Shown here: in pieces, positions 1 through 64,000 of the stretch
How positions within the stretch are numbered: position 1 is the first letter of the stretch
How the letters are laid out: each line of letters opens with the position of its first letter
Assembly: GCA_949130485.1 (NCBI GenBank)
Contig: OX422185.1
Coordinates: forward strand, 15,565,011-15,629,010
DNA from: Agelas oroides
Lineage: Eukaryota; Porifera; Demospongiae; Agelasida; Agelasidae
Direction: 5' to 3'
Length of the DNA: 64,000 nucleotides
Notes under the pieces: model-generated
Told to the model about the DNA's origin: nothing
What the model saw: the letters and a program-made list of their open reading frames with translations, nothing else
The model's database searches: none
Translations under genes and position numbers: made by a program

Positions 1-1612
<1,612 letters not shown>

Positions 1613-1977
1613 CATCTAGTGATACAGACCAGCTCCAGTGGGATCATGACAAAGAGGAACCAGCTATTCTGGACAGTAGAGGTCGTCTGGGACCACTTTG
1701 GAAAACCCACCCCCACACCTTAAAAGGTACAGTTGTATACGCACTACTGTGTGTGTTACTGTGAGTGCTCAATATTAGGCACTTTCTCAACAATATATTT
1801 GGTCTACAGTGGGGAATTGAAGGGGCATTTACTTGAATATTCAATATAGCTAGTAAATTATGACAGTTAAAGTCCACTCTGGCCTATGCATGAAGTATAG
1901 TAGGTGGGTTATATTTGGTCTACAGTGGGGAATTGAAGGGGCATTGACTTGAATATTCAATACCTAGTTTTGACTAC

Positions 1978-2134
1978 CTGGTTCAACGCAAGATTGACAA
2001 TATTCATGATGACTTTGCTGTAGCTATCCTGGACCAGAAGAATGGCAACATGGCTGGTCAGGAAATCACCAGCGACTAAGCTAATTAAGAGGCAGTGAAA
2101 TATTAACTTGCATCGTCAATGGTGACGAGATGAC
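1978..2134 (+). pseudogene. Relic of the HIRAN-like coding segment
   Basis: Reading forward, the sequence resembles the middle of the HIRAN-like domain in the elements at 13.5, 33.4 and 38.1 kb. It has PVQR, then NIHDDFAVAIL, then a glycine-rich turn, then a stop where the intact copies continue VPREIS. The later stretch (2104-2134) matches the copies' downstream coding sequence around the TCIVNGD residues. Divergence is much greater than among the three complete copies, so this is an older insertion. The terminal repeats of the family are not visible here. Confidence 0.55.
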
Positions 2135-2294
2135 CTGTGTGTGTAAGTTTGGAATGCAAGTGACAAAAATGTGGGCAGTGGTCTGCAAACAAGGTTCCAT
2201 GTGTGTACACATTCAGAATGAACTGTTCATTAAACTGAAACTGAAAACTTCCACTAAAGCCATATGACTGTGAACCATTATAAACATACATACA

Positions 2295-3056
2295 CAAGAC
2301 TTAAAAAAAAACATTAAAAATGTAAAAAGATGTAGGGATGGCATGCCAAAAAGTATACAAACAAGGTAGGGATGATAGCATAAAAGCAAAGGTCAACATA
2401 AAGGCAATGCCCCATCCCTACATCTTTTTCACACTGCAGTTAGACAGCATGCTTGAAACCTAAACCTGCAACATCTGTGGAGTTAATATGCTGTAAATGA
2501 GCACCAACTACTTGAGTTTTTAAATACTACAGCACTTACTATATGACCATGCAGTCCTGCAGCTCACTTCAGCTCGGTGTCTAGTTTGTATAAGCGGTCC
2601 GTATACAATATTAAATGCCAACAAGGGTTCCACTGTCACTACAAATAGCATGTCAGCATCAAAAGCTACCTGGTCGCTACATGCATAGCTTCCGACAAGG
2701 TACACATACACCACATACCCCATCCTGCTAGACTACACTGCAATCTGGACCCCAGACCCTTCTTGCCCTTTCGAAGGGTTTGGAGTCCAGAACCCAGGCC
2801 ATGTGGGAGGAGGAAAGTGGCCTGAGAACAAGGCTACAGCTATGCCCTTCAAGAACTGCCAGTAAGGTTGTTGTACATTTTATAGAGACCTCCAATACAC
2901 TGTCATAACTGCAGTCTGAAAAAGATGTAGGGATGATGGGGCATTGCCTTTATGTTGACCTTTGCTTTTATGCTATCATCCCTACCTTGTTTGTATACTT
3001 TTTGGCATGCCATCCCTACATCTTTTTACATTTTTAATGTTTTTTTTTAAGTCTTG
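2295..3056. mobile_element. 762-bp foldback element with ~150-bp terminal inverted repeats
   Basis: The arm at about 2295-2452 is repeated almost perfectly in inverse orientation at about 2907-3056. Both begin CAAGACTT followed by an A run and contain GATGTAGGGATGG twice. The near identity of the arms suggests recent insertion or gene conversion. No transposase is encoded, and no clear target duplication was found. Confidence 0.8.
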
Positions 3057-4087
3057 TTTCTGTACTTTTTTGATGTTAATCTCAGTTACAGTTAGACCTA
3101 AGCCTAAGAAGAATATTTCAAGTGTAACCACAACACCAGAACTTGAAACGGTGTTGACAGTTTAGTAGTAGTTCCAGGCATGTAATAATAATGAGTAATA
3201 TAGCCAGCTAGAACCTGATAAAGGGCCAACCGCTCTCCCTACCAAACTTTGTGAAACCAATTTCATGATTCAGTTGTCATGACGACTGACCAGCTGCAGC
3301 ACAGAAAACTATCATACTGACAACTGACCATCCTAGCTTCACTAAAGCGGTGAGTAGGCTATTTTTAGTGTAGCTACAAGTAGGTAGCGCCTTACCTACG
3401 TGGTGTTCATAAGCCTTGCCCAATGCCGCGGGGGGGAAAAGTCCGTGCTTGCCATGTGTACTGCCCGCTGGCCATTTCGCCTGTGTACTAGTCTCGCTTC
3501 CAGACCAATGACCATGGTCTTTGGTCTGGGAACGAGACTTCGTGTGCGCATGCGTACAAAATTATAAAATGGCGTCCTAAGCAACGGACAGCAGCCTCAG
3601 AGTGTTGTGAATGGCTTTTGTTGACCAGGGTGAATTTGAAGCTATGAAGACGCTGAGTAGTTGGGAAGCTGCGCGCTGTGATGAGCATCCGTTTCGTGCT
3701 AAAATCAAGGTGAGTACTTGAGCCGTTTTCGAGTTATCGTAATTTACAAAGTGGTCGGAATGGTCGGAACAAAGAAAGAAAGAAAGAAAGAAAGAAAGAA
3801 TAACAAAAATGGCACTTTTGCTAGAGCACACTTTTACGTCTAGCTGTCTTCCGCTTGGCTTTTAGCCACTTATATGAGTCTTGCTGATCACAAAGGCACT
3901 CAAAGAGGAAGCCTGGGCACTTAAATAAGCTTTTAGCGTGTTGGTGGTGAAGTTATACGGCTTTTGCTTAAGTATTACATATATTGCGTGTCGGCGCCAT
4001 CCCTACATAGACAGTCTACCGACTCTCTGATACATATATACTCCACTTCACCCTTGTTTCTGCGGCAACAGGTGGGTATTATGTATA
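3057..4087. other. No confident gene; short repeats
   Basis: The stretch holds a (GAAA)n run at about 3770-3800 and a short palindrome at about 3490-3540 whose arms read TCTCG..CCAGACC. A copy of the dispersed CCACTTCACCCTTG repeat lies at about 4042-4085. Short open frames here show no domain signature. Confidence 0.5.
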
Positions 4088-4188
4088 GGTTATACAACTC
4101 GGTTTCGGTCTCTACGGTATACACAACCTCGTGCCTGCCGAACTCGGTCGTGTATATCCCGTAGAGACCGAAACCGAGTTGTATAACC
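4088..4188. repeat. 101-bp palindromic hairpin
   Basis: The left arm starting GGTTATACAACTCGGTTTCG is matched in inverse orientation at the right end with a short GC-rich loop. It could be a miniature inverted-repeat element, but no target duplication is obvious. Confidence 0.7.
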
Positions 4189-4894
4189 GACTTGTACCAT
4201 GGGGCATAGCAACGCGCTTACATAGTAACAGGGTATAAAAGCGCCGCGGAAAGTTCGTCATGCACTTACAATAACTTTTGCAGTACTACAAAGCTCTCTG
4301 AAAGGTGACAGAAACGCGGAACTCCTGGAAACTTTGCGAAGCAACTGCACACTCATGAAGACGGTGAACGAGCTCGATGGTCTCAGAGCGAAGTTACCTG
4401 AACCACAGATTGTTGACTAACCCATGGCCTGTGTCAAGAAAACAACAGCGAACAAGCTACAACCTCTCACTCAAGAACATGCTCAACTTCCTGTGTCGAG
4501 TAACGAACGACAGAACGACCGACGGCTGAATGACAGAGGCTCCGCCCCATTCATTATCTCCTCCCCGTGCACGTGGTCTGGGAACAAGACAACCCAGCGT
4601 GCAACATAATTTTTGTGTTTTCACAGTGCAACAATGGTGTAAACATCTCAGTTGTTTACTATTTACTTATGTATATAATCTTAGCTTACTGTATACGCAT
4701 ATTAGCTTCCTGTATACTTACATTAGCTTGCTGTATACATGTTCAAATTTATTGACAGTAAATGTGATTGCTTTGAACACTGTGCCCCCTGGTACAGGTG
4801 AATAAGTTAGCAGACAAGGTGAATAAGTTGGCAGACGAGGTTGGTATGAACCTGATATAAAGCAATCTGATTGGTCAGAATTATCAACCATGGT

Positions 4895-5100
4895 ACAATT
4901 TCTGATCCATATACTGACAGGAAGTTGTAGATTCTGTAGATTCTGTTTCATATACCACAGGAAGTTGTAAAATGATGTTTCCTATAAGCTACTTTGTTTA
5001 CAGTGTAAACTATTTTACATGTTTATACCTTGTTTACAGTGAAAACTACCATGTGTGTTTACTATTAACAAGGACCAATCAGAGTGGAGAATATAACAAA
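4895..5100. repeat. Dispersed repeat, GGAAGTTGTAAAATGATG family
   Basis: This segment shares long identity with 11597-11850 and weaker identity with 37180-37310, 59082-59165 and 60163-60220. Each copy carries variants of CCACTTCACCCTTG followed by CAGGAAGTTGTAAAA. No coding potential is seen. Confidence 0.7.
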
Positions 5101-5306
5101 CCACAGTAGACAGGGATTTATTGCCATAAACAACCCTAGCCCTTGGGCTGCGCCCTCGGGCTCAGGTGGTTTATGTTATAGTTATAGCATGGGGGCCAGG
5201 GATTTATGGCAGTAAACAAACCGAGTCCGAGGGCGAAGCCCGAGGACAAGGTTTGTTTACGTTGCCATAAATCCCTGGCAACCCATGCTATAACTGTTAT
5301 ATATCC
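5101..5306. mobile_element. Palindromic miniature elements with GC-rich loop
   Basis: The right part, about 5176-5306, is a hairpin with arms reading TATAGCATG and CCAGGGATTTATGGCA, around a loop of the CCTCGGGCTTCGCCC type. The left part, about 5101-5175, is the truncated first half of the related hairpin at 11853-11975. Similar hairpins occur at 13075-13225 and 13238-13386. Confidence 0.7.
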
Positions 5307-5413
5307 TACCTGATTAGTCCGAGTTCCGTATCCTTGGTGACACAATATTTAAATTTTCAATAGCAACCATAGCGACTGTGTTATTTTTTCATTCGACTGT
5401 AGTAGTAGCAACT

Positions 5414-5797
5414 GAGATGGCCGCTTGTTCCTACGATCCTTACTGCCTTGGCCTCTGTGAATGGACCGACTGTCCAGGTGCGCTTCAACTAGAGGACACG
5501 CCACGCCCAACTTACGCACTCGTTTCAGCTCCGCCTCCTCATTCTCCACCTGCAACAGCAAGCTCGAGCAGCCACTCCTCTCTCTCCGTTCAGCCCGAAT
5601 CTACATGGTTTAAATTTGCTACAGAAGAAGATCTCTCCACTTTCGCTAAGGGACTAGTTCCTGAAAATACTACCAGGAGCACTAAGTGGGCCTTGAACAC
5701 CTTCAGTGCTTGGATAAAGGAAAGAAATGCGAGGTATCCTGCCAATCCAGTCCCAGATGACATTCTGGTGTGCAGTTTACCAATAGATAGACCTTGA
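5414..5797 (+). pseudogene. Truncated N-terminal part of a Crypton-type tyrosine recombinase
   Basis: From the ATG at 5414 the frame starts MAACSYDP, runs through a Pro/Ser-rich linker, and then enters a segment with TKWALNTFSAWIKERN. That resembles the SAM-like N-terminal DNA-binding domain of Crypton-type (DUF3504) recombinases; the relic at 8733-10308 has the equivalent segment. The frame stops after PVPDDILVCS, exactly where the family normally continues into the rest of that domain. The catalytic domain is absent downstream, where a dispersed repeat begins. I call it a 5'-fragment, left by truncation or by insertion of that repeat. A domesticated short protein cannot be excluded. Confidence 0.6.
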
Positions 5798-5989
5798 CAT
5801 GTGATAAATGCTCCGAGGCCTTCCCCCCTCCATTTTTGCATACTCTTAGCAACCAAAAACTGGACGGTGGTGAAAGCCTGGAAATGAGGCTACAATCATG
5901 CAGTCACTGCACTGAATTTGTGGCACTACAGATACATATGAAAGTTACTAGAAAGATGCTGCATCATCCTGGGACGAGCCTAAACAGGT

Positions 5990-7490
5990 AGCAAATTTCC
6001 TTTAAAATCCCCACGTGTAGGTGACTCACATGCTGTCAATGCAGCCATTCATCCATATGGCTACACGGGTATGGGCTAAGCTTCACACTCAAACCATGAG
6101 CTAGCAGGGAAGCTGTGTATGAGCGGTCATGGCAGGTGACAATGCAGCCATTCATCCATATGGCTACACGGGTATGGGCTAAGTTTCACACTCAAACCAT
6201 GAGCTAGCAGGGAAGCTGTGTATGGGCGGTCATGGCAGGTGACAATGCAGCCATTCATCCATACGGCTACATGGGTATGGGCTAAGCTTCACACTCAAAC
6301 CATGAGCTAGCAGGGAAGCTGTGTATGAGCGGTCATGGCAGGTGACAATGCAGCCATTCATCCATATGGCTACACGGGTATGGGCTAAGCTTCACACTCA
6401 AACCATGAGCTAGCAGGGAAGCTGTGTATGGGCGGTCATGGCAGGTGACAATGCAGCCATTCATCCATATGGCTACACGGGTATGGGCTAAGCTTCACAC
6501 TCAAACCATGAGCTAGCAGGGAAGCTGTGTATGGGCGGTCATGGCAGGTGACAATGCAGCCATTCATCCATATGGCTACACGGGTATGGGCTAGGCTTCA
6601 CACTCAAACCATGAGCTAGCAGGGAAGCTGTGTATGGGCGGTCATGGCAGGTGACAATGCAGCCATTCATCCATATGGCTACACGGGTATGGGCTAAGCT
6701 TCACACTCAAACCATGAGCTAGCAGGGAAGCTGTGTATGGGCGGTCATGGCAGGTGACAATGCAGCCATTCATCCATATGGCTACACGGGTATGGGCTAA
6801 GCTTCACACTCAAACCATGAGCTAGCAGGGAAGCTGTGTATGGGCGGTCATGGCAGGTGACAATGCAGCCATTCATCCATATGGCTACACGGGTATGGGC
6901 TAAGCTTCACACTCAAACCATGAGCTAGCAGGGAAGCTGTGTATGGGCGGTCATGGCAGGTGACAATGCAGCCATTCATCCATATGGCTACACGGGTATG
7001 GGCTAAGCTTCACACTCAAACCATGAGCTAGCAGGGAAGCTGTGTATGAGCGGTCATGGCAGGTGCGTACCTGAAGCAAACCTCACAGACCATCGTACAT
7101 TCTGCTGTCTGTCACTTGCAGCCTGTCTTGTCATGTGCGATCGTCAAACTTCTCATACTTTATCAGAAAGCCATTGCCTTGCGTGCTGCCAACGCATTCA
7201 ACTTTTCGCTTTTGCTCTCTTTCATGCCAACGCTGCAGTCTGGCAGTACCCCTTCACTCTCGTTCTCATTAGTCTCACTGGCCAGACTCTCACGCCGGGA
7301 GTCAGGCCTGCGAGATTACGTTCTCACGGCTTATTTATAGCCGTCGGCATGGACATTCAATCATCGTGAAATGTTTGAATGTACTCATTTGAAATTTACG
7401 GGAAGTGGTCGGTCCAAACAACCAACAAGCATACACACGTGTGCATGCGCAATGCAGCCACACTAGTGTGGGGCTCGCTCAGGCTTGCCC
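5990..7490. mobile_element. Dispersed repeat copy carrying a minisatellite
   Basis: The flanks of the tandem array resemble 51500-51905. Both copies share the GGGCTAAGCTTCACACTC-like segment and a conserved end reading TAGTGTGGGGCTCGCTCAGG. The open frames at 7046-7369 look incidental to the repeat. No transposase was recognised, so the class is unknown. Confidence 0.6.
6035..7064. repeat. 103-bp minisatellite, ten copies
   Basis: Ten head-to-tail units begin near GACAATGCAGCCATTCATCC at 6138, 6241, 6344 and so on, with exact 103-bp spacing. Units differ by only a few substitutions, such as TATGAGC against TATGGGC, pointing to recent expansion. Confidence 0.95.
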
Positions 7491-7539
7491 CAATCAAAGA
7501 TAAATGTGTTGTGTCTTTCAATGGCATTGCCACATTTAA

Positions 7540-7668
7540 AGTGCTGTGTCTCTAAACTTCCATTGAAGGTGGGGTTCATACATGGTGCATTGATGTATCA
7601 GGTATTCATACATCTATGAAATGCTCTAAGCCCCACCCTTAATGGAAGTTCAGTGGCACAGTGCTGAA
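7540..7668. repeat. Imperfect palindrome of a dispersed family
   Basis: Arms around CTTCCATTGAAGG and CCCTTAATGGAAG face each other across a short centre. Related sequence is recognisable at 50830-50945 and 53534-53676. Confidence 0.5.
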
Positions 7669-7745
7669 TTGGAATACAGTGATCAGTCAAAGCAGAGAAA
7701 CAGATATACATGTGTGTGTGTAATGTAGCCTCGCTAGTGTGGGGC

Positions 7746-8328
7746 TAGCCTTGTACCCAGGCGCGGAGGAGGGGGAGGAGAAAGAGTGCCTGGTATACAC
7801 TGTTTGCGCATGTGCTTAATCGCCATGGAATTCTGTGGCAACCATGTTTGCACGTGTACGTATGTCATAAACTTGCCGTGTTGATGTGTCAGTTGGCATT
7901 CTGGTCGAGTGAGTTTTATATTGTGCTATTCTATGCCTTGTGGTAGCTGGGTACCTTGAGATAAAGCCCAAGAAAGAGCAGGTTTGGTTGCCTCCATTGA
8001 GTGCATTTACCAAAGAAACATACCTTTTTGCGGTTATCAACCAATTTCGGTAAGTCGATTCCTACCACTGCCTACCAGAGATTTCTCTTTGTATCCGACA
8101 GTATAAAACTAGGCAGAGCATGTAGCAGCGATGTTTATAGCGTCCTAAGAACAAAAGCTGAGGTAATTTTATGACGGTTTATGCCATTTGTGTGAACCAT
8201 TGATTGTGATATTAGTACACACCCCTAATTCTGCCACGTGGCCTTTGGCCATAATTAGGCACATGCGCGAACAGTGTAAACCAGGAGCTCTTTCTCCACC
8301 CCCTCCTCCGCGCCTGGGAACGAGGCTA
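7746..8328. mobile_element. 583-bp miniature element with 9-bp target duplication
   Basis: The termini read TAGCCTTGTACCCAGGCGCG and, inverted at the right end, TAGCCTCGTTCCCAGGCGCG, with homology extending about 80 bp inward. The element is flanked on both sides by GTGTGGGGC (7737-7745 and 8329-8337). It sits inside the conserved end of the repeat seen at 7461-7490 and 51876, which gives empty-site comparators. A 9-bp duplication fits Mutator-like or Merlin-type elements. No transposase is encoded. Confidence 0.88.
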
Positions 8329-8399
8329 GTGTGGGGCTTGCTCAGGCTGGTCCCAATAACTGCTAGCGAGTAGTTACTCCTGTTTCCTACTACAGGGTA

Positions 8400-8732
8400 A
8401 TTGATCTAGTGAGTAGCATGATGAGAATTCACAAACCTAATTACTGTTACTGTCCTCAAAGCTTCATTCAAAGAGCTTGGGCAGACACTTCTCTCTGGCT
8501 AATGTTACCAGATGTTATGGTGTATGCATCATTTGCTAGTGGTTATCTAGCTAGCTGATGGTAGTAATTGGCAAGTTGTGATAACGTACAAGTGCCTGAA
8601 CTGCTCGATGAAATTGTGAGGGGGATGATACTAAGCCTAGAATTGTCTTTGTGTTCACATGCAACTAATGCTCATTGGGTTAAACCCTGAATGGATGGAC
8701 CTATCTGACTTAGACCATACCCTCATGGCAAC
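8400..8732. repeat. Dispersed repeat, uninterrupted copy
   Basis: The sequence from about 8400 to 8730 matches 15795-15960 plus 16610-16740 and 17220-17290. It lacks the 660-bp insertion present in that second copy. Confidence 0.7.
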
Positions 8733-10308
8733 CTAATTGAAATGAATACCAGGAATGGAAAGTGGCTTTGCAAAAAGCGATACCTCTGGAGCTGTATTTT
8801 CTGAACCAGCCACATCACTTTTCTTGTCTGCAGACTCTGGAATTGGCTCAAGCTTCTGCTTCTTCTGCGTGTTCAGAACAGCTGATGAAAGTTCTCTGAA
8901 TTTCTCACTTGTTCTCTTGTATGCTCGGACCCCATCTACAGAGCGATGCCCTGTCTTGCTCATAATGGTAGCCTCATCAAGCTGAGCATCATACGTGCGA
9001 GTAGCAGCTGTGACACAGAGGGAGTGATTGGTGAAATATCCTTCTATCCCAGCACTTTTCATCAACCTAGGTACAACTTCAGCCAATTTGCCATGCCCAA
9101 CAGGAGAAGCTTTGTACCAGCAATCCTTTTTCAGCTTTGCAAGAGGAGTAAGGTAGAAGGAATGAGCTGGGCGATTCTTGGGACAAAGTGAATTATGCAA
9201 TTTGTACAGACTTATCAAACAGCGAGAAGGGTTCTCACAATTAGCGTGGTGTACAACCTCTTTTAGTTTCCGCTGCTGAAGTCCACCTTGATTCGTCTTG
9301 GATGCATCTTCACAATACACAATATATGGTGTCCCTCCAGGAGGTTCCACTAGAGAGTGGGTTCATGTCGTAGACGTCTATGCCCTTCGCCACGAGTGAA
9401 GTAAAACCCTATTAAATACACCATCGTGTCAAGCAAAACGTGCAGTGAGTGGTCACCCAACAACCCTTTTTGCCACAAAATTTCCTCTGTTATTACCTCA
9501 GCTTTCTTCTTATGCACATACTTCCCAGTTGCGTTCAGCCGCTTCAGCTTACCGTCTAATGCATCTCGAAATGGAGCAAAATCACTGCTTTCAAAGAAAT
9601 TGACATCAACTCGATCTGCAGCCCTAAGGGCTCTTTGCAACCCACAACAAATTTGGTGTAAGCTATCAGAGAGTAATGCTTACCACCCACTTTTCTCACA
9701 AACCTTTGTAGCCAATGGTTCACAGCAGGAGTGCTCATCTTGGTGATATCACTGTCCAATCCGAACCCGCAATTTTCAGCACTCAGCGGCTGCTCCAGCC
9801 TGTGAGTAGCCCATTCACGCCAAATGCTTTGAGCCCACTCAGTGTTTTGTAGCGTCTTCTTCGGTACGCATGACTCTTTTATGGCTTGGATATCCTTCTC
9901 GCTTTGAAGTTGACCAAATCGACGTTTGCCCAATGGCTTTACAACCATTGAATTGTCGAGCGGTCCAACGTTGAGTAGATGAGATGCCTCCAGAAACAGC
10001 TCATCCAATTATTGTCCCTCAGTGCAATGGGTCTCGTACTGCTACGATGACTGTTCGTACTGTTACGACGCTGCCATTAGCAGTTCGTCCACTTCGTCCA
10101 CTTCGTCCGACACATGACAATCGGTAGGGTGGCCTCGCTGTTGAACAAGTCCGGCATACTGCTCGGAACCCAGATCGACTGGCTCCCCAAGAAGTTCTTC
10201 CCATCCAATTTGCAGATCGGGATGCGTAATGGCACTGGGGTCAATGTTTGCCAACAGCAACGAGCTAATAACACCGCACTGATCAGTAACAGAACTAGCC
10301 GTTTCCAT
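8733..10308 (-). pseudogene. Crypton-type tyrosine recombinase, decayed
   Basis: Reading leftward from the ATG at 10308 (METASSV), the segments together cover about 520 residues. They include an acidic leader, an N-terminal SAM-like region with EWAQSIWREWATHR, the conserved WQKGLLGDHS block, the box I segment with RGEGHRRLR, and the C-terminal TGHRSVDGVRAYKR block holding the candidate nucleophilic Tyr. Damage is clear. Three in-frame stops lie between 10020 and 10066 and look like CAA/CAG-to-TAA/TAG changes. There is a frameshift near 9676, probably a CT duplication, and another near 9355. The HxxR motif reads HSLC, with Cys codon TGT at 9015-9017. DUF3504 proteins are mostly Crypton-derived; this copy cannot be an active recombinase. 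Confidence 0.82.
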
Positions 10309-10319
10309 TTTCTAAACAA

Positions 10320-10462
10320 CTAAGACGCTTGGAACGGGGTTCTTCGAGGAATGAAATCCCTCAGGGATGATGTCATAATCACCTTGGCTACGCCTCGGTG
10401 ACTATATACGTCATCCCTTCGGGATTTAATTCCCCAAAGAACCCCCCGTTCCAAGCGTCTTA
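10320..10462. mobile_element. 143-bp hairpin miniature element
   Basis: Nearly perfect palindrome with arms starting TAAGACGCTTGGAACGGGG and a short GC-rich loop containing CTACGCCTCGG. It lies immediately upstream of the Crypton relic's start codon. Confidence 0.8.
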
Positions 10463-10905
10463 CCTATACATGGTCAGCTGAGTGTGCTGAGTTTGCCAGT
10501 ATTGTAATTGAACTGGTAATTGATAATTACTATCCACTGCAAACAATTACATGCCTTTTGTTCATCATTGCAAATTACATCAGTTGTTGTGAAGTGAAAT
10601 TACAATTACAAATTACTGTGTTTGAAACCTGTAATCATTACGTAGTCATTATATTTGGTTTTTCAATTACTACAACCCTGGTAGGCTGGGCTTATTTTCG
10701 ATGGTGGGCCTATTTTTGGAGATTACCGTACATGTACTGTTAGGAATGAATGGGTAGGGCTCGGACGTGCTACCATGTAAGTATCACCATAGTACTAACC
10801 TATACCAGAAAACATCACCAGTTTGTTGCTGTCTGTGTGTGTATTGTTAGGAGTGCGCAGCATCAGTAACATTACCAATGTCAACAAATTAAGGATATTT
10901 TTTCA
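10463..10905. other. AT-rich stretch, no feature seen
   Basis: Only a chance frame at 10558-10743, with no recognisable domain, is present. Confidence 0.5.
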
Positions 10906-11344
10906 TAGCCTCGTTCCCAGGCATCCTTCGTTTTTGTTCTTCAGTTTGCGTTCAGTATAATACATGGAAGCAGTGAATGGCAAGAAATGGGTAGGTTCAT
11001 TCATCACCTGAGTGGACACGAGGTGGATGTAGGGGGGGAAGGGCCGATATTCAAATATGTATGAACTAAGCTCGAAAGTGAGTTTCTTATGGGTCAAGTC
11101 GGGTAGTTTTGACCACACAAGCTCTGAAGTCCAGAACTGCGGTGGAGAGCTCAAACGGGTGGTCCAGCACATTGTTTTTGTGGTTGGCCCCTCCCCTCCT
11201 ACGTCCACCTCATGTCTGACTGATGTTATTCACATGGTGAATGACCCCAGGCTCTCCCCATTTTTTGTTGTTCTTCCACTTCCATGTACTATACTATATG
11301 CAAACCAAAGAACAAAAACCAAGGGAGGCCTGGGAACGGGGCTA
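10906..11344. mobile_element. Miniature element of the TAGCCTCG family
   Basis: The left terminus reads TAGCCTCGTTCCCAGGC and the right terminus is its imperfect inverse, GCCTGGGAACGGGGCTA. Inner arms containing TTTTTGTTCTT also pair. No matching target duplication is visible. Its right 142 bp are directly repeated in the next feature. Confidence 0.7.
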
Positions 11345-11490
11345 ATTCAGTATAGCTTGGTGCTATGTTATTCACATGGTGAATGACCCCCGGCTTTCCC
11401 CATTTTTTGTTGTTCTTCCACTTCCATGTACTATACTGTATGCAAACCAAAGAACAAAAACCAAGGGAGGCCTGGGAACGGGGCTAATTC
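11345..11490. repeat. Tandem duplication of the preceding element's right end
   Basis: The segment from CACATGGTGAATGACCCC through GGGAACGGGGCTAATT is repeated with about 142-bp spacing (11231 and 11373), with very few differences. Confidence 0.8.
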
Positions 11491-11596
11491 CAGTATAGCT
11501 TGGTGCTATGGTGGTAGTGATTTTTATCATGCAAACCTCTGATTTCATTGCATGTTGAGGTGTAGTGTGCATGAACAACGAACCACATCTCCCTTA

Positions 11597-11850
11597 TATA
11601 CTCCACTTCACCCTTGTTTCTGTGGTAACAGGAGGGTATTATTTTCCATATACTGACAGGAAGTTGTAGGTTCTGTAGATTCTGTTCCATATACCACAGG
11701 AAGTTGTAAAATGATGTTTCCTATAAGCTACCTTGTTTAGAGTGTAAATTACTTTACATGTTTACTAATAACCTACCTTGTTTACAGTGAAAACTACCAT
11801 GTGTATTTACTAATAACAACAAGGACCAATCAGAGTGGAGCATATAACAG
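11597..11850. repeat. Dispersed repeat, GGAAGTTGTAAAATGATG family
   Basis: Second long copy of the family at 4895-5100, again beginning near CCACTTCACCCTTGTTTCTG and followed by a GC-loop hairpin, as at 5.1 kb. Confidence 0.7.
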
Positions 11851-11852
11851 AT

Positions 11853-11975
11853 AAACCACAGTAGACAGGGATTTATGGTCCATAAACAACCCTCGCCCTC
11901 GGGCTGCGCCCTCGGGCTCAGGTGGTTTATGGACCATAAATCCCTGTCTACTGTGGTTTATCTATAACATATATC
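11853..11975. mobile_element. Palindromic miniature element with GC-rich loop
   Basis: Arms reading CCACAGTAGACAGGGATTTA are inverted around a loop with repeated CCTCGGGC/GCCCTCGGG. It is the complete version of the half-copy at 5101-5175. The following 11976-12035 is the inverse of 1853-1910. Confidence 0.75.
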
Positions 11976-13074
11976 CCACCTACTATACTTCATGCATAGG
12001 CCAGAGTGGACTTTAACTGTCATAATTTGTCCCCTCAAGGCTACAAGGGAAATTATGGCTCATAATTCCCTCTCCATGTATTTTTAGTTTACAGTCTACT
12101 ACATTGTCAGACTATAGTACAGATTTTACATCATTTTTCTGTGACAGTAAATAATATTGAAGTTACTGTAAATACTTGCACATGTACAGATGTGTTTACA
12201 ATAATTAGACTATGGTATGCATAATATGCTTTGATCTTTTGAAGTTAATTAGGTATTTAAAATCAAGCAATTACTCCCGGGCAGGTCATTAAATGCTGTT
12301 TAGAAACCCAAGGTCATTAAAATGCTGTTTAGAAACCTAAGAACTTTTTTGTTGTTTTGCAATGGAAGGGCCGATTCTCCCCTGGCCTCACCAGGAGAGC
12401 TACTGCCAGCACTGTATAGAGCGCTCGTACTGTACTGAGTACTAGCACAACAGCCAAAGTGTCACACAAATCTCGAGTTTTATTCGTGCAGCTGTAGTTC
12501 TTACTTGGTGTGTGGAACCACGCACAGTTGGACAGCTTCCCATCAGCTAGCCACTATCCTGACGGATGCCGACGATAATTTCACTTGCCAGGCGGTTGTT
12601 CCAGGGATAGCGCTAGGACCAGTTTGTATTCGACGAGTCGTTGCCGCCACTCCCAGCGGAACTGGGATGCTAGGCGTTCTACTGCCAGCTCGGACCATTG
12701 TTTCATGGTCGCCAGCTTCCGAGAGCGGCTAGGTAGCAAGCTAGCTGCCCATCGGCATCATGGCCGAGCACCAGCAGCATCTTGGTTTCAAGTCGACGCG
12801 GGCGAAAGGCCTTTCGTCATCGATCCGACTCTGCCTCGACTGTAGAGCTGTTTCGGGGATCCTTTAGTGACCTAAGCGTACTCAAATTCATCCTTTTCCA
12901 GTCAAAAAGCAGCAGCAACGCACAGCAACACCAGCTACGTCGATTAAAAATTCAAAAATGCAATACCGGAAACAGAAACCGCTTACATAATCAGCCCACG
13001 CACTATGGTATGAACCGTAGTATATCGCGCGAATCATACTACAAATTCGCGCCCACAGTCTCGCGCCCATAGTC
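11976..13074. other. No confident gene
   Basis: Frames at 12505-12845 overlap in different phases and show no domain signature. A short segment, ATTAAATGCTGTTTAGAAAC, is duplicated near 12290-12330. Confidence 0.45.
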
Positions 13075-13386
13075 TAAGTCGGTTATTGCACTATGCCTCG
13101 GCTCTACGTTGTTTATAGAAACCTTCGCGATGTTACATAATCACCTCGGGCTTCGCCCTCGTTGATTATGTAACATCCCTCAGGTTTCTAAAACAGCGTA
13201 GAGCCTCGTCATAGTGCAATAACCTATACTAACAACAAAGGGCCAATCAGGTGGGATATATAATAATTATAGCACAGGTGGCCAGGGATTTATGGCTGTA
13301 GTAAACAAACCTCGTCCTCGGGCTACGCCCTCTGACTCGGTCTGTTTACTGCCATAAATCCCTGGCACCTGTGCTATAACTATTAC
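13075..13386. mobile_element. Two adjacent GC-loop palindromic elements
   Basis: About 13075-13225 is a hairpin with arms GGTTATTGCACTATG around a CTCGGGCTTCGCCCTCG loop. About 13238-13386 is another with arms TATAGCACAGGTG and CCAGGGATTTATGGC around a similar loop. Both belong to the same structural class as 5101-5306. Confidence 0.75.
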
Positions 13387-13474
13387 ATAAAACAGGCCTG
13401 ACTCATTATCTTGGTTTTAGAGACGAAGCGAGTGCCGTACATATTATAACTGTTACCTAGGCAACATACATGTA

Positions 13475-14217
13475 CCGTAGTGTCCCGCTAATACGCCCCC
13501 TTCGAAAATACGCCGCCCCCCCTCTCTTTTCCGCCAAAGTTCCTGCACAGGGTAGTTTGACTCGTTATAACGCCCCCCCGGTGAGCGTCTTCTGGAACAT
13601 CAAAACTACACGTGCTTACTATACGTTGCAAGTGCGTTCAGTAAGACTATAGTAGTCGGTGAATCTTTTGTAAGTTTTGTAGCTTTTAGAAAAGCCGGTT
13701 AGATGTTCCAAGTTTTAAGCTGCTAGTTTAGCAAACAGGTTTATCAGTCTGTCAAGGTGTTTTTGTTTCCCTCTGAAGATGTACACGCACGGAACCACGA
13801 GTCCTTTCCCATCAACTTCAGAACGTCTTCTGTCACCATTGACGATGCAAGTCAACTCTTGTGCAAGAAATACCAGCAGACTCTGGAAATTTCCCGTGGT
13901 ACATGACCGACAGTGTTGCCATTCTTGAGGACAGCTACAGCGAACTCGTCGTGAATGTTATTGACCTCGCGTTGAACTGGCAGCTCTTCTCCGATGTAGG
14001 GAAACCACGCAGCTTTGTAAACATGATACCCGCGAACAGTACTCTCGATCCTGAAAGTCGTCGCCATAGTTAGTTGATAGTGAAAGGCATTGATTTCATA
14101 AGGGGGGGGGCTTATTGTCGAGACTAATTGCATCCTCGAATATAAGCCCCCCCCCCCCCCCACTTTAGGTGGGATGTAGTGTACAAAATGGGGGGGCGTA
14201 TTAACGGGACACTACGG
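13475..14217. mobile_element. HIRAN-carrying TA-flanked element, copy A
   Basis: The termini are CCGTAGTGTCCCGCTAATAC and its inverse, with long C or G runs just inside. TA dinucleotides flank both ends (13473-13474, 14218-14219), as expected for Tc1/mariner-type insertion. The 743-bp interior carries a HIRAN-like coding segment on the minus strand instead of a transposase. It is nearly identical to 33365-34102 and to the split copy at 38088-39586. Confidence 0.85.
13852..14163 (-). pseudogene. HIRAN-like domain segment, copy A
   Basis: The frame covers the recognisable domain core: TVRGYHVYKAAW, the GEELPVQRE stretch, the DEFAVAVL strand and the NTVGHVPREIS block. The charged NxxDxxAVAV and GxxVGHVPRE pattern is typical of HIRAN domains, which in SWI2/SNF2-type proteins bind DNA ends. 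A short deletion relative to copy B, about 10 bp near 13855, removes the CTCGCTGCC stretch and ends the frame after WYFLHKS. The segment upstream of TVRG reaches into the C-run of the element, so a natural start codon is uncertain. It is probably a captured exon fragment, not a gene. Confidence 0.6.
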
Positions 14218-14479
14218 TATAAGAATGTTGCTCATAATATACAAGATATTATCTTATACGTTGCCTAGGTAATTGGTTATGTATTAGTTATATCCCTCCG
14301 GAGGGGTGTGGTCGTTTTACATATTGGTATCTATATCGGGAGTTGGTCATTTTACACATTGGTATGGAGCAGTCTTGTACCATTGGTGTTGGGCATACAT
14401 AGCTTAATTGACACTAATCTTGTACCCAGACCCCACCCTCTCACAAGGAAAAATAGTCTGGTGAACCAAGTCGAAGTTT
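14218..14479. other. Flank with a fragment of the TAGTCTCG-type repeat
   Basis: The piece near 14408-14470 (CTTGTACCCAGACCCCACCC) resembles one terminus of the family at 26830-27429. No gene is visible. Confidence 0.4.
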
Positions 14480-15320
14480 GGGAAGGTATAAAACCTGGAA
14501 CGGAATAGAGTGAAATGGAACGGAATGGAACCGGGAGTAATTGTTGCAGAATACGAACATGGACACAGGATATGCTATGGAAAATTGGTGTTAATATGCC
14601 AGGCTTATCAATGTACGGAGAGCTGATCTCGCATCCTGTACCAGCCACCAAGACGGGACAAGCACCCAGCAGACAGTATAGAGCCCCACCAAGCATATGA
14701 AACATTCTAGCTGTCTACCTGGAATCTTTGTCTGGCGTCGCCAACCCTTCACTTACAAGGGATCGGCGGTGTCACTCCCGTCTCTAGCTCTGGATTCAGC
14801 TGTGGGGAGTAGAGTTAACTCCTCTGTGGCTCACCCTGAAACAGCAAGGCAATGGTACCACATTCTGTACTCTCCACACATACGAAACAAGCACCACCAG
14901 AGAGCGTCCGATGGCGTGTCAACCTCCAGCAAGCTAGGTCAGTTGTTGGCTCACCCAGGAGATGTATTACCGCTAAGTTTAGAGGTAGCTAAGATGCTTG
15001 CTTGGGTTTGTGCTAGAGCTGGTTTCTATAGTACAGAATGTGAGACCCATTTCCTGTTCTATTTAGCAACCCATAAGCTAACATGACCCATGGCTGAGCC
15101 CATAGCTGGCTATGTCCTACCTAAGCAGTTTGATACGCTTGACGTGGCTCTCTGTTGGTGCTTGTCCCGTCTTCGTAGCTGTTACAGAACGCGAGATCAG
15201 AGTCCGTACACAAAGACTAACTGTTCTAACACAAATTTCTGGCCACTTGTCCAGCATCCACGTACATATTGTGCAACAATTACTTCCGGTTCCGTTCCGT
15301 TCCGGGTTTTATACCTTCCC
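14480..15320. mobile_element. 841-bp element with ~190-bp inverted repeats and an internal frame
   Basis: The left arm, starting GGGAAGGTATAAAACCTGGA, is repeated in inverse orientation ending at 15320 as TTTTATACCTTCCC. The arms remain alignable for about 190 bp. A 129-codon frame (14697-15086, plus strand, starting MKHSSCLPG) occupies the centre but matches no family I recognise. Target duplication is unclear. Confidence 0.7.
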
Positions 15321-15960
15321 TTGAATTTCTTGGGCCAGCGCACATTTTTGTGAGTGTCACCTAGCAACATTCAAAACATTTTGGACCACACCCACTCCAA
15401 AGATGTTTGGCAAAGTTTTACTGCTGTAAGGGAAGTGCTAGCTACATAATAATTAGCTATCTCACTATCTCATTGGTCCTTACCACATTTTGGGAATAAA
15501 GAGAAATTGACTTCATTCACCAGACCGTTTCTCGCCAGGAGGCGCATGCGGGCTGTGCACAAGACTACCAATGTTCAAGACCACTCCCCAGGGAGGGATA
15601 TTAAATAACCTGCTACCTAGACAACACCACTGTAGAATAGAGATATGAGCAACATTCTTATGTGTTGCCTAGGTAACAGCTCATATCTATTGTATACAAC
15701 TGCAAGTCTATGCTGACCTGGGAGTGGTTACTGTTGCCACAGAACTGCTGAGTAGTATCAAGGACCCATTGAGCTGCTGAAGCCCTTGGTAGTATGATGG
15801 GAATTTACAAACCTAATTACCATTACCAGTACAAAAGCTTCCTTCAAAGAGCTTGGGCAGACACTTGTCTCTATGGCTAACGTATACCAGATGTTATGGT
15901 GTATGTATCTTTTGCTAGTGATTACCTAATTTGATATATAGCTACCAGATAGCAGTAATT
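15321..15960. other. Repeat DNA without a recognisable gene
   Basis: Includes a short hairpin near 15640-15710 (GATATGAGCAAC... GCTCATATC) and, from about 15795, the left half of the dispersed repeat also found at 8400-8732. Confidence 0.5.
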
Positions 15961-16620
15961 GGGGAGACTATAAACACTGGACCAGACCGAGGACAGGGAC
16001 CCAAGGACTGGGGACCCAAGGATGTAGCTGTGTTGCACTTACCTTTCAAGTTGTTCTAAGCTAAAACATACGGCTGTATCGTTGTGAGTCATAGAGTCCG
16101 CATTGTTATATACACAAAAGACACTCTTCACACCGATTGCGCTATTTCACATTATCTGCTAGCTTCCTTTATCCTTTCTTCACTCTGCAAAACTCAGGTT
16201 TATTGCATGCAAGAGTACTAGTGCGACTAGCTATACACACAAAGGTCCTGGGGTCAAAGGTCACATGCAAATAGTCTCAAGACTCTCTCGTGCAAGTCTG
16301 TCTTTGTAAAACTGTCATTAGACTACACTGGAGCTAGACCAATCTTCTCTCTCGCTGGAAGTTCCCCGCCCCCAACTCGATAGACTAACACTGAGGGTCA
16401 AAGAAGTGACAGGATAGTTTGAAATAGCTTTGTCTGCTATAAATAACACTTTCGGTGTGCATAGCGACGACGTACAAGACATAGCCATGAGTTAAGCTTG
16501 TAGCATTAGCACAGATTGTCTGTATAGTTGTATTTTAATTGCTACAGTGCAACACAGCCCTTAAGACTCTGGGTCCTCGGTCCGGTCCTTGGTCCCGGGT
16601 CCAGTGTTTATAGTCTCCCC
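15961..16620. mobile_element. 660-bp element inserted in a dispersed repeat
   Basis: The termini are GGGGAGACTATAAACACTGG and its inverse at 16601-16620. AGTAATT occurs directly on both sides, as a 7-bp duplication, or 8 bp (CAGTAATT) if one C is assigned to the flank. The homologous repeat at 8400-8732 lacks the insertion, showing the empty site. The 8-bp reading would suit hAT elements. No transposase is present. Confidence 0.82.
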
Positions 16621-16754
16621 AGTAATTGGCAAGTTGTGATAATAGATAAGTGTCTGAGCTAGTTTATGGCTTGATGAAATTGTGTGGGGGATGATACTAA
16701 GCCTAGAATTCTCTTTGTAAAGGGGGTGGGGTACACATGCAACTAACGCCCCGA

Positions 16755-16912
16755 GCTTTTATCATTGAATGCTCCATCACTAGGCAGGACCCCAGACATT
16801 TGTGTGACAACTGGCTTAACTGTTAAGAAACTTGCTTTTATCATTGAATGCTCCATCACTAGGCAGGACCCCAGACATTTGTGTGACAACTGCCTTAACT
16901 GTTAAGAAACTT
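16755..16912. repeat. 79-bp tandem duplication
   Basis: The unit starting GCTTTTATCATTGAATGCTC occurs twice, at 16755 and 16834, with one or two differences. Confidence 0.85.
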
Positions 16913-17245
16913 GCTTTTGGGTTTAGTATGCACATATTTGTAGTTGGACACCGCCCCTCCTACACCCACCTACATCATTCCTGGGAACAAGGCTAAGCTC
17001 ACTTGGGTGGGTAGTTTTTGTAGTGATGCATGAGACTCAGTCAAGTGTCCAGGGCTGGAGCGAGTGGTAGGCCTTGCAGAGATTTGTCCCTACCAATTTG
17101 GTATAGGATAGAGCCCTTACATGAGGGGCTTTAGCCCACTTAAACACCCTGGGGACTGAAGGCAGTGTTAATTGGTCAAGGGGTGCAGCAGGAGACCAAG
17201 TAACACTGCCCAAGGATTCCCAATGGTGTTAAACCCTGAATGGAT

Positions 17246-17600
17246 GGGATCTATCTGACTTAGACCATACCCTCATGGCAATTAATTGAGCCTGGGGACG
17301 AGGCTAGAGATCTATCTGACTTGGACCATACCCTCATGGCAATTAATTGAGCCTGGGGACGAGGCTAGGGATCTATCTGACTTGGACCATACCCTCATGG
17401 CAATTAATTGAGCCTGGGGACGAGGCTAGGGATCTATCTGACTTGGACCATACCCTCATGGCAATTAATTGAGCCTGGGGACGAGGCTAGGGATCTATCT
17501 GACTTGGACCATACCCTCATGGCAATTAATTGACCCTGGGGACGAAGCTAGGGATCTATCTGCCTTGGACCATACCCTCATGGCAATTAATTGAGATGAG
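17246..17600. repeat. 61-bp minisatellite, about six copies
   Basis: Units contain GATCTATCTGACTTGGACC and GGCAATTAATTGAGCCTGGG with GACGAGGCTAGG at the junction. The GAGCCTGGGGACGAGGCTAG portion is the terminus of the TAGCCTCG miniature elements, so the array probably grew from one element end. Confidence 0.9.
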
Positions 17601-18232
17601 TAATGTGTGGGGGCTTTATCCTACCTAAACACCCTGTGAACATCAGAGCTTCATGTATGGCACAGAAAGTGCGTTTGTGTTCCCCTGGCTTTTGAAGTAC
17701 CAGCTCTTCCTCCTTGCATACCTGTACTTAGCCTCGTTCCCAGGCCACTCCCAGATTTCATCTCGCAGCTGTGGAGAACTCGGGAGAAACCCTGGTACCA
17801 TTAGGATGTCACGGACCGGAAATGGTGGACTCGGTTAGTACGTAATATGGACTCAGTTTTGTAATGATGTCCATGTAATATGCGACCAGCATACGTTTTG
17901 CCAACAGCTACGGACTTCGCAAGTGAGTCTAAGAAATCAGAACTTGACGAATTGGGTGTGTGTTAGGGCTTTCCCTGTCCTTGGCGGAAGTGCTGCAATA
18001 CAGAACTAGAAGCTAGTTAGTAGTAGCCAATGGCCATTACTAGTTACTTCCAGCTTTATAGAGGGCTGACTTAAGGATATCCTTCTTCTCCAGCTGGAGT
18101 ACACGTGTACCGTTCTGGTACATCCCTCCTTGCCTGTGGCAGTGTTCTGATGTGGTGGAATGGGAGAGAAAGACTTTTCGTGTACTCTCTGTGGCATTTC
18201 ATACACAACCTTGTTTTTTGTTGTTGTATACC

Positions 18233-19831
18233 ACAGTCGCTCTAATTTAATTATGGAACATTCGAATTATTGAACACAAAATCTTAATTATTTAATATGC
18301 TCTAATTCGTGGAATGAGTTTGACAAGTGTTCTAATCAATGGAATGCTAGTGACTAACGTAGCTACTTACGTGCTTCCCTAGGTAGTGAACAAAAATTGG
18401 CTAGCTACCTAACTGCTTTGCAGATCTGCACTTCACAAAAACCTTGAAGACAGTACACCAGGTACGCCAGCACAATCTATGGCCTCTATACACTTGCTAC
18501 GTACTTTAGGATTAGCCTCGTCCCCAGGCTCTCTCCTCAAAAACATCATTCACACATCATCATTCACATGATCAACGTAGGACGCTCTCACTTTAGTAGT
18601 AATTGTCATGTGATTTAATAAGCTGCCGTGCAATATCGGTACTACACCTGGTAGCAGTGCAGCCTATTTTACAATTTCGCTCCTCGTCTTCGAGGCGTCC
18701 TCAGCTCTGTTGAGTTCCGTGACGCACTTTGTACATGTAACTTGGAGCTGCGAAGTGTGGTGAGCGAGTCGGTCCCACAAACCAACTGCAGCGAACTTCG
18801 ATCTTGGACTACCTGGACTTGCGCATCCGAAAACTGTTTTTCACCAACCTTCGAGGTGTAGTCTATGCTTATAAGTTAATTTTTGAGTTGACAATTCTTT
18901 TGCTGAGTGGACAAAGTGTCACGTGTACACGTAGTTTCGTTCTGCAATCTGATTGGTACTGCCAGAGCAAGGCGCCGGAAGTCGACAACTTTTCCCGCGG
19001 ATGTTACCAGGTTCTCTCCTCCCCCCATTTTTGAGGAGAGAGCCTGGGGACGAGGCTTTAAGATGGTGATAGCACAAACAGAAGCTTTACAAAGTACTCT
19101 CAAACAGCTTTCAAAGGGAAGGATCACACACCAGAGCATTTTTATAGCTCTCTTGGCTTCTACAGTGGACTGACCTCTTTGATTTTTTCTTTGTCAGAGT
19201 CGCTAGCCGTCGGCTGTGTTCAGCAGGCTCATTTCTGCACTTTACTCCACCAAGTACATACGTTGCAAAGGGCCAACCACGCTGTCCTCCCCATCCTCCA
19301 TTGACAAGAAACGTCCCCCCAACTCCATCCTCCATTGACGTCCTCGTGTAATGCACGTTTCAGTGACACCAGATTCCTGAGTGTGAGCGCAAATTGACAT
19401 TCCGAGCGTGACCTCAAATGACATTCCTAAGCGATACTGCAAATTGACATTCCTAAGCATGACTGACACGTATGTACATACATACGCACATCCCGAGAAT
19501 AGATCCCCGATTCAGAGCCTCGCGCTAAGGCGCTCGGCAACCAATGCATAAGTGTAAATCAACAGTATTAAGAGTTACAAAGCTAGACAGCTCAGCTTGG
19601 TGTATGTGACTCGTTTACAATATAAAAAGTACAGCAGGGTCAGCTTTATGCTCAAAGTGAATGCCTGAGATCTTGTCAACAACGAGCCAGTCTTTCTCGA
19701 CCTCGACCTAAAAGTATTTGCAAACATTTCTAATTTGTTCGAACGCTACGGAAAATGTTTTTTCATACATTCTAATTAATGGTCGAATAAACTATTGTTT
19801 TTGGCCATTCCATAAATTAGAGCAACTACGA
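18233..19831. mobile_element. Element with pogo/Tc1-like termini
   Basis: The left end contains GCTCTAATTTAATTATGGAA and the right end the inverse, CCATAAATTAGAGCAAC, each followed inward by ATTCGAA-rich repeats. The same terminal style is seen at 22420-22560 and 53811-54409. It contains the nested element at 18513-19058 and no intact transposase. Exact termini are uncertain by several bases. Confidence 0.55.
18513..19058. mobile_element. TAGCCTCG-family element, about 546 bp
   Basis: Terminal inverted repeats of about 31 bp begin TAGCCTCGTCCCCAGGCTCT. The interior shares GTCGACAACTTTTCCCGCGG and a longer segment, about 18690-18960, with the element at 56170-56772, so both derive from one source. 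A clean target duplication is not visible here. Confidence 0.8.
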
Positions 19832-20092
19832 ATGTGTCAGTATTTTTCTTGCATACTGCTGTGATATAATGGTCACCATAGTACAAAGCCCAAGGTAACA
19901 AACAAGTGATACGGTGGTTTTTTTTTTTGCTTGTTTGTTTGTTTGTTTGGTATAGCTTGGTACCATGGTGATAATGATTTTATCATATGAACCTTTGGTT
20001 TCGTTGCACGTTCAGTTGTAGCACTCGTTACCTTTGGTATTCTTACTTCATGCTGCATACTTGGTACATGTAGCCATCTTTGTTGCAACAAC

Positions 20093-20727
20093 CTCTAGTG
20101 AAGCTAGAGTTGGTTGTTTGTACATATTGTCACAGTGAAGCTAGAGTTCGTTGTTTGTACAGGTGGTCACAGTGAAGCTAGAGTTGGTTGTTTGTACAAG
20201 TGGTCACAGTGAAGCTAGAGTTGGTTGTTTGTACAAGTGGTCACAGTGAAGCTAGAGTTGGTTGTTTGTACAGGTGGTCACAGTGAAGCTAGAGTTGGTT
20301 GTTTGTACAGGTGGTCACAGTGAAGCTAGAGTTGGTTGTTTGTACAGGTGGTCACAGTGAAGCTAGAGTTGGTTGTTTGTACAGGTGGTCACAGTGAAGC
20401 TAGAGTTGGTTGTTTGTACAGATGGTCACAGTGAAGCTAGAGTTAGTTGTTTGTACAGGTGGTCACAGTGAAGCTAGAGTTGGTTGTTTGTACAGGTGGT
20501 CACAGTGAAGCTAGAGTTGTTGGTTTGTACAGATGGTCACAGTGAAGCTAGAGTTGGTTGTTTGTACAGGTGGTCACAGTGAAGCTAGAGTTGTTGGTTT
20601 GTACAGATGGTCACAGTGAAGCTAGAGTTGGTTGTTTGTACAGGTGGTCACAGTGAAGCTAGAGTTGGTTGTTTGTACAGGTGGTCATAGTGAAGCTAGA
20701 GTTGTTGGTTTGTACAGATTGTCACAT
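20093..20727. repeat. 37-bp minisatellite, about seventeen copies
   Basis: Units of CAGTGAAGCTAGAGTTGGTT plus GTTTGTACAGGTGGTCA repeat with exact 37-bp spacing, for example at 20244 and 20281. Variant units with GTTGTTGGTTTG recur, indicating expansion of higher-order blocks. Confidence 0.95.
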
Positions 20728-20939
20728 GTGGTCAAGATCAAACAAACGTTTCCTTCTTGGTTACAACTGTAGCTACAATATAAGTGTAAACTGCTAGTAT
20801 TATCTAGGCCTGATAATGACATGTGACCTGATTATAGATAAGTGACCTCTGGTATCAGAGCACCAAATATTTAGGTAACTTCATTCCCAGGTCTCCCCCA
20901 TTTTTGGTTGTTCGGCTTTGCCTTCACAAATTTTCATGA

Positions 20940-21176
20940 AAGATAAGTGACCTCTGCTGTCAGACCTACACCTCGGCTTTGTGTTCACAGTAATACGCAA
21001 AAGATAAGTGACCTCTGCTGTCAGACCTACACCTCGGCTTTGTGTTCACAGTAATACGCAAAAGATAAGTGACCTCTGCTGTCAGACCTACACCTCGGCT
21101 TTGTGTTCACAGTAATACGCAAAAGATAAGTGACCTCTGCTGTCAGACCTACACCTCGGCTTTGTGTTCACAGTGA
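20940..21176. repeat. 61-bp minisatellite, about four copies
   Basis: Units start AGATAAGTGACCTCTGCTGT and end GTTCACAGTAATACGCAAA. They are virtually identical to each other. Confidence 0.92.
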
Positions 21177-21471
21177 TACACAGCAGAAGTGTGGGAAAGA
21201 TGGGGAAGGGCTGGGAACAATTATGTCAGATGGACCTAATGGGGGAGGGGGGGGTGGGGGAGGATGGGCCCAGCTACAAATACGTGTGCTCTAAACTTGA
21301 GGGTGCGTTTCTTTTATATTGCAAAAGTGGTTGGTCATTTAAACCAACATAACATTTTTAAAACAGTACTCTACTGTGTAGTGGTGGCCCTACTTTTGGT
21401 TTCTTTCATGAGATAGTTTTCCCTTTCCTTATTTGACTAAATTTGCTCAGAGCATCTTGCCTCACACTGGA

Positions 21472-21665
21472 AATAAATGAATTTAGATGTTATGAGGCGA
21501 AAACAGACGTAAGTGAAAAAACATATAGTACATATAGAGGATTGTGAGGGCTAGTGGTTGTCCGGCTGTTGTGGCTCAGTGGCAGAGCACTGGCGGCTCA
21601 AGTCAGGTGTTCTGGGTTCGACTCCCACCTCTATTTTCGCCTCATAACATCTAAATTCATTTATT
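21472..21665. mobile_element. Foldback element with a tRNA-like core
   Basis: Inverted arms of about 32 bp (AATGAATTTAGATGTTATGA and its inverse) enclose a tRNA-like segment at about 21565-21637. It has an A-box-like TGGCTCAGTGG at 21572 and a B-box-like GGTTCGACTCC at 21615. The D, anticodon and T arms can all be drawn, but the would-be acceptor stem does not pair. It therefore looks like a tRNA-derived (SINE-type) head trapped between inverted repeats, not a working tRNA gene. Confidence 0.65.
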
Positions 21666-24400
21666 GACAAATTTACTGGGTCAAAGAGCATTTGCTGCAG
21701 ACTTGGACAGTTATTCAGTCCCTCTGCTGCTGACCAATGCCTTTCTACAGCCAAGCACAGCAGCAGCCATGTGCTAGTGACCTCTCCCAGTCTCATTGTA
21801 CTATGTATGACAAGTGGTTAGTGGTTAAAAGGGTTAATTGAGTGTTACATTGGCACATGTACAAGTGCCAGTAAAGTGTTTCCAATTAATTTGTACTTGA
21901 CTGCTACTTGTGTTTGTGTACATCTCAAGTGTTCATGAGTGTGGGTGGAGAAGAATGCTGCTTTACTGATAAGGAAATGTCATTTGAGTGACCCACTTCA
22001 TGAATACCTTCTTTACTCATGTGTCCTTGTCTGCAGTTAACCATAACTCCAATCCAGGCATCCTTTTTCTAATGCTAATAAAGTTCCTACTTCAAGACTG
22101 CATGCAACAGAATATTATTCTACCACGAGACACCAGTTTGAACTTTGGCACTGTCTTCAAATTGCCGCAAGAGAAGATTGCAGGCTTACTAAATACATGT
22201 TTAAGTTGTATCACACCCACCAACACACACACACACATTTACAAGTACGTGCACATTCTCTTCTACTGTCACACACACACTGTGTTGGCCTCATCCCACA
22301 CATACAGATGACAACAGCAGTTCATCAAGATATGGAGAAAATTCCCATGTACTCAGGTCAGTGAAGGCCTGGGTCCAGTAAGAAACTGCTGTGTTCCAAG
22401 CAATCGAAAGGTGGACTATCGTAGCCACTCTAATTTATGGATTCCATAAAACTATTCCATAAAACAATTATTTTTGCGACCATTCGGCATTAATTAGAAT
22501 GTAACAAAAATTATTTTCCGTGGCATTCAAACAAATTAGAATGGCTTGCAATATGGTTTTTGAGATGGACTGCCTTGTTACTGACAAGATCTCTGAAGAC
22601 TCACGATCAGGTATTCACTCTAGCATTGGTGACAAGTCACAGGATGATGTTGCCTAGGTAACAGGTTATAAATAGTATGTCCCTGGGGGTCCTGTACATT
22701 GGTTTGGGCATAATGATTGTATGATTGACAAACGATTTGAATAACTTAAATTTTAGTGGGAGATTAGTGATGTTTACTCAAGTATTACCCACTGAATTCT
22801 TTTTCAGTTGCACAGAGATTAGTCATGTAACTATAGTAACTGAATCCCCATCCACACACACACACACACACACACGCACACACACACACACACACACATT
22901 ACTATGTATCTTGCAGGAAACAACAGTGAAAGCTTATCAAGAAGCTTCAACTCTTACAATTTCAATTGTTTGTGAACAATGTTTTTGTTGCTGTTACAAC
23001 ACACATTATTATAGTTATTCAGTTGTATTGTGAACTACTGAACTGCTAACTACTACAGTCAGGGGGAGGTTTAGAATGTGCTATATAGTGAGGGAGTGTA
23101 ATAGCTAATCTCATTCCCAGTCTGTATTTTTATTGTGGAAAATAGTCTGGGAATGAGACTAGGTATAGCTATTACTGGCACTACTACCTACATACTCCCA
23201 TAGCTCAAACCTGGACAGCGGTGAAGGGCTGGGAACAAGGCTAACCTACCACAGAGAAAAATTTGGTTCAAATGTATAACTATGGTTCATAAACATCTCG
23301 CACAGTGTTATTTAAAAAAAGGCCATGATTGTGTATGGATGTGTCCCAGTAATGAGTTTGGGATATTAATTTTTCACTTGTGGAAAAGTAGAGAAAGTTA
23401 CTTAACCATTAAACTTACAATAAGAGCAAAATCACTTATCTTTTTGTTATGTTTTGCTTATAGTAGTAATCATCACACTCTATAATCATGACTTGTACAA
23501 TAACTTACCAACATGCAGTTGCTTGTACTTGGTACATCGTTGACACCACAATTACCAAATGGGGTATAACTTATACCAACTGATACATTGCTGACACCAC
23601 TATCACATGAGATATATCCCTGCTAATTCTAGCGGCATCTCATGTTGTAGAGGAGCTACAAACACCAGCTAGGCTGGCACTGTAGGAGACCTCATTGCGG
23701 CTGTACGTCCTATAAAATTACAGCTGAGAAGTGCTGTCAGCCTTACAACCTACACTCAATGCTTATAGCTCTTGCCTCATGTTGGAATAAAGAGAGTTTA
23801 GATGAACACTCACTACTGTTGACACAAAACTAGGCACTTTGTGGAAGAACAAGAAGACTGTATAGTATGGCCACAACTGCATTGACCAAGAAACTGCATT
23901 GACCCGAGAAACTGCATGCAGTAAAGAGTGATGTAAACAAAGGTAGTAACTCACGCAACCTAGGGGTAAATGCCATGGTAATTGCATGGGCTCTTCGATC
24001 CGGTACAGCAGGCTATAGGTAATTGTCATCCTAAAGAAATGAAGTAGCTATATTTTATACTTATTTACAAAATTCTCTCACAGGCGCCATGCATGCCATC
24101 ATAGGATAACCATTCAAACTGAGATCCCACAAGGCTAATCAGGCAACTGGTCTTAATTGTTCTTCGTTATTCCGCTGTAATTTCCGTCATTCCTCGCTAT
24201 TCCGCATTCATACCACGGAAAATACACGTTTAGTTATTGTCCGTAGTTGTTGCGCTGTTTATTTCGCTCTCGATTTGCTACGTTTTGTTGACTCGGAAAC
24301 CACCGTCTGAAGTCACTTATTGTTGTCTAAGGTGAGTTCTCCTTTATACTTGAGTATTTCCTTCTGACATCCATGATATGTTTTGTCTCAACTCGGACAC
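21666..24400. other. No confident gene; scattered repeats
   Basis: Contains a (CA)n run at about 22853-22898, and at about 22420-22560 a short element with ACTCTAATTTATGG-type ends like those at 18233 and 53811. A small hairpin with CTCATTCCCAG arms lies at about 23108-23165. Open frames show no recognisable domains. Confidence 0.5.
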
Positions 24401-25088
24401 TGTACAGAATGTCTCCATTCACGTACTGGACTGGACTATCGACTACATTACTGGACTAACATTATACTATCCTATAACAGTGCTAAATAGTTATTATAGT
24501 GTATTATAATTACTGAGACGAATTTCTGTGCCTCAACGTAAGGATTATTGATTCTTGACTTTAATGTCTAATGCAGCGTCTCAATTTCCTACAGTCAGAC
24601 TATTGGACCTTCCCATAGATCTAAGTGTTAATAATTTTATAGCTAGTGTACTACTGAGGCGAATTTCTGTGCCTCAACGTAAGGATTATTAGTTTTTGGT
24701 TCACATACTGGACTAGAATATTGACTTGCACTACTGGAATGTACTAAACATTATCTTTATATAAGCCTAATGCAGCGACTCAATTTCCTACCGTCAGACT
24801 ATTGGACCTTCCTATAGGTCTAAGTGTTAATAATTATTATAGCTAGTGTACTACTGAGGCGAATTTCTGTGCCTCAAAGTAAGGATTATTAGTTTTTGGT
24901 TCACATACTGGACTAGAATATTGACTGCACTACTGGACTGTACTAAACATTATCTTTAAGTCTAACGCAGCGACTCAATTTCCTACAGTCAGACTACTGG
25001 ACTTTCTATAGGTCTAACAGTGTATTATGCACCTATCAATGATATACCTCACCTTGCATACCTGGGGCAGATGTTGGAAGATTTGCCA

Positions 25089-25482
25089 TCAGAATCTTCC
25101 CCGAGGGGTTGGTACTAAGTTGGGATTGTCCCGAATGGCATACACATTCTCTTTTGTTATGTTAAATGTCTTTGGAAAACTATTTGTGAATTCCACAACC
25201 ACCCATATCTCCTTGTCACACACTGTGCATGACAGGGAAATGTGGGGTTTTTGTAAGGAATATGTAGGGGGATGGTACACAGGTTTGTACCTCAGGTATG
25301 TATAGGCGTGTTCCATTAGGCCATGTAAATTCCCCTCCATGCAACTCCCCATCAAGCCCCAGGTGTTGTAGGTAGTCCATACCACTGATAGGCACATTAC
25401 TGAGACGAACTCCTGTCCTCAACATAAGGATTATTGGTTCTTGGTTCACATACTGGACTAGACTATCGACTGCACTAAACAT
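25089..25482 (-). pseudogene. Coding-like fragment of unknown family, frameshifted
   Basis: Reading leftward, one frame gives GMDYLQHLGLDGELHGGEFT and TWPNGTRLYIPE. After a shift near 25215-25240, a second frame gives CTVCDKEIWVVVEFTNSF and TKENVYAIRDNP. Both halves have protein-like composition and lie end to end, as if one frame had been broken by a small indel. I do not recognise the family. It sits between units of the tandem cluster, so it may be an exon fragment carried by a repeat. Confidence 0.35.
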
Positions 25483-25526
25483 TAGCTCTAAGTCTAATGC
25501 AGTGACTCAATTTCCTACAGTCAGAC

Positions 25527-25593
25527 TAGCCTCGTACCCAGGCTCCTACCCATGCCGCTTTTCGGCATGGGGAGGAGCCTGGGTACGAGGCTA
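25527..25593. mobile_element. 67-bp hairpin miniature element with 9-bp target duplication
   Basis: Almost the whole element is a hairpin with arms TAGCCTCGTACCCAGGCTCC. It is flanked on both sides by CAGTCAGAC (25518-25526, 25594-25602). The surrounding tandem units at 24591 and elsewhere carry the uninterrupted site, CCTACAGTCAGACTATTGG. Confidence 0.9.
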
Positions 25594-25693
25594 CAGTCAG
25601 ACTACTGGACTGACATTATACTGTCCTTGTAATAATAATGTATTACCGAGAAGAATTTCTGTGCCTCAACCTAAGGATAATAATTATTGGTTC

Positions 25694-26820
25694 TACTGCA
25701 GGCTATTGCTGAGGCCCAAGAGTTTCTCTGACTATTTTGCTGAGGGAATAATAAGGTAACAGCCTGCACTGAGAGATAACTGACTTTGTCAACTAGGCCA
25801 CATCATAAATATTGAAGCACTAACTTCTTGCTTCTCAGATTCTGTTGCAGTGTCTAGTACTGCATTAAGTGCTTGTTTAAAACACCCATGTACGTAGAAT
25901 GGTTGGTTGGTCAAGTTTCAGTGAGTTCTTACTACAGAGTGAGAATTGTTATCTAGGGGATGACTGTCTGGTCAGTACCAAGCACAGTGCAGCTTGGATT
26001 GGAATGATAAAAATGATAATTATGTCTCCATCTGCTAGCTAATGTGGTATAAGATTACATCAGCTATATAGCAGATGGTGTCATGTTACTACCATTCCAT
26101 AGTACTCACCCACAAACATTCCGTCAAGCATCATTAAGAACCTAATAGCACTGGAGGACACTGGTCTCGAGAATGTTAGGCTGTGTTTATTTGGCAGTAC
26201 TTGGAATGATTGCAATGTTCTTGTTTGATATTGTAATTGTTTGTTGATGTAGGGGGGCATGTATCTTTATAACTTAACCTCAGGTATAACCATTCTGTTG
26301 GTAAAATAATTATACACTAGCTGCAGGAATTGGCAACTCCAGCAGCTTATTTACCTTACCAAACTGAGGCTTTCTGATATACTACATCTACACCAGGCCC
26401 AGCCTTGTTTCCAGGTGCTTGGGGAAAAAAATGGGAGTGCCATGGAATAAGACTCATCCTGAAGTCGAAATATTGAGATTAAGTTTATTTAAGCCACTCG
26501 GCTGTCTACTGTTGATGTGTCTACCGAGAACACGGACCGCCCGCAGCAATGATGGACATGACAGCTACTTTGCGGTAGCTCCCTGCTTCCTCGCCCCTCA
26601 ATGCTGAAGCTCGCCAGCCTACCGCTAGCATTGGGAGCATCTCTCTGCCTTGCGTTCAAACATGCTTCCTTTGGACAACCTACATCATATTAGTAGAAAT
26701 TGCATGCACTGAAACACTGAAAATGACAAAATACACAATTACTCACCTACAAGTTGGAAGGCTACAAATCACTAGCTAAGTTTATTAAAAATTAATTACT
26801 AACTAGTTTAGAAAGTGGTA
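25694..26820. other. No confident gene
   Basis: Nothing recognisable apart from weak similarity between 26470-26600 and 30850-30970, including TTTATTTAAGCCACTCGGCTG-like sequence. Confidence 0.5.
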
Positions 26821-26829
26821 CAGGAAGAG

Positions 26830-27429
26830 TAGTCTCGTGCCCAGACCCCACCCAGCTCACGCGAGGAGAAGGGGTCTGGTGTCACAAGTCCAAATCCTTG
26901 GGCTAGCTCCAGAAGCGTGGAGCGGCCAATCAAATCGCAGAGCAGCGTTTATTGGAATAATGCGGAAGCGAGAACTAGTACTTCAATCGTACCGCTCAAA
27001 GCGTGTTATGATATTCATTATCCAACACTGAGCAATTTGTAATTCTACACTAACAATTACAAGGCTTCAACACTTCCGCAAGCCCAAGGATTCAGGCTTG
27101 TGACACCATAGTCTCGTGCCCAGACCCCACCCAGCTCACGCGAGGAGAAGGGGTCTGGTGTCACAAGTCGGAATGCTTGGGCTAGCTCCAGAAGCTTGGA
27201 GCGGCCAATGAAATCGCAGAGCAGCGTTTATTGGAATAATGCGGAAGCGAGAACAAGTACTTCAATCGTACCGCTCAAAGCGTGTTATGAGATTCATTAT
27301 CCAACACTGATCAATTTGTAATTCTACACTAACAATTGCAAGGCTTCAACACTTCCGCAAGCCCAAGGATTCAGGCTTGTGACACCAGACCCTTTCCTCG
27401 TGAGAGGGTTGGGTCTGGGCACGAGACTA
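26830..27429. mobile_element. 600-bp TAGTCTCG-family element with internal duplication
   Basis: The termini read TAGTCTCGTGCCCAGACCCC and its inverse, GGGTCTGGGCACGAGACTA. CAGGAAGAG is duplicated on both sides (26821-26829, 27430-27438). The inner ~282 bp are tandemly duplicated, with the second unit starting at about 27112 with its own copy of the left terminus. No transposase is present. Confidence 0.88.
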
Positions 27430-27439
27430 CAGGAAGAGC

Positions 27440-27603
27440 TAGTCTCATGCCCAGCCCACATATGCCACCCAGCAAGAAATAGTCCGTTGAACCAAGACAA
27501 TTTTTGAGGCCTATTATCAAAAGTACACACTAACACAAGAAATTTGATTTGGTTCACCAGATGGTTTGTCCTTGGGAGAGGGTCGGATCTGGGCATAAGA
27601 TGA
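27440..27603. mobile_element. 164-bp relative inserted at the adjoining target
   Basis: The ends TAGTCTCATGCCCAG and CTGGGCATAAGATGA are inverse relatives. AGGAAGAGC flanks both sides (27431-27439, 27604-27612). It therefore overlaps the target duplication of the preceding element. Confidence 0.8.
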
Positions 27604-28075
27604 AGGAAGAGCCTAAAGTTTAAAATATGCTTATAAAAAAAATCGACAACAAACCAAAAATAAGCACTGACGGACTTGTATCAAATACACAGTAGGTTGC
27701 CATCAGATCAATGATGGCACTGTTGTAGTCTTGGTCTCTCAGTGATGATGGACTGCTTACAGCACGGTATGTGTGTTCTTGTATTCTGCTGACCAAGTCA
27801 ACTGCTCTATCCTGGTGATTTCATTGTCCAGATCAATGTCTCAAATCTAAACCAGGGTAAAGTGAAGAATTGGTTACGTATGATCAGCACACTGAGTGAA
27901 ACGCATACAGTAAAACCTCCAAACAAAGGACACTTTGGGGACGGGCCATTTGTCCTTTGTACAGAGGTTGTCCCCTTCTTGGAGGTTTTCTACTGGAAAG
28001 TCCTTAAAGACCAAAAATAACACTTTAAAATCTTTGAAATGTATTAATACATTATATTCTACACGTTTTTTTTTT

Positions 28076-29219
28076 CAATGGCTGACTTGCATGATGATGT
28101 CACGTACAAGGGCTGGGGTAAAACTTCAACGGCGTACCATAGAGAATGTATGGGGGTTTTGTAGTCCTCCTGATAAACACCGTTATAACTTGTGATCAAC
28201 AGTAGATGTTCGCGCTCTTTTTGCATGCATTGACCACAGCAGAATGTTCTATCACCTGAATAGTTTCTAGGCACTTCAGACGTTGCGCAACGTTTCGGCT
28301 AGCATGCAAAGCTATGGACGGCGCTCATGAGTCCCAGTTATAATCGTTACAACTGCCCTTGAAGTTACCTCAAGCCAGAGTCAGTGTCAGCGATAACTTA
28401 ACTTGCTTGAATAGATCCTGTAGAAGGCGCAGAACCTGCTGCCCCGCCCACATATACATGCACTCCCCATGATTTAGCCATGGTTCAGCCACACTTTGCC
28501 ATGCCATATTTTAGAGATATAATAAGCTAAAATTGTACATACAGAACAACGGTTTAACACTGATTGTGCAAGTTCAGCTGTGCTCTTTCTTGGACAGAAG
28601 AGCTCTTCGAGGATTGTCTCTCGGATCAGCACACAGCACAGTTCATGGTTGCCTTAGTCGGCATCTAAGGAGAGCATCAATTTTGGCCCTGTGAAAGTGT
28701 ACGGAGGGGAAGAGAGTCTACTCTCTGGTTACTCTCTCCAAGAAAAAGCTGCATACCCACATGAAGTACAACAGCATTCCAGCAGCTGCAACTTATTAAA
28801 TCATACAAATTCAGCTGTATATCTGGCTTATTCATGCCTTCCCACCCGCCCCATTGCACAAAACAGAAATATTAAACACAGTGTAGACAAAAAGGTGGCT
28901 TACAAACAGTTTCAAGACAGAGGTCTTAGCCATTTTCCAGAAATAGTACAATGGGAGACATCATCAGCTGAACAGTCAGCAGCTTTCCAGTCAATTAACG
29001 CCACTCACCGTACGGCTATACAGCCATCGGACTCGCTTATGAATACACCAACTCTTTGGGTAGCAAATATTAGCGCATGGAGACGATCAGTCTTTCCACG
29101 TAGCTAACTGGTGGATCTTCTCAACACGTGTTTGGAATTCTCCATACATTCTCTATGGCCAGCTGTCGAACTTTTACCCCAGCCCTCGTACGTGACGTCA
29201 TCATGCAAGTCGGCCATTG
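28076..29219. mobile_element. 1.14-kb element with ~75-bp inverted repeats
   Basis: The arms begin CAATGGCTGACTTGCATGAT and remain similar through ACCATAGAGAATGTATGG. A 138-codon plus-strand frame (28691-29107, starting MKVYGGEESLL) is enclosed but matches nothing I recognise. No clear target duplication was found. Confidence 0.75.
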
Positions 29220-29317
29220 TGAGATAGCAAGAGCAATACTATACATGTATTAAAAATGTATAATGATTGCAATTATAATGTAATTACATAATTACACAGT
29301 AACTACATAAACGTACA

Positions 29318-29889
29318 CAGGCCCGTAGGCAGGGGGAGTTCGAGAGACCCCCTTTTGGCCTCCAAAAGATTTTATATGCACCACTTAACTGTACATTTTA
29401 AGTGCCCTACCATTTGAAATTGGTCCACTAGTCTTGCTGTTATATTGAAAATCACCACCGTCCAAATGAGTTTGGTTGCAGCTATGTAAGTTTGTTCATG
29501 GAGGACCAGCACGGAACATGCACATAAGCTGTTTACACCACTGTGATGAAGGATGCGCGTAAATACGTGCGTAAATAAATCGCTATTTCAGGCGCTCGAG
29601 ACTAGTCCAGAGCTCACCAGTTGTCTTCCTAGTGATGTCACCCCACCTGTTAACAAATGTATACGTGGACAGCCAAAAATTAGATGCAATACTCCGCAAG
29701 CCATGTAACTACAGTGGCTCCGCTTCTGTCGCAAAATGGCCTCAGAAGCAATCTCAGAGCATCTAATTTCTAAAAATCTCCTGGGGGAGCATGACCCCAG
29801 ACCCCCCTAGTCTTGCATGCTTATGCATGCATACATACACATCTGACACCCATGTAACCCCCCTTCTGAAAATCCTGGCTATGGGCCTG
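29318..29889. mobile_element. hAT-like miniature element
   Basis: The ends are CAGGCCCGTAGGCAGGG and its imperfect inverse, CCTGGCTATGGGCCTG. Inside, the ATGGCCTCAGAAGCAATCTC and CTGGGGGAG segment recurs at 30720-30800, 31450-31560 and 34690-34810, marking a dispersed family. The flanks GTACA and ATACA are only a tentative target duplication. Confidence 0.6.
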
Positions 29890-30400
29890 ATACAATAGTT
29901 ATTTATAACTGAAATATTTCATCATTTACAAGTACAGTGGAAAGGACAACCGCTCGGAATACGAGGATCCATTACGAGCATTCGGTACACTTCCGGTAGG
30001 CATGGTAATGTATGCTCGGGCTCTTGAGCACAATGAGGTCACACGTTCGGACGTCTCTGTTGCTGTACAATGGTGAGAAAGGCTAGCACAATGAGAAGCA
30101 GTGCTAATATAATGCCCAGTCTTTGAATCCAGCGATGGTGGCACACAATCTTACGAAAGTGGTCGACAAGCGTCCGCATTATGTACAAATTGTCGGTGGG
30201 TGTAGTTTCACTGTCCGTTTTCGGTGGTAATTTTGTATTGGCTAAGGTAAGTCCGGGGCTGATCAGTGTCCGTTGTATGGAGTTGAGAGGTGTCTGCTTC
30301 TTGGAGGTTCGAAATGTATTCTATGGTAAAATCAATTGGGGGCAAGTGACCTGTCCACTGTCCGCTTTTTGGAGGGTCTGTTATTAGAGGTTTTACTGTA

Positions 30401-32366
30401 CTTGCAATGTACTGTACTTCCTTGATCAGATACATTTAGTTTCAATGTTTCCTTTTGTGTAGCTACTATTCAAGAGTGGTGTATACATATTCCTTTGGAA
30501 AGCCCACAGATACAGACTAGCTACACATTTGCAGTACTACTTATGTACAATACAGCGAGGTCTGGAACTAGGAGCAATGATACCCAGGGATTCATTTAGT
30601 GGGCGGTATTTGCCCCCTGCCCCCATGTTAAAATAATCTTGCCCCCCCCCCTCCCCCCAATTGGAACTTAAGTCTGAAGTGCCATACCAGCACTAGTAAA
30701 TGCAACCAGGTCCATTACTTGAAAAATGACCTCAGAGGGTCTAAAATTTCAAAATTTCCTTGGGGTGGGGTGGGGTGGGGGAGGCTGCCCCAGACCCCTG
30801 ACATAGTTACTCTGCAAAGCACACCAAGTGAAGAATGCTTATTTAAGTCAAAATATCAAGGAAAGGTTTATTTATGCCACTCAGCTGTCTACAGATAAAG
30901 TGTCTACCGTGCAGATGTGCCAACTACTTTGTGGAAGCGCCTTGCTTTCTCGCCTCTCACCATATCATCATACTACTACTGTCAGCCAAATTCATGCTAA
31001 TTTGTATTATGTGTTACTGTTTTTGTACATGTACATGTTGTTTATACGTTGTGTATACAGGGGCGGCGGAGCAAGTCTGGCAGACCCGGCGACCACCGGA
31101 CCAATGTTTTGACTGCCGACCCTTCGTTTGCAGGCAAGAAGCATGCTTATCGTCTGCACAGATCCGTGTCCACACGAACTTCATGGTCCGGACGTAAAAG
31201 AGAGTTGTGGAGACTTGAAAACGAGCAGATTTTGAGCGTGGTGGCCACTGTGACATTCTTAGCCGGTGATGCTTGGAATCCGATCTAGACTAATACGAAG
31301 CAAAATTCCGACCAGCTTGCATGCACCACTCCTTCACGTGGTTCCCTGGGTGCACAACCGCTGATGCTGAGGGACATTGATCTCCATGCGTGCAGACGTG
31401 AAGCGAATCAGAATTCTGTTACTATGCCAGAACTAAAGCAAAGACTTGTAGTGACGTTTTAGGCCCCAAATTGGCCTCAGGAGCCATCTCAGAGCATCAA
31501 ATTTCAAAAAGATTTCCTGGGGGAGTATGCCTCCACACCCCCCTAGTTTCTGCATGCATGCCTAACGTACACACTCGGGCTCGGGTACAAGTATTGGTAA
31601 GCCAGACCAATGGAATTTTGCTTCCACTGGGCCTGGTATAAGGTCATGTAACTTTGTGTTTGTGTTTTTGCTTGTACTCATGTTTGTGTACTTCAAAGTC
31701 TTCATTGTGTTTTTGTGTTTTGTTCTCATGTCCTGTAGTTTGCAGTCTTGTGGTTGATTACATTGTGCTTTGAGTATTAACAAACTGGCTTTTCTAAAAG
31801 CCACCAAATGTAAAAAGACTTAACCAATCTGCTTACTTAATAATTGTTGACTAGAAGCCTTGTGTGATTGACACATTACAGTGTTATCCACAACATTTTT
31901 AGCCCAGTCCTTAACATGGCTGTGGTGTGGGCTTGAGGGCATGACTAGTACTAAAATCGAGAGACTCGCAGTAAATCCGGGGCAAGTGGAAAATGCTGAA
32001 GTGCAGAAATGGAAGTACGGAAGTGAGAAGAAAAGCCGCCTATGTATCAATGTCTGGTGCCTTACTGACTCACGACTGTGTTTGTATTCAAAGGGTGACT
32101 GTCTTCAAGTGATGTGAAAGCGCCGGGTACTGGGACCTCAAACTCTAGCGAGCACTAACACTGTTGTTTAGCATGACACGCTGAGTGTAGTTTGGTCTTG
32201 TCTTGGCAAATTGCGATATGACAACAAATCACTTCCAGTCTATTTTGGATTCTGATTGGCCAACTCTACATTCCTTCACGTCACTGTGAACAAATGCATT
32301 ATACATGATAGATGGATACATGCACCATCACTACTGTTCACCTTCATTACTACATAGATAGTAGAG
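30401..32366. other. Dispersed repeat fragments, no confident gene
   Basis: Fragments of the ATGGCCTCAG...CTGGGGGAG family lie at about 30720-30800 and 31450-31560. A CAGGGGCGGCGGA terminus like that at 32367 lies at about 31059. The open frames show no domain signature. Confidence 0.5.
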
Positions 32367-32739
32367 CAGGGGTAGCGGAAGTGGTCCAGCTCCTAATACG
32401 GAGGCCGCGCAGCGGCTGTCCGTTTTGCGTGCCGCGTGCAAAAAGTTTTTACGTACCTTCGTTATTTGAACTGTCAGGACAATGGTGGATGAGATGCTTG
32501 AGATCCTTCTGCGCTGATGGATGCCATGGGGATCTGTTAACAGCTGCTGTGTAGTCTAATGTGTTTACATTTAATCAGCATGCATGTGTGCGAAGGACAC
32601 GCCCCTTGCAGCTTGGAGGCAGCCTTCCAAAGGGCGTGTCCTTCCGCTTCTGCACTGCACCGTTTGAATGTTGATTACTTGATTGCCAAAAAGCGGTCTG
32701 ACCAAAACCAGACCAGCCGGATCGGTTCCGCCACCCCTG
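32367..32739. mobile_element. 373-bp hAT-like element with 5-bp duplication
   Basis: The ends CAGGGGTAGCGGAA and inverse TTCCGCCACCCCTG are flanked by TAGAG on both sides (32362-32366, 32740-32744). A small internal hairpin (GGACACGCCCC... GGGCGTGTCC) lies at about 32590-32645. No transposase is encoded. Confidence 0.65.
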
Positions 32740-32888
32740 TAGAGTATAAGGATATGGATTGGAAATGCACGTAACTCATGTGGTCAATCTGCCATTGACG
32801 CCCATACTGAATGCAGCATGCCCATTGATCTTATCCGTGTTATGCATTACGCCTTGAAAATCACAGATCCAAACCCAAAAATGTGACA

Positions 32889-33276
32889 CTCTGGGCCATT
32901 GCCTGTACTGCCTTCTTTGGATATTGATGCATGTATTTTCATGGAGCGGCTACCAGATGTTGGAAACGCCACAGTAGACTTAGCCTGGGGAGATGTAGTG
33001 GTTGATAACTGAGACAAACCTCAATACACCAAAATGTGATCAGTTTGAGATAGGGATTTTAGGATGCACTAGCTTAAGCCTTTACCCTTTATTGCCCGAC
33101 ATATTGGGACAGCATGGGATGATTTTTCAGCTTACACAAAGTATTCGCAGTGTTTGCAACACTGCTGGTCTGCCACAGCACCACTATGCTAGCCACACCT
33201 ATCGGGTAGGTGCTGCCACACCTGCGGCTCTCACCAGAGTTGAAGATTCAAGCTCTTGGTGGCAGCATAGTGCTTA
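32889..33276 (+). pseudogene. DIRS/phage-integrase-like tyrosine recombinase relic
   Basis: The first frame (about 32889) reads LWAIACTAFFGY, resembling the start of the catalytic domain in DIRS-type and similar eukaryotic tyrosine recombinases. After several stops and frame changes, the last 90 codons (33002-33277) hold SHTYRVGAATPAALTRVEDSS. This corresponds to the HxxR box with His and Arg intact and the following helix, ending in WWQHSA near where the catalytic Tyr region should follow. The Tyr itself is not seen. Too little remains to tell DIRS from related groups, and no split repeats or other DIRS genes were found. Confidence 0.65.
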
Positions 33277-33364
33277 AAGTGCATCCCAATACACAAGGAG
33301 CAACTTGCATCACCCTCCTCAGTGTTGGCCTCCACAGGTAACAAACATTCCCAAGCAGCAAATA

Positions 33365-34102
33365 CCGTAGTGTCCCGCTAATACGCCCCCTTCGAAAATA
33401 CGCCCCCCCCCCCCCTCTTTTCCGCCAAAGTTCCTGCACAGGGTAGTTTGACTCGTTATAACGCCCCCCGGTGAGCGTCTTCTGGAACATCAAAACTACA
33501 CGTGCTTACTATACGTTGCAAGTGCGTTCAGTAAGACTATAGTAGTCGGTGAATCTTTTGTAAGTTTTGTGGCTTTTAGAAAAGCCGGTTAGATGTTCCA
33601 AGTTTTAAGCTGCTAGTTTAGCAAACAGCCCTCTGAAGATGTACACGCACGGAACCGCGAGTCCTTTCCCATCAACTTCAGAACGTCTTCTGTCACCATT
33701 GACGATGCAAGTCATCTCGCTGCCACTCTTGTGCAAGAAATACCAGCAGACTCTGGAAATTTCCCGTGGTACATGACCGACAGTGTTGCCGTTCTTGAGG
33801 ACAGCTACAGCGAAGTCGTCGTGAATGTTATTGACCTCGCGTTGAACTGGCAGCTCTTCTCCGATGTAGGGAGACCACGCAGCTTTGTAAACGTGATGTC
33901 CGCGAACAGTACTCCCGATCCAGAAAGTCATCGCCATAGTTAGTTGGAAGTGTCCTAATTGCGTACATAGCACTTGCGTAAAATCTTTTGGGGGGGGGCT
34001 TATAGTCGAGACTAATTGCATCCTCGAATATAAGCCCCCCCCCCCCCACTTTAGGCGGGATGTAGTGTACAAAATGGGGGGGCGTATTAACGGGACACTA
34101 GG
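33365..34102. mobile_element. HIRAN-carrying TA-flanked element, copy B
   Basis: Same termini and layout as copy A, 738 bp, flanked by TA at 33363-33364 and 34103-34104. The surrounding repeat also occurs at about 34925-35130 without the insertion: there AAGCAGGAAATAGTCCCC runs through the point where this copy interrupts AAGCAGCAAATA. This gives an empty-site comparison supporting TA duplication. Confidence 0.88.
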
Positions 34103-34141
34103 TATTCCCCACCCCCGGCTTCCCCCTTCCCACACTAGCAT
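33605..34141 (-). CDS. HIRAN-like domain frame, longest copy
   Basis: This uninterrupted 178-codon frame contains a recognisable HIRAN-like core: TVRGHHVYKAAW, then GEELPVQRE, then DDFAVAVLKNGNTVGHVPRE, and a following segment with SEMTCIVNGDRRRSEVDGKG. Its first ~37 codons read through the element's right terminus and C run, so the annotated start is probably not natural. HIRAN domains bind single-stranded DNA ends in HLTF-type proteins. Here no helicase or nuclease partner is present, so the likely interpretation is a captured host exon carried by a non-autonomous transposon. Whether it is translated is unknown. Copies A and C share nearly the same sequence. Confidence 0.5.
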   Translation of the reverse strand: MLVWEGGSRGWGIPSVPLIRPPILYTTSRLKWGGGGLYSRMQLVSTISPPPKDFTQVLCTQLGHFQLTMAMTFWIGSTVRGHHVYKAAWSPYIGEELPVQREVNNIHDDFAVAVLKNGNTVGHVPREISRVCWYFLHKSGSEMTCIVNGDRRRSEVDGKGLAVPCVYIFRGLFAKLAA

Positions 34142-35789
34142 GGTCTACAGGAAAACATGATCTGACTGACCAATGGATTGGCTAACCGTGTGCATCCCAG
34201 TCATCATGGCCATAGCAAGCGGTCGGGCTGGTCGGGTTTTGGCCTGACCACATTTACACAGACCCAACTTGCACATGCACATTTTGAATTATGTAGATCG
34301 AAGATAGCAGCTATACAAGCTGTGTCACTCTGGAAATGCTACCCAAGGCATCACTGTATCTGGATTTGCGCCATGTACAGCAATTTCAGTGCACTCAGGT
34401 GCCATTTCTTCTACGAAGCCAAAGACGTGACACGTCACCTACCGCTGGCCAACACGAGTTGTCTGGCTGTACACGCCGCTAAGTTTAAACGTGGAATCTC
34501 CATGTGGTCATCCATAGTGAATCAGAATCTAGCCGCTTGCCAAGAAACATGGGTAAGAAGCTCTCCTAGCACAAAATATTTGCTGTGGGAGCATATCCGC
34601 AGACACCTTGCTCACTAAAGTGACCTTACGCACGCAATCTGCAATCTGCTACCCCGCAGTGTAGACGTGTAGCAACTCTCAAAATTCTTGCCAAGGATTT
34701 TACAGGTATTTTTTGGATAAAAATGGCCTCAGAAGCGTTTTCCGTGCGGCTAATTTATAAAATTACTCTGGGGGAGCCAGACCTCCCTAGCTGCTGCGTG
34801 CTTACAGTCAGGACTTTGGCCACACAACCTCTAAATAGCTTGCTACGGCCCTGATCATGTGTGTGCCAAAGACATAATTATGTAACTCACAATACTGTAA
34901 CATAACACATGCTATGGCAAACCAAGCTAGCTATTTGCTCTCCTCAGTATTGGGCATCCACAGGTACACAACATGTCCAAGCAGGAAATAGTCCCCCTCC
35001 TTATGGAGTTACCGCCTCTTTGCCTGGTGTCACCTGTTTGTACCTACTTGAAGTGAGCCTGAGCATGTCCCAAACTAGCATTGTCTACAGGAAAATGTGC
35101 CAATCAGCCAATCATGTCCATCCCAGTCATGTGTGCGCCATATGTGATGGCTCTCCTCTTGTGATAGCTGAAAGTCATCAATGTTTGTTGGGTGAGACGC
35201 CAGGGGAAACACGAGCATGAAATAACCAGGGGAAAAACTGTTCACGAACTCAAAGTCGGAAAAACTGTTTGTGGGCTCAAAGTTGCCAGTGGAAAAAGCG
35301 TTCACCGACTTGAAGTCACAACTGTGGGACCCCGTGGTTGAAACCCAGCCAATCACCAGCTGCATGGTTGAATCACACCTGCTGAACCAGTTGCCAGCTG
35401 TTCCACAACTAAAAGTGCAGACACCGACAATCAATACTTGCAACTTGCCGCTGATAAGTCTCTAGCCAGGTTTCTCTCTGATGACGCTTGACCATTACAT
35501 AGCAGCTACTGCATGTGGATGTCATTATTTACTGTGGGGCAGTATGGTCTAAGTCAGATGGAGCCCTTACATGAAGGCTCTATCCTATACTAAAGAAAAG
35601 TATAGTGCAAACAGTAATCTCCATACCATGAGCACACAACTATGTTGTAGTAGCATAGAGAGCCCACCTGCAATAGTGCCCACCCCCAACATTTAGCCCA
35701 ATTTCCTGCAACTCTTGGGCTTAGCCTTGTGTGGTCAGACCAGCAGAGTTTTGAGAAGTGCTATGCATATCTGAGGTAATATAACTTTC
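34105..35789. other. Repeat DNA without confident gene
   Basis: Includes the empty-site paralogue of copy B's target (about 34925-35130), a fragment of the ATGGCCTCAGAAGC family (about 34690-34810) and a small local repetition of GTGGAAAAAGCGTTCACCGA-like units near 35230-35310. Open frames such as 34178-34618 show no recognisable domain. Confidence 0.5.
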
Positions 35790-36470
35790 CTTCACGAACT
35801 CAGGTGTCAACGTTTTCCATGCTTCTAGAGATGCAGTTATGGCCTGCTTGCTTTGTACATATGCAAATTTTCATGTAAACGGCCGTAAGGCCTTCAGAAG
35901 AAATTTTCGTACTTTTATTTTCATACGCACCTGAACCGAAGTAATCTTCGTCTTGACTCACAACTTCTTTAAAAATGATGGATAGCTGCCTAGTTGCCAT
36001 GCAGTGAGGCATACTTGCCAATCGCCGCCTGCTGCTTGGGTGTGAACTTGGCATATTTCCCTCTTGGCTTGCTTCGTGTCACACTTCTCACAGCCTCGTT
36101 GGCATCTTTTATCACCGCAGGGCTAACGGATGCAGACAGAGGTCCACTGGGATCTGGAAGGCCGTCTGAAGGCTGGAAATACTGGTACAATGCCATTGCT
36201 TTATCACCGCTTCCACGTGTTAGAATTGCCCGTTCAAAATTTGACGTTTCTAAAATTTTGCACGTTAAATTTTTTATTTTCGTATCGCCAGGCTTCATGC
36301 AAAATATATGAAAATTTGCACCATTCAAACATTTCCCGCTATATGGTATCATGAGATGCTTTACTACTACAAACGTGGGCCACCTATCAAGTGTTTTGCG
36401 ACGGATGCTTGCTGGCTGAATGGAAACATTGTAGTTTTGTGAAATAGGGCCCAAGGGCACAGCACCTTAC
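35790..36470 (-). pseudogene. N-terminal part of a DNA-transposase-like protein
   Basis: The minus frame from 36460 encodes 156 residues whose end reads PRGKYAKFTPKQQAAIGKYA. This is the start of an HTH-type DNA-binding region of the kind found at the N-terminus of pogo/CENP-B-like transposases in marine invertebrates. A stop follows SLHGN, and further HTH-like sequence (AAIHHF, EVVSQDED) continues in shifted frames toward 35800. No DDE catalytic domain follows. The family assignment rests on the HTH pattern alone, so superfamily is uncertain. Confidence 0.45.
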
Positions 36471-38087
36471 GTGTTCACCAAAGAGGGGGGTGGGCTCTCT
36501 CACAATAACACTTTTTTGATGTCTATTGTATTCCATAATATGTTCAACACATTTACTAATGTAGGACTGTTCTGCCCACGCGTAGTCATACACTTGTTTA
36601 CCAGAACACTCATTTGGCTGACTTACCAAACACAGGATGGTCTGTATGGAGTAACTGCCTGAATGGCCTCCATGCTGTAGCAATGTAAACACAAATAGTA
36701 TAAGTAGCATAAACATGCAAGTGAGATGACATCATCATTTTGTAAGCCAGCAAACTGCCCAATGTTATCACTTAGTCTGGACGATTAAGGCATGGTATTT
36801 AGTTTTCACGTAATTGCAGTGTAAAGCTCACCTGACTAACAGAAGAGAGTGTAACTGTAAAATGCGAGTGGGGTATCTTCAGTTGAAGTTGTATAGCAAG
36901 TTTGGTAGTGAGCAAATGTCCTGTTTCGCCTGTAGCAATATATTCTCGAATGTTAGCATAATTTATATTAGTGGTATTTGATAGGCATGCCCACAAATGC
37001 AGTTTCCATGGTACCCTGCATATAGCTTAGGGCTTCACATATACACAAATCAAGTTTCATCTGGTCTTTTAGATTTCCATGCACATTATTAAATACCTGT
37101 GTATCTAGTGCAAAAATGACGTGTCCCATCCCTTAGTTCACCTGAGTACAAGAGTTGGTCCCTAAGTGCTCCACTTATTACTATAATCTCCACTTCACCC
37201 TTGTTTCTACAGCAACGGGTGGGTAAAACGACAGAAGCTGTAGATTCTGTTCACATACCACAGGAAGTTGTAAAATATGTTTCCTGTAAACTACCTTGTA
37301 TGTACTGTGGCTGACTACGATCCGCAGGCAAACTGCAAACATGATTTTGAGGGGAAGTCCCTCTAGGACACTGCAGCTAACTATGCTTCATTTGACTTCC
37401 TGTTGCATGTAATAACTAACTCCAAGTCCAAAACTATGCAGCAATTGCGATAAATAGCAGAAGCTAAGTGCGGGCGTATTTGACCGCTATTGGGGTTAAT
37501 GGACAAAAAAAATTCACGGGTGCATTTGGCCACTATCGGGTGTAATAGGTGAAAGAAATGTGATTGGAAATGCATTATGTAATGAAGCGAAGCGAACCCA
37601 ACCCCGACAAAAGTCAGGAAGTCAACCTTAATTATTGAAGTGAACAGCTGTATACATGTAGCAACCACCTTCGCATCCCTAACAAAGAACAAGGGGCAGG
37701 AAGGCATTGACAAAACCATACACAGTGGCACTCAATAGAAAGTTGCACGCTCTGTTTTACAATCAGTATATGGTGTGACGTACAGTTTGTGTTCCATTTC
37801 CATTTTACTTACACTCTGTAATATTGACAATGTACGAACTGCCACTGGATATTGAGTAATGCAATTGCTACATTGAGTTTATGTTGTATTTATTATACAT
37901 GACGTCACAGCCAAGAACAGCAGTAGGACCTGCAAGCAGTACTTCATAGCCTAGTCAGGGAGTAGCAAGGATGGCCATTGTACTGTGTACATTTAGCAAA
38001 ATCTTAAGGTGGCGGGGTACTGTTCTGTGCGTACGGCGCGCGCACATAGCAATAATTAAGATACCGTAATTCCTAATTGAACGTATA
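36471..38087. other. No confident gene
   Basis: A diverged copy of the CCACTTCACCCTTG/GGAAGTTGTAAAA repeat lies at about 37180-37310. Other frames, including 37381-37731 on the minus strand, have no recognisable domain. Confidence 0.5.
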
Positions 38088-38319
38088 CCGTAGTGTCCCG
38101 TTAATATGCCCCCCCATTTTGTACACTACATCCCGCCTAAAGTGGGGGGGGGGGGGGGGGGGCTTATATTCGAGGATGCAATTAGTCTCGACTATAAGCC
38201 CCCCCCCCCAAAAAAAGATTTTACGCAAGTGCTATGTACGCAATTAGGACACTTCCAAAGCTCATGTTTACATAGGAACACAGTGCGTGGTCTCCCTACA
38301 TCGGAGAAGAGCTGCCAGT

Positions 38320-39088
38320 TAGGGTTGGGCGGATTATGCTGGCATAATTTTGGGAATAATAGGTACCAGAAAGCATTGAGCATTATGCGGGAATAATAGG
38401 TACATTTTGAGCATAATGTGTCTGTGGTAGACTGGCAGTCTCGTCCTCAGACCGTATCCCAGTCCCAGACCGTGAAGTATCTCGTCCCATGCCCTGTTGG
38501 TAAGCGGCGAAGTGAGGGAGCAATGATCAGCAATCACAGAGTCTGGTGATCTACATTGAACGATGTTAGCGTGGCCACACCCACTCTTGCGGAACGGGGT
38601 GTGGCCACGCGAGACTATATACAATCAGAGGAGGTCGGACACGGGTGAACTTTACTAATTAAAATGGCTGAGGTCACACTAATTGATTTTGCGTAGCTCA
38701 ACAGACTAGCTCTCTCGACTTTTACTGAGGGGGGCCCCAGTTTTCAAATCAAGATTCAAGGCTGGGGCAAGTCATAGAAAAAGCTAAAAGCTTTCTACCT
38801 TGCAATATCCAAGATCAAATAGTGTGACCTCAGCCATTTTAATTAGTAAAGTTCAACCATGTCCGACCTCCTCTGATATACAATGGTCCCATCCTGTTTC
38901 AATTTACTTTTTCTGTTCAGTGTTAAATAATTATTCGAACATACAAGTTTGCTCGTTCCAGAAATAATGGGCATAGTTTGAGCATAATAAGCAAATTTTG
39001 GGCATAATTTTAGGCATAATTGGTACAATTTTGAGCATATTGGAATAGCATAATGGGTAAAAAATGGAGCATAATCCGCCCAACCCTA
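38320..39088. mobile_element. 769-bp hAT-like element nested in copy C
   Basis: The ends TAGGGTTGGGCGGATTATGC and its exact inverse are flanked by the 8-bp duplication CTGCCAGT (38312-38319, 39089-39096), as in hAT elements. Subterminal AGCATAAT repeats occur at both ends. It itself hosts the 252-bp palindrome at 38625-38876 and an AGTCTCG...CGAGACT segment at about 38428-38617. Confidence 0.9.
38625..38876. mobile_element. 252-bp palindromic element nested inside the hAT-like element
   Basis: Arms of about 60 bp begin TCAGAGGAGGTCGGACA. The flanks share TATACAA, or a 9-bp ATATACAAT if one base per end is reassigned. A diverged relative lies at about 51008-51259, and an end fragment near 586-616. 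Confidence 0.85.
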
Positions 39089-39316
39089 CTGCCAGTTCAA
39101 CGCGAGGTCAATAACATTCACGACGACTTCGCTGTAGCTGTCCTCAAGAATGGCAACACTGTCGGTCATGTACCACGGGAAATTTCCAGAGTCTGCTGGT
39201 ATTTCTTGCACAAGAGTGGCAGCGAGATGACTTGCATCGTCAATGGTGACCGAAGACGTTCTGAAGTTGATGGGAAAGGACTCGTGGTTCCGTGCGTGGA
39301 AACAAAAACACCTTGA
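39089..39316 (+). pseudogene. HIRAN-like domain segment, right part of copy C
   Basis: After the nested insertion the frame resumes PVQREVNNIHDDFAVAVLKN and continues through GHVPREISRVCWYFLHKS and SEVDGKGLVVPC. It is therefore the C-terminal two-thirds of the domain, matching copy B. The N-terminal part lies before 38320 and is separated by the hAT-like element. It cannot make the full domain unless the insertion is removed. Confidence 0.7.
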
Positions 39317-39588
39317 CTGATAAACCTGTTTGCTAAACGAGCAGCTTAAAACTTGGAACATCTAACCGGCTTTTCTAAAAGCCACAAAACTTACAAAAGA
39401 TTCACCGACTACTATAGTCTTACTGAACGCACTTGCAACGTATAGTAAGCACGTGTAGTTTTGATGTTCCAGAAGACGCTCACCGGGGGGCGTTATAACG
39501 AGTCAAACTACCCTGTGCAGGAACTTTGGCGGAAAAGAGGGGGGGGGGCCTATTTTCGAAGGGGGCGTATTAGCGGGACACTACGGTA

Positions 39589-41488
39589 TGTGCGTATGTG
39601 CTATTCACTTTGAACTTTGAACTCAGCCGTTACAGTGCTAGTTATCGAACTTTTTTGTAACCAAAAATAAAGTCGTGGAGACTGATTTACATCTAGCGAA
39701 GACAGTGAAACTACGCCAAAATACCGTGCGAAGGGGGACTCGAAGCAATATCACCTTTGGTTGCAACGTTACATCCCGTTGTTTCAAGGAAATTTGGTAA
39801 GACGGTAAGTTTTTCTCATTCAAAGCTTTCTATTTTGAGTACCATTTACCGTAGTGGCAAAAACGTTTCGAGCCGCCCTAGAGTTTATGAATGCGCATCT
39901 CCAACAGCGAGATCAAGTCACTAGCGAACTTCGTACTGTAGATTTTTGGTTAATAGTTTGCGGGGACACTCGTGTGCTTACTGTGGCTACAAAGTGAGCT
40001 ATTTCCAGGTTTTTTTCTGTACACATTCACTACCCTCCCTGCTTCATATTCAGCAGGTTTTGTTGTACTGGGATGAATTCTGTACGAGAAATTTTATGTT
40101 GATATATTTCATAAACCACGCCCACCGGGACTATCCCGCCACCTTAATTGCTAACAATATGGGTCAGCTGTGTAAACAATAAGCTTGGCTGAAGTGGCAA
40201 GATGCATGTATACAAACAGCTTTTGCTACAAAGTTGAAGTGAGGTAAGTGTCTATTTTGTCTGCATTTTTAAAGCAGAGTTTTTTTGCATGGTTGCCCTA
40301 AAGAGTTGATCAACATCATAGGGACTCAAACTCTAGTGGCAAAAGTTTGAACTGTGGAAACTGTAAACAGAACTGAACCTCCTTACCTCCCCTAGAAGTA
40401 CCTTGTTTGCCAGCAGTTAAAGGTGTCATAGGAGGAAATTGAGGACATAGTTGTTTTTCACACAAATTCTGACCTTTTAATACTGAAGTCATTTATCTGC
40501 ATTATTTTGGTAACTTTTATAAAAAAGAGTGTAGGTGAAATTCTGATTGTACATGCCATTTGCTTCAAGATGATACCAATAGAACAAATACAACATACCA
40601 TCTTTTGGCCAATCTTCAGCTAAATTGAGAGCTGCTAAAGTACAAAGTTTAATAGGGTCAAAGTTCAATCCTTTTTATCAAGCCCTTGCATGGAAATAAG
40701 AAAAGTGTAGCCTTACAGTTGTGTAGATTGTAAGATGAGGATTGCAAAGATGTGAAGATTGTGTGAATTCATCATCTCAGTTTTCAGCCAACTAACTTTA
40801 AAGTGTTCCACGTACAATTTCAGTGGAGCCTGGCTTCCTTGTAGCTGCAGGCCTGTTGGTGCGACATGCACCTACTTTATAGAATTGTACATGTTATTGT
40901 GTTGGGTTGACTGCGACCCATAGGGACCTGGACTCAAAAACACCACTGTTTACTGAGGATGGAAAATACCATATGTGGCAGTCAGGCATGTGAAGCCGAA
41001 AATTATTCAGTCATGTATTTTGAATGCATCACTGCATTTGAAGTGCTGTATCACTGAACTTCTGTACCGGCAGGCCTAGAGCAAGCAAATATGAAGTGGT
41101 ACGGCCTCCAGGCTGCAATTTGCGCGGAAAAATTTTGCAATTTACGGAGTTCATGAAGCGCTCACATTGCTTTTCATGATCAGCTGACAAGTGGCAGTAG
41201 TCTTTCCAAATGATTGGTAGGGAAACTGTAAATTCTGAGGGTGATAGGGCTGATCTGGAAGGTCAAAAACTTCCTCCAGCTTTATAGGCATGCTCTCCAG
41301 ACGTCGATTGGACGGCCCCTAGTCTTGATCTTGTGCCCAGACCTACGCGCTCCCATCTGGGCACCAGACTAGTGCTGCCCGGAAGTTATGGTGTTAATTG
41401 ATATTTACGTATAGCGTAAGAAGTGGCATGGCTCTAGCCATGCTGGCCATACCGGCTCCTCCAGCCCTGACTGGTGAAATGTTCTAAC
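39589..41488. other. No confident gene upstream of the Ty3/gypsy element
   Basis: AT-rich sequence with only short frames. A small inverted pair with GATCTTGTGCCCAGACC arms near 41325-41375 resembles the TAGTCTCG family. Confidence 0.5.
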
Positions 41489-41647
41489 TGTAGTGAACTG
41501 AACTTTTGACTTATTCTCATTTTTGTATCACTACGTCATTATATTACATCATCATTTTTGTTAGCCACTAGCTTCTAGAGCGTTCTCAACCACATGGTCA
41601 TTCTTTTTTTTCTGGTCCATTATTCAGTCAGTAGTAGTACGTCGACA
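41489..41647 (+). repeat. 5' LTR
   Basis: 159 bp, starting TGTAGTGAACTGAACTTTTG and ending GTCGACA. It matches 44768-44934 except for a short indel and a few substitutions. Confidence 0.88.
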
Positions 41648-41665
41648 TTGGTGACCCTGAACAAG
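41648..41665 (+). other. Primer-binding site, tRNA-Trp-like
   Basis: TTGGTGACCCTGAAC follows the LTR directly. The TGGTGACCC core is complementary to the 3' end expected of tRNA-Trp, with mismatches further in. Confidence 0.5.
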
Positions 41666-41688
41666 CTAAACTGTACCAAACTCTCGAG

Positions 41689-42507
41689 ATGACTGAATCC
41701 GACGCTCCCGCTGCTCACGTCCCAGGTGTTGAACACCTTGCCCCCGTCCCCACCATGGCTGCCGTTAGAATCAAGTACTGCCCTTCTGGCCCGCCGATCC
41801 CGAAGACTCCTTCACTCAGGTCGAGGCCCAGTTCACCACCAGGGGGGTGACAGCCCAGAAGACCCGCTTCGACTATGTGATCAGCTCCCTCAGTCCTGAG
41901 TTCGCCATGGAAGTCAGGGATCTTCTACTCAAGCCTCCAGCCGAGAGCCCCTATGATACGCTCAAGGCCGAGCTCATCAAACGCACTGCAGCCTCCGAAC
42001 AATGTAAGCTGCAACATCTCATCAGTGGAGAAGAGCTCGGCGACCGCAAGCCAACACAGCTGCTCCTCCGATGCATGCAGCAACTCCTTGGGGACAAGCT
42101 TGGTACATCTGCCGATGCCAACTCCTTCCTTCGTGAACTGTTCCTGCAATGTCTCCCTCCCAACGTCCGGATGGTTCTCGCCTCCACTGATGGTTCCATG
42201 GACCTCAACATCCAGATGGTTCTCGCCTCCACTGATGCCTCCATAGACCTCAACGTCCGGATGGTTCTCGCCTCCACTGATGGCTCCATAGACCTCAACG
42301 TCCGGATGGTTCTCGCCTCCACTGATGGCTCCATGGACCTCAACGTCCGGATGGTTCTCGCCTCCACTGATGGCTCCATAGACTTCAACGTCCGGATGGT
42401 TCTCGCCTCCACTGATGACTCCATGGACCTCAACGTCCGGATGGTTCTCGCCTCCACTGATGGCTCCATAGACCTCAACATCCAGATGGTTCTCGCCTCC
42501 ACCGGTG
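41689..42507 (+). pseudogene. gag remnant with a 15-residue tandem repeat
   Basis: The ATG at 41689 opens a frame starting MTESDAPAAH. A shift near 41780 moves the gypsy-type gag sequence into the frame that then covers VEAQFTT-like, FDYVISSL and LGDKLGTSAD segments, up to the conserved PPNVRMVLAST. From about 42163 a 45-bp unit (NVRMVLASTDGSMDL) is repeated seven times plus a partial eighth. The zinc knuckle and protease normally found next are missing, and the reading frame runs into reverse transcriptase sequence out of phase. This copy cannot make a normal Gag protein. Confidence 0.85.
42160..42500 (+). repeat. 45-bp in-frame tandem repeat within gag
   Basis: Seven full units and one partial, each starting AACGTCCGGATGGTTCTCGC or AACATCCAGATGG. 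Units vary at GGC/GAC/GCC and ATG/ATA codons but all keep the reading frame. Confidence 0.95.
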
Positions 42508-42523
42508 AACTGTTCCAGATCGC

Positions 42524-43446
42524 TACCTGGTCCCCCACATCCGTGACTTCTCGTCATTGCAAGGCGCCACCATCTTCTCCAAACTGGACCTTGTGTGTGC
42601 GTACCACCAAATTCCAGTTGCCCCCAAAGATGTCCCCAAGACCACCGTCACAACCCTATTTGGCCTGTTCGAGTTTGCGCGAATGCCTTTCGGCCTCAGG
42701 AATGCTGCACAGACATTCCAACAGTTTATGGACCAAGTTCTCCGTGCCACTCCAGAACAACACCTCCAGGACTTACGGACTATTTTCGAAAGACTCCACA
42801 ACCACGGCATTGTCATCAACCCCAACAAGTGTCTCTTCGGTGTCCGTGAACTTGATTTTCTCTGTCATCACACTACCAACATGGTATCATTCCTCTACCT
42901 GTGAAAGTTCAAGCCATTCGTGACTTTCCTCAACCCCAGTATCAGCGCCAGTTGTGCCAGTTTATTGGACTTGTGAACTTTTATCATCGATTTCTCCCTC
43001 ACTGTGCCGACCTGATGCAACCCCTCCATGCTCTTCTCACCGCTTCCAAGCCAAAATCTCAGACACTCGCCTGGAATGATGCCGCCTTGGCCGCCTTCAA
43101 GGCCACAAAGGAAGCCCTAGTCAATGCCTCAACCTCTCATACCCCAAAGCTGATGACCCCATGTCTCATGACTGATACATCTAACACTGCTGTGGAGCAG
43201 TATGTCAACGGTATCTGGCGTCCCATCTCTTTTTTCTCCAGGAAGATGACGCCCACTGAGACCCGCTACAGCACCTTCAACAGGGAATTGCTGGCTGTGT
43301 ATCTTGCGATCAAACACTTCCGCCATTTCCTTGAAGGCAGACACTTTCATGTCCTCACTGATCACAAGCCACTCACATTTGCACTAAACACCCACTCCAA
43401 TCGTGACTCTCCTCGTCAAGCTCGTCAGCTGGACTACATATCTTAA
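42524..43446 (+). pseudogene. Reverse transcriptase and RNase H remnant
   Basis: Sequence beginning HIRDFSSLQ continues into [15 protein letters not shown] and the [13 protein letters not shown] block of gypsy reverse transcriptase. Between VLRAT and PEQHLQ about twenty codons are missing, removing the YxDD catalytic motif. A frame change at about 42895 leads to IGLVNFYHRFLPHC and the RNase H segment with LMTDTS, RELLAVYLAIKHF and TDHKPLTF. A TAA at 43444 follows LDYIS, where a Gln codon is expected in relatives (CAA to TAA). The deleted active site makes the enzyme dead. Confidence 0.88.
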
Positions 43447-44760
43447 TTCACCTCCACCATCCGTCACGTTCACAGAGTGGACAATGAAGTTGCTGATGCA
43501 CTTTCCCGTATTGAGACTAACGCGCTACTCTCTGGCCAACCACCCACTGTGGACTTTGCTGCTATGGCTAAGACACAGGCCACTGACCCACAGCTCTCCA
43601 GTCCTCCCCATCTTCTACACTGGTCGTGGAAGCTATCCCACTGGCTAACTCTGGCACCCCACTTTACTGTGATATGTCCACAGGAACACAACGCCCCCTC
43701 GTCCCACTGGCATGGTGACGTACTGTGTTTGACTCCCTTCATGGTCTGTCTAATCCAGGAATCCGAGCAACCCAGAAGCTCATTATGGCTCGGTTTGTAT
43801 GGCCTGGTATGAACGCAGATGTCCACCGCTGGACTCGTTCCTGTGTACAGTGCCAATGTGCCAAGATTCGGTGACACTCTACCGCCCCACTCTCTTCCCA
43901 ACCCCAAATGCTCGTTTTGATGCCATCCACATTAACTTCGTTGGACCATTTCCACCATCACGAGGATTCACACATCCTGTGTTGACCATTTCACTAGGTG
44001 GCCGGAAGCCATCCCCCTCACTTGCATCACTGCAGAAGCTGTGGCTCAAGCCTTCCTCAGTGGCTGGATCTCTCGCTTTGGTGTCCCTTCCCACTATTGT
44101 CACTCTGATGACATTCCTCAGATCCAAGCGAGCTCGCACAACCGCCTACCACCCCCAAACCAATGAACGTTTCCACCACCAACTCAAGGCTACTCTGAAA
44201 GCACAACCCCAACCAGACTCATGGATGGATGTCCTACCATTTGTTCTCCTCGGAATCCGCACCACTCTCAAGGAGGACATATCAGCAACGGCTGCAGAGA
44301 TGGTGTACAGCACAACTCTCCGTCTCCCTGGAGAATTCTTCACCCCCTCTCAAACATCTTCTCTGCCTGACCCATCCAACTATGTATCCAACCTCAGAAC
44401 TCACATGCAGATTATCCGACCTCCTCCACCCCGTCCCACCCAGCGGAACAGCAACATCATTGATCTGCTACCCATGTTTTCATCCGGCATGATGCTGTCC
44501 GTAAACCTCTTCAACCACCATATGATGGACCATACCGCGTCATTAAAAGGACTGATAAACACTTTACAATCGACATCAACGGTCGTAACAATATTGTCTC
44601 CATCGATCGCCTCAAACCTGCTCACCTCGATACCAACAACTTCCACCCCACCTCACAAACTGCGCCCCCAACCACTCAACCATGTCAAACCACTCACTCT
44701 GATCAACGTGTCCACTTCCCTCAGTATCTCTCCCAACACGTGTCGTAAGACACTAGGGGG
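43447..44760 (+). pseudogene. RNase H tail and integrase remnant
   Basis: The stretch starts with FTSTIRHVHRVDN and VADALSRIETN, typical of the RNase H to integrase linker. Zinc-binding and core integrase sequence follow in several frames: WTRSCVQCQ, then [14 protein letters not shown], where the first catalytic Asp is replaced by Asn, then TTAYHPQTN. The segment between TIVT and KRARTT lacks the second catalytic Asp block. Chromodomain-less C-terminal sequence extends to about 44760, ending in a purine-rich tract just before the 3' LTR. Not functional. Confidence 0.85.
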
Positions 44761-44767
44761 GGAGTGG
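44750..44767 (+). other. Polypurine tract
   Basis: CACTAGGGGGGGAGTGG lies immediately upstream of the 3' LTR, as expected for plus-strand priming. Confidence 0.7.
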
Positions 44768-44934
44768 TGTAGTGAACTGAACTTTTGACTTATTCTCATT
44801 TTTGTATCATTACATCTCCATTATGTCATTATATTACATCATCATTTTTGTTAACCACTAGCTTCTAGATCATTCTCAACCACATAGTCATTCTTTTTCT
44901 GGTCCATTGTTCAGTCAGTAGTAGTATGTCTACA
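44768..44934 (+). repeat. 3' LTR
   Basis: 167 bp, starting TGTAGTGAACTGAACTTTTG and ending GTCTACA. About 8 bp longer than the 5' LTR at an internal ATTACATCTCC insertion. Confidence 0.88.
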
Positions 44935-45237
44935 CAACCATATGGTACCTAGGCACAAATTATATAAGCATGTTGCAGGTTTCTCACCCTCTTGTAGAGC
45001 TTTATTCGACTTCCACGATGCTAAAGCTTTTATGATGGTTGACCTCGCATGACATCAAAAGCTTCTGCATTCCAATAAGGTTAGTGCATAATCGAATCTA
45101 TGTGGGACCAATCTCATTTCATAAGCTGTTTAACAGATTACCTGACTTTTCTGCACGAGAAATAAGTTCCAATACAGCCTTAACATTTCTTGGAAGTCAA
45201 AGTTCAAAGTTGAAAGCCACATATATACACATATATA

Positions 45238-45385
45238 TGTTCCGCGCAATTTGAGAATTTGCGCAATCTCGAGATTGCGTTCCAATCTCGAGATTGCGTA
45301 CTATAGTTGCGCGATCTCGAGATTGCGCAGCCATACTACGCAATCTTAAGATTGCGCAGCCATACTACGCAATCTTAAGATTGCG
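45238..45385. repeat. Left terminal inverted repeat and palindrome array
   Basis: After the terminal repeat come five palindromes. Three have core CAATCTCGAGATTG (one imperfect, with GATCTCGAGATTG), and two at 45340-45355 and 45369-45384 have core CAATCTTAAGATTG. The last two are copies of a 29-bp unit. They are candidate binding sites for the element's own integrase. Confidence 0.85.
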
Positions 45386-45464
45386 TGGGGAGTTATGATA
45401 GCAATTACTGTAGCGCGTGTAAACAGATATGATAGCATGAATATAACTTGACAGCTGTAAGACA

Positions 45465-46635
45465 TCATGTAGATGCACAAGAACTACAAGTAAATGGTTC
45501 TTTTTTCCTAAATACAGAGGCAGCAATGTTCTCACAAGTCTGATGAAACCAGTCATTGCACTTAACGCACTGAGCCATCTTCTTACGATCTTGCGGCATC
45601 CTGCATGAGCAGTACACTTTGATTTTTTGCTCCTTAACCACCTCTTCTTCTTCAATCCTGCGGTCATGTAACTCCCATCCAGGAAATGGTTTCATCTTTC
45701 CTTGTTCAAAAGATTTTAACAGATTAGCCCGCATTAGCTTCTGGTCCCAGCGGATGGAGTTGGGTGACTCTCCATTGCACAAGGAGGTGGCGCTAGCTAT
45801 AGCAAAGAGGGCACAGTCACTGCTACCTTCCTGCAACTGGGAACTGGTGACTCGGATGGTGAAGTAAGGTGCCCGGCAATGGAGCAAAGCAGCTATCTGC
45901 TTGATGATGTGGGGGGATACCTTTCCGCACAAGCTGTCATATATGTTGATGGTATTTGGTGGGCATCCAATTGTCGAAACACAAATCCAATGCTTGTTTG
46001 AGTCATTCAATATCTGAATACCTTCACCCACCATAATATTACACCTTCCTGCCTCAGCTAGTGTTGGCAACTGGAGTCCATCCACTTTAGGAAATCCATC
46101 CACCTTAGGGATCTCTTTTTTTAGGAGCATCTGTGCAGCTGCAATATGTCTGTCTGACAGCCAATCACCCGTTTCAATCAACTGTTTGTCCTCAGCCCTC
46201 AGAAATAGCTGTGGTAGCCACTTCCCATCATCGACATCACTTTCATCTTCTGATGATACGGTCATTACTTTCCCCTCGCTATCTGACAAAGATGCTTTGC
46301 TCTCGCCGTGCCCCCTCTTGACTCTCTTTCTTTGGGGCTGATCGGTACCACTGTCATCAGCTGACTCAGAGCAGTTGTTGCATTTACACCCCCCATGGCA
46401 TTTGGAAGAACAGATAGCTCCCTTCTTTCGACAAATGCAGCGCTTACTTGTGCACCCCGTCTTACAGTTACAGCAGCTAGACTGAAACTCATTCTGGGGG
46501 TTGAGAAGATGAGCTGCCTCTCGCAAAGACAGCACTCGTTCCTTCCGCCAGCCTTTCACCGTCAGGCCCAGGTCTCCCTGAAAGGGTTCAAGGTCCCCTT
46601 CTCCATAGCAAGTCTTGAGGACACCATGCTCACAT
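45465..46635 (-). CDS. CXC domain, Ulp1-type protease and PHD finger, likely last exon
   Basis: The frame, with an internal ATG at 46559, encodes about 390 residues. A cysteine-rich CXC-like region has CKTGCTSKRCICRKKGAICS. A protease region of the C48/Ulp1 type shows candidate His in NKHWICVS, Asp in NIYDSL, Gln in SSQLQEG and Cys in SSDCALFA. The C-terminal PHD finger has CSCRMPQD, CVKCNDWFHQTC and CSSC. Joining to the integrase tail in frame requires an acceptor ending at 46636, but that site reads CAC where CAG is expected. It may therefore be a separate protein or a damaged splice. SUMO-protease activity is inferred from the family, not shown. Confidence 0.75.
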
Positions 46636-46715
46636 GTGCAAATAAAGAAGAGTGTAGGAAGAAGAAATTGATTAGACTAAAGTCTAAATACTAATCTATG
46701 TATTTTGTGAAATAC

Positions 46716-48603
46716 CTTAGCCTGTAAAGATGGAATTGTGACCCCAGGCACTCAACCACAATGCATGGTAGTCTGTGAAAGTCAGTAGATGTCCGATCAA
46801 TCCGGGGAATCCTAACGCTGACAAAGTCACCCTCTGAGAAGGTCAAGACCTTCTTTCGTTTTGCCTTGCAATATTTCAACTTCATTCGTTCTACATTCAG
46901 GCGATACTGTTTATCAGCTGCTTCACGTAGTTGGCGGTGCTTTTCTGTTGTAGCCAGGAAATCCGGACTCTTGCATCGAGTCTTATCCGGACTCTTGCCT
47001 CGCTTCTCACCATCTAGACTCTTGTCCTGATTCTCATCCTGATCCCCATCTCGGTTCTCATCATCACTGTCCTGACTCTCATCCCGACTCTTGTCCTGAT
47101 TCTCATCCTGATCCCCATCTTGGTTCTCATCATCACTGTCCTGACTCTCATCCCGACTCTTGTCTCTGTTCTCATCATCACTGTCCTGACTCTCATCCCG
47201 ACTCTTGTCTCTGTCTCTGTTCTCATCATCACTGTCCTGGTTCTCATCCCAACTCTTGTCTCTGTTCTCATCATCACTGTCCTGGTTCTTATCCCGACTC
47301 TTGTCTCGGTTCTCATCATCACTGTCCTGTTCCCGACTCTTGTCATTCACCTCATAGGGAGTAGTCTTCATGACACCATGCACAGTGGTATTGAGCTGAT
47401 CTGTAGGCAGTTGAATGAGGAAGCAAAACACATTGATAATGGTTTAGAGAACTTGCTATTCCCAGTTTACTAGAGAATCCCCTCCAGAAAACTTACATTG
47501 AATGAATGGTAACCACTCAGTCCAGGTTGGCTGGTCATCACCCACATACTCATGCAGGCGAGCTCCAAGGAGCTTTTCAACCATGTGGTTGCCCTGCTCA
47601 ACAAGGCCTTGGCATTTAGGGTTCCTTGGCCTGCCATTAACAATTGTGATTTGGCCTGGCCACTCCTTGACAATGCTATGAATGATTTCATTCACAAATT
47701 CCCGGCCATTATCTGAGTGGAGAATCCGGGGAGTTCCAAGGACGGCGAATACGTGGTTCTGGAGGTTGAGGGCAACCTCTGCAGCGGACTTTCTCATCAG
47801 AGCGAACAATATATGAAATTTGGCCCAGTGATCCATGTAGTGACCAATCCACTTGAATGTGCCATCAGGCCTATGTCGCATATCAATGAGATCAATCTGT
47901 CCCCTGCACATGAAGCCAGATGCTACAATTGGCTTCAGCGGAGCCCGGGTATTCTGAGGCTTGCGGGCATGGCACACTACACAGAGCTGTATGAAATGGT
48001 CAATTGCTGCCCGGGGCACACACTCATACACCTTCGACACCTACATTGGATAAGCAATAGAGGAGTAATGCAGGCAGGAATATCTAAATAGGAAAACTGA
48101 AATACCTCTTCAACAGTTTTCTTGCTCCCAACGTGTCCTTTCTCCCTGCAGTGGATCTCCTTGATGATGTCAAAGAACTCATCAACAAAGGCAACTCTTC
48201 TCCAACTGGCAAGGATGGTTGGATCATTTGGGTTCTGCAGGGGAGAGACAAATTATTTGTAGTGCATGCGGCCCTTCAATAAAGACATGCATATAACAGT
48301 ACATTTCTTACTACTAGCTGAAAATAAGTACACATAGTAGCTGACCTGCTTTTTCGACGGAAGGCACAACACATCCTTCAAGCCGAGAGGGGAGTAGTTG
48401 ATCAGACTAAACCCGCATTGCTTGACCCAAAACTTGAACTTGGAGCTATACGCTTCAGCCACGGGATGATTCCGTAGAAGTCGGATGATCTTCTGCCCCT
48501 TCTCTCTCGCTGTGGTCTTGCTCGTTTGGCAGCCATTTTCTCCGTATCGCTCGGCACAAAACCTCTCGAAAACCTTCCATTGCTCATCAATACACAGCAT
48601 CAT
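46716..48603 (-). CDS. Ginger-like integrase (transposase), exons 1-4
   Basis: Four exons with GT-AG borders: 48603-48346, 48234-48106, 48040-47497 and 47400-46716. They join in frame (phases 0, 0, 1, 2). The N-terminal exon (MMLCIDEQWKVFERF) is followed by a zinc-binding region with IHCREKGHVG and, in exon 3, LCVVCHARKP. The integrase core has candidate D (QIDLIDMRH), D (HSDNGREF) and E (LVEQGNHMVEKLL) residues, all present. After TTPYEV an acidic-basic repeat segment (DENRDKSRDES type, about 47340-46985) interrupts the tail, which then ends with GDFVSVRIPRIDR and FHLYRLR. I found no stops inside these exons, so the core could be functional. Exon limits are predictions. Confidence 0.8.
46985..47340 (-). 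repeat. Acidic-basic amino-acid repeat in the integrase hinge
   Basis: Tandem 33- to 36-bp units encode variations on DSDDENRDKSRDES with embedded GDQDENQ variants, running about 110 residues. The length varies by whole codons, keeping the frame open. Confidence 0.85.
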
Positions 48604-48723
48604 TCACTCTCACAGATCGCAATATGCCGCCTATGGAGGCAGACGCCGTTTATCAAGGATGTCTTCCATCCTGCGAGCTACACGGTAGATCACTCGCTGT
48701 CAGGCCAAAGTTCAAAGTCCGTA

Positions 48724-48880
48724 GATTGCGCATGCAAATCACGCAATCTCGAGATTGCGCACACGTGTTACGCAATCTCGAGATTGCCTGCTCAGTCTCG
48801 AGATTGGAACGCAATCTCGGGATTCTGAGAATGCGCAACGCAATCTCGAGATTGCGCAAATTCTCAAATTGCGCGGAACA
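48724..48880. repeat. Right terminal inverted repeat and palindrome array
   Basis: The inverse of the left terminus ends at 48880. Four further copies or decayed copies of the CAATCTCGAGATTG palindrome lie inward between 48743 and 48825, with a fifth at 48840-48856 inside the terminal repeat. Confidence 0.85.
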
Positions 48881-50829
48881 TATATATACACATGATACAT
48901 GGATAGGATGTCTACTTAGCCTGTGAAAGTTGTTCTGCGTCTCCAATTACTATAACAGCCCCAATGTTCGCTGTTCGAATGGCCAACAATCAGCTTCAGG
49001 CTTTAAATGCAGCTGCAGTGCATATGGGGAAAGTGCGTGGTTGTTTCCCACTTGTGAAAGATCAGTTATTGTAGCGTATGGATTGGTGCATGGTCGCTTC
49101 ACCAGTACTGCAGGCAAGCAGGTGTGTACAGTTTAATATGCCAGAAGCTCATAATGAAAAAACAAAGTGTACACAAAAAACACAAAATGATGACACGCTT
49201 TCTCCACGGTATGCAGCCAATCTGTGGACTCAGGGGAGTTAAGGACTGGGTCCCCATGAAAACAGCAAAAATGATGCAGGATTTCAACTGCTATTGTAAC
49301 TTAGATGTGAATCACAAACTCTTGCTTCTATTCATAATTAAAGTTGTTTACCTTTGTACATTACACAACAAGATAATTGCCCCGCCCACTTCATTGTTTA
49401 CATGTTGTGGCGGCCAACGCCCACCTGGTTCAGCAATATAAACGCTTAAATGTGGAATTTTTCCCGCGGATGAATGCTGACCTTCTCATCGCTGTGGTAA
49501 GGTACTCAGTTGGTACTCTTACACCAGTTGGCAAACAAGTTCGACTTGTGCAACAGTCGTAAAGCCCTAACTTCCTGTCAAGAACAGCTACATCCGGTCG
49601 CTATTAGCGACGATATCTTGGTGACGTTAGGTGGGTGACTCTTACCAACTCGAATACAAGTACAAGTCAACAGGGCAAGTATCTCACCTTTGACAAGACC
49701 TACATCCAACAGGTGGAAAAATTCCGCCTGGGCTTGCTTCCGGTTTTGTCTTCTCCCAGCCGGCCATTTCACCGCGAAGAGGCATAATTACATTCTTGTC
49801 ACATGATTTGCGCGTGAATGGGCAGTGGAGCCAAGGTATAAGAAGTGAGTTGGTACTTCGGCTTGCTGATGATGTAGCTAGCTTGGATCCACAACTAGCT
49901 AGTGAGATGAAAGCCAGACCCTCGTTTGCTGGCATGCATGACTGCTGATTGTGATCTCGGATATAGGAAGGGTATAGACGTCTAGTAGTCGTGCATACTA
50001 AGAGTCTCTGTAGCCTGACGGAGTCTAGTAGAAGTGAATTGCGGATGCAAAGCAACTCATGAGCTGTATATCTGTTAGATTTACTAGTGGGTCTCGGGGT
50101 TTTCAGCATCAACTTGGAGCCTTTGTGTAACAGATTGTGCAGTAGCTGGAGTTTGTTATTTATTATTTAGTGCATATATAAAATCACAGCCACAGCCAGT
50201 CAAGCTGTCGTATGAAGCCCTTGTTACTGTTTGGAATAGGTGTTGAAGTTGCATTCAGTCCCACTGGTGTTGAAAGAGCCCCAGAGTGATGCTGTAGAAC
50301 TGAAACCCTGGATGACAATCTCTGACCTTTACTGTAGATTAACTGTCAAGTTTATACATAGGCCTATTCACTCAATGACTAATCCTTTAACATCTTCATG
50401 ACTTACTGTTATGCTGTTTGCCAGTTTGAATGCTTATACCATGGCTAATGGAGGCCTATATACTAAGCTACAATCTAGAAACCCTAAAAGAAGTTGCATT
50501 CCTTTCTCATGACTATCATATCAATGCTAACAAAACCACAACTGTGAATAATTACTTACAGCTGTGAATAATCTCATGACAGTTTTGATAAGAGGCGTGC
50601 GCGGGCAAAAAAAAGTACCCATTCCTTAACTGCCCTGAGGACTATGATTCTTGGCTATGTTCACAAATACAAAGTGACTACATACCTTCCCCACAGTATG
50701 CAGCCAATACATGTGTGACAGTCCAGTGTAGAAATCGAAGATTAGTCCGCCACACATTTCGATCACATTGCCGCGTTCGAAGCGCCATATTGCTGAACGT
50801 CCGTTAAGAACGGGGCTCATAGTGCTTTG
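48881..50829. other. No confident gene
   Basis: Short frames only, none with a recognised domain. The segment at about 50830-50945, just downstream, resembles 53534-53676. Confidence 0.5.
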
Positions 50830-51007
50830 TAGATGTGTGAATATCTGATGAGTCCACGAAGTGCGTATAACGGAAGTTCAGCGATAAGGCGCTTCAAACA
50901 TGGCAATGCAATCAAAATATGCAACAGAATAATTTCTACACAGGACTGCCACATGTACTACTATTCGTTGCTACTTTCACAAATGTAAAAAGATCACGCA
51001 CCACAGG

Positions 51008-51259
51008 GAAGCAGAGAAGGTAGGACATAGTTGACCTTTGCTATTGAAATACCTGGTGTCACCACTAATTGATACCTATATCTCAACAAGCCCGCTTGGC
51101 TTTTACTGAGAAAGGTCCCACTTTCAAATCAAGATTTAAAAGCTTGGTCAACCCATAGTAAAGGCTTTTATCATGCAAGATCCAAGAGCAATTGATGATG
51201 ACCTGACCCCAGCCATTTGAATCAGCAAAGGTCAACCACATGCTACCTCCTCTGCTTCC
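51008..51259. mobile_element. Diverged relative of the 252-bp palindromic element
   Basis: The ends with GCAGAGAAGGTAGGACAT and its inverse, ATGCTACCTCCTCTGC, match the element at 38625-38876 with substitutions. Inner arms contain GTTGACCTTTGCT. Confidence 0.7.
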
Positions 51260-51499
51260 CCATGGTAAGCAGGAGATCTGTGATACTACTGGCTATGTTC
51301 ACAAGCATGAAAACCACACACACCCCTTGTGTGCAATTATTCCTAGCTAGGCACAGTTTCTTGAGTAATTTAAGAAAATGCAACACAGTATACAGAAAAA
51401 ATTGAACACGTACTTATGCCTAACTACAAACACCATTCTATTGACCAGGATTGAATATGGAAACCATTTAACATACTTACTAGAAATGTGGGGGTGAGC

Positions 51500-51905
51500 C
51501 TGAGCAAGCAGCTACTATGGCTACACATGAATAGACTAAGCTTCACGCTGAAATCATGAGCTGAATTGCTAGCATTTATGAGTGCCATTTTATGCACGGG
51601 TCTTACCTGAAATGGTCTCAAACCGGCGTGTATAATTTGTACAGTCTGCGAGCAGCCTGCCGTTGATGCTTCAACTTGAGCCGTCTCTGCTATGGTTGCC
51701 GACGCTGCACTCCGGCAGTAGCCCAGCAATGTCCTTCACCTATTGAGGCTACCTATACAAAGTGCACGAGGACGTTCAATTTTCGGGAAATATTTATGCG
51801 CATTTAAAATTTACGGTATATGGCCACAAGCAAACAAACAGACATACACATGCGTCTTGCAATGGAGTCCTGCTAGTGTGGGGCTCACTCAGGCTCGCCC
51901 CAAAT
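51500..51905. repeat. Copy of the repeat at 5990-7490 without the minisatellite
   Basis: Shares AGACTAAGCTTCACGCTGAA-like sequence, the TCCGGCAGTAGCCC segment and the TAGTGTGGGGCTCACTCAGG end. Only one copy of the 103-bp unit's core is present. Confidence 0.6.
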
Positions 51906-53533
51906 AACAGTGACAAGCCAGTAGTGGGCCTTGCCAGTGGCCTTATTTACACAAGGCAAGCTATAAACCCTGAACAGAATTGTTGAAATGAAACAAAATG
52001 GAACGAAATGAAACTGAATGGAACCAGAAACCACACCTAAGGGTCAAGCCCAAAAAGAGCTATATCCTGAAGCCCAAGAGATGCTGTACCTCCGTAGTTA
52101 GCACTGTGCTTCTGCTTATTGGTGTTGAGAAGAAAATGTGGCTAAGTCGTTTTCTCGATTGACAACCAGCTGGGCTGTTATCCCTCACTACGCTCCGCCC
52201 CTTGAAGGCTTCTAGACCAACCGTGTACTAGTAGGGGAAGCCCCATGCTATCACAGACCGGATAGAAAGCTTATAGCTATTCACCAGAGGAGGTTGGAAG
52301 CTAGTAATTAGTGATACACGCGAAGTAGCAATTAGTCTTACATGAATGATGTAATCATACAGGCTGCCTATAGTGAAAGGTGAAATCGATTTACACAAAC
52401 AGCTTTTGTATGTTTGGGACTAAACTCAGTAGATGCTGCCAGGTGAGCTCTAGATTGACCACTATAGCTCTTCCTTATACGCGAAGCATTTGAGTGTTTC
52501 CTTGGGAATTCCCACCCAAAATTTTGCGCGTCATAAAATGCCATAGCGGTCAATCTAGAGCTCACTTGACAGTATCCACTGAGCGAGTTTTGTTTCAAAC
52601 AAGAGCTGTTTGTGTAAATCGATTTCATCTTTTGTATGGGCCTTTATGGCAGCCCATATGATCACGTCATTCACACAGCACTAATTAGTTACCCCGCGCG
52701 ATCGCATATGTCGCAAATTACTAGCTTCCTAGCTCCTCTGGCTATTCGCCCTGGGCAGTGATATTGCTTAGCCGTATCTGTGATGCCAATTGGCATCTAT
52801 CGTGTTTTGTGAGATATGTGCGCACACCAACTGGTGTCTACCTCGTATAATTGGTTAAATGGTACTCATTGGCACTGAGCTTCTAAGGACAGTTCCAACA
52901 GACTCAATTTCTAAGTTATTTGAAGGTAATACTCCAGTCATATGTGGAATCTGGAAGCTATTTGCTCCCTGTATTCAGGACAAAGCTTTGCGTTCGTCAG
53001 CCCTTGGCAAAATTCACAATCACAAACTAGTACTGCCCCTTCCTGCCTTTCCCAAGAATGAAAAGTGTGGCCTACACTTTTACAACACTCAACAGGCAGG
53101 GGTATATCCCTTAATCTCAACAGGCTTTGTTACTTCATATATAGAGTAAGTGACCAATTGTCGGACTGACTAATATTCGGACACTTGTTTCAGGCAAACA
53201 AAATGTTTTCTGTATTTTCATCTTGCGCCAGTTTGTAGACCTACTTGCGTACTATTTGCAATCCAAAGATGAACTTGCTGCGGTATTGCTTCACGGTACT
53301 ACAGGCTAACAAAATTAGCGTCCGAAAACTGCAGATTTCGGACAATACGATCAATTTTCGGACATTGCTTATACATAAGCTGGAGAAAGCGTAGAGTTAC
53401 CAAATTCAGTAGGCAGGTACTCCTATCCTTCCCCTCAAAGCTCCAAATTTTGGGTTCTGCTGCACTTTGCCGATGTAATAGCAAGACGTCATTCGCATGG
53501 GGAGGTGCCTACATGAGTACGAGGCTAACTGCT
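51906..53533. other. No confident gene; one conserved-looking frame
   Basis: The plus frame at 52859-53149 (MVLIGTELLRT... KCGLHFYNTQQAGVYPL) resembles, in inverse orientation, 54570-54660. The two share AAAGGTGTGGTCTACACTT-like sequence. The stretch at 52375-52628 is an inverted pair around AATCGATTTCACC / GAAATCGATTT. Confidence 0.45.
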
Positions 53534-53676
53534 AATCGAATATTATTCCATGTAACGCATGAATATCTGATATGTCTACGAAGCGCGTATGAGCCCCGCC
53601 CTTAGTGGAAGCTCAGCGCTATAGCGCGTCAAACTTGGTGATGCGCTCGAAATACGTGATGGAATAATATTCGATT
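53534..53676. mobile_element. 143-bp miniature element
   Basis: The ends AATCGAATATTATTCCA and their inverse frame the segment. The centre contains TACGAAGCGCGTATGAGCCC, related to 50830-50945. Confidence 0.7.
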
Positions 53677-53810
53677 TCTATTCGGGACTGCCACAATTAT
53701 GTTTTTCTAATCCTTCATAGGAAAGAATACAACATGTGCATTGATATAGCAAATCTGGCATAGAGCTAAATCACAGGCAATCAACTTTCATCGCAGATGA
53801 AATCTACCTA

Positions 53811-54409
53811 CCGTACTACCTCTAATTTAACGGACACGAGAAAAATAATTATTATGGCTACATGTATTGTCCGCAATAATTAGAGTACACAAAGATAAGT
53901 GTCCGAGAAATTAGAATAGCGTCCGGTAAATTAGAAGGTGTGTGTGCCGTTGCCACGTGTACCTGTACAGCTAGCTATAGTGTTAAGTCAAGTGACAAGT
54001 CGACGAAGTCAGTGAGTGTTCAGGAAGCCAATGTCACAGAAACGGTTAATGGCATGCAGAGATACCTTGAACTTCCCATTTGTGAAGGAGAAGAGAAGGA
54101 GAATGATCCAGCGCCCATCAAGGTCAAGAACCAATTGACCATTACGAGTTTGCCGTCGCAACAGCTCGATATAGCCAAGAGCACGATCACCTATCCAATC
54201 ATCGCCTGTCAAGCGGATAGCTAAAAGACCGGCTATCGAACTTGAACTAAGCTAACTTGATACATTTGTGATCGTGATTGTACTGTAAGCTTCACGTTGT
54301 GATTGCGTCTTGTCCGGAATAATTAGAGTACGACCAATTCAGAGGTCAAAAAAAATTCGCAAAGCTGTCCGAATAATTAGAGACGTCCGTTAAATTAGAG
54401 GTAGTACGG
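53811..54409. mobile_element. 599-bp pogo/Tc1-like element with TA duplication
   Basis: The termini CCGTACTACCTCTAATTTAA and its inverse are flanked by TA (53809-53810, 54410-54411). Subterminal TCCGAATAATTAGAG-like motifs recur at both ends. The internal plus frame at 53940-54224 has QLTITSLPSQQ, vaguely like the C-terminal tail of pogo-type transposases. No catalytic domain is present. Confidence 0.78.
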
Positions 54410-54411
54410 TA

Positions 54412-56169
54412 CTTTGGAGATAGGTTTATTTGGCTACCTAAGCCACTGAGAAAGGGTCTGGTACACAGATCTGTGCATGTATAAAATACAAATGCTTAAC
54501 ACTTAGAACGCGAAGCGCCAATATATTGGCGCACGGGCTGTACACGCATAGCGCGATGCGCCAATATATTGGCGCGGGAGAGTTTACGCGGTAAGTAGCG
54601 AAGCCAAGCGAGCTTTTGGGGTAAATCCCTTCCTGTTGAGTAGTAATAAGTGTAGACCACACCTTTCCACTTAGATCACCTCGCAGGAAAGGCGGAAGGG
54701 GCGGTGCTAGTTCGTGATCGTTCGTGAATTTTAAGAAGGGCCGTCAAAGCGAAGCTTTTTCTTCAACATATGGAGCAAGCGGCTTCCAGATTTCACATAA
54801 GGCTGGAGTACTAGCTTCAAATAACTTGGAAAAGGGCTTAGTCCGTCGGAGCTGTACGTAACAAATGAGAAAATCGGCACCGTTTCAAATTGCTGGTAAG
54901 CTACGATATACACCTACAGATAATGGCTTCAAACAGGTACAAATCGCTTACCTAGCGGTGATCAGCAATGTAGATGAACTAGTCCAGCCTTGTTACATGC
55001 CACCTATGCAAATCAGGCCGCTGGCAAGGCCCAGGGCTTGCTAAGCAACGCTTGTCACTTTGACCTCAGACAGATAATTTTAATTTCCGCGTTAATAAAC
55101 GGTGACGTGTATATAATTTCCGCGTGCAAAGTGTTAAAGTACCGGTACCGGTACTATAAGATATTGCCAAGTGAATTTTACTAGCTATAGCGCTTGTACT
55201 AAACAGCTTGCTGACCAAATGATATAATTTTGTAGCTCTTTTAATGCTCTATCTACTGATATTAAAATTGAACTTTGGTATCAGCAGGTATTGTCCCAAA
55301 AATTCAATTTTCATTACCGGTACTTTAGACACAGCGCTTTACAAAATACAGTTTAGCTCCTACCCATGCATCCTTCTGGACAGAGAATGGTTTGGAAACA
55401 ATATGGGACTCAGAAGAGAAAGACTTAGTGGATGATCAAATAAACTACTAATCTTTCATCAAGGCTGTGGCTGTTGAAACAGTGACTTTTTCAGACGCAG
55501 GAGAAAGGGCGCGACACAGTACCCCAGGGTGTGCTTGCTCTCTCAACTCACACAAGAACCAACCACACAGTGAGCTCACCTCCACCTCTATCCAGAACAC
55601 CGGTTATCTACATTCTGACCCCGTGATTCAAGTTGGTGTGTACCTGAGGAGCAATCAGAGATAGAAAAAGAGGTTGATGCTCCCCCCTCAGAAGTAGGGC
55701 GGGAATGTAGCTACCACAGACTGTATAAATTGGACATTTCTGTATCAAACTCTAAGGCTTGTATCATGAAAGAGTTAACCGAGACACAAATACTAGCTAC
55801 TTCACTGAAAAGCTGGATGCATTAGCTTCATTTTGATACCCTTTTTAGGCAAAAAGCAGTGACAAACCAAAAGTGTGCAACTGTTTCTCTTACCCTATCC
55901 ACACGGAGCTGTAGGGAGGGTGCCATGGAAAAGAGTGCCCCGAACCACGGTGGTACTTTTTCCCTCAAAAATGAGTGCTCTTTCCGTCTCAGTGGTCATG
56001 CCTCACCAGCTCAGCGCAAACCTGACTCAAATTCGTCATGTCGCTCACCAGTTCCAGCCTTACAAAAACTTGGTAGAAACTGCTCGATTTATCCGCGCTT
56101 CATCTCAATGTTACAAGAGGACTTCCGCCTTGCAAATAAATTCCCGGAAGTATCTACGTTAGCCGGACC
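54412..56169. other. No confident gene; paired palindromes
   Basis: Two perfect 18-bp palindromes, GCGCCAATATATTGGCGC, lie at 54515-54532 and 54558-54575. No open frame, including 55467-55664 and 55859-56320, has a recognisable domain. Confidence 0.5.
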
Positions 56170-56772
56170 TAGCCTCGTCCCCAGGCTCTCTCCTCAAAAA
56201 CGGGGGGGAGGAGAGAGCCTGGTAACATCCGCGGGAAAAGTTGTTGACTTCCGGCGCGTCATCATTCATGTGATCAACGTAGGACGCTCCCACTTTAGTA
56301 ATAATTGTCATGTGATTTAATAACCTCCCATGCAATGTCAGTACTATACCTTGGTAGCAGCGCAAGCTATTTCCAACTTCGCTCCTCATCTTCGAGGCAT
56401 CCACAGCTCTGTTGAGTTCCGTGACGCACTTTGCACATGTAAACTCGGAGCAGCGAAGTATGGTGAGCGAGTCGCTCACACAAACCAACTACAGCGAACT
56501 TCGATCTTGGACTCTCTGGACTTGCGCCCCTTCCGCACATTCGAAAACTGTTTTTCACCAACCTTAGAGGTGTAGTCTACGCTACAAGTTCATTTTCGAG
56601 TTGACAATTTTTTGCTGAGTGGGCAAAATGTCACGTGTACACGTGGTTTCGTTCTGCAATCTGATTGGTACCGCCAGAGCAAGGCGGCGGAAGTCGACAA
56701 CTTTTCCCGCGGATGTTACCAGGCTCTCTCCTCCCCCCTCGTTTTTGAGGAGAGAGCCTGGGGACGAGGCTA
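56170..56772. mobile_element. 603-bp TAGCCTCG-family element with 9-bp target duplication
   Basis: The terminal repeats start TAGCCTCGTCCCCAGGCTCT and stay alignable for about 100 bp, through GTCGACAACTTTTCCCGCGG. AGCCGGACC flanks both sides (56161-56169, 56773-56781). The interior matches the element at 18513-19058. Confidence 0.92.
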
Positions 56773-56781
56773 AGCCGGACC

Positions 56782-59700
56782 ACTGTAACGTACTGTCGTT
56801 AATGGCTTGTCATGCGTCTACATGGTAAAAACTTCACCTAAGAGATTACCAATTTGTTACTACATCTCTGACTACACGTACATGTAATAAAAGGCTCTTT
56901 ATCAAAAGGACACAGAAGTAGAGTAGCTCAACGCTTACCATGACAGGTTATAGTAGCGACTTTGTACCACGCCATCTAATTCATGCCGCATACTGTACAA
57001 AATACGAAAAAGTTTGTTATGAAAAGGTGATTACATACGTGGCAAAGCAGCCAGAATACTTACCAGACACGACAAATGATCATGGCATGCGAACATCTCA
57101 GTTGTTGATCTCGTGGCCGCGAAGCCCACTGCACCGTACTGCGCATGCTCAAGGGTGATGTTGCTGCACATGCGCAATGCTATACACCGCGAAATACGAG
57201 CGACAAGACCGTTACATTTCTACTGACACTTGCAACAGCAACAAATTTTGCATTATTCTTCTTATGAAGATGAACAAGATAACATACTTTGTACTGGAGG
57301 CCTAGTCTATAGGCATAGTTTCAATTCAAATTAGCCTGAGTCTAACCCCATTGAATGTTGCTAACTCCATTTGACTGCAATCTCCATCACTCAACCAAAT
57401 GCAACTACCTAGCGATGTAAAATATATCACGCCCATTTATGCACACCCACTTACCTCATGCTATATAAATGATACCATTACATTCCACATGCTAACTAAT
57501 GCTGATGCACATCTTCGCACTGAAATCATTTCAAGATCTGTAATCATCCAAGCCTCAAGCTTATCAGCTGGAAATCCTACTACAAGGGCTCATTTTCAAT
57601 GTGTGCTCAGAACATATTCTCGTGGTGAGGAGTGTGGATTTCCAGCCTATAAAGTAGTGATTGTAAAACTTGAATGATTTTCAGTGCAGCAGAAGTCATG
57701 CAGTCCAATTGTTTATTATAGCAGTGAGTACACATCTGCGTGCAGTACATTGCACTCTGAAAATTGTATGTCAAATAATCCTGTCTGAATTTGATAATGA
57801 ACAGGTGTATTATGTCTAAGTATAATAGTTTATTATGCATGCATGTATTCAGAGTGTCGTCACATGTTCTCAGAGTGTAGTCATCACACTAATGTCCAGT
57901 CTTGCTTCTTCAATATACATCTGCAAAGTTGTGCAGTCCACAGACATGACTGTAATTTGTATATAGACACCTCTTTGCTGTGGGGTGGAGTTCTGGTGAG
58001 CCCCAGGGGTGGTGCTTAGATTCATGTACCCATTTGGGCTCAATTACATGTTCCAGCTGCATTCTTTCAATTGTTCCTGCTGAACACCTCACAAGCAAAC
58101 ACAGCACAGCATTCCAGAGGAGATTTCAATTCTTTGTTCTCACAGCTGGTTGCTTTGTGACAACTTCTGCCATCTTCACTTGGCATCTACATGTGACAGA
58201 AAAATTGTCACAAATTTCATAGAGTTTTGAAGGTTGGGGTCTTCTGTAGCGGCAGCTTAAGATATAGTGTTATGACAATGCAACCATTCAACAAATTTGT
58301 ATATTGTAGCTTGTAGATAGACAAGTCTCAATGCACTTCAAGTTTAGGTTAAGTATAGAGTTTTGTGTTATTGTATGGTGGATGGAAACTCCATACAAGT
58401 CAAACTTTGATGAGTTTTAAATAAATTTTTAGCCATACCTTAGATACAAATAAGGTCTATTACTCGTGCATGTGTACAGTTGTACAGCTTCATGCACAGT
58501 ATATGTGCATATTAACAACAACTACAACAACAGGTAGTAGTATATATAACATGGTTACAATAACCAAACATCCTTATATGTACAGTTATGTGTTTAGTAT
58601 ACATGTAACTGTACCAAGGACTTTTAATTTGGTGGTATGGGACATCCCAAAGACAATGCTTCACCTACTTCTAACTACTCATAAACCAATTATTCTTGCC
58701 AATGTTAGCATGGAGTTTGTGATCGGCAGTTGTGTATGAAGGATACCATGTCTTCAAAACACTGTGCTCACAGAATCACATAAATGTGGAAGTGGCAGTT
58801 CATATGCTGCAGCACATGTAGCTACAGGGGAAGACAGGTACTTAGCGACACGCTCCCGATATGTCCACTCTCTAAACTTTTCTGACAGTAAAGGGGAATG
58901 GTGTCCTATGAACACAGCTACTCGTGATACAGATGCACCAAACACTACTTACAAAATTAGTAGTAAGGGACAAATAGTTGTTGAAATTTAATATCCAGCA
59001 ATCAATCAGATTTAATTCCCACCAGTATATCTGGTCATACAGTAATGCATGATACTAAGCTATGGTAGCATTATTTAATCTCTACTTCACCCTTTTTTTT
59101 TGACAGTAAGAGGTGTGCAATAGTTTCTACATACTCAAGGAAGTTGTACGTAGATTCAATTTCTTATTGTACATTGCTAGGTGGCTGCTAAGATTATTAA
59201 ATCTATATACAAACCCACAACTTCTGACCAAAATATTGAAAATTTGAGCTTCTGAGAGCGCTTTTGAAGCCATCAGGGATGATTATGACCCCACAAAATC
59301 AAAATCTAGGTCAAAAAAATATCCGCAAAAATCAAGGTAAGTTTTCTACATGCTATACTTCTTAGTGGCGAGGAAACCCTCTTGTTGCAACATCTTTGTC
59401 TTTTGCAAAATTTGTGTCTTTTGAGGTTGATCAGCATGGTCGAATAGCTCTGCATGGTTGCTGTTGCTCTTGTCCACTGGTCTGAAGAATCACGTCATGC
59501 GAAATGTCTAATCTCCTTGAATATTACCTAAGATTCCAAAAAAGTGGCTGCAGTCAGCATGCGACCCACTTATAAAAATGAAACCTTTTACGAATGTGAC
59601 TGTCTTGATTGGCTTTGTTGCATACTAGCTACACCTACTCTACCTACTGTTTCACAAGGCTTAAACATGTTCACTATAATACCTACCGTTGACTTCCCAA

Positions 59701-61060
59701 ACGGAAGTCCCATGCAGATCTTTCATTTCTTTGAGGTAGCATAGTCAGTCAGTCTTGCACACATCTTTGGGCCATGTATAGACGTCTGGGTCGTATCTGT
59801 ACTATAGGTACGTGCACTAAGCATGCAGTGATTGAAGAAAGTGCTACAGTTCGACTCAAGGTGGGTTGGGGGGGGGGGGGGTTGGTCCCTCTGGATCCGC
59901 CCCTGATGAGAACAGCTATTTTCCATCTTCCATAGCTCAACATCAACACATGAAACCAGCTAGGAACAAGCTGCAGTGCATACAATTTGCAGAACTAGCT
60001 CACTTCCCTCAGCTCTGCAATGACTTAGCAATGTACACGATAAATCATGTAGATCACTGATGTAACCACTTCATAAGCATAAGGCATGTGCCCGTGTGCC
60101 TCACACATATAAATTGGAGCTATATCACGCACAATCGTGTCACAACTAATACATGATTATACCACAGAAAGTTGTAAAATTAAGTTTCATACAATATAAA
60201 CTTACATTGTATACTAGCTTGTAGTTACGCTGATAACCGCAATAAACATTCACATAGGAGAATGTAACACCAACACATGTTAGCCATGGGAGCTTACATT
60301 AACCAACCCATGTCCTACTCTTGTCCTATGGGGCTCCATCCCCAGAATTGGGTGACGTAATATCTACTATATTATGTATAGTTGTATGTGTAAGATTTAT
60401 GGTTGCAATAATCATCACTTGTGCATTTGCATGAAACAAGATGTACCAATCAGATGTATGACACATGGTGCTAAGCTACGATTTTTCTTCCCATCACCAT
60501 GGTAGCAGGTTTTTCTTTACTCATTGTTCAGACACTTGGAGGGCCTAGGAGCTCTCATTAGTCAGTTAAGGAGGACAGCGACAATGGTTACTAAGTACAA
60601 TTAAACCTTTTTCACATATAGTAAGTCCCTGGATACTATGCTATTACTATTACTCAATGCTCATCTGTAGTTTTGAAACAACTTTGTCTCACCACAGATA
60701 TCACTTCTCCATCAGTCTGTAAAAAAAAGCAAGAAAAGTAATATCATAGAGGTTCTGCACTGCAAAGTTTTGTGGTGGGACCACAGGAAATTGGGCATCT
60801 GCTCCTCTCGGGGAACTGGAATTGTAATCACCAGAGGCAAAGTCAGTTCACTATCTCTGTATCTAAAAATTACAAAAAATTTTCCATGACATTTCTGTTT
60901 GACAGTCCCCACTTACATTTTGAAGGCAAAAAATAATGATACCATGACTGTTTTCCTCAATCAGCTTCTGGCTAACAAGAGATGGTCTAGTTCAGGACAC
61001 TGATCATGATGTTATTGTTGAAAGTCTTTATGCTACAATCACTCTAAAGTTAGTGCCTTC
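56782..61060. other. No confident gene; scattered repeats
   Basis: Frames at 57399-57677, 58470-58739 and 58764-58991 have protein-like stretches but no family I recognise. Diverged copies of the GGAAGTTGTA repeat lie at 59082-59165 and 60163-60220. A long G run (about 59868-59882) precedes GGATCCGCCCCTG, a hAT-type terminus. Confidence 0.45.
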
Positions 61061-61065
61061 GTCCC

Positions 61066-61843
61066 ATGCAGTTGGTGCAAGACATCATGATTTACAACCT
61101 TGATGTGTGCCATGCGGTTGTTGAGTGCACACCAGCACCAAAAGCAACGAAGGACATGAGAAAAAGGAAAATAGAACATCGCAGATTACAACTATGTCAC
61201 AGACCAGGATGGGTCACAGTGGCCTGTCTGGCTGATCCTCTTACTGTGTGCATACTAGTGGTGCTGATTATGATCCACAACTGGAGCAATCTACAGCAGT
61301 GGAGCAGAAACAAAGATGCTCACCATCGAAATATCTTCTGTGCCATGCTCCACTTCAACAAGGTTAATGAAACCTTGATGAGATGCAATCCCACATTAGT
61401 TGTATCAGAGAAACACTGCAGTAACACAGCAAGAAATGTGTATGCGTATCTTCAAACAGCTGTGGCGATCTTTTACTACTGGCAGGCCTTGCAGGTGTCA
61501 GCTGTTGTGACAGCTATGATCCTACTACTCTCGGGAGACATAGAACTCAACCCAGGTCCCCTTACAGTTGATGATTTGAAGGCAGTTCGTACTGCTCTTT
61601 GGGATGCTTGTGCGAAATGGATGGACATTGGTATTGAGCTTGACATGAAAGTAGCACGTTTGGAGACTATCAACCATAATAAACAAGGTGAAGCAGGCTC
61701 ATGTCTAACAGCAATGCTGACTGATTGGTTAAAACAAACGACTCCCCAACCAACATGGGAAGCACTGGTTGATGCACTGAAAAGTCCAGTGGTTGGATAT
61801 GCACATCTGGCTGACGCTATACAGAGAAAGTATTGCAACAAAG
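61066..61843 (+). CDS. 2A peptide plus death-domain exon, NLR-like or adaptor protein
   Basis: The open frame runs about 260 codons to a probable splice donor (AAG|GTAAGC at 61844), so it is one exon of a longer gene. A possible acceptor (CCCATGCAG) ends at 61069, so the first ATG at 61066 may not be used. Residues about 46-67 and 131-155 are hydrophobic and membrane-like. They are followed at residues 157-165 by GDIELNPGP, a canonical 2A motif (DxExNPGP) at which ribosomes skip the Gly-Pro bond, between 61557 and 61558. Residues about 167-256 form a death domain with ALWDACAKWMDIG, CLTAMLTDWL and PTWEALVDALK. In sea urchin and other invertebrate NLR-type receptors, N-terminal 2A segments act as alternative signal sequences. 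Any NACHT, repeat or kinase partner is outside this exon. Confidence 0.82.
61534..61560 (+). other. 2A ribosome-skipping motif
   Basis: Encodes GDIELNPGP preceded by AMILLLS. All residues of the DxExNPGP consensus are present, with Gly-Pro at 61555-61560. Confidence 0.9.
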
Positions 61844-64000
61844 GTAAGCAAATTAACCTTAAGTCGCCTTTGTTTTGACCATTTCTGGCATAACTTTGTG
61901 CTCTGATCCTGCCATCTAATAGTAGACCTGACAGTTGATGTTTATTTAGTGACTTACCAATACCAGAAATTAGAAGGCAGAAATCATATTGCTTACAAGT
62001 TAGGGGTAATGCCAGCTCTTTGTAATCAAACCATTAATGTTAGCATGCCATTCATGTTAGCAAAAATGATGCAAGTTATTTGCTAATATATTTAAAAGGA
62101 CGACCATATACATCAAGGTTTTAGTGTTCAAGTGTAGTAGTTAGTAATGAACTGCATGCTAAAGTTGCAAGAAGATTTACTGAGCGAAAACAAGTGCATG
62201 TATAGGGATGGAACCCACAAAAACCAACCAAACAAGATAGGAATGACACAAGAATACTTCACACCATCTCTACATCTTGTGCCATCTCACCAACCACGCC
62301 CTGTGTTTGTTACTTGTGTGCACAAGAGAATTGTCTTGCTGTGGAAGGCCGTGCGGTGGGTGTGTAGTGCATCTTGTTGTGCATGGAGAGTAATGTTGTG
62401 GATGGCTGCAACTCTGTTGCTACTGAACATTGCAGAAATGGTTTGTCTTGTATGCAAAAGGTGGTGAGTCCATGGGCACTCTTGTAGCATGTTGGAGTGC
62501 GAGATATGTTGTGAACTTTTATTGCTGTTGAGCATGGCAGATGTACTATAAGCTCCCCAAAATATGCCCCGCCTTTTTGCACACTACTTTGAAGCAAAAC
62601 GTGGAGAGGGAGCGTTTGCTCGGTTTTTCTAGCTGCAGTGACTTTCAGGGAAAATGGCCAGCTGTTTCGTTAACTTAACAGATTTCTGATCATACCAAAA
62701 GGTAGATGTATTGCTGTCATTATTCTAACACAATGCATGCTTATAAAATATTAGGCTGTGACCTTAAAATAGTTTGGATTTATCGTAAATTCCTAAAATT
62801 TAATTTCTTAAAATTAGATCTTACCTTGCATAAGAATCACAATACATGCTTTCCCTATCTAAATGAGTGCTAGTTGGGTTTTCACAGAATTGTGTACAGA
62901 ATTTATGCTGCACTTGAAAAAGTTGTAAACCATGCAAAATCACTCAGAATATATTCAGCACTATTTTCCCACTATTCCTAAGGAACTTGAGCACAACCTA
63001 CGGTGGCTTGTTTATATATCTCACCTTTGAATTAGTTACTCTCCACAACTAAAGCAATGTGTGTCCATTTGCACTATACTTCCATAAAATTGTAACATTC
63101 ACATAGCTTGTCACGAATAATATCCAGACAAGTTACAAAGCTGAAAATACACCTGCCACAAAGCAATGCTCACTCAGGCCGATTAATGTCAATTGTAAGT
63201 GATACCAATGGCAAGACTACCAAGACAATTGTGAGACTTCAAGGCAATGCAATTGCTACCCCCGCCCTGTACCAACTACTTTGTTTGTAGTCAATCATGC
63301 AAGCTCATAGTGTACTGACTTACTAAAAGTAGTTGGTAACACCAAGAAAGCATCCTTGCCTTCGTATACCTAGTGAATAACCTCCATTTTTAGGGGTTGA
63401 AGGTGAATTTAACCGGCAATAGATGGCTACAAGTCTCCAACTTTCAATGATATAGAAATAGATTGGACATACAGTATTAATTTTACAGATTCCTAGGCTC
63501 CCCTGGGAATGGTTGCACATGCACAAGCAGTCGATATCAGGCCATTTTTTCTCCTTCCACACTGCCAGGAAAAAGGGCTAGCTAAAGTGGGAAAATTTAT
63601 ACTATTGTTTGATTTATAGTCTTACTTAACTAGTCTTAACTTTGGTTATACTTCTTCAGGTTCTTCTTCTAAAATTCAGAGGGCTGCAAGTCGGCCTGAT
63701 GCCTTCTGTGGTAGCCAGGTACTGTGAAAGCCCATTCTTGAGAGTTTCCAACATTTTAGGGAGTCTACAGCAACAGAGTCTGGGTACATCTTTTGGACTG
63801 TTAGCTGGAAAAAGAACCATACAGTTTCAAATGTAGCAAGAGGTATCTGCTGTTCACAGCTGCAGTTAGCAAGCTAATCACCTACTAGTTCATAAGTTGC
63901 ACTTGGCCAAAAATCATCCCTCCATATGACTACAAGTTCCAATTCCAGGCAGGCCTTCCAGCTATCATCAAGTTGCTGAAGGAGCTTGCTATGAGCGTCA
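61844..64000. other. Probable intron and downstream sequence; one weak exon candidate
   Basis: No strong coding signal. A candidate exon at 63660-63718 has a pyrimidine-rich acceptor (TTATACTTCTTCAG), a donor (CCAG|GTACTG) and a phase that would join the death-domain exon (SKIQRAASRPDAF). It could easily be chance. The frame at 62147-62467 is rich in hydrophobic residues near its end but is not recognisable. Confidence 0.3.

Follow-up and report, generated by a model that had tools for sequence, protein, structure and literature searches.

We identified a 2A (StopGo) peptide, under selection and probably active, in a death-domain gene of the sponge Agelas oroides, where it appears to end an N-terminal module that is conserved and of membrane type; the gene probably encodes an NLR with a NACHT domain, and we put the probability of this reading at about 0.7. 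At least 138 modules with an in-frame canonical 2A occur in this one animal genome, many of them close before death domains.

A 2A motif between hydrophobic segments and a death domain

The window is the whole stretch of DNA that was analysed (64,000 nucleotides), and genome searches were run over the 259-Mb assembly that contains it (G000). The open frame at 61066-61843 (+) encodes AVVTAMILLLSGDIELNPGPLTVDDL / VSAVVTAMILLLSGDIELNPGPLTVDDLKAVR (stretches of its translation) and lies within a stop-to-stop frame of 61054-61878. Its predicted parts are listed below, where type C denotes the module family of this exon (the window exon plus six full-length paralogues).

61072..61843, +, predicted exon with 2A module and death domain; AG kept in 7/7 copies, donor GTAAGC after 61843 (sequence-predicted)
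61087..61089, +, most likely start codon, ATG; kept in 6/7 type-C copies, CTG in L037
61219..61275, +, hydrophobic segment 1, predicted signal anchor; residues 52-70 when numbered from 61066, 19-residue Kyte-Doolittle score 2.64
61432..61536, +, second hydrophobic region, running up to 2A; residues 123-157, peak 1.81 at 141-159, dN/dS 0.21
61537..61560, +, 2A/StopGo octapeptide DIELNPG/P; chain predicted to break after Gly (61555-61557), before Pro (61558-61560)
61561..61833, +, death domain; residues 166-256, PF00531 at E 8e-4 here and E 8e-6 in L033
61844..61849, +, predicted splice donor GTAAGC after a phase-1 exon end (AAAG/GTAAGC after 61843)

About 150 residues precede the motif, and the two hydrophobic regions that the first-pass annotation had seen in them were recovered as peaks at residues 52-70 and 141-159. 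The latter peak overlaps two residues of the motif, and transmembrane assignments were made from hydropathy alone. DIELNPGP has the 2A core D(V/I)ExNPGP and follows LLLSG directly. In a by-eye comparison with the upstream classes given in the available passages of PMC12846837, where the L-rich class ends in (A/S/C)G before Asp, the ILLLSG before DIE is a permissive context of this kind. The octapeptide is the sole motif match in the window, with none in 100 dinucleotide-preserving shuffles, and the D[IVM]ExNPGP codon pattern has 285 exact matches in the assembly against 0 for a reversed control pattern; on these counts a chance motif was rejected. The PF00531 (Death) match of residues 183-252 is weak (E 8e-4, 19.9 bits, under the 22.6-bit cut-off); two paralogues were scanned, of which L033 clears the cut-off at 26.3 bits and L037 narrowly misses it at 21.9 bits. 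A PDB sequence search returned a single weak match (E 0.81). These results bear out the earlier description of a canonical 2A with a long hydrophobic segment on one side and a death domain on the other.

The exon borders were revised from the alignment of the seven type-C copies. The ATG at 61066 is ATA in L035-L037, whereas none of the seven has lost the AG at 61070-61071, which would suit a splice acceptor, so 61066 is probably not the start codon and the exon start given there by the first-pass annotation is probably 6 nt upstream of the true one. The most likely start is the ATG at 61087, for which L037 has CTG; the type B modules L018 and L020 (see below) have an ATG at a similar distance after a possible AG. 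With a start at 61087 the released upstream product would be 157 residues long. At the other end, GTAAG after the exon is kept in 7/7 copies.

A block 5' of the exon, 61030-61053 (ATGCTACAATCACTCTAAAGTTAG), is identical in six of the seven copies and has two changes in L037, although the median coding dS is ~0.6; it is perhaps a branch point, promoter or 5' UTR.

Elsewhere the window holds a DUF3504/phage-integrase-type tyrosine recombinase fragment at 8733-9362 (-), which we take to be possibly a Crypton-like element. Retroelement remains were seen at 42856-43443 (+), with a reverse transcriptase RNase H, and at 45465-48040 (-), with a PHD finger and an rve integrase match under its cut-off. 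A HIRAN domain frame (PF08797, E 3e-7) lies at 33605-34144 (-).

Type-C paralogues keep the motif under purifying selection

A search with the window exon protein (P0001) recovered six more full-length exons from the same contig, all of them open and 58-98% identical. The same seven copies were recovered with the motif-free part of the query, whose ten weak type-C matches with stops (E 0.19-0.47) were left uncounted. D[IV]ExNPGP and the death domain are retained together in 7/7, answering for these copies the question of a conserved pair that had been left to a homologue search. The 98% copy (L032) sits 231 kb from the window exon.

For the upstream module the median dN/dS over 20/21 pairs is 0.36 (0.15-0.52), indicating that it is translated and under purifying selection; the suggestion that this segment is more than a bare signal is thus upheld. 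Between the window module and its closest copy dN/dS is 0.15, on few changes (dS 0.07). By segment, in four of the seven copies (window, L033, L035 and L037, the near-identical ones being dropped), dN/dS is 0.43 for the N-tail, 0.41 for hydrophobic segment 1, 0.49 for the loop, 0.21 for hydrophobic segment 2 and 0.49 for the death domain. The octapeptide is the most constrained segment at 0.08, a rough ratio because it covers only eight codons and its dS of 1.56 is near saturation; its codons changed while the peptide hardly did. Within the type-C module (window 61087-61536) dS is much lower in the 5' part, 0.33-0.34 as against 1.2-1.6 for segment 2 plus 2A, as though gene conversion had made the copies alike there.

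Two further module families end in the same motif

Follow-up patterns listed 279 of the 285 motif places, of which 137 (about half) adjoin modules of type A, B or C; few of the remainder were read. Thirty motif loci were read: 17 belong to a family beginning MPIS... (type A) and seven to one beginning MGIDLATW... (type B), both with the same plan as type C, and six have shorter or truncated upstream parts. Aligned module lengths are 139-157 residues in type A (n=15) and 124-125 in type B (n=7).

Motif-free queries, ending just before the motif, recovered 64 type A and 73 type B copies matching up to the module end. The tally started from 68 and 85 rows, with the four and 12 that stop short of the module end omitted; some of those retained lack sequence at the 5' side, and in five the matched stretch contains stops. 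After 61/64 type A and 68/73 type B copies there is a listed motif in frame. The others comprise two type A copies that read as canonical (DLETNPGP and DIERNPGP), three copies with single core changes (DIKTNPGP, DIEKKPGP and DVARNPGP), two broken type B copies (L092 and L093) and one type B copy (C1:4419943) that carries a stop and has its motif out of frame. DxExNPGP is therefore in frame in 63/64 type A, 68/73 type B and 7/7 type C modules, that is 138/144. The in-frame tally used the 279 listed places, and the A/B row tally and the associations with death-domain and NACHT exons given below used 232/285.

Median dN/dS is 0.35 in type B (21/21 pairs, 0.21-0.57; seven aligned sequences) and 0.48 in type A (105/105 pairs, 0.25-1.25; 15 aligned sequences), some type A pairs showing no constraint, as their values reach 1.25. 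The type-mean hydrophobicity of segment 1 is reached by 1.2%, 1.8% and 0.2% of shuffles in types A, B and C, and from the end of this segment to the motif there are 83-101, 49-53 and 84-87 residues, respectively. In each of the three types the N-tail has, on average, a positive net charge. The loop is more positive than the N-tail in type B and about equal to it in type C, which makes the orientation uncertain in these two types.

In the 15 type A modules read, a pyrimidine-rich AG stands directly before the start (ATG in 14, ATT in L011), and 12 of them have a donor-like GT within two codons of NPGP; the type A module thus looks like a separate exon with predicted borders. In the window exon, L001, L038, L040 and L045 the module continues in one frame into the death domain.

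Other motif places were also noted. The type-C exons L037, L035 and L036 each have another same-strand 2A motif 6-9 kb upstream (G000:C3:14326515, 16777957 and 10115756 (-)), and the sequence read from these, L081, has a short basic leader of at most 46 residues followed by a Leu run and DIETNPGP. DVETNPGP motifs cluster at G000:C8:9317203-10136476 and C7:2989302-3317006; L083, read from these clusters, is another two-hydrophobic-segment module, with 'WRARIG' in common with type B. In L048 (G000:C22:4549380-4552688, -) a single open frame runs from DIQTNPGP through a death domain to a NACHT-like Walker motif (by eye), a candidate single-exon 2A-NLR with a rare core (E to Q at p14). Relatives of module B were absent from genome_contigs and relatives of P0001 from viral_contigs, which says little as neither collection is meant for animals.

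Association with death domains and NACHT exons

The best 147 of 780 P0001 matches include 82 death-domain matches aligned only beyond NPG, these being the domains most like the window's own. A listed motif lies within 3 kb upstream on the same strand in 46 of the 82, and the controls gave 0 on the opposite strand and 0 downstream. Over all of the best 147 of 780 the same count gives 75. Among the best 150 of 870 PF00531 matches a listed motif was found upstream in five within 3 kb, nine within 5 kb and 13 within 10 kb (opposite strand 0, 0 and 0; downstream 0, 0 and 1). The idea that 2A stands on all death-domain genes was rejected on the five within 3 kb; 2A instead marks a subset of death-domain families. 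For the best 105 of 314 NACHT exons, a listed motif was present upstream, at up to 15 kb, in 16 (opposite strand 0, downstream 2), a less strong association than that with death domains and one that does not show a constant pairing of 2A and NACHT.

About 4 kb downstream of the window exon, on the same strand (G000:C3:15630132-15632084), lies a NACHT domain with a NOD2-type winged helix (L061:1122-3074; PF05729 at E 7e-22 and PF17779 at E 1e-5 in Pfam), in a frame that terminates at a stop. From its phase-1 end the window exon could be spliced in frame to any of 11 candidate acceptors, for a product of 778-877 residues. This joinable neighbour suggests that the window gene is probably NLR-type, through a predicted splice link to NACHT. 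The free death-domain protein expected earlier would thus probably be an NLR-type receptor and more than a bare death domain. A 59-nt candidate for exon 2 (63661-63719, by eye) was rejected because it breaks the frame into the NACHT exon unless a further exon intervenes.

The body behind the module varies among copies. L032 has no match to the L061 NACHT in 15860400-15863600 (3.2 kb at the corresponding distance), and behind L033 and L034 there is another death exon (L062 and L063, Pfam-confirmed for L063).

Proposed mechanism and alternatives

From these features we infer the skipping, the membrane insertion, the fates of the products and the splice to NACHT, as follows. The ribosome would make ~150 residues of the module before reaching 2A, and hydrophobic segment 1 would leave the tunnel ahead of it and could dock the ribosome at the ER. 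The ribosome tunnel holds 30-40 residues (PMC2978324, available passages), and segment 1 is more than 80 residues from the motif in type C, so it should be outside the ribosome when 2A acts, most clearly in types A and C. At NPG/P the Gly-Pro bond would mostly fail to form. The module, with 2A as its tail, would then come free as a membrane protein with two hydrophobic segments, the receptor would continue as a separate cytosolic protein starting with Pro, and a read-through fraction would remain fused and membrane-tethered. Since segment 1 would be available to the targeting machinery before 2A, three products are expected: the membrane-type module, the Pro-starting receptor and the fused receptor.

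One alternative gives the released module a smaller role. In S. purpuratus a 26-residue NLR leader was shown to give dual targeting (Roulston 2016, PMC4981915, available part), and the gene context here is similar (DEATH, probable NACHT), so the sponge leader might likewise be a long signal or anchor whose released form has no job, 2A only splitting the receptor between the cytosol and a secretory or membrane pool. This is possible, but we do not favour it: the module is five to six times longer than the urchin leader and has a constrained N-tail and loop (dN/dS 0.43 and 0.49) and a second hydrophobic stretch, which together exceed the needs of a signal. A more elaborate idea, which we regard as doubtful, is by analogy a translocon-gated recoding switch in which ER docking sets the receptor's place of action. 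It draws on a report, in the available passages of PMC2978324, that translocation of certain upstream sequences inhibits 2A in artificial constructs. With segment 1 docked, segment 2 would meet the translocon and suppress 2A, leaving a membrane-tethered receptor; with docking failed or saturated (stress, infection), 2A would fire to give a cytosolic receptor and a free two-segment membrane protein. If this were true, the state of the ER would set where an immune receptor works, and such a natural use of 2A inhibition would be new.

The window copy may be a silent or decaying duplicate within a functional family, which seems unlikely; a 98% copy lies 231 kb away and some type B members are broken (L092 and L093, and C1:4419943 with its stop and out-of-frame motif), but the window frame is open, the motif intact and the donor kept, and dN/dS against the closest copy is 0.15, albeit from a small number of changes (dS 0.07). 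Transmembrane segments have been described in sponge NLRs that are putatively membrane-bound (PMC12909245, available part), and on that model the leader would be a plain two-pass anchor, with no skipping in the animal and NPGP kept for another reason. We consider this quite improbable, as the residues required for StopGo are in frame in 138/144 modules and no segment is as constrained as the octapeptide (dN/dS 0.08). Least probable is a 2A captured from a retrotransposon and carried without function. Two of five additional motif places read, L082 and L085, do resemble non-LTR retrotransposon frames with a PHD-like finger (by eye), but the module sequence, exon borders and selection look host-gene-like, the death-domain association (46/82) has zero in both controls, and the window exon, unlike L082 and L085, does not read like an element frame. 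In L082 (G000:C3:15822300-15823700) a PHD-like finger follows NPGP and leads into an endonuclease-like start; in L085 (G000:C1:10533400-10534700) such a finger after NPGP stands in a non-LTR-like frame (both by eye).

Comparison with known 2A systems

Odon et al. are said to have described 2A in non-LTR retrotransposons in 2013. The likeness is an NPGP in an animal genome, where such elements apparently also occur (L082 and L085), but the window copy precedes a death domain and not a finger/endonuclease frame. With picornaviral 2A/StopGo (FMDV 2A, L-rich class; PMC12846837, available passages) the exon shares the D[V/I]ExNPG/P core and the Leu-rich run ending in SG; it differs in being a cellular gene with a predicted 2A activity and no viral-type polyprotein. 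According to the same passages, Rao et al. searched the proteomes of viruses and cells for StopGo with a profile, and their set may include sequences of this kind.

The putative membrane-bound NLRs of Dysidea avara (PMC12909245) are likewise NLR genes with predicted transmembrane segments. NPGP is absent from the available part of that text, and the 2A receptors would, in contrast, be largely released. No report of 2A in sponge NLRs was found in open-access full texts, a scope outside which preprints and most subscription journals fall. The many copies provide a natural system for asking why a receptor should be cut from its membrane leader during translation, and they suggest that among the sponge NLRs described as membrane-bound some may in fact be released. 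A single mRNA could give rise to a membrane protein as well as a free immune receptor.

The closest system is the S. purpuratus NLR 2A, known to us from the available part of PMC4981915, where a 2A 'within the N-terminal region' is noted for further urchin NLRs as well. In the urchin 2A is N-terminal to DEATH/NACHT receptors, and the sponge arrangement is probably similar, with DEATH in the 2A exon and NACHT joined through a predicted splice; in both, a hydrophobic run leads into 2A and the invertebrate family is large. SpNLR2A, as described there, has a leader of 26 residues in which signal and 2A are the same peptide; the leader in the window is longer, with ~150 residues before the motif, and in this genome the modules have 124-157 residues with two hydrophobic stretches and a basic N-tail and loop, segment 1 ends 49-101 residues before the motif, and a donor-like GT stands close after 2A in most type A and B copies read. 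The window leader is probably, on its sequence, an N-terminal NLR 2A leader like that of the sea urchin, differing by a 125-157-residue module with two hydrophobic segments.
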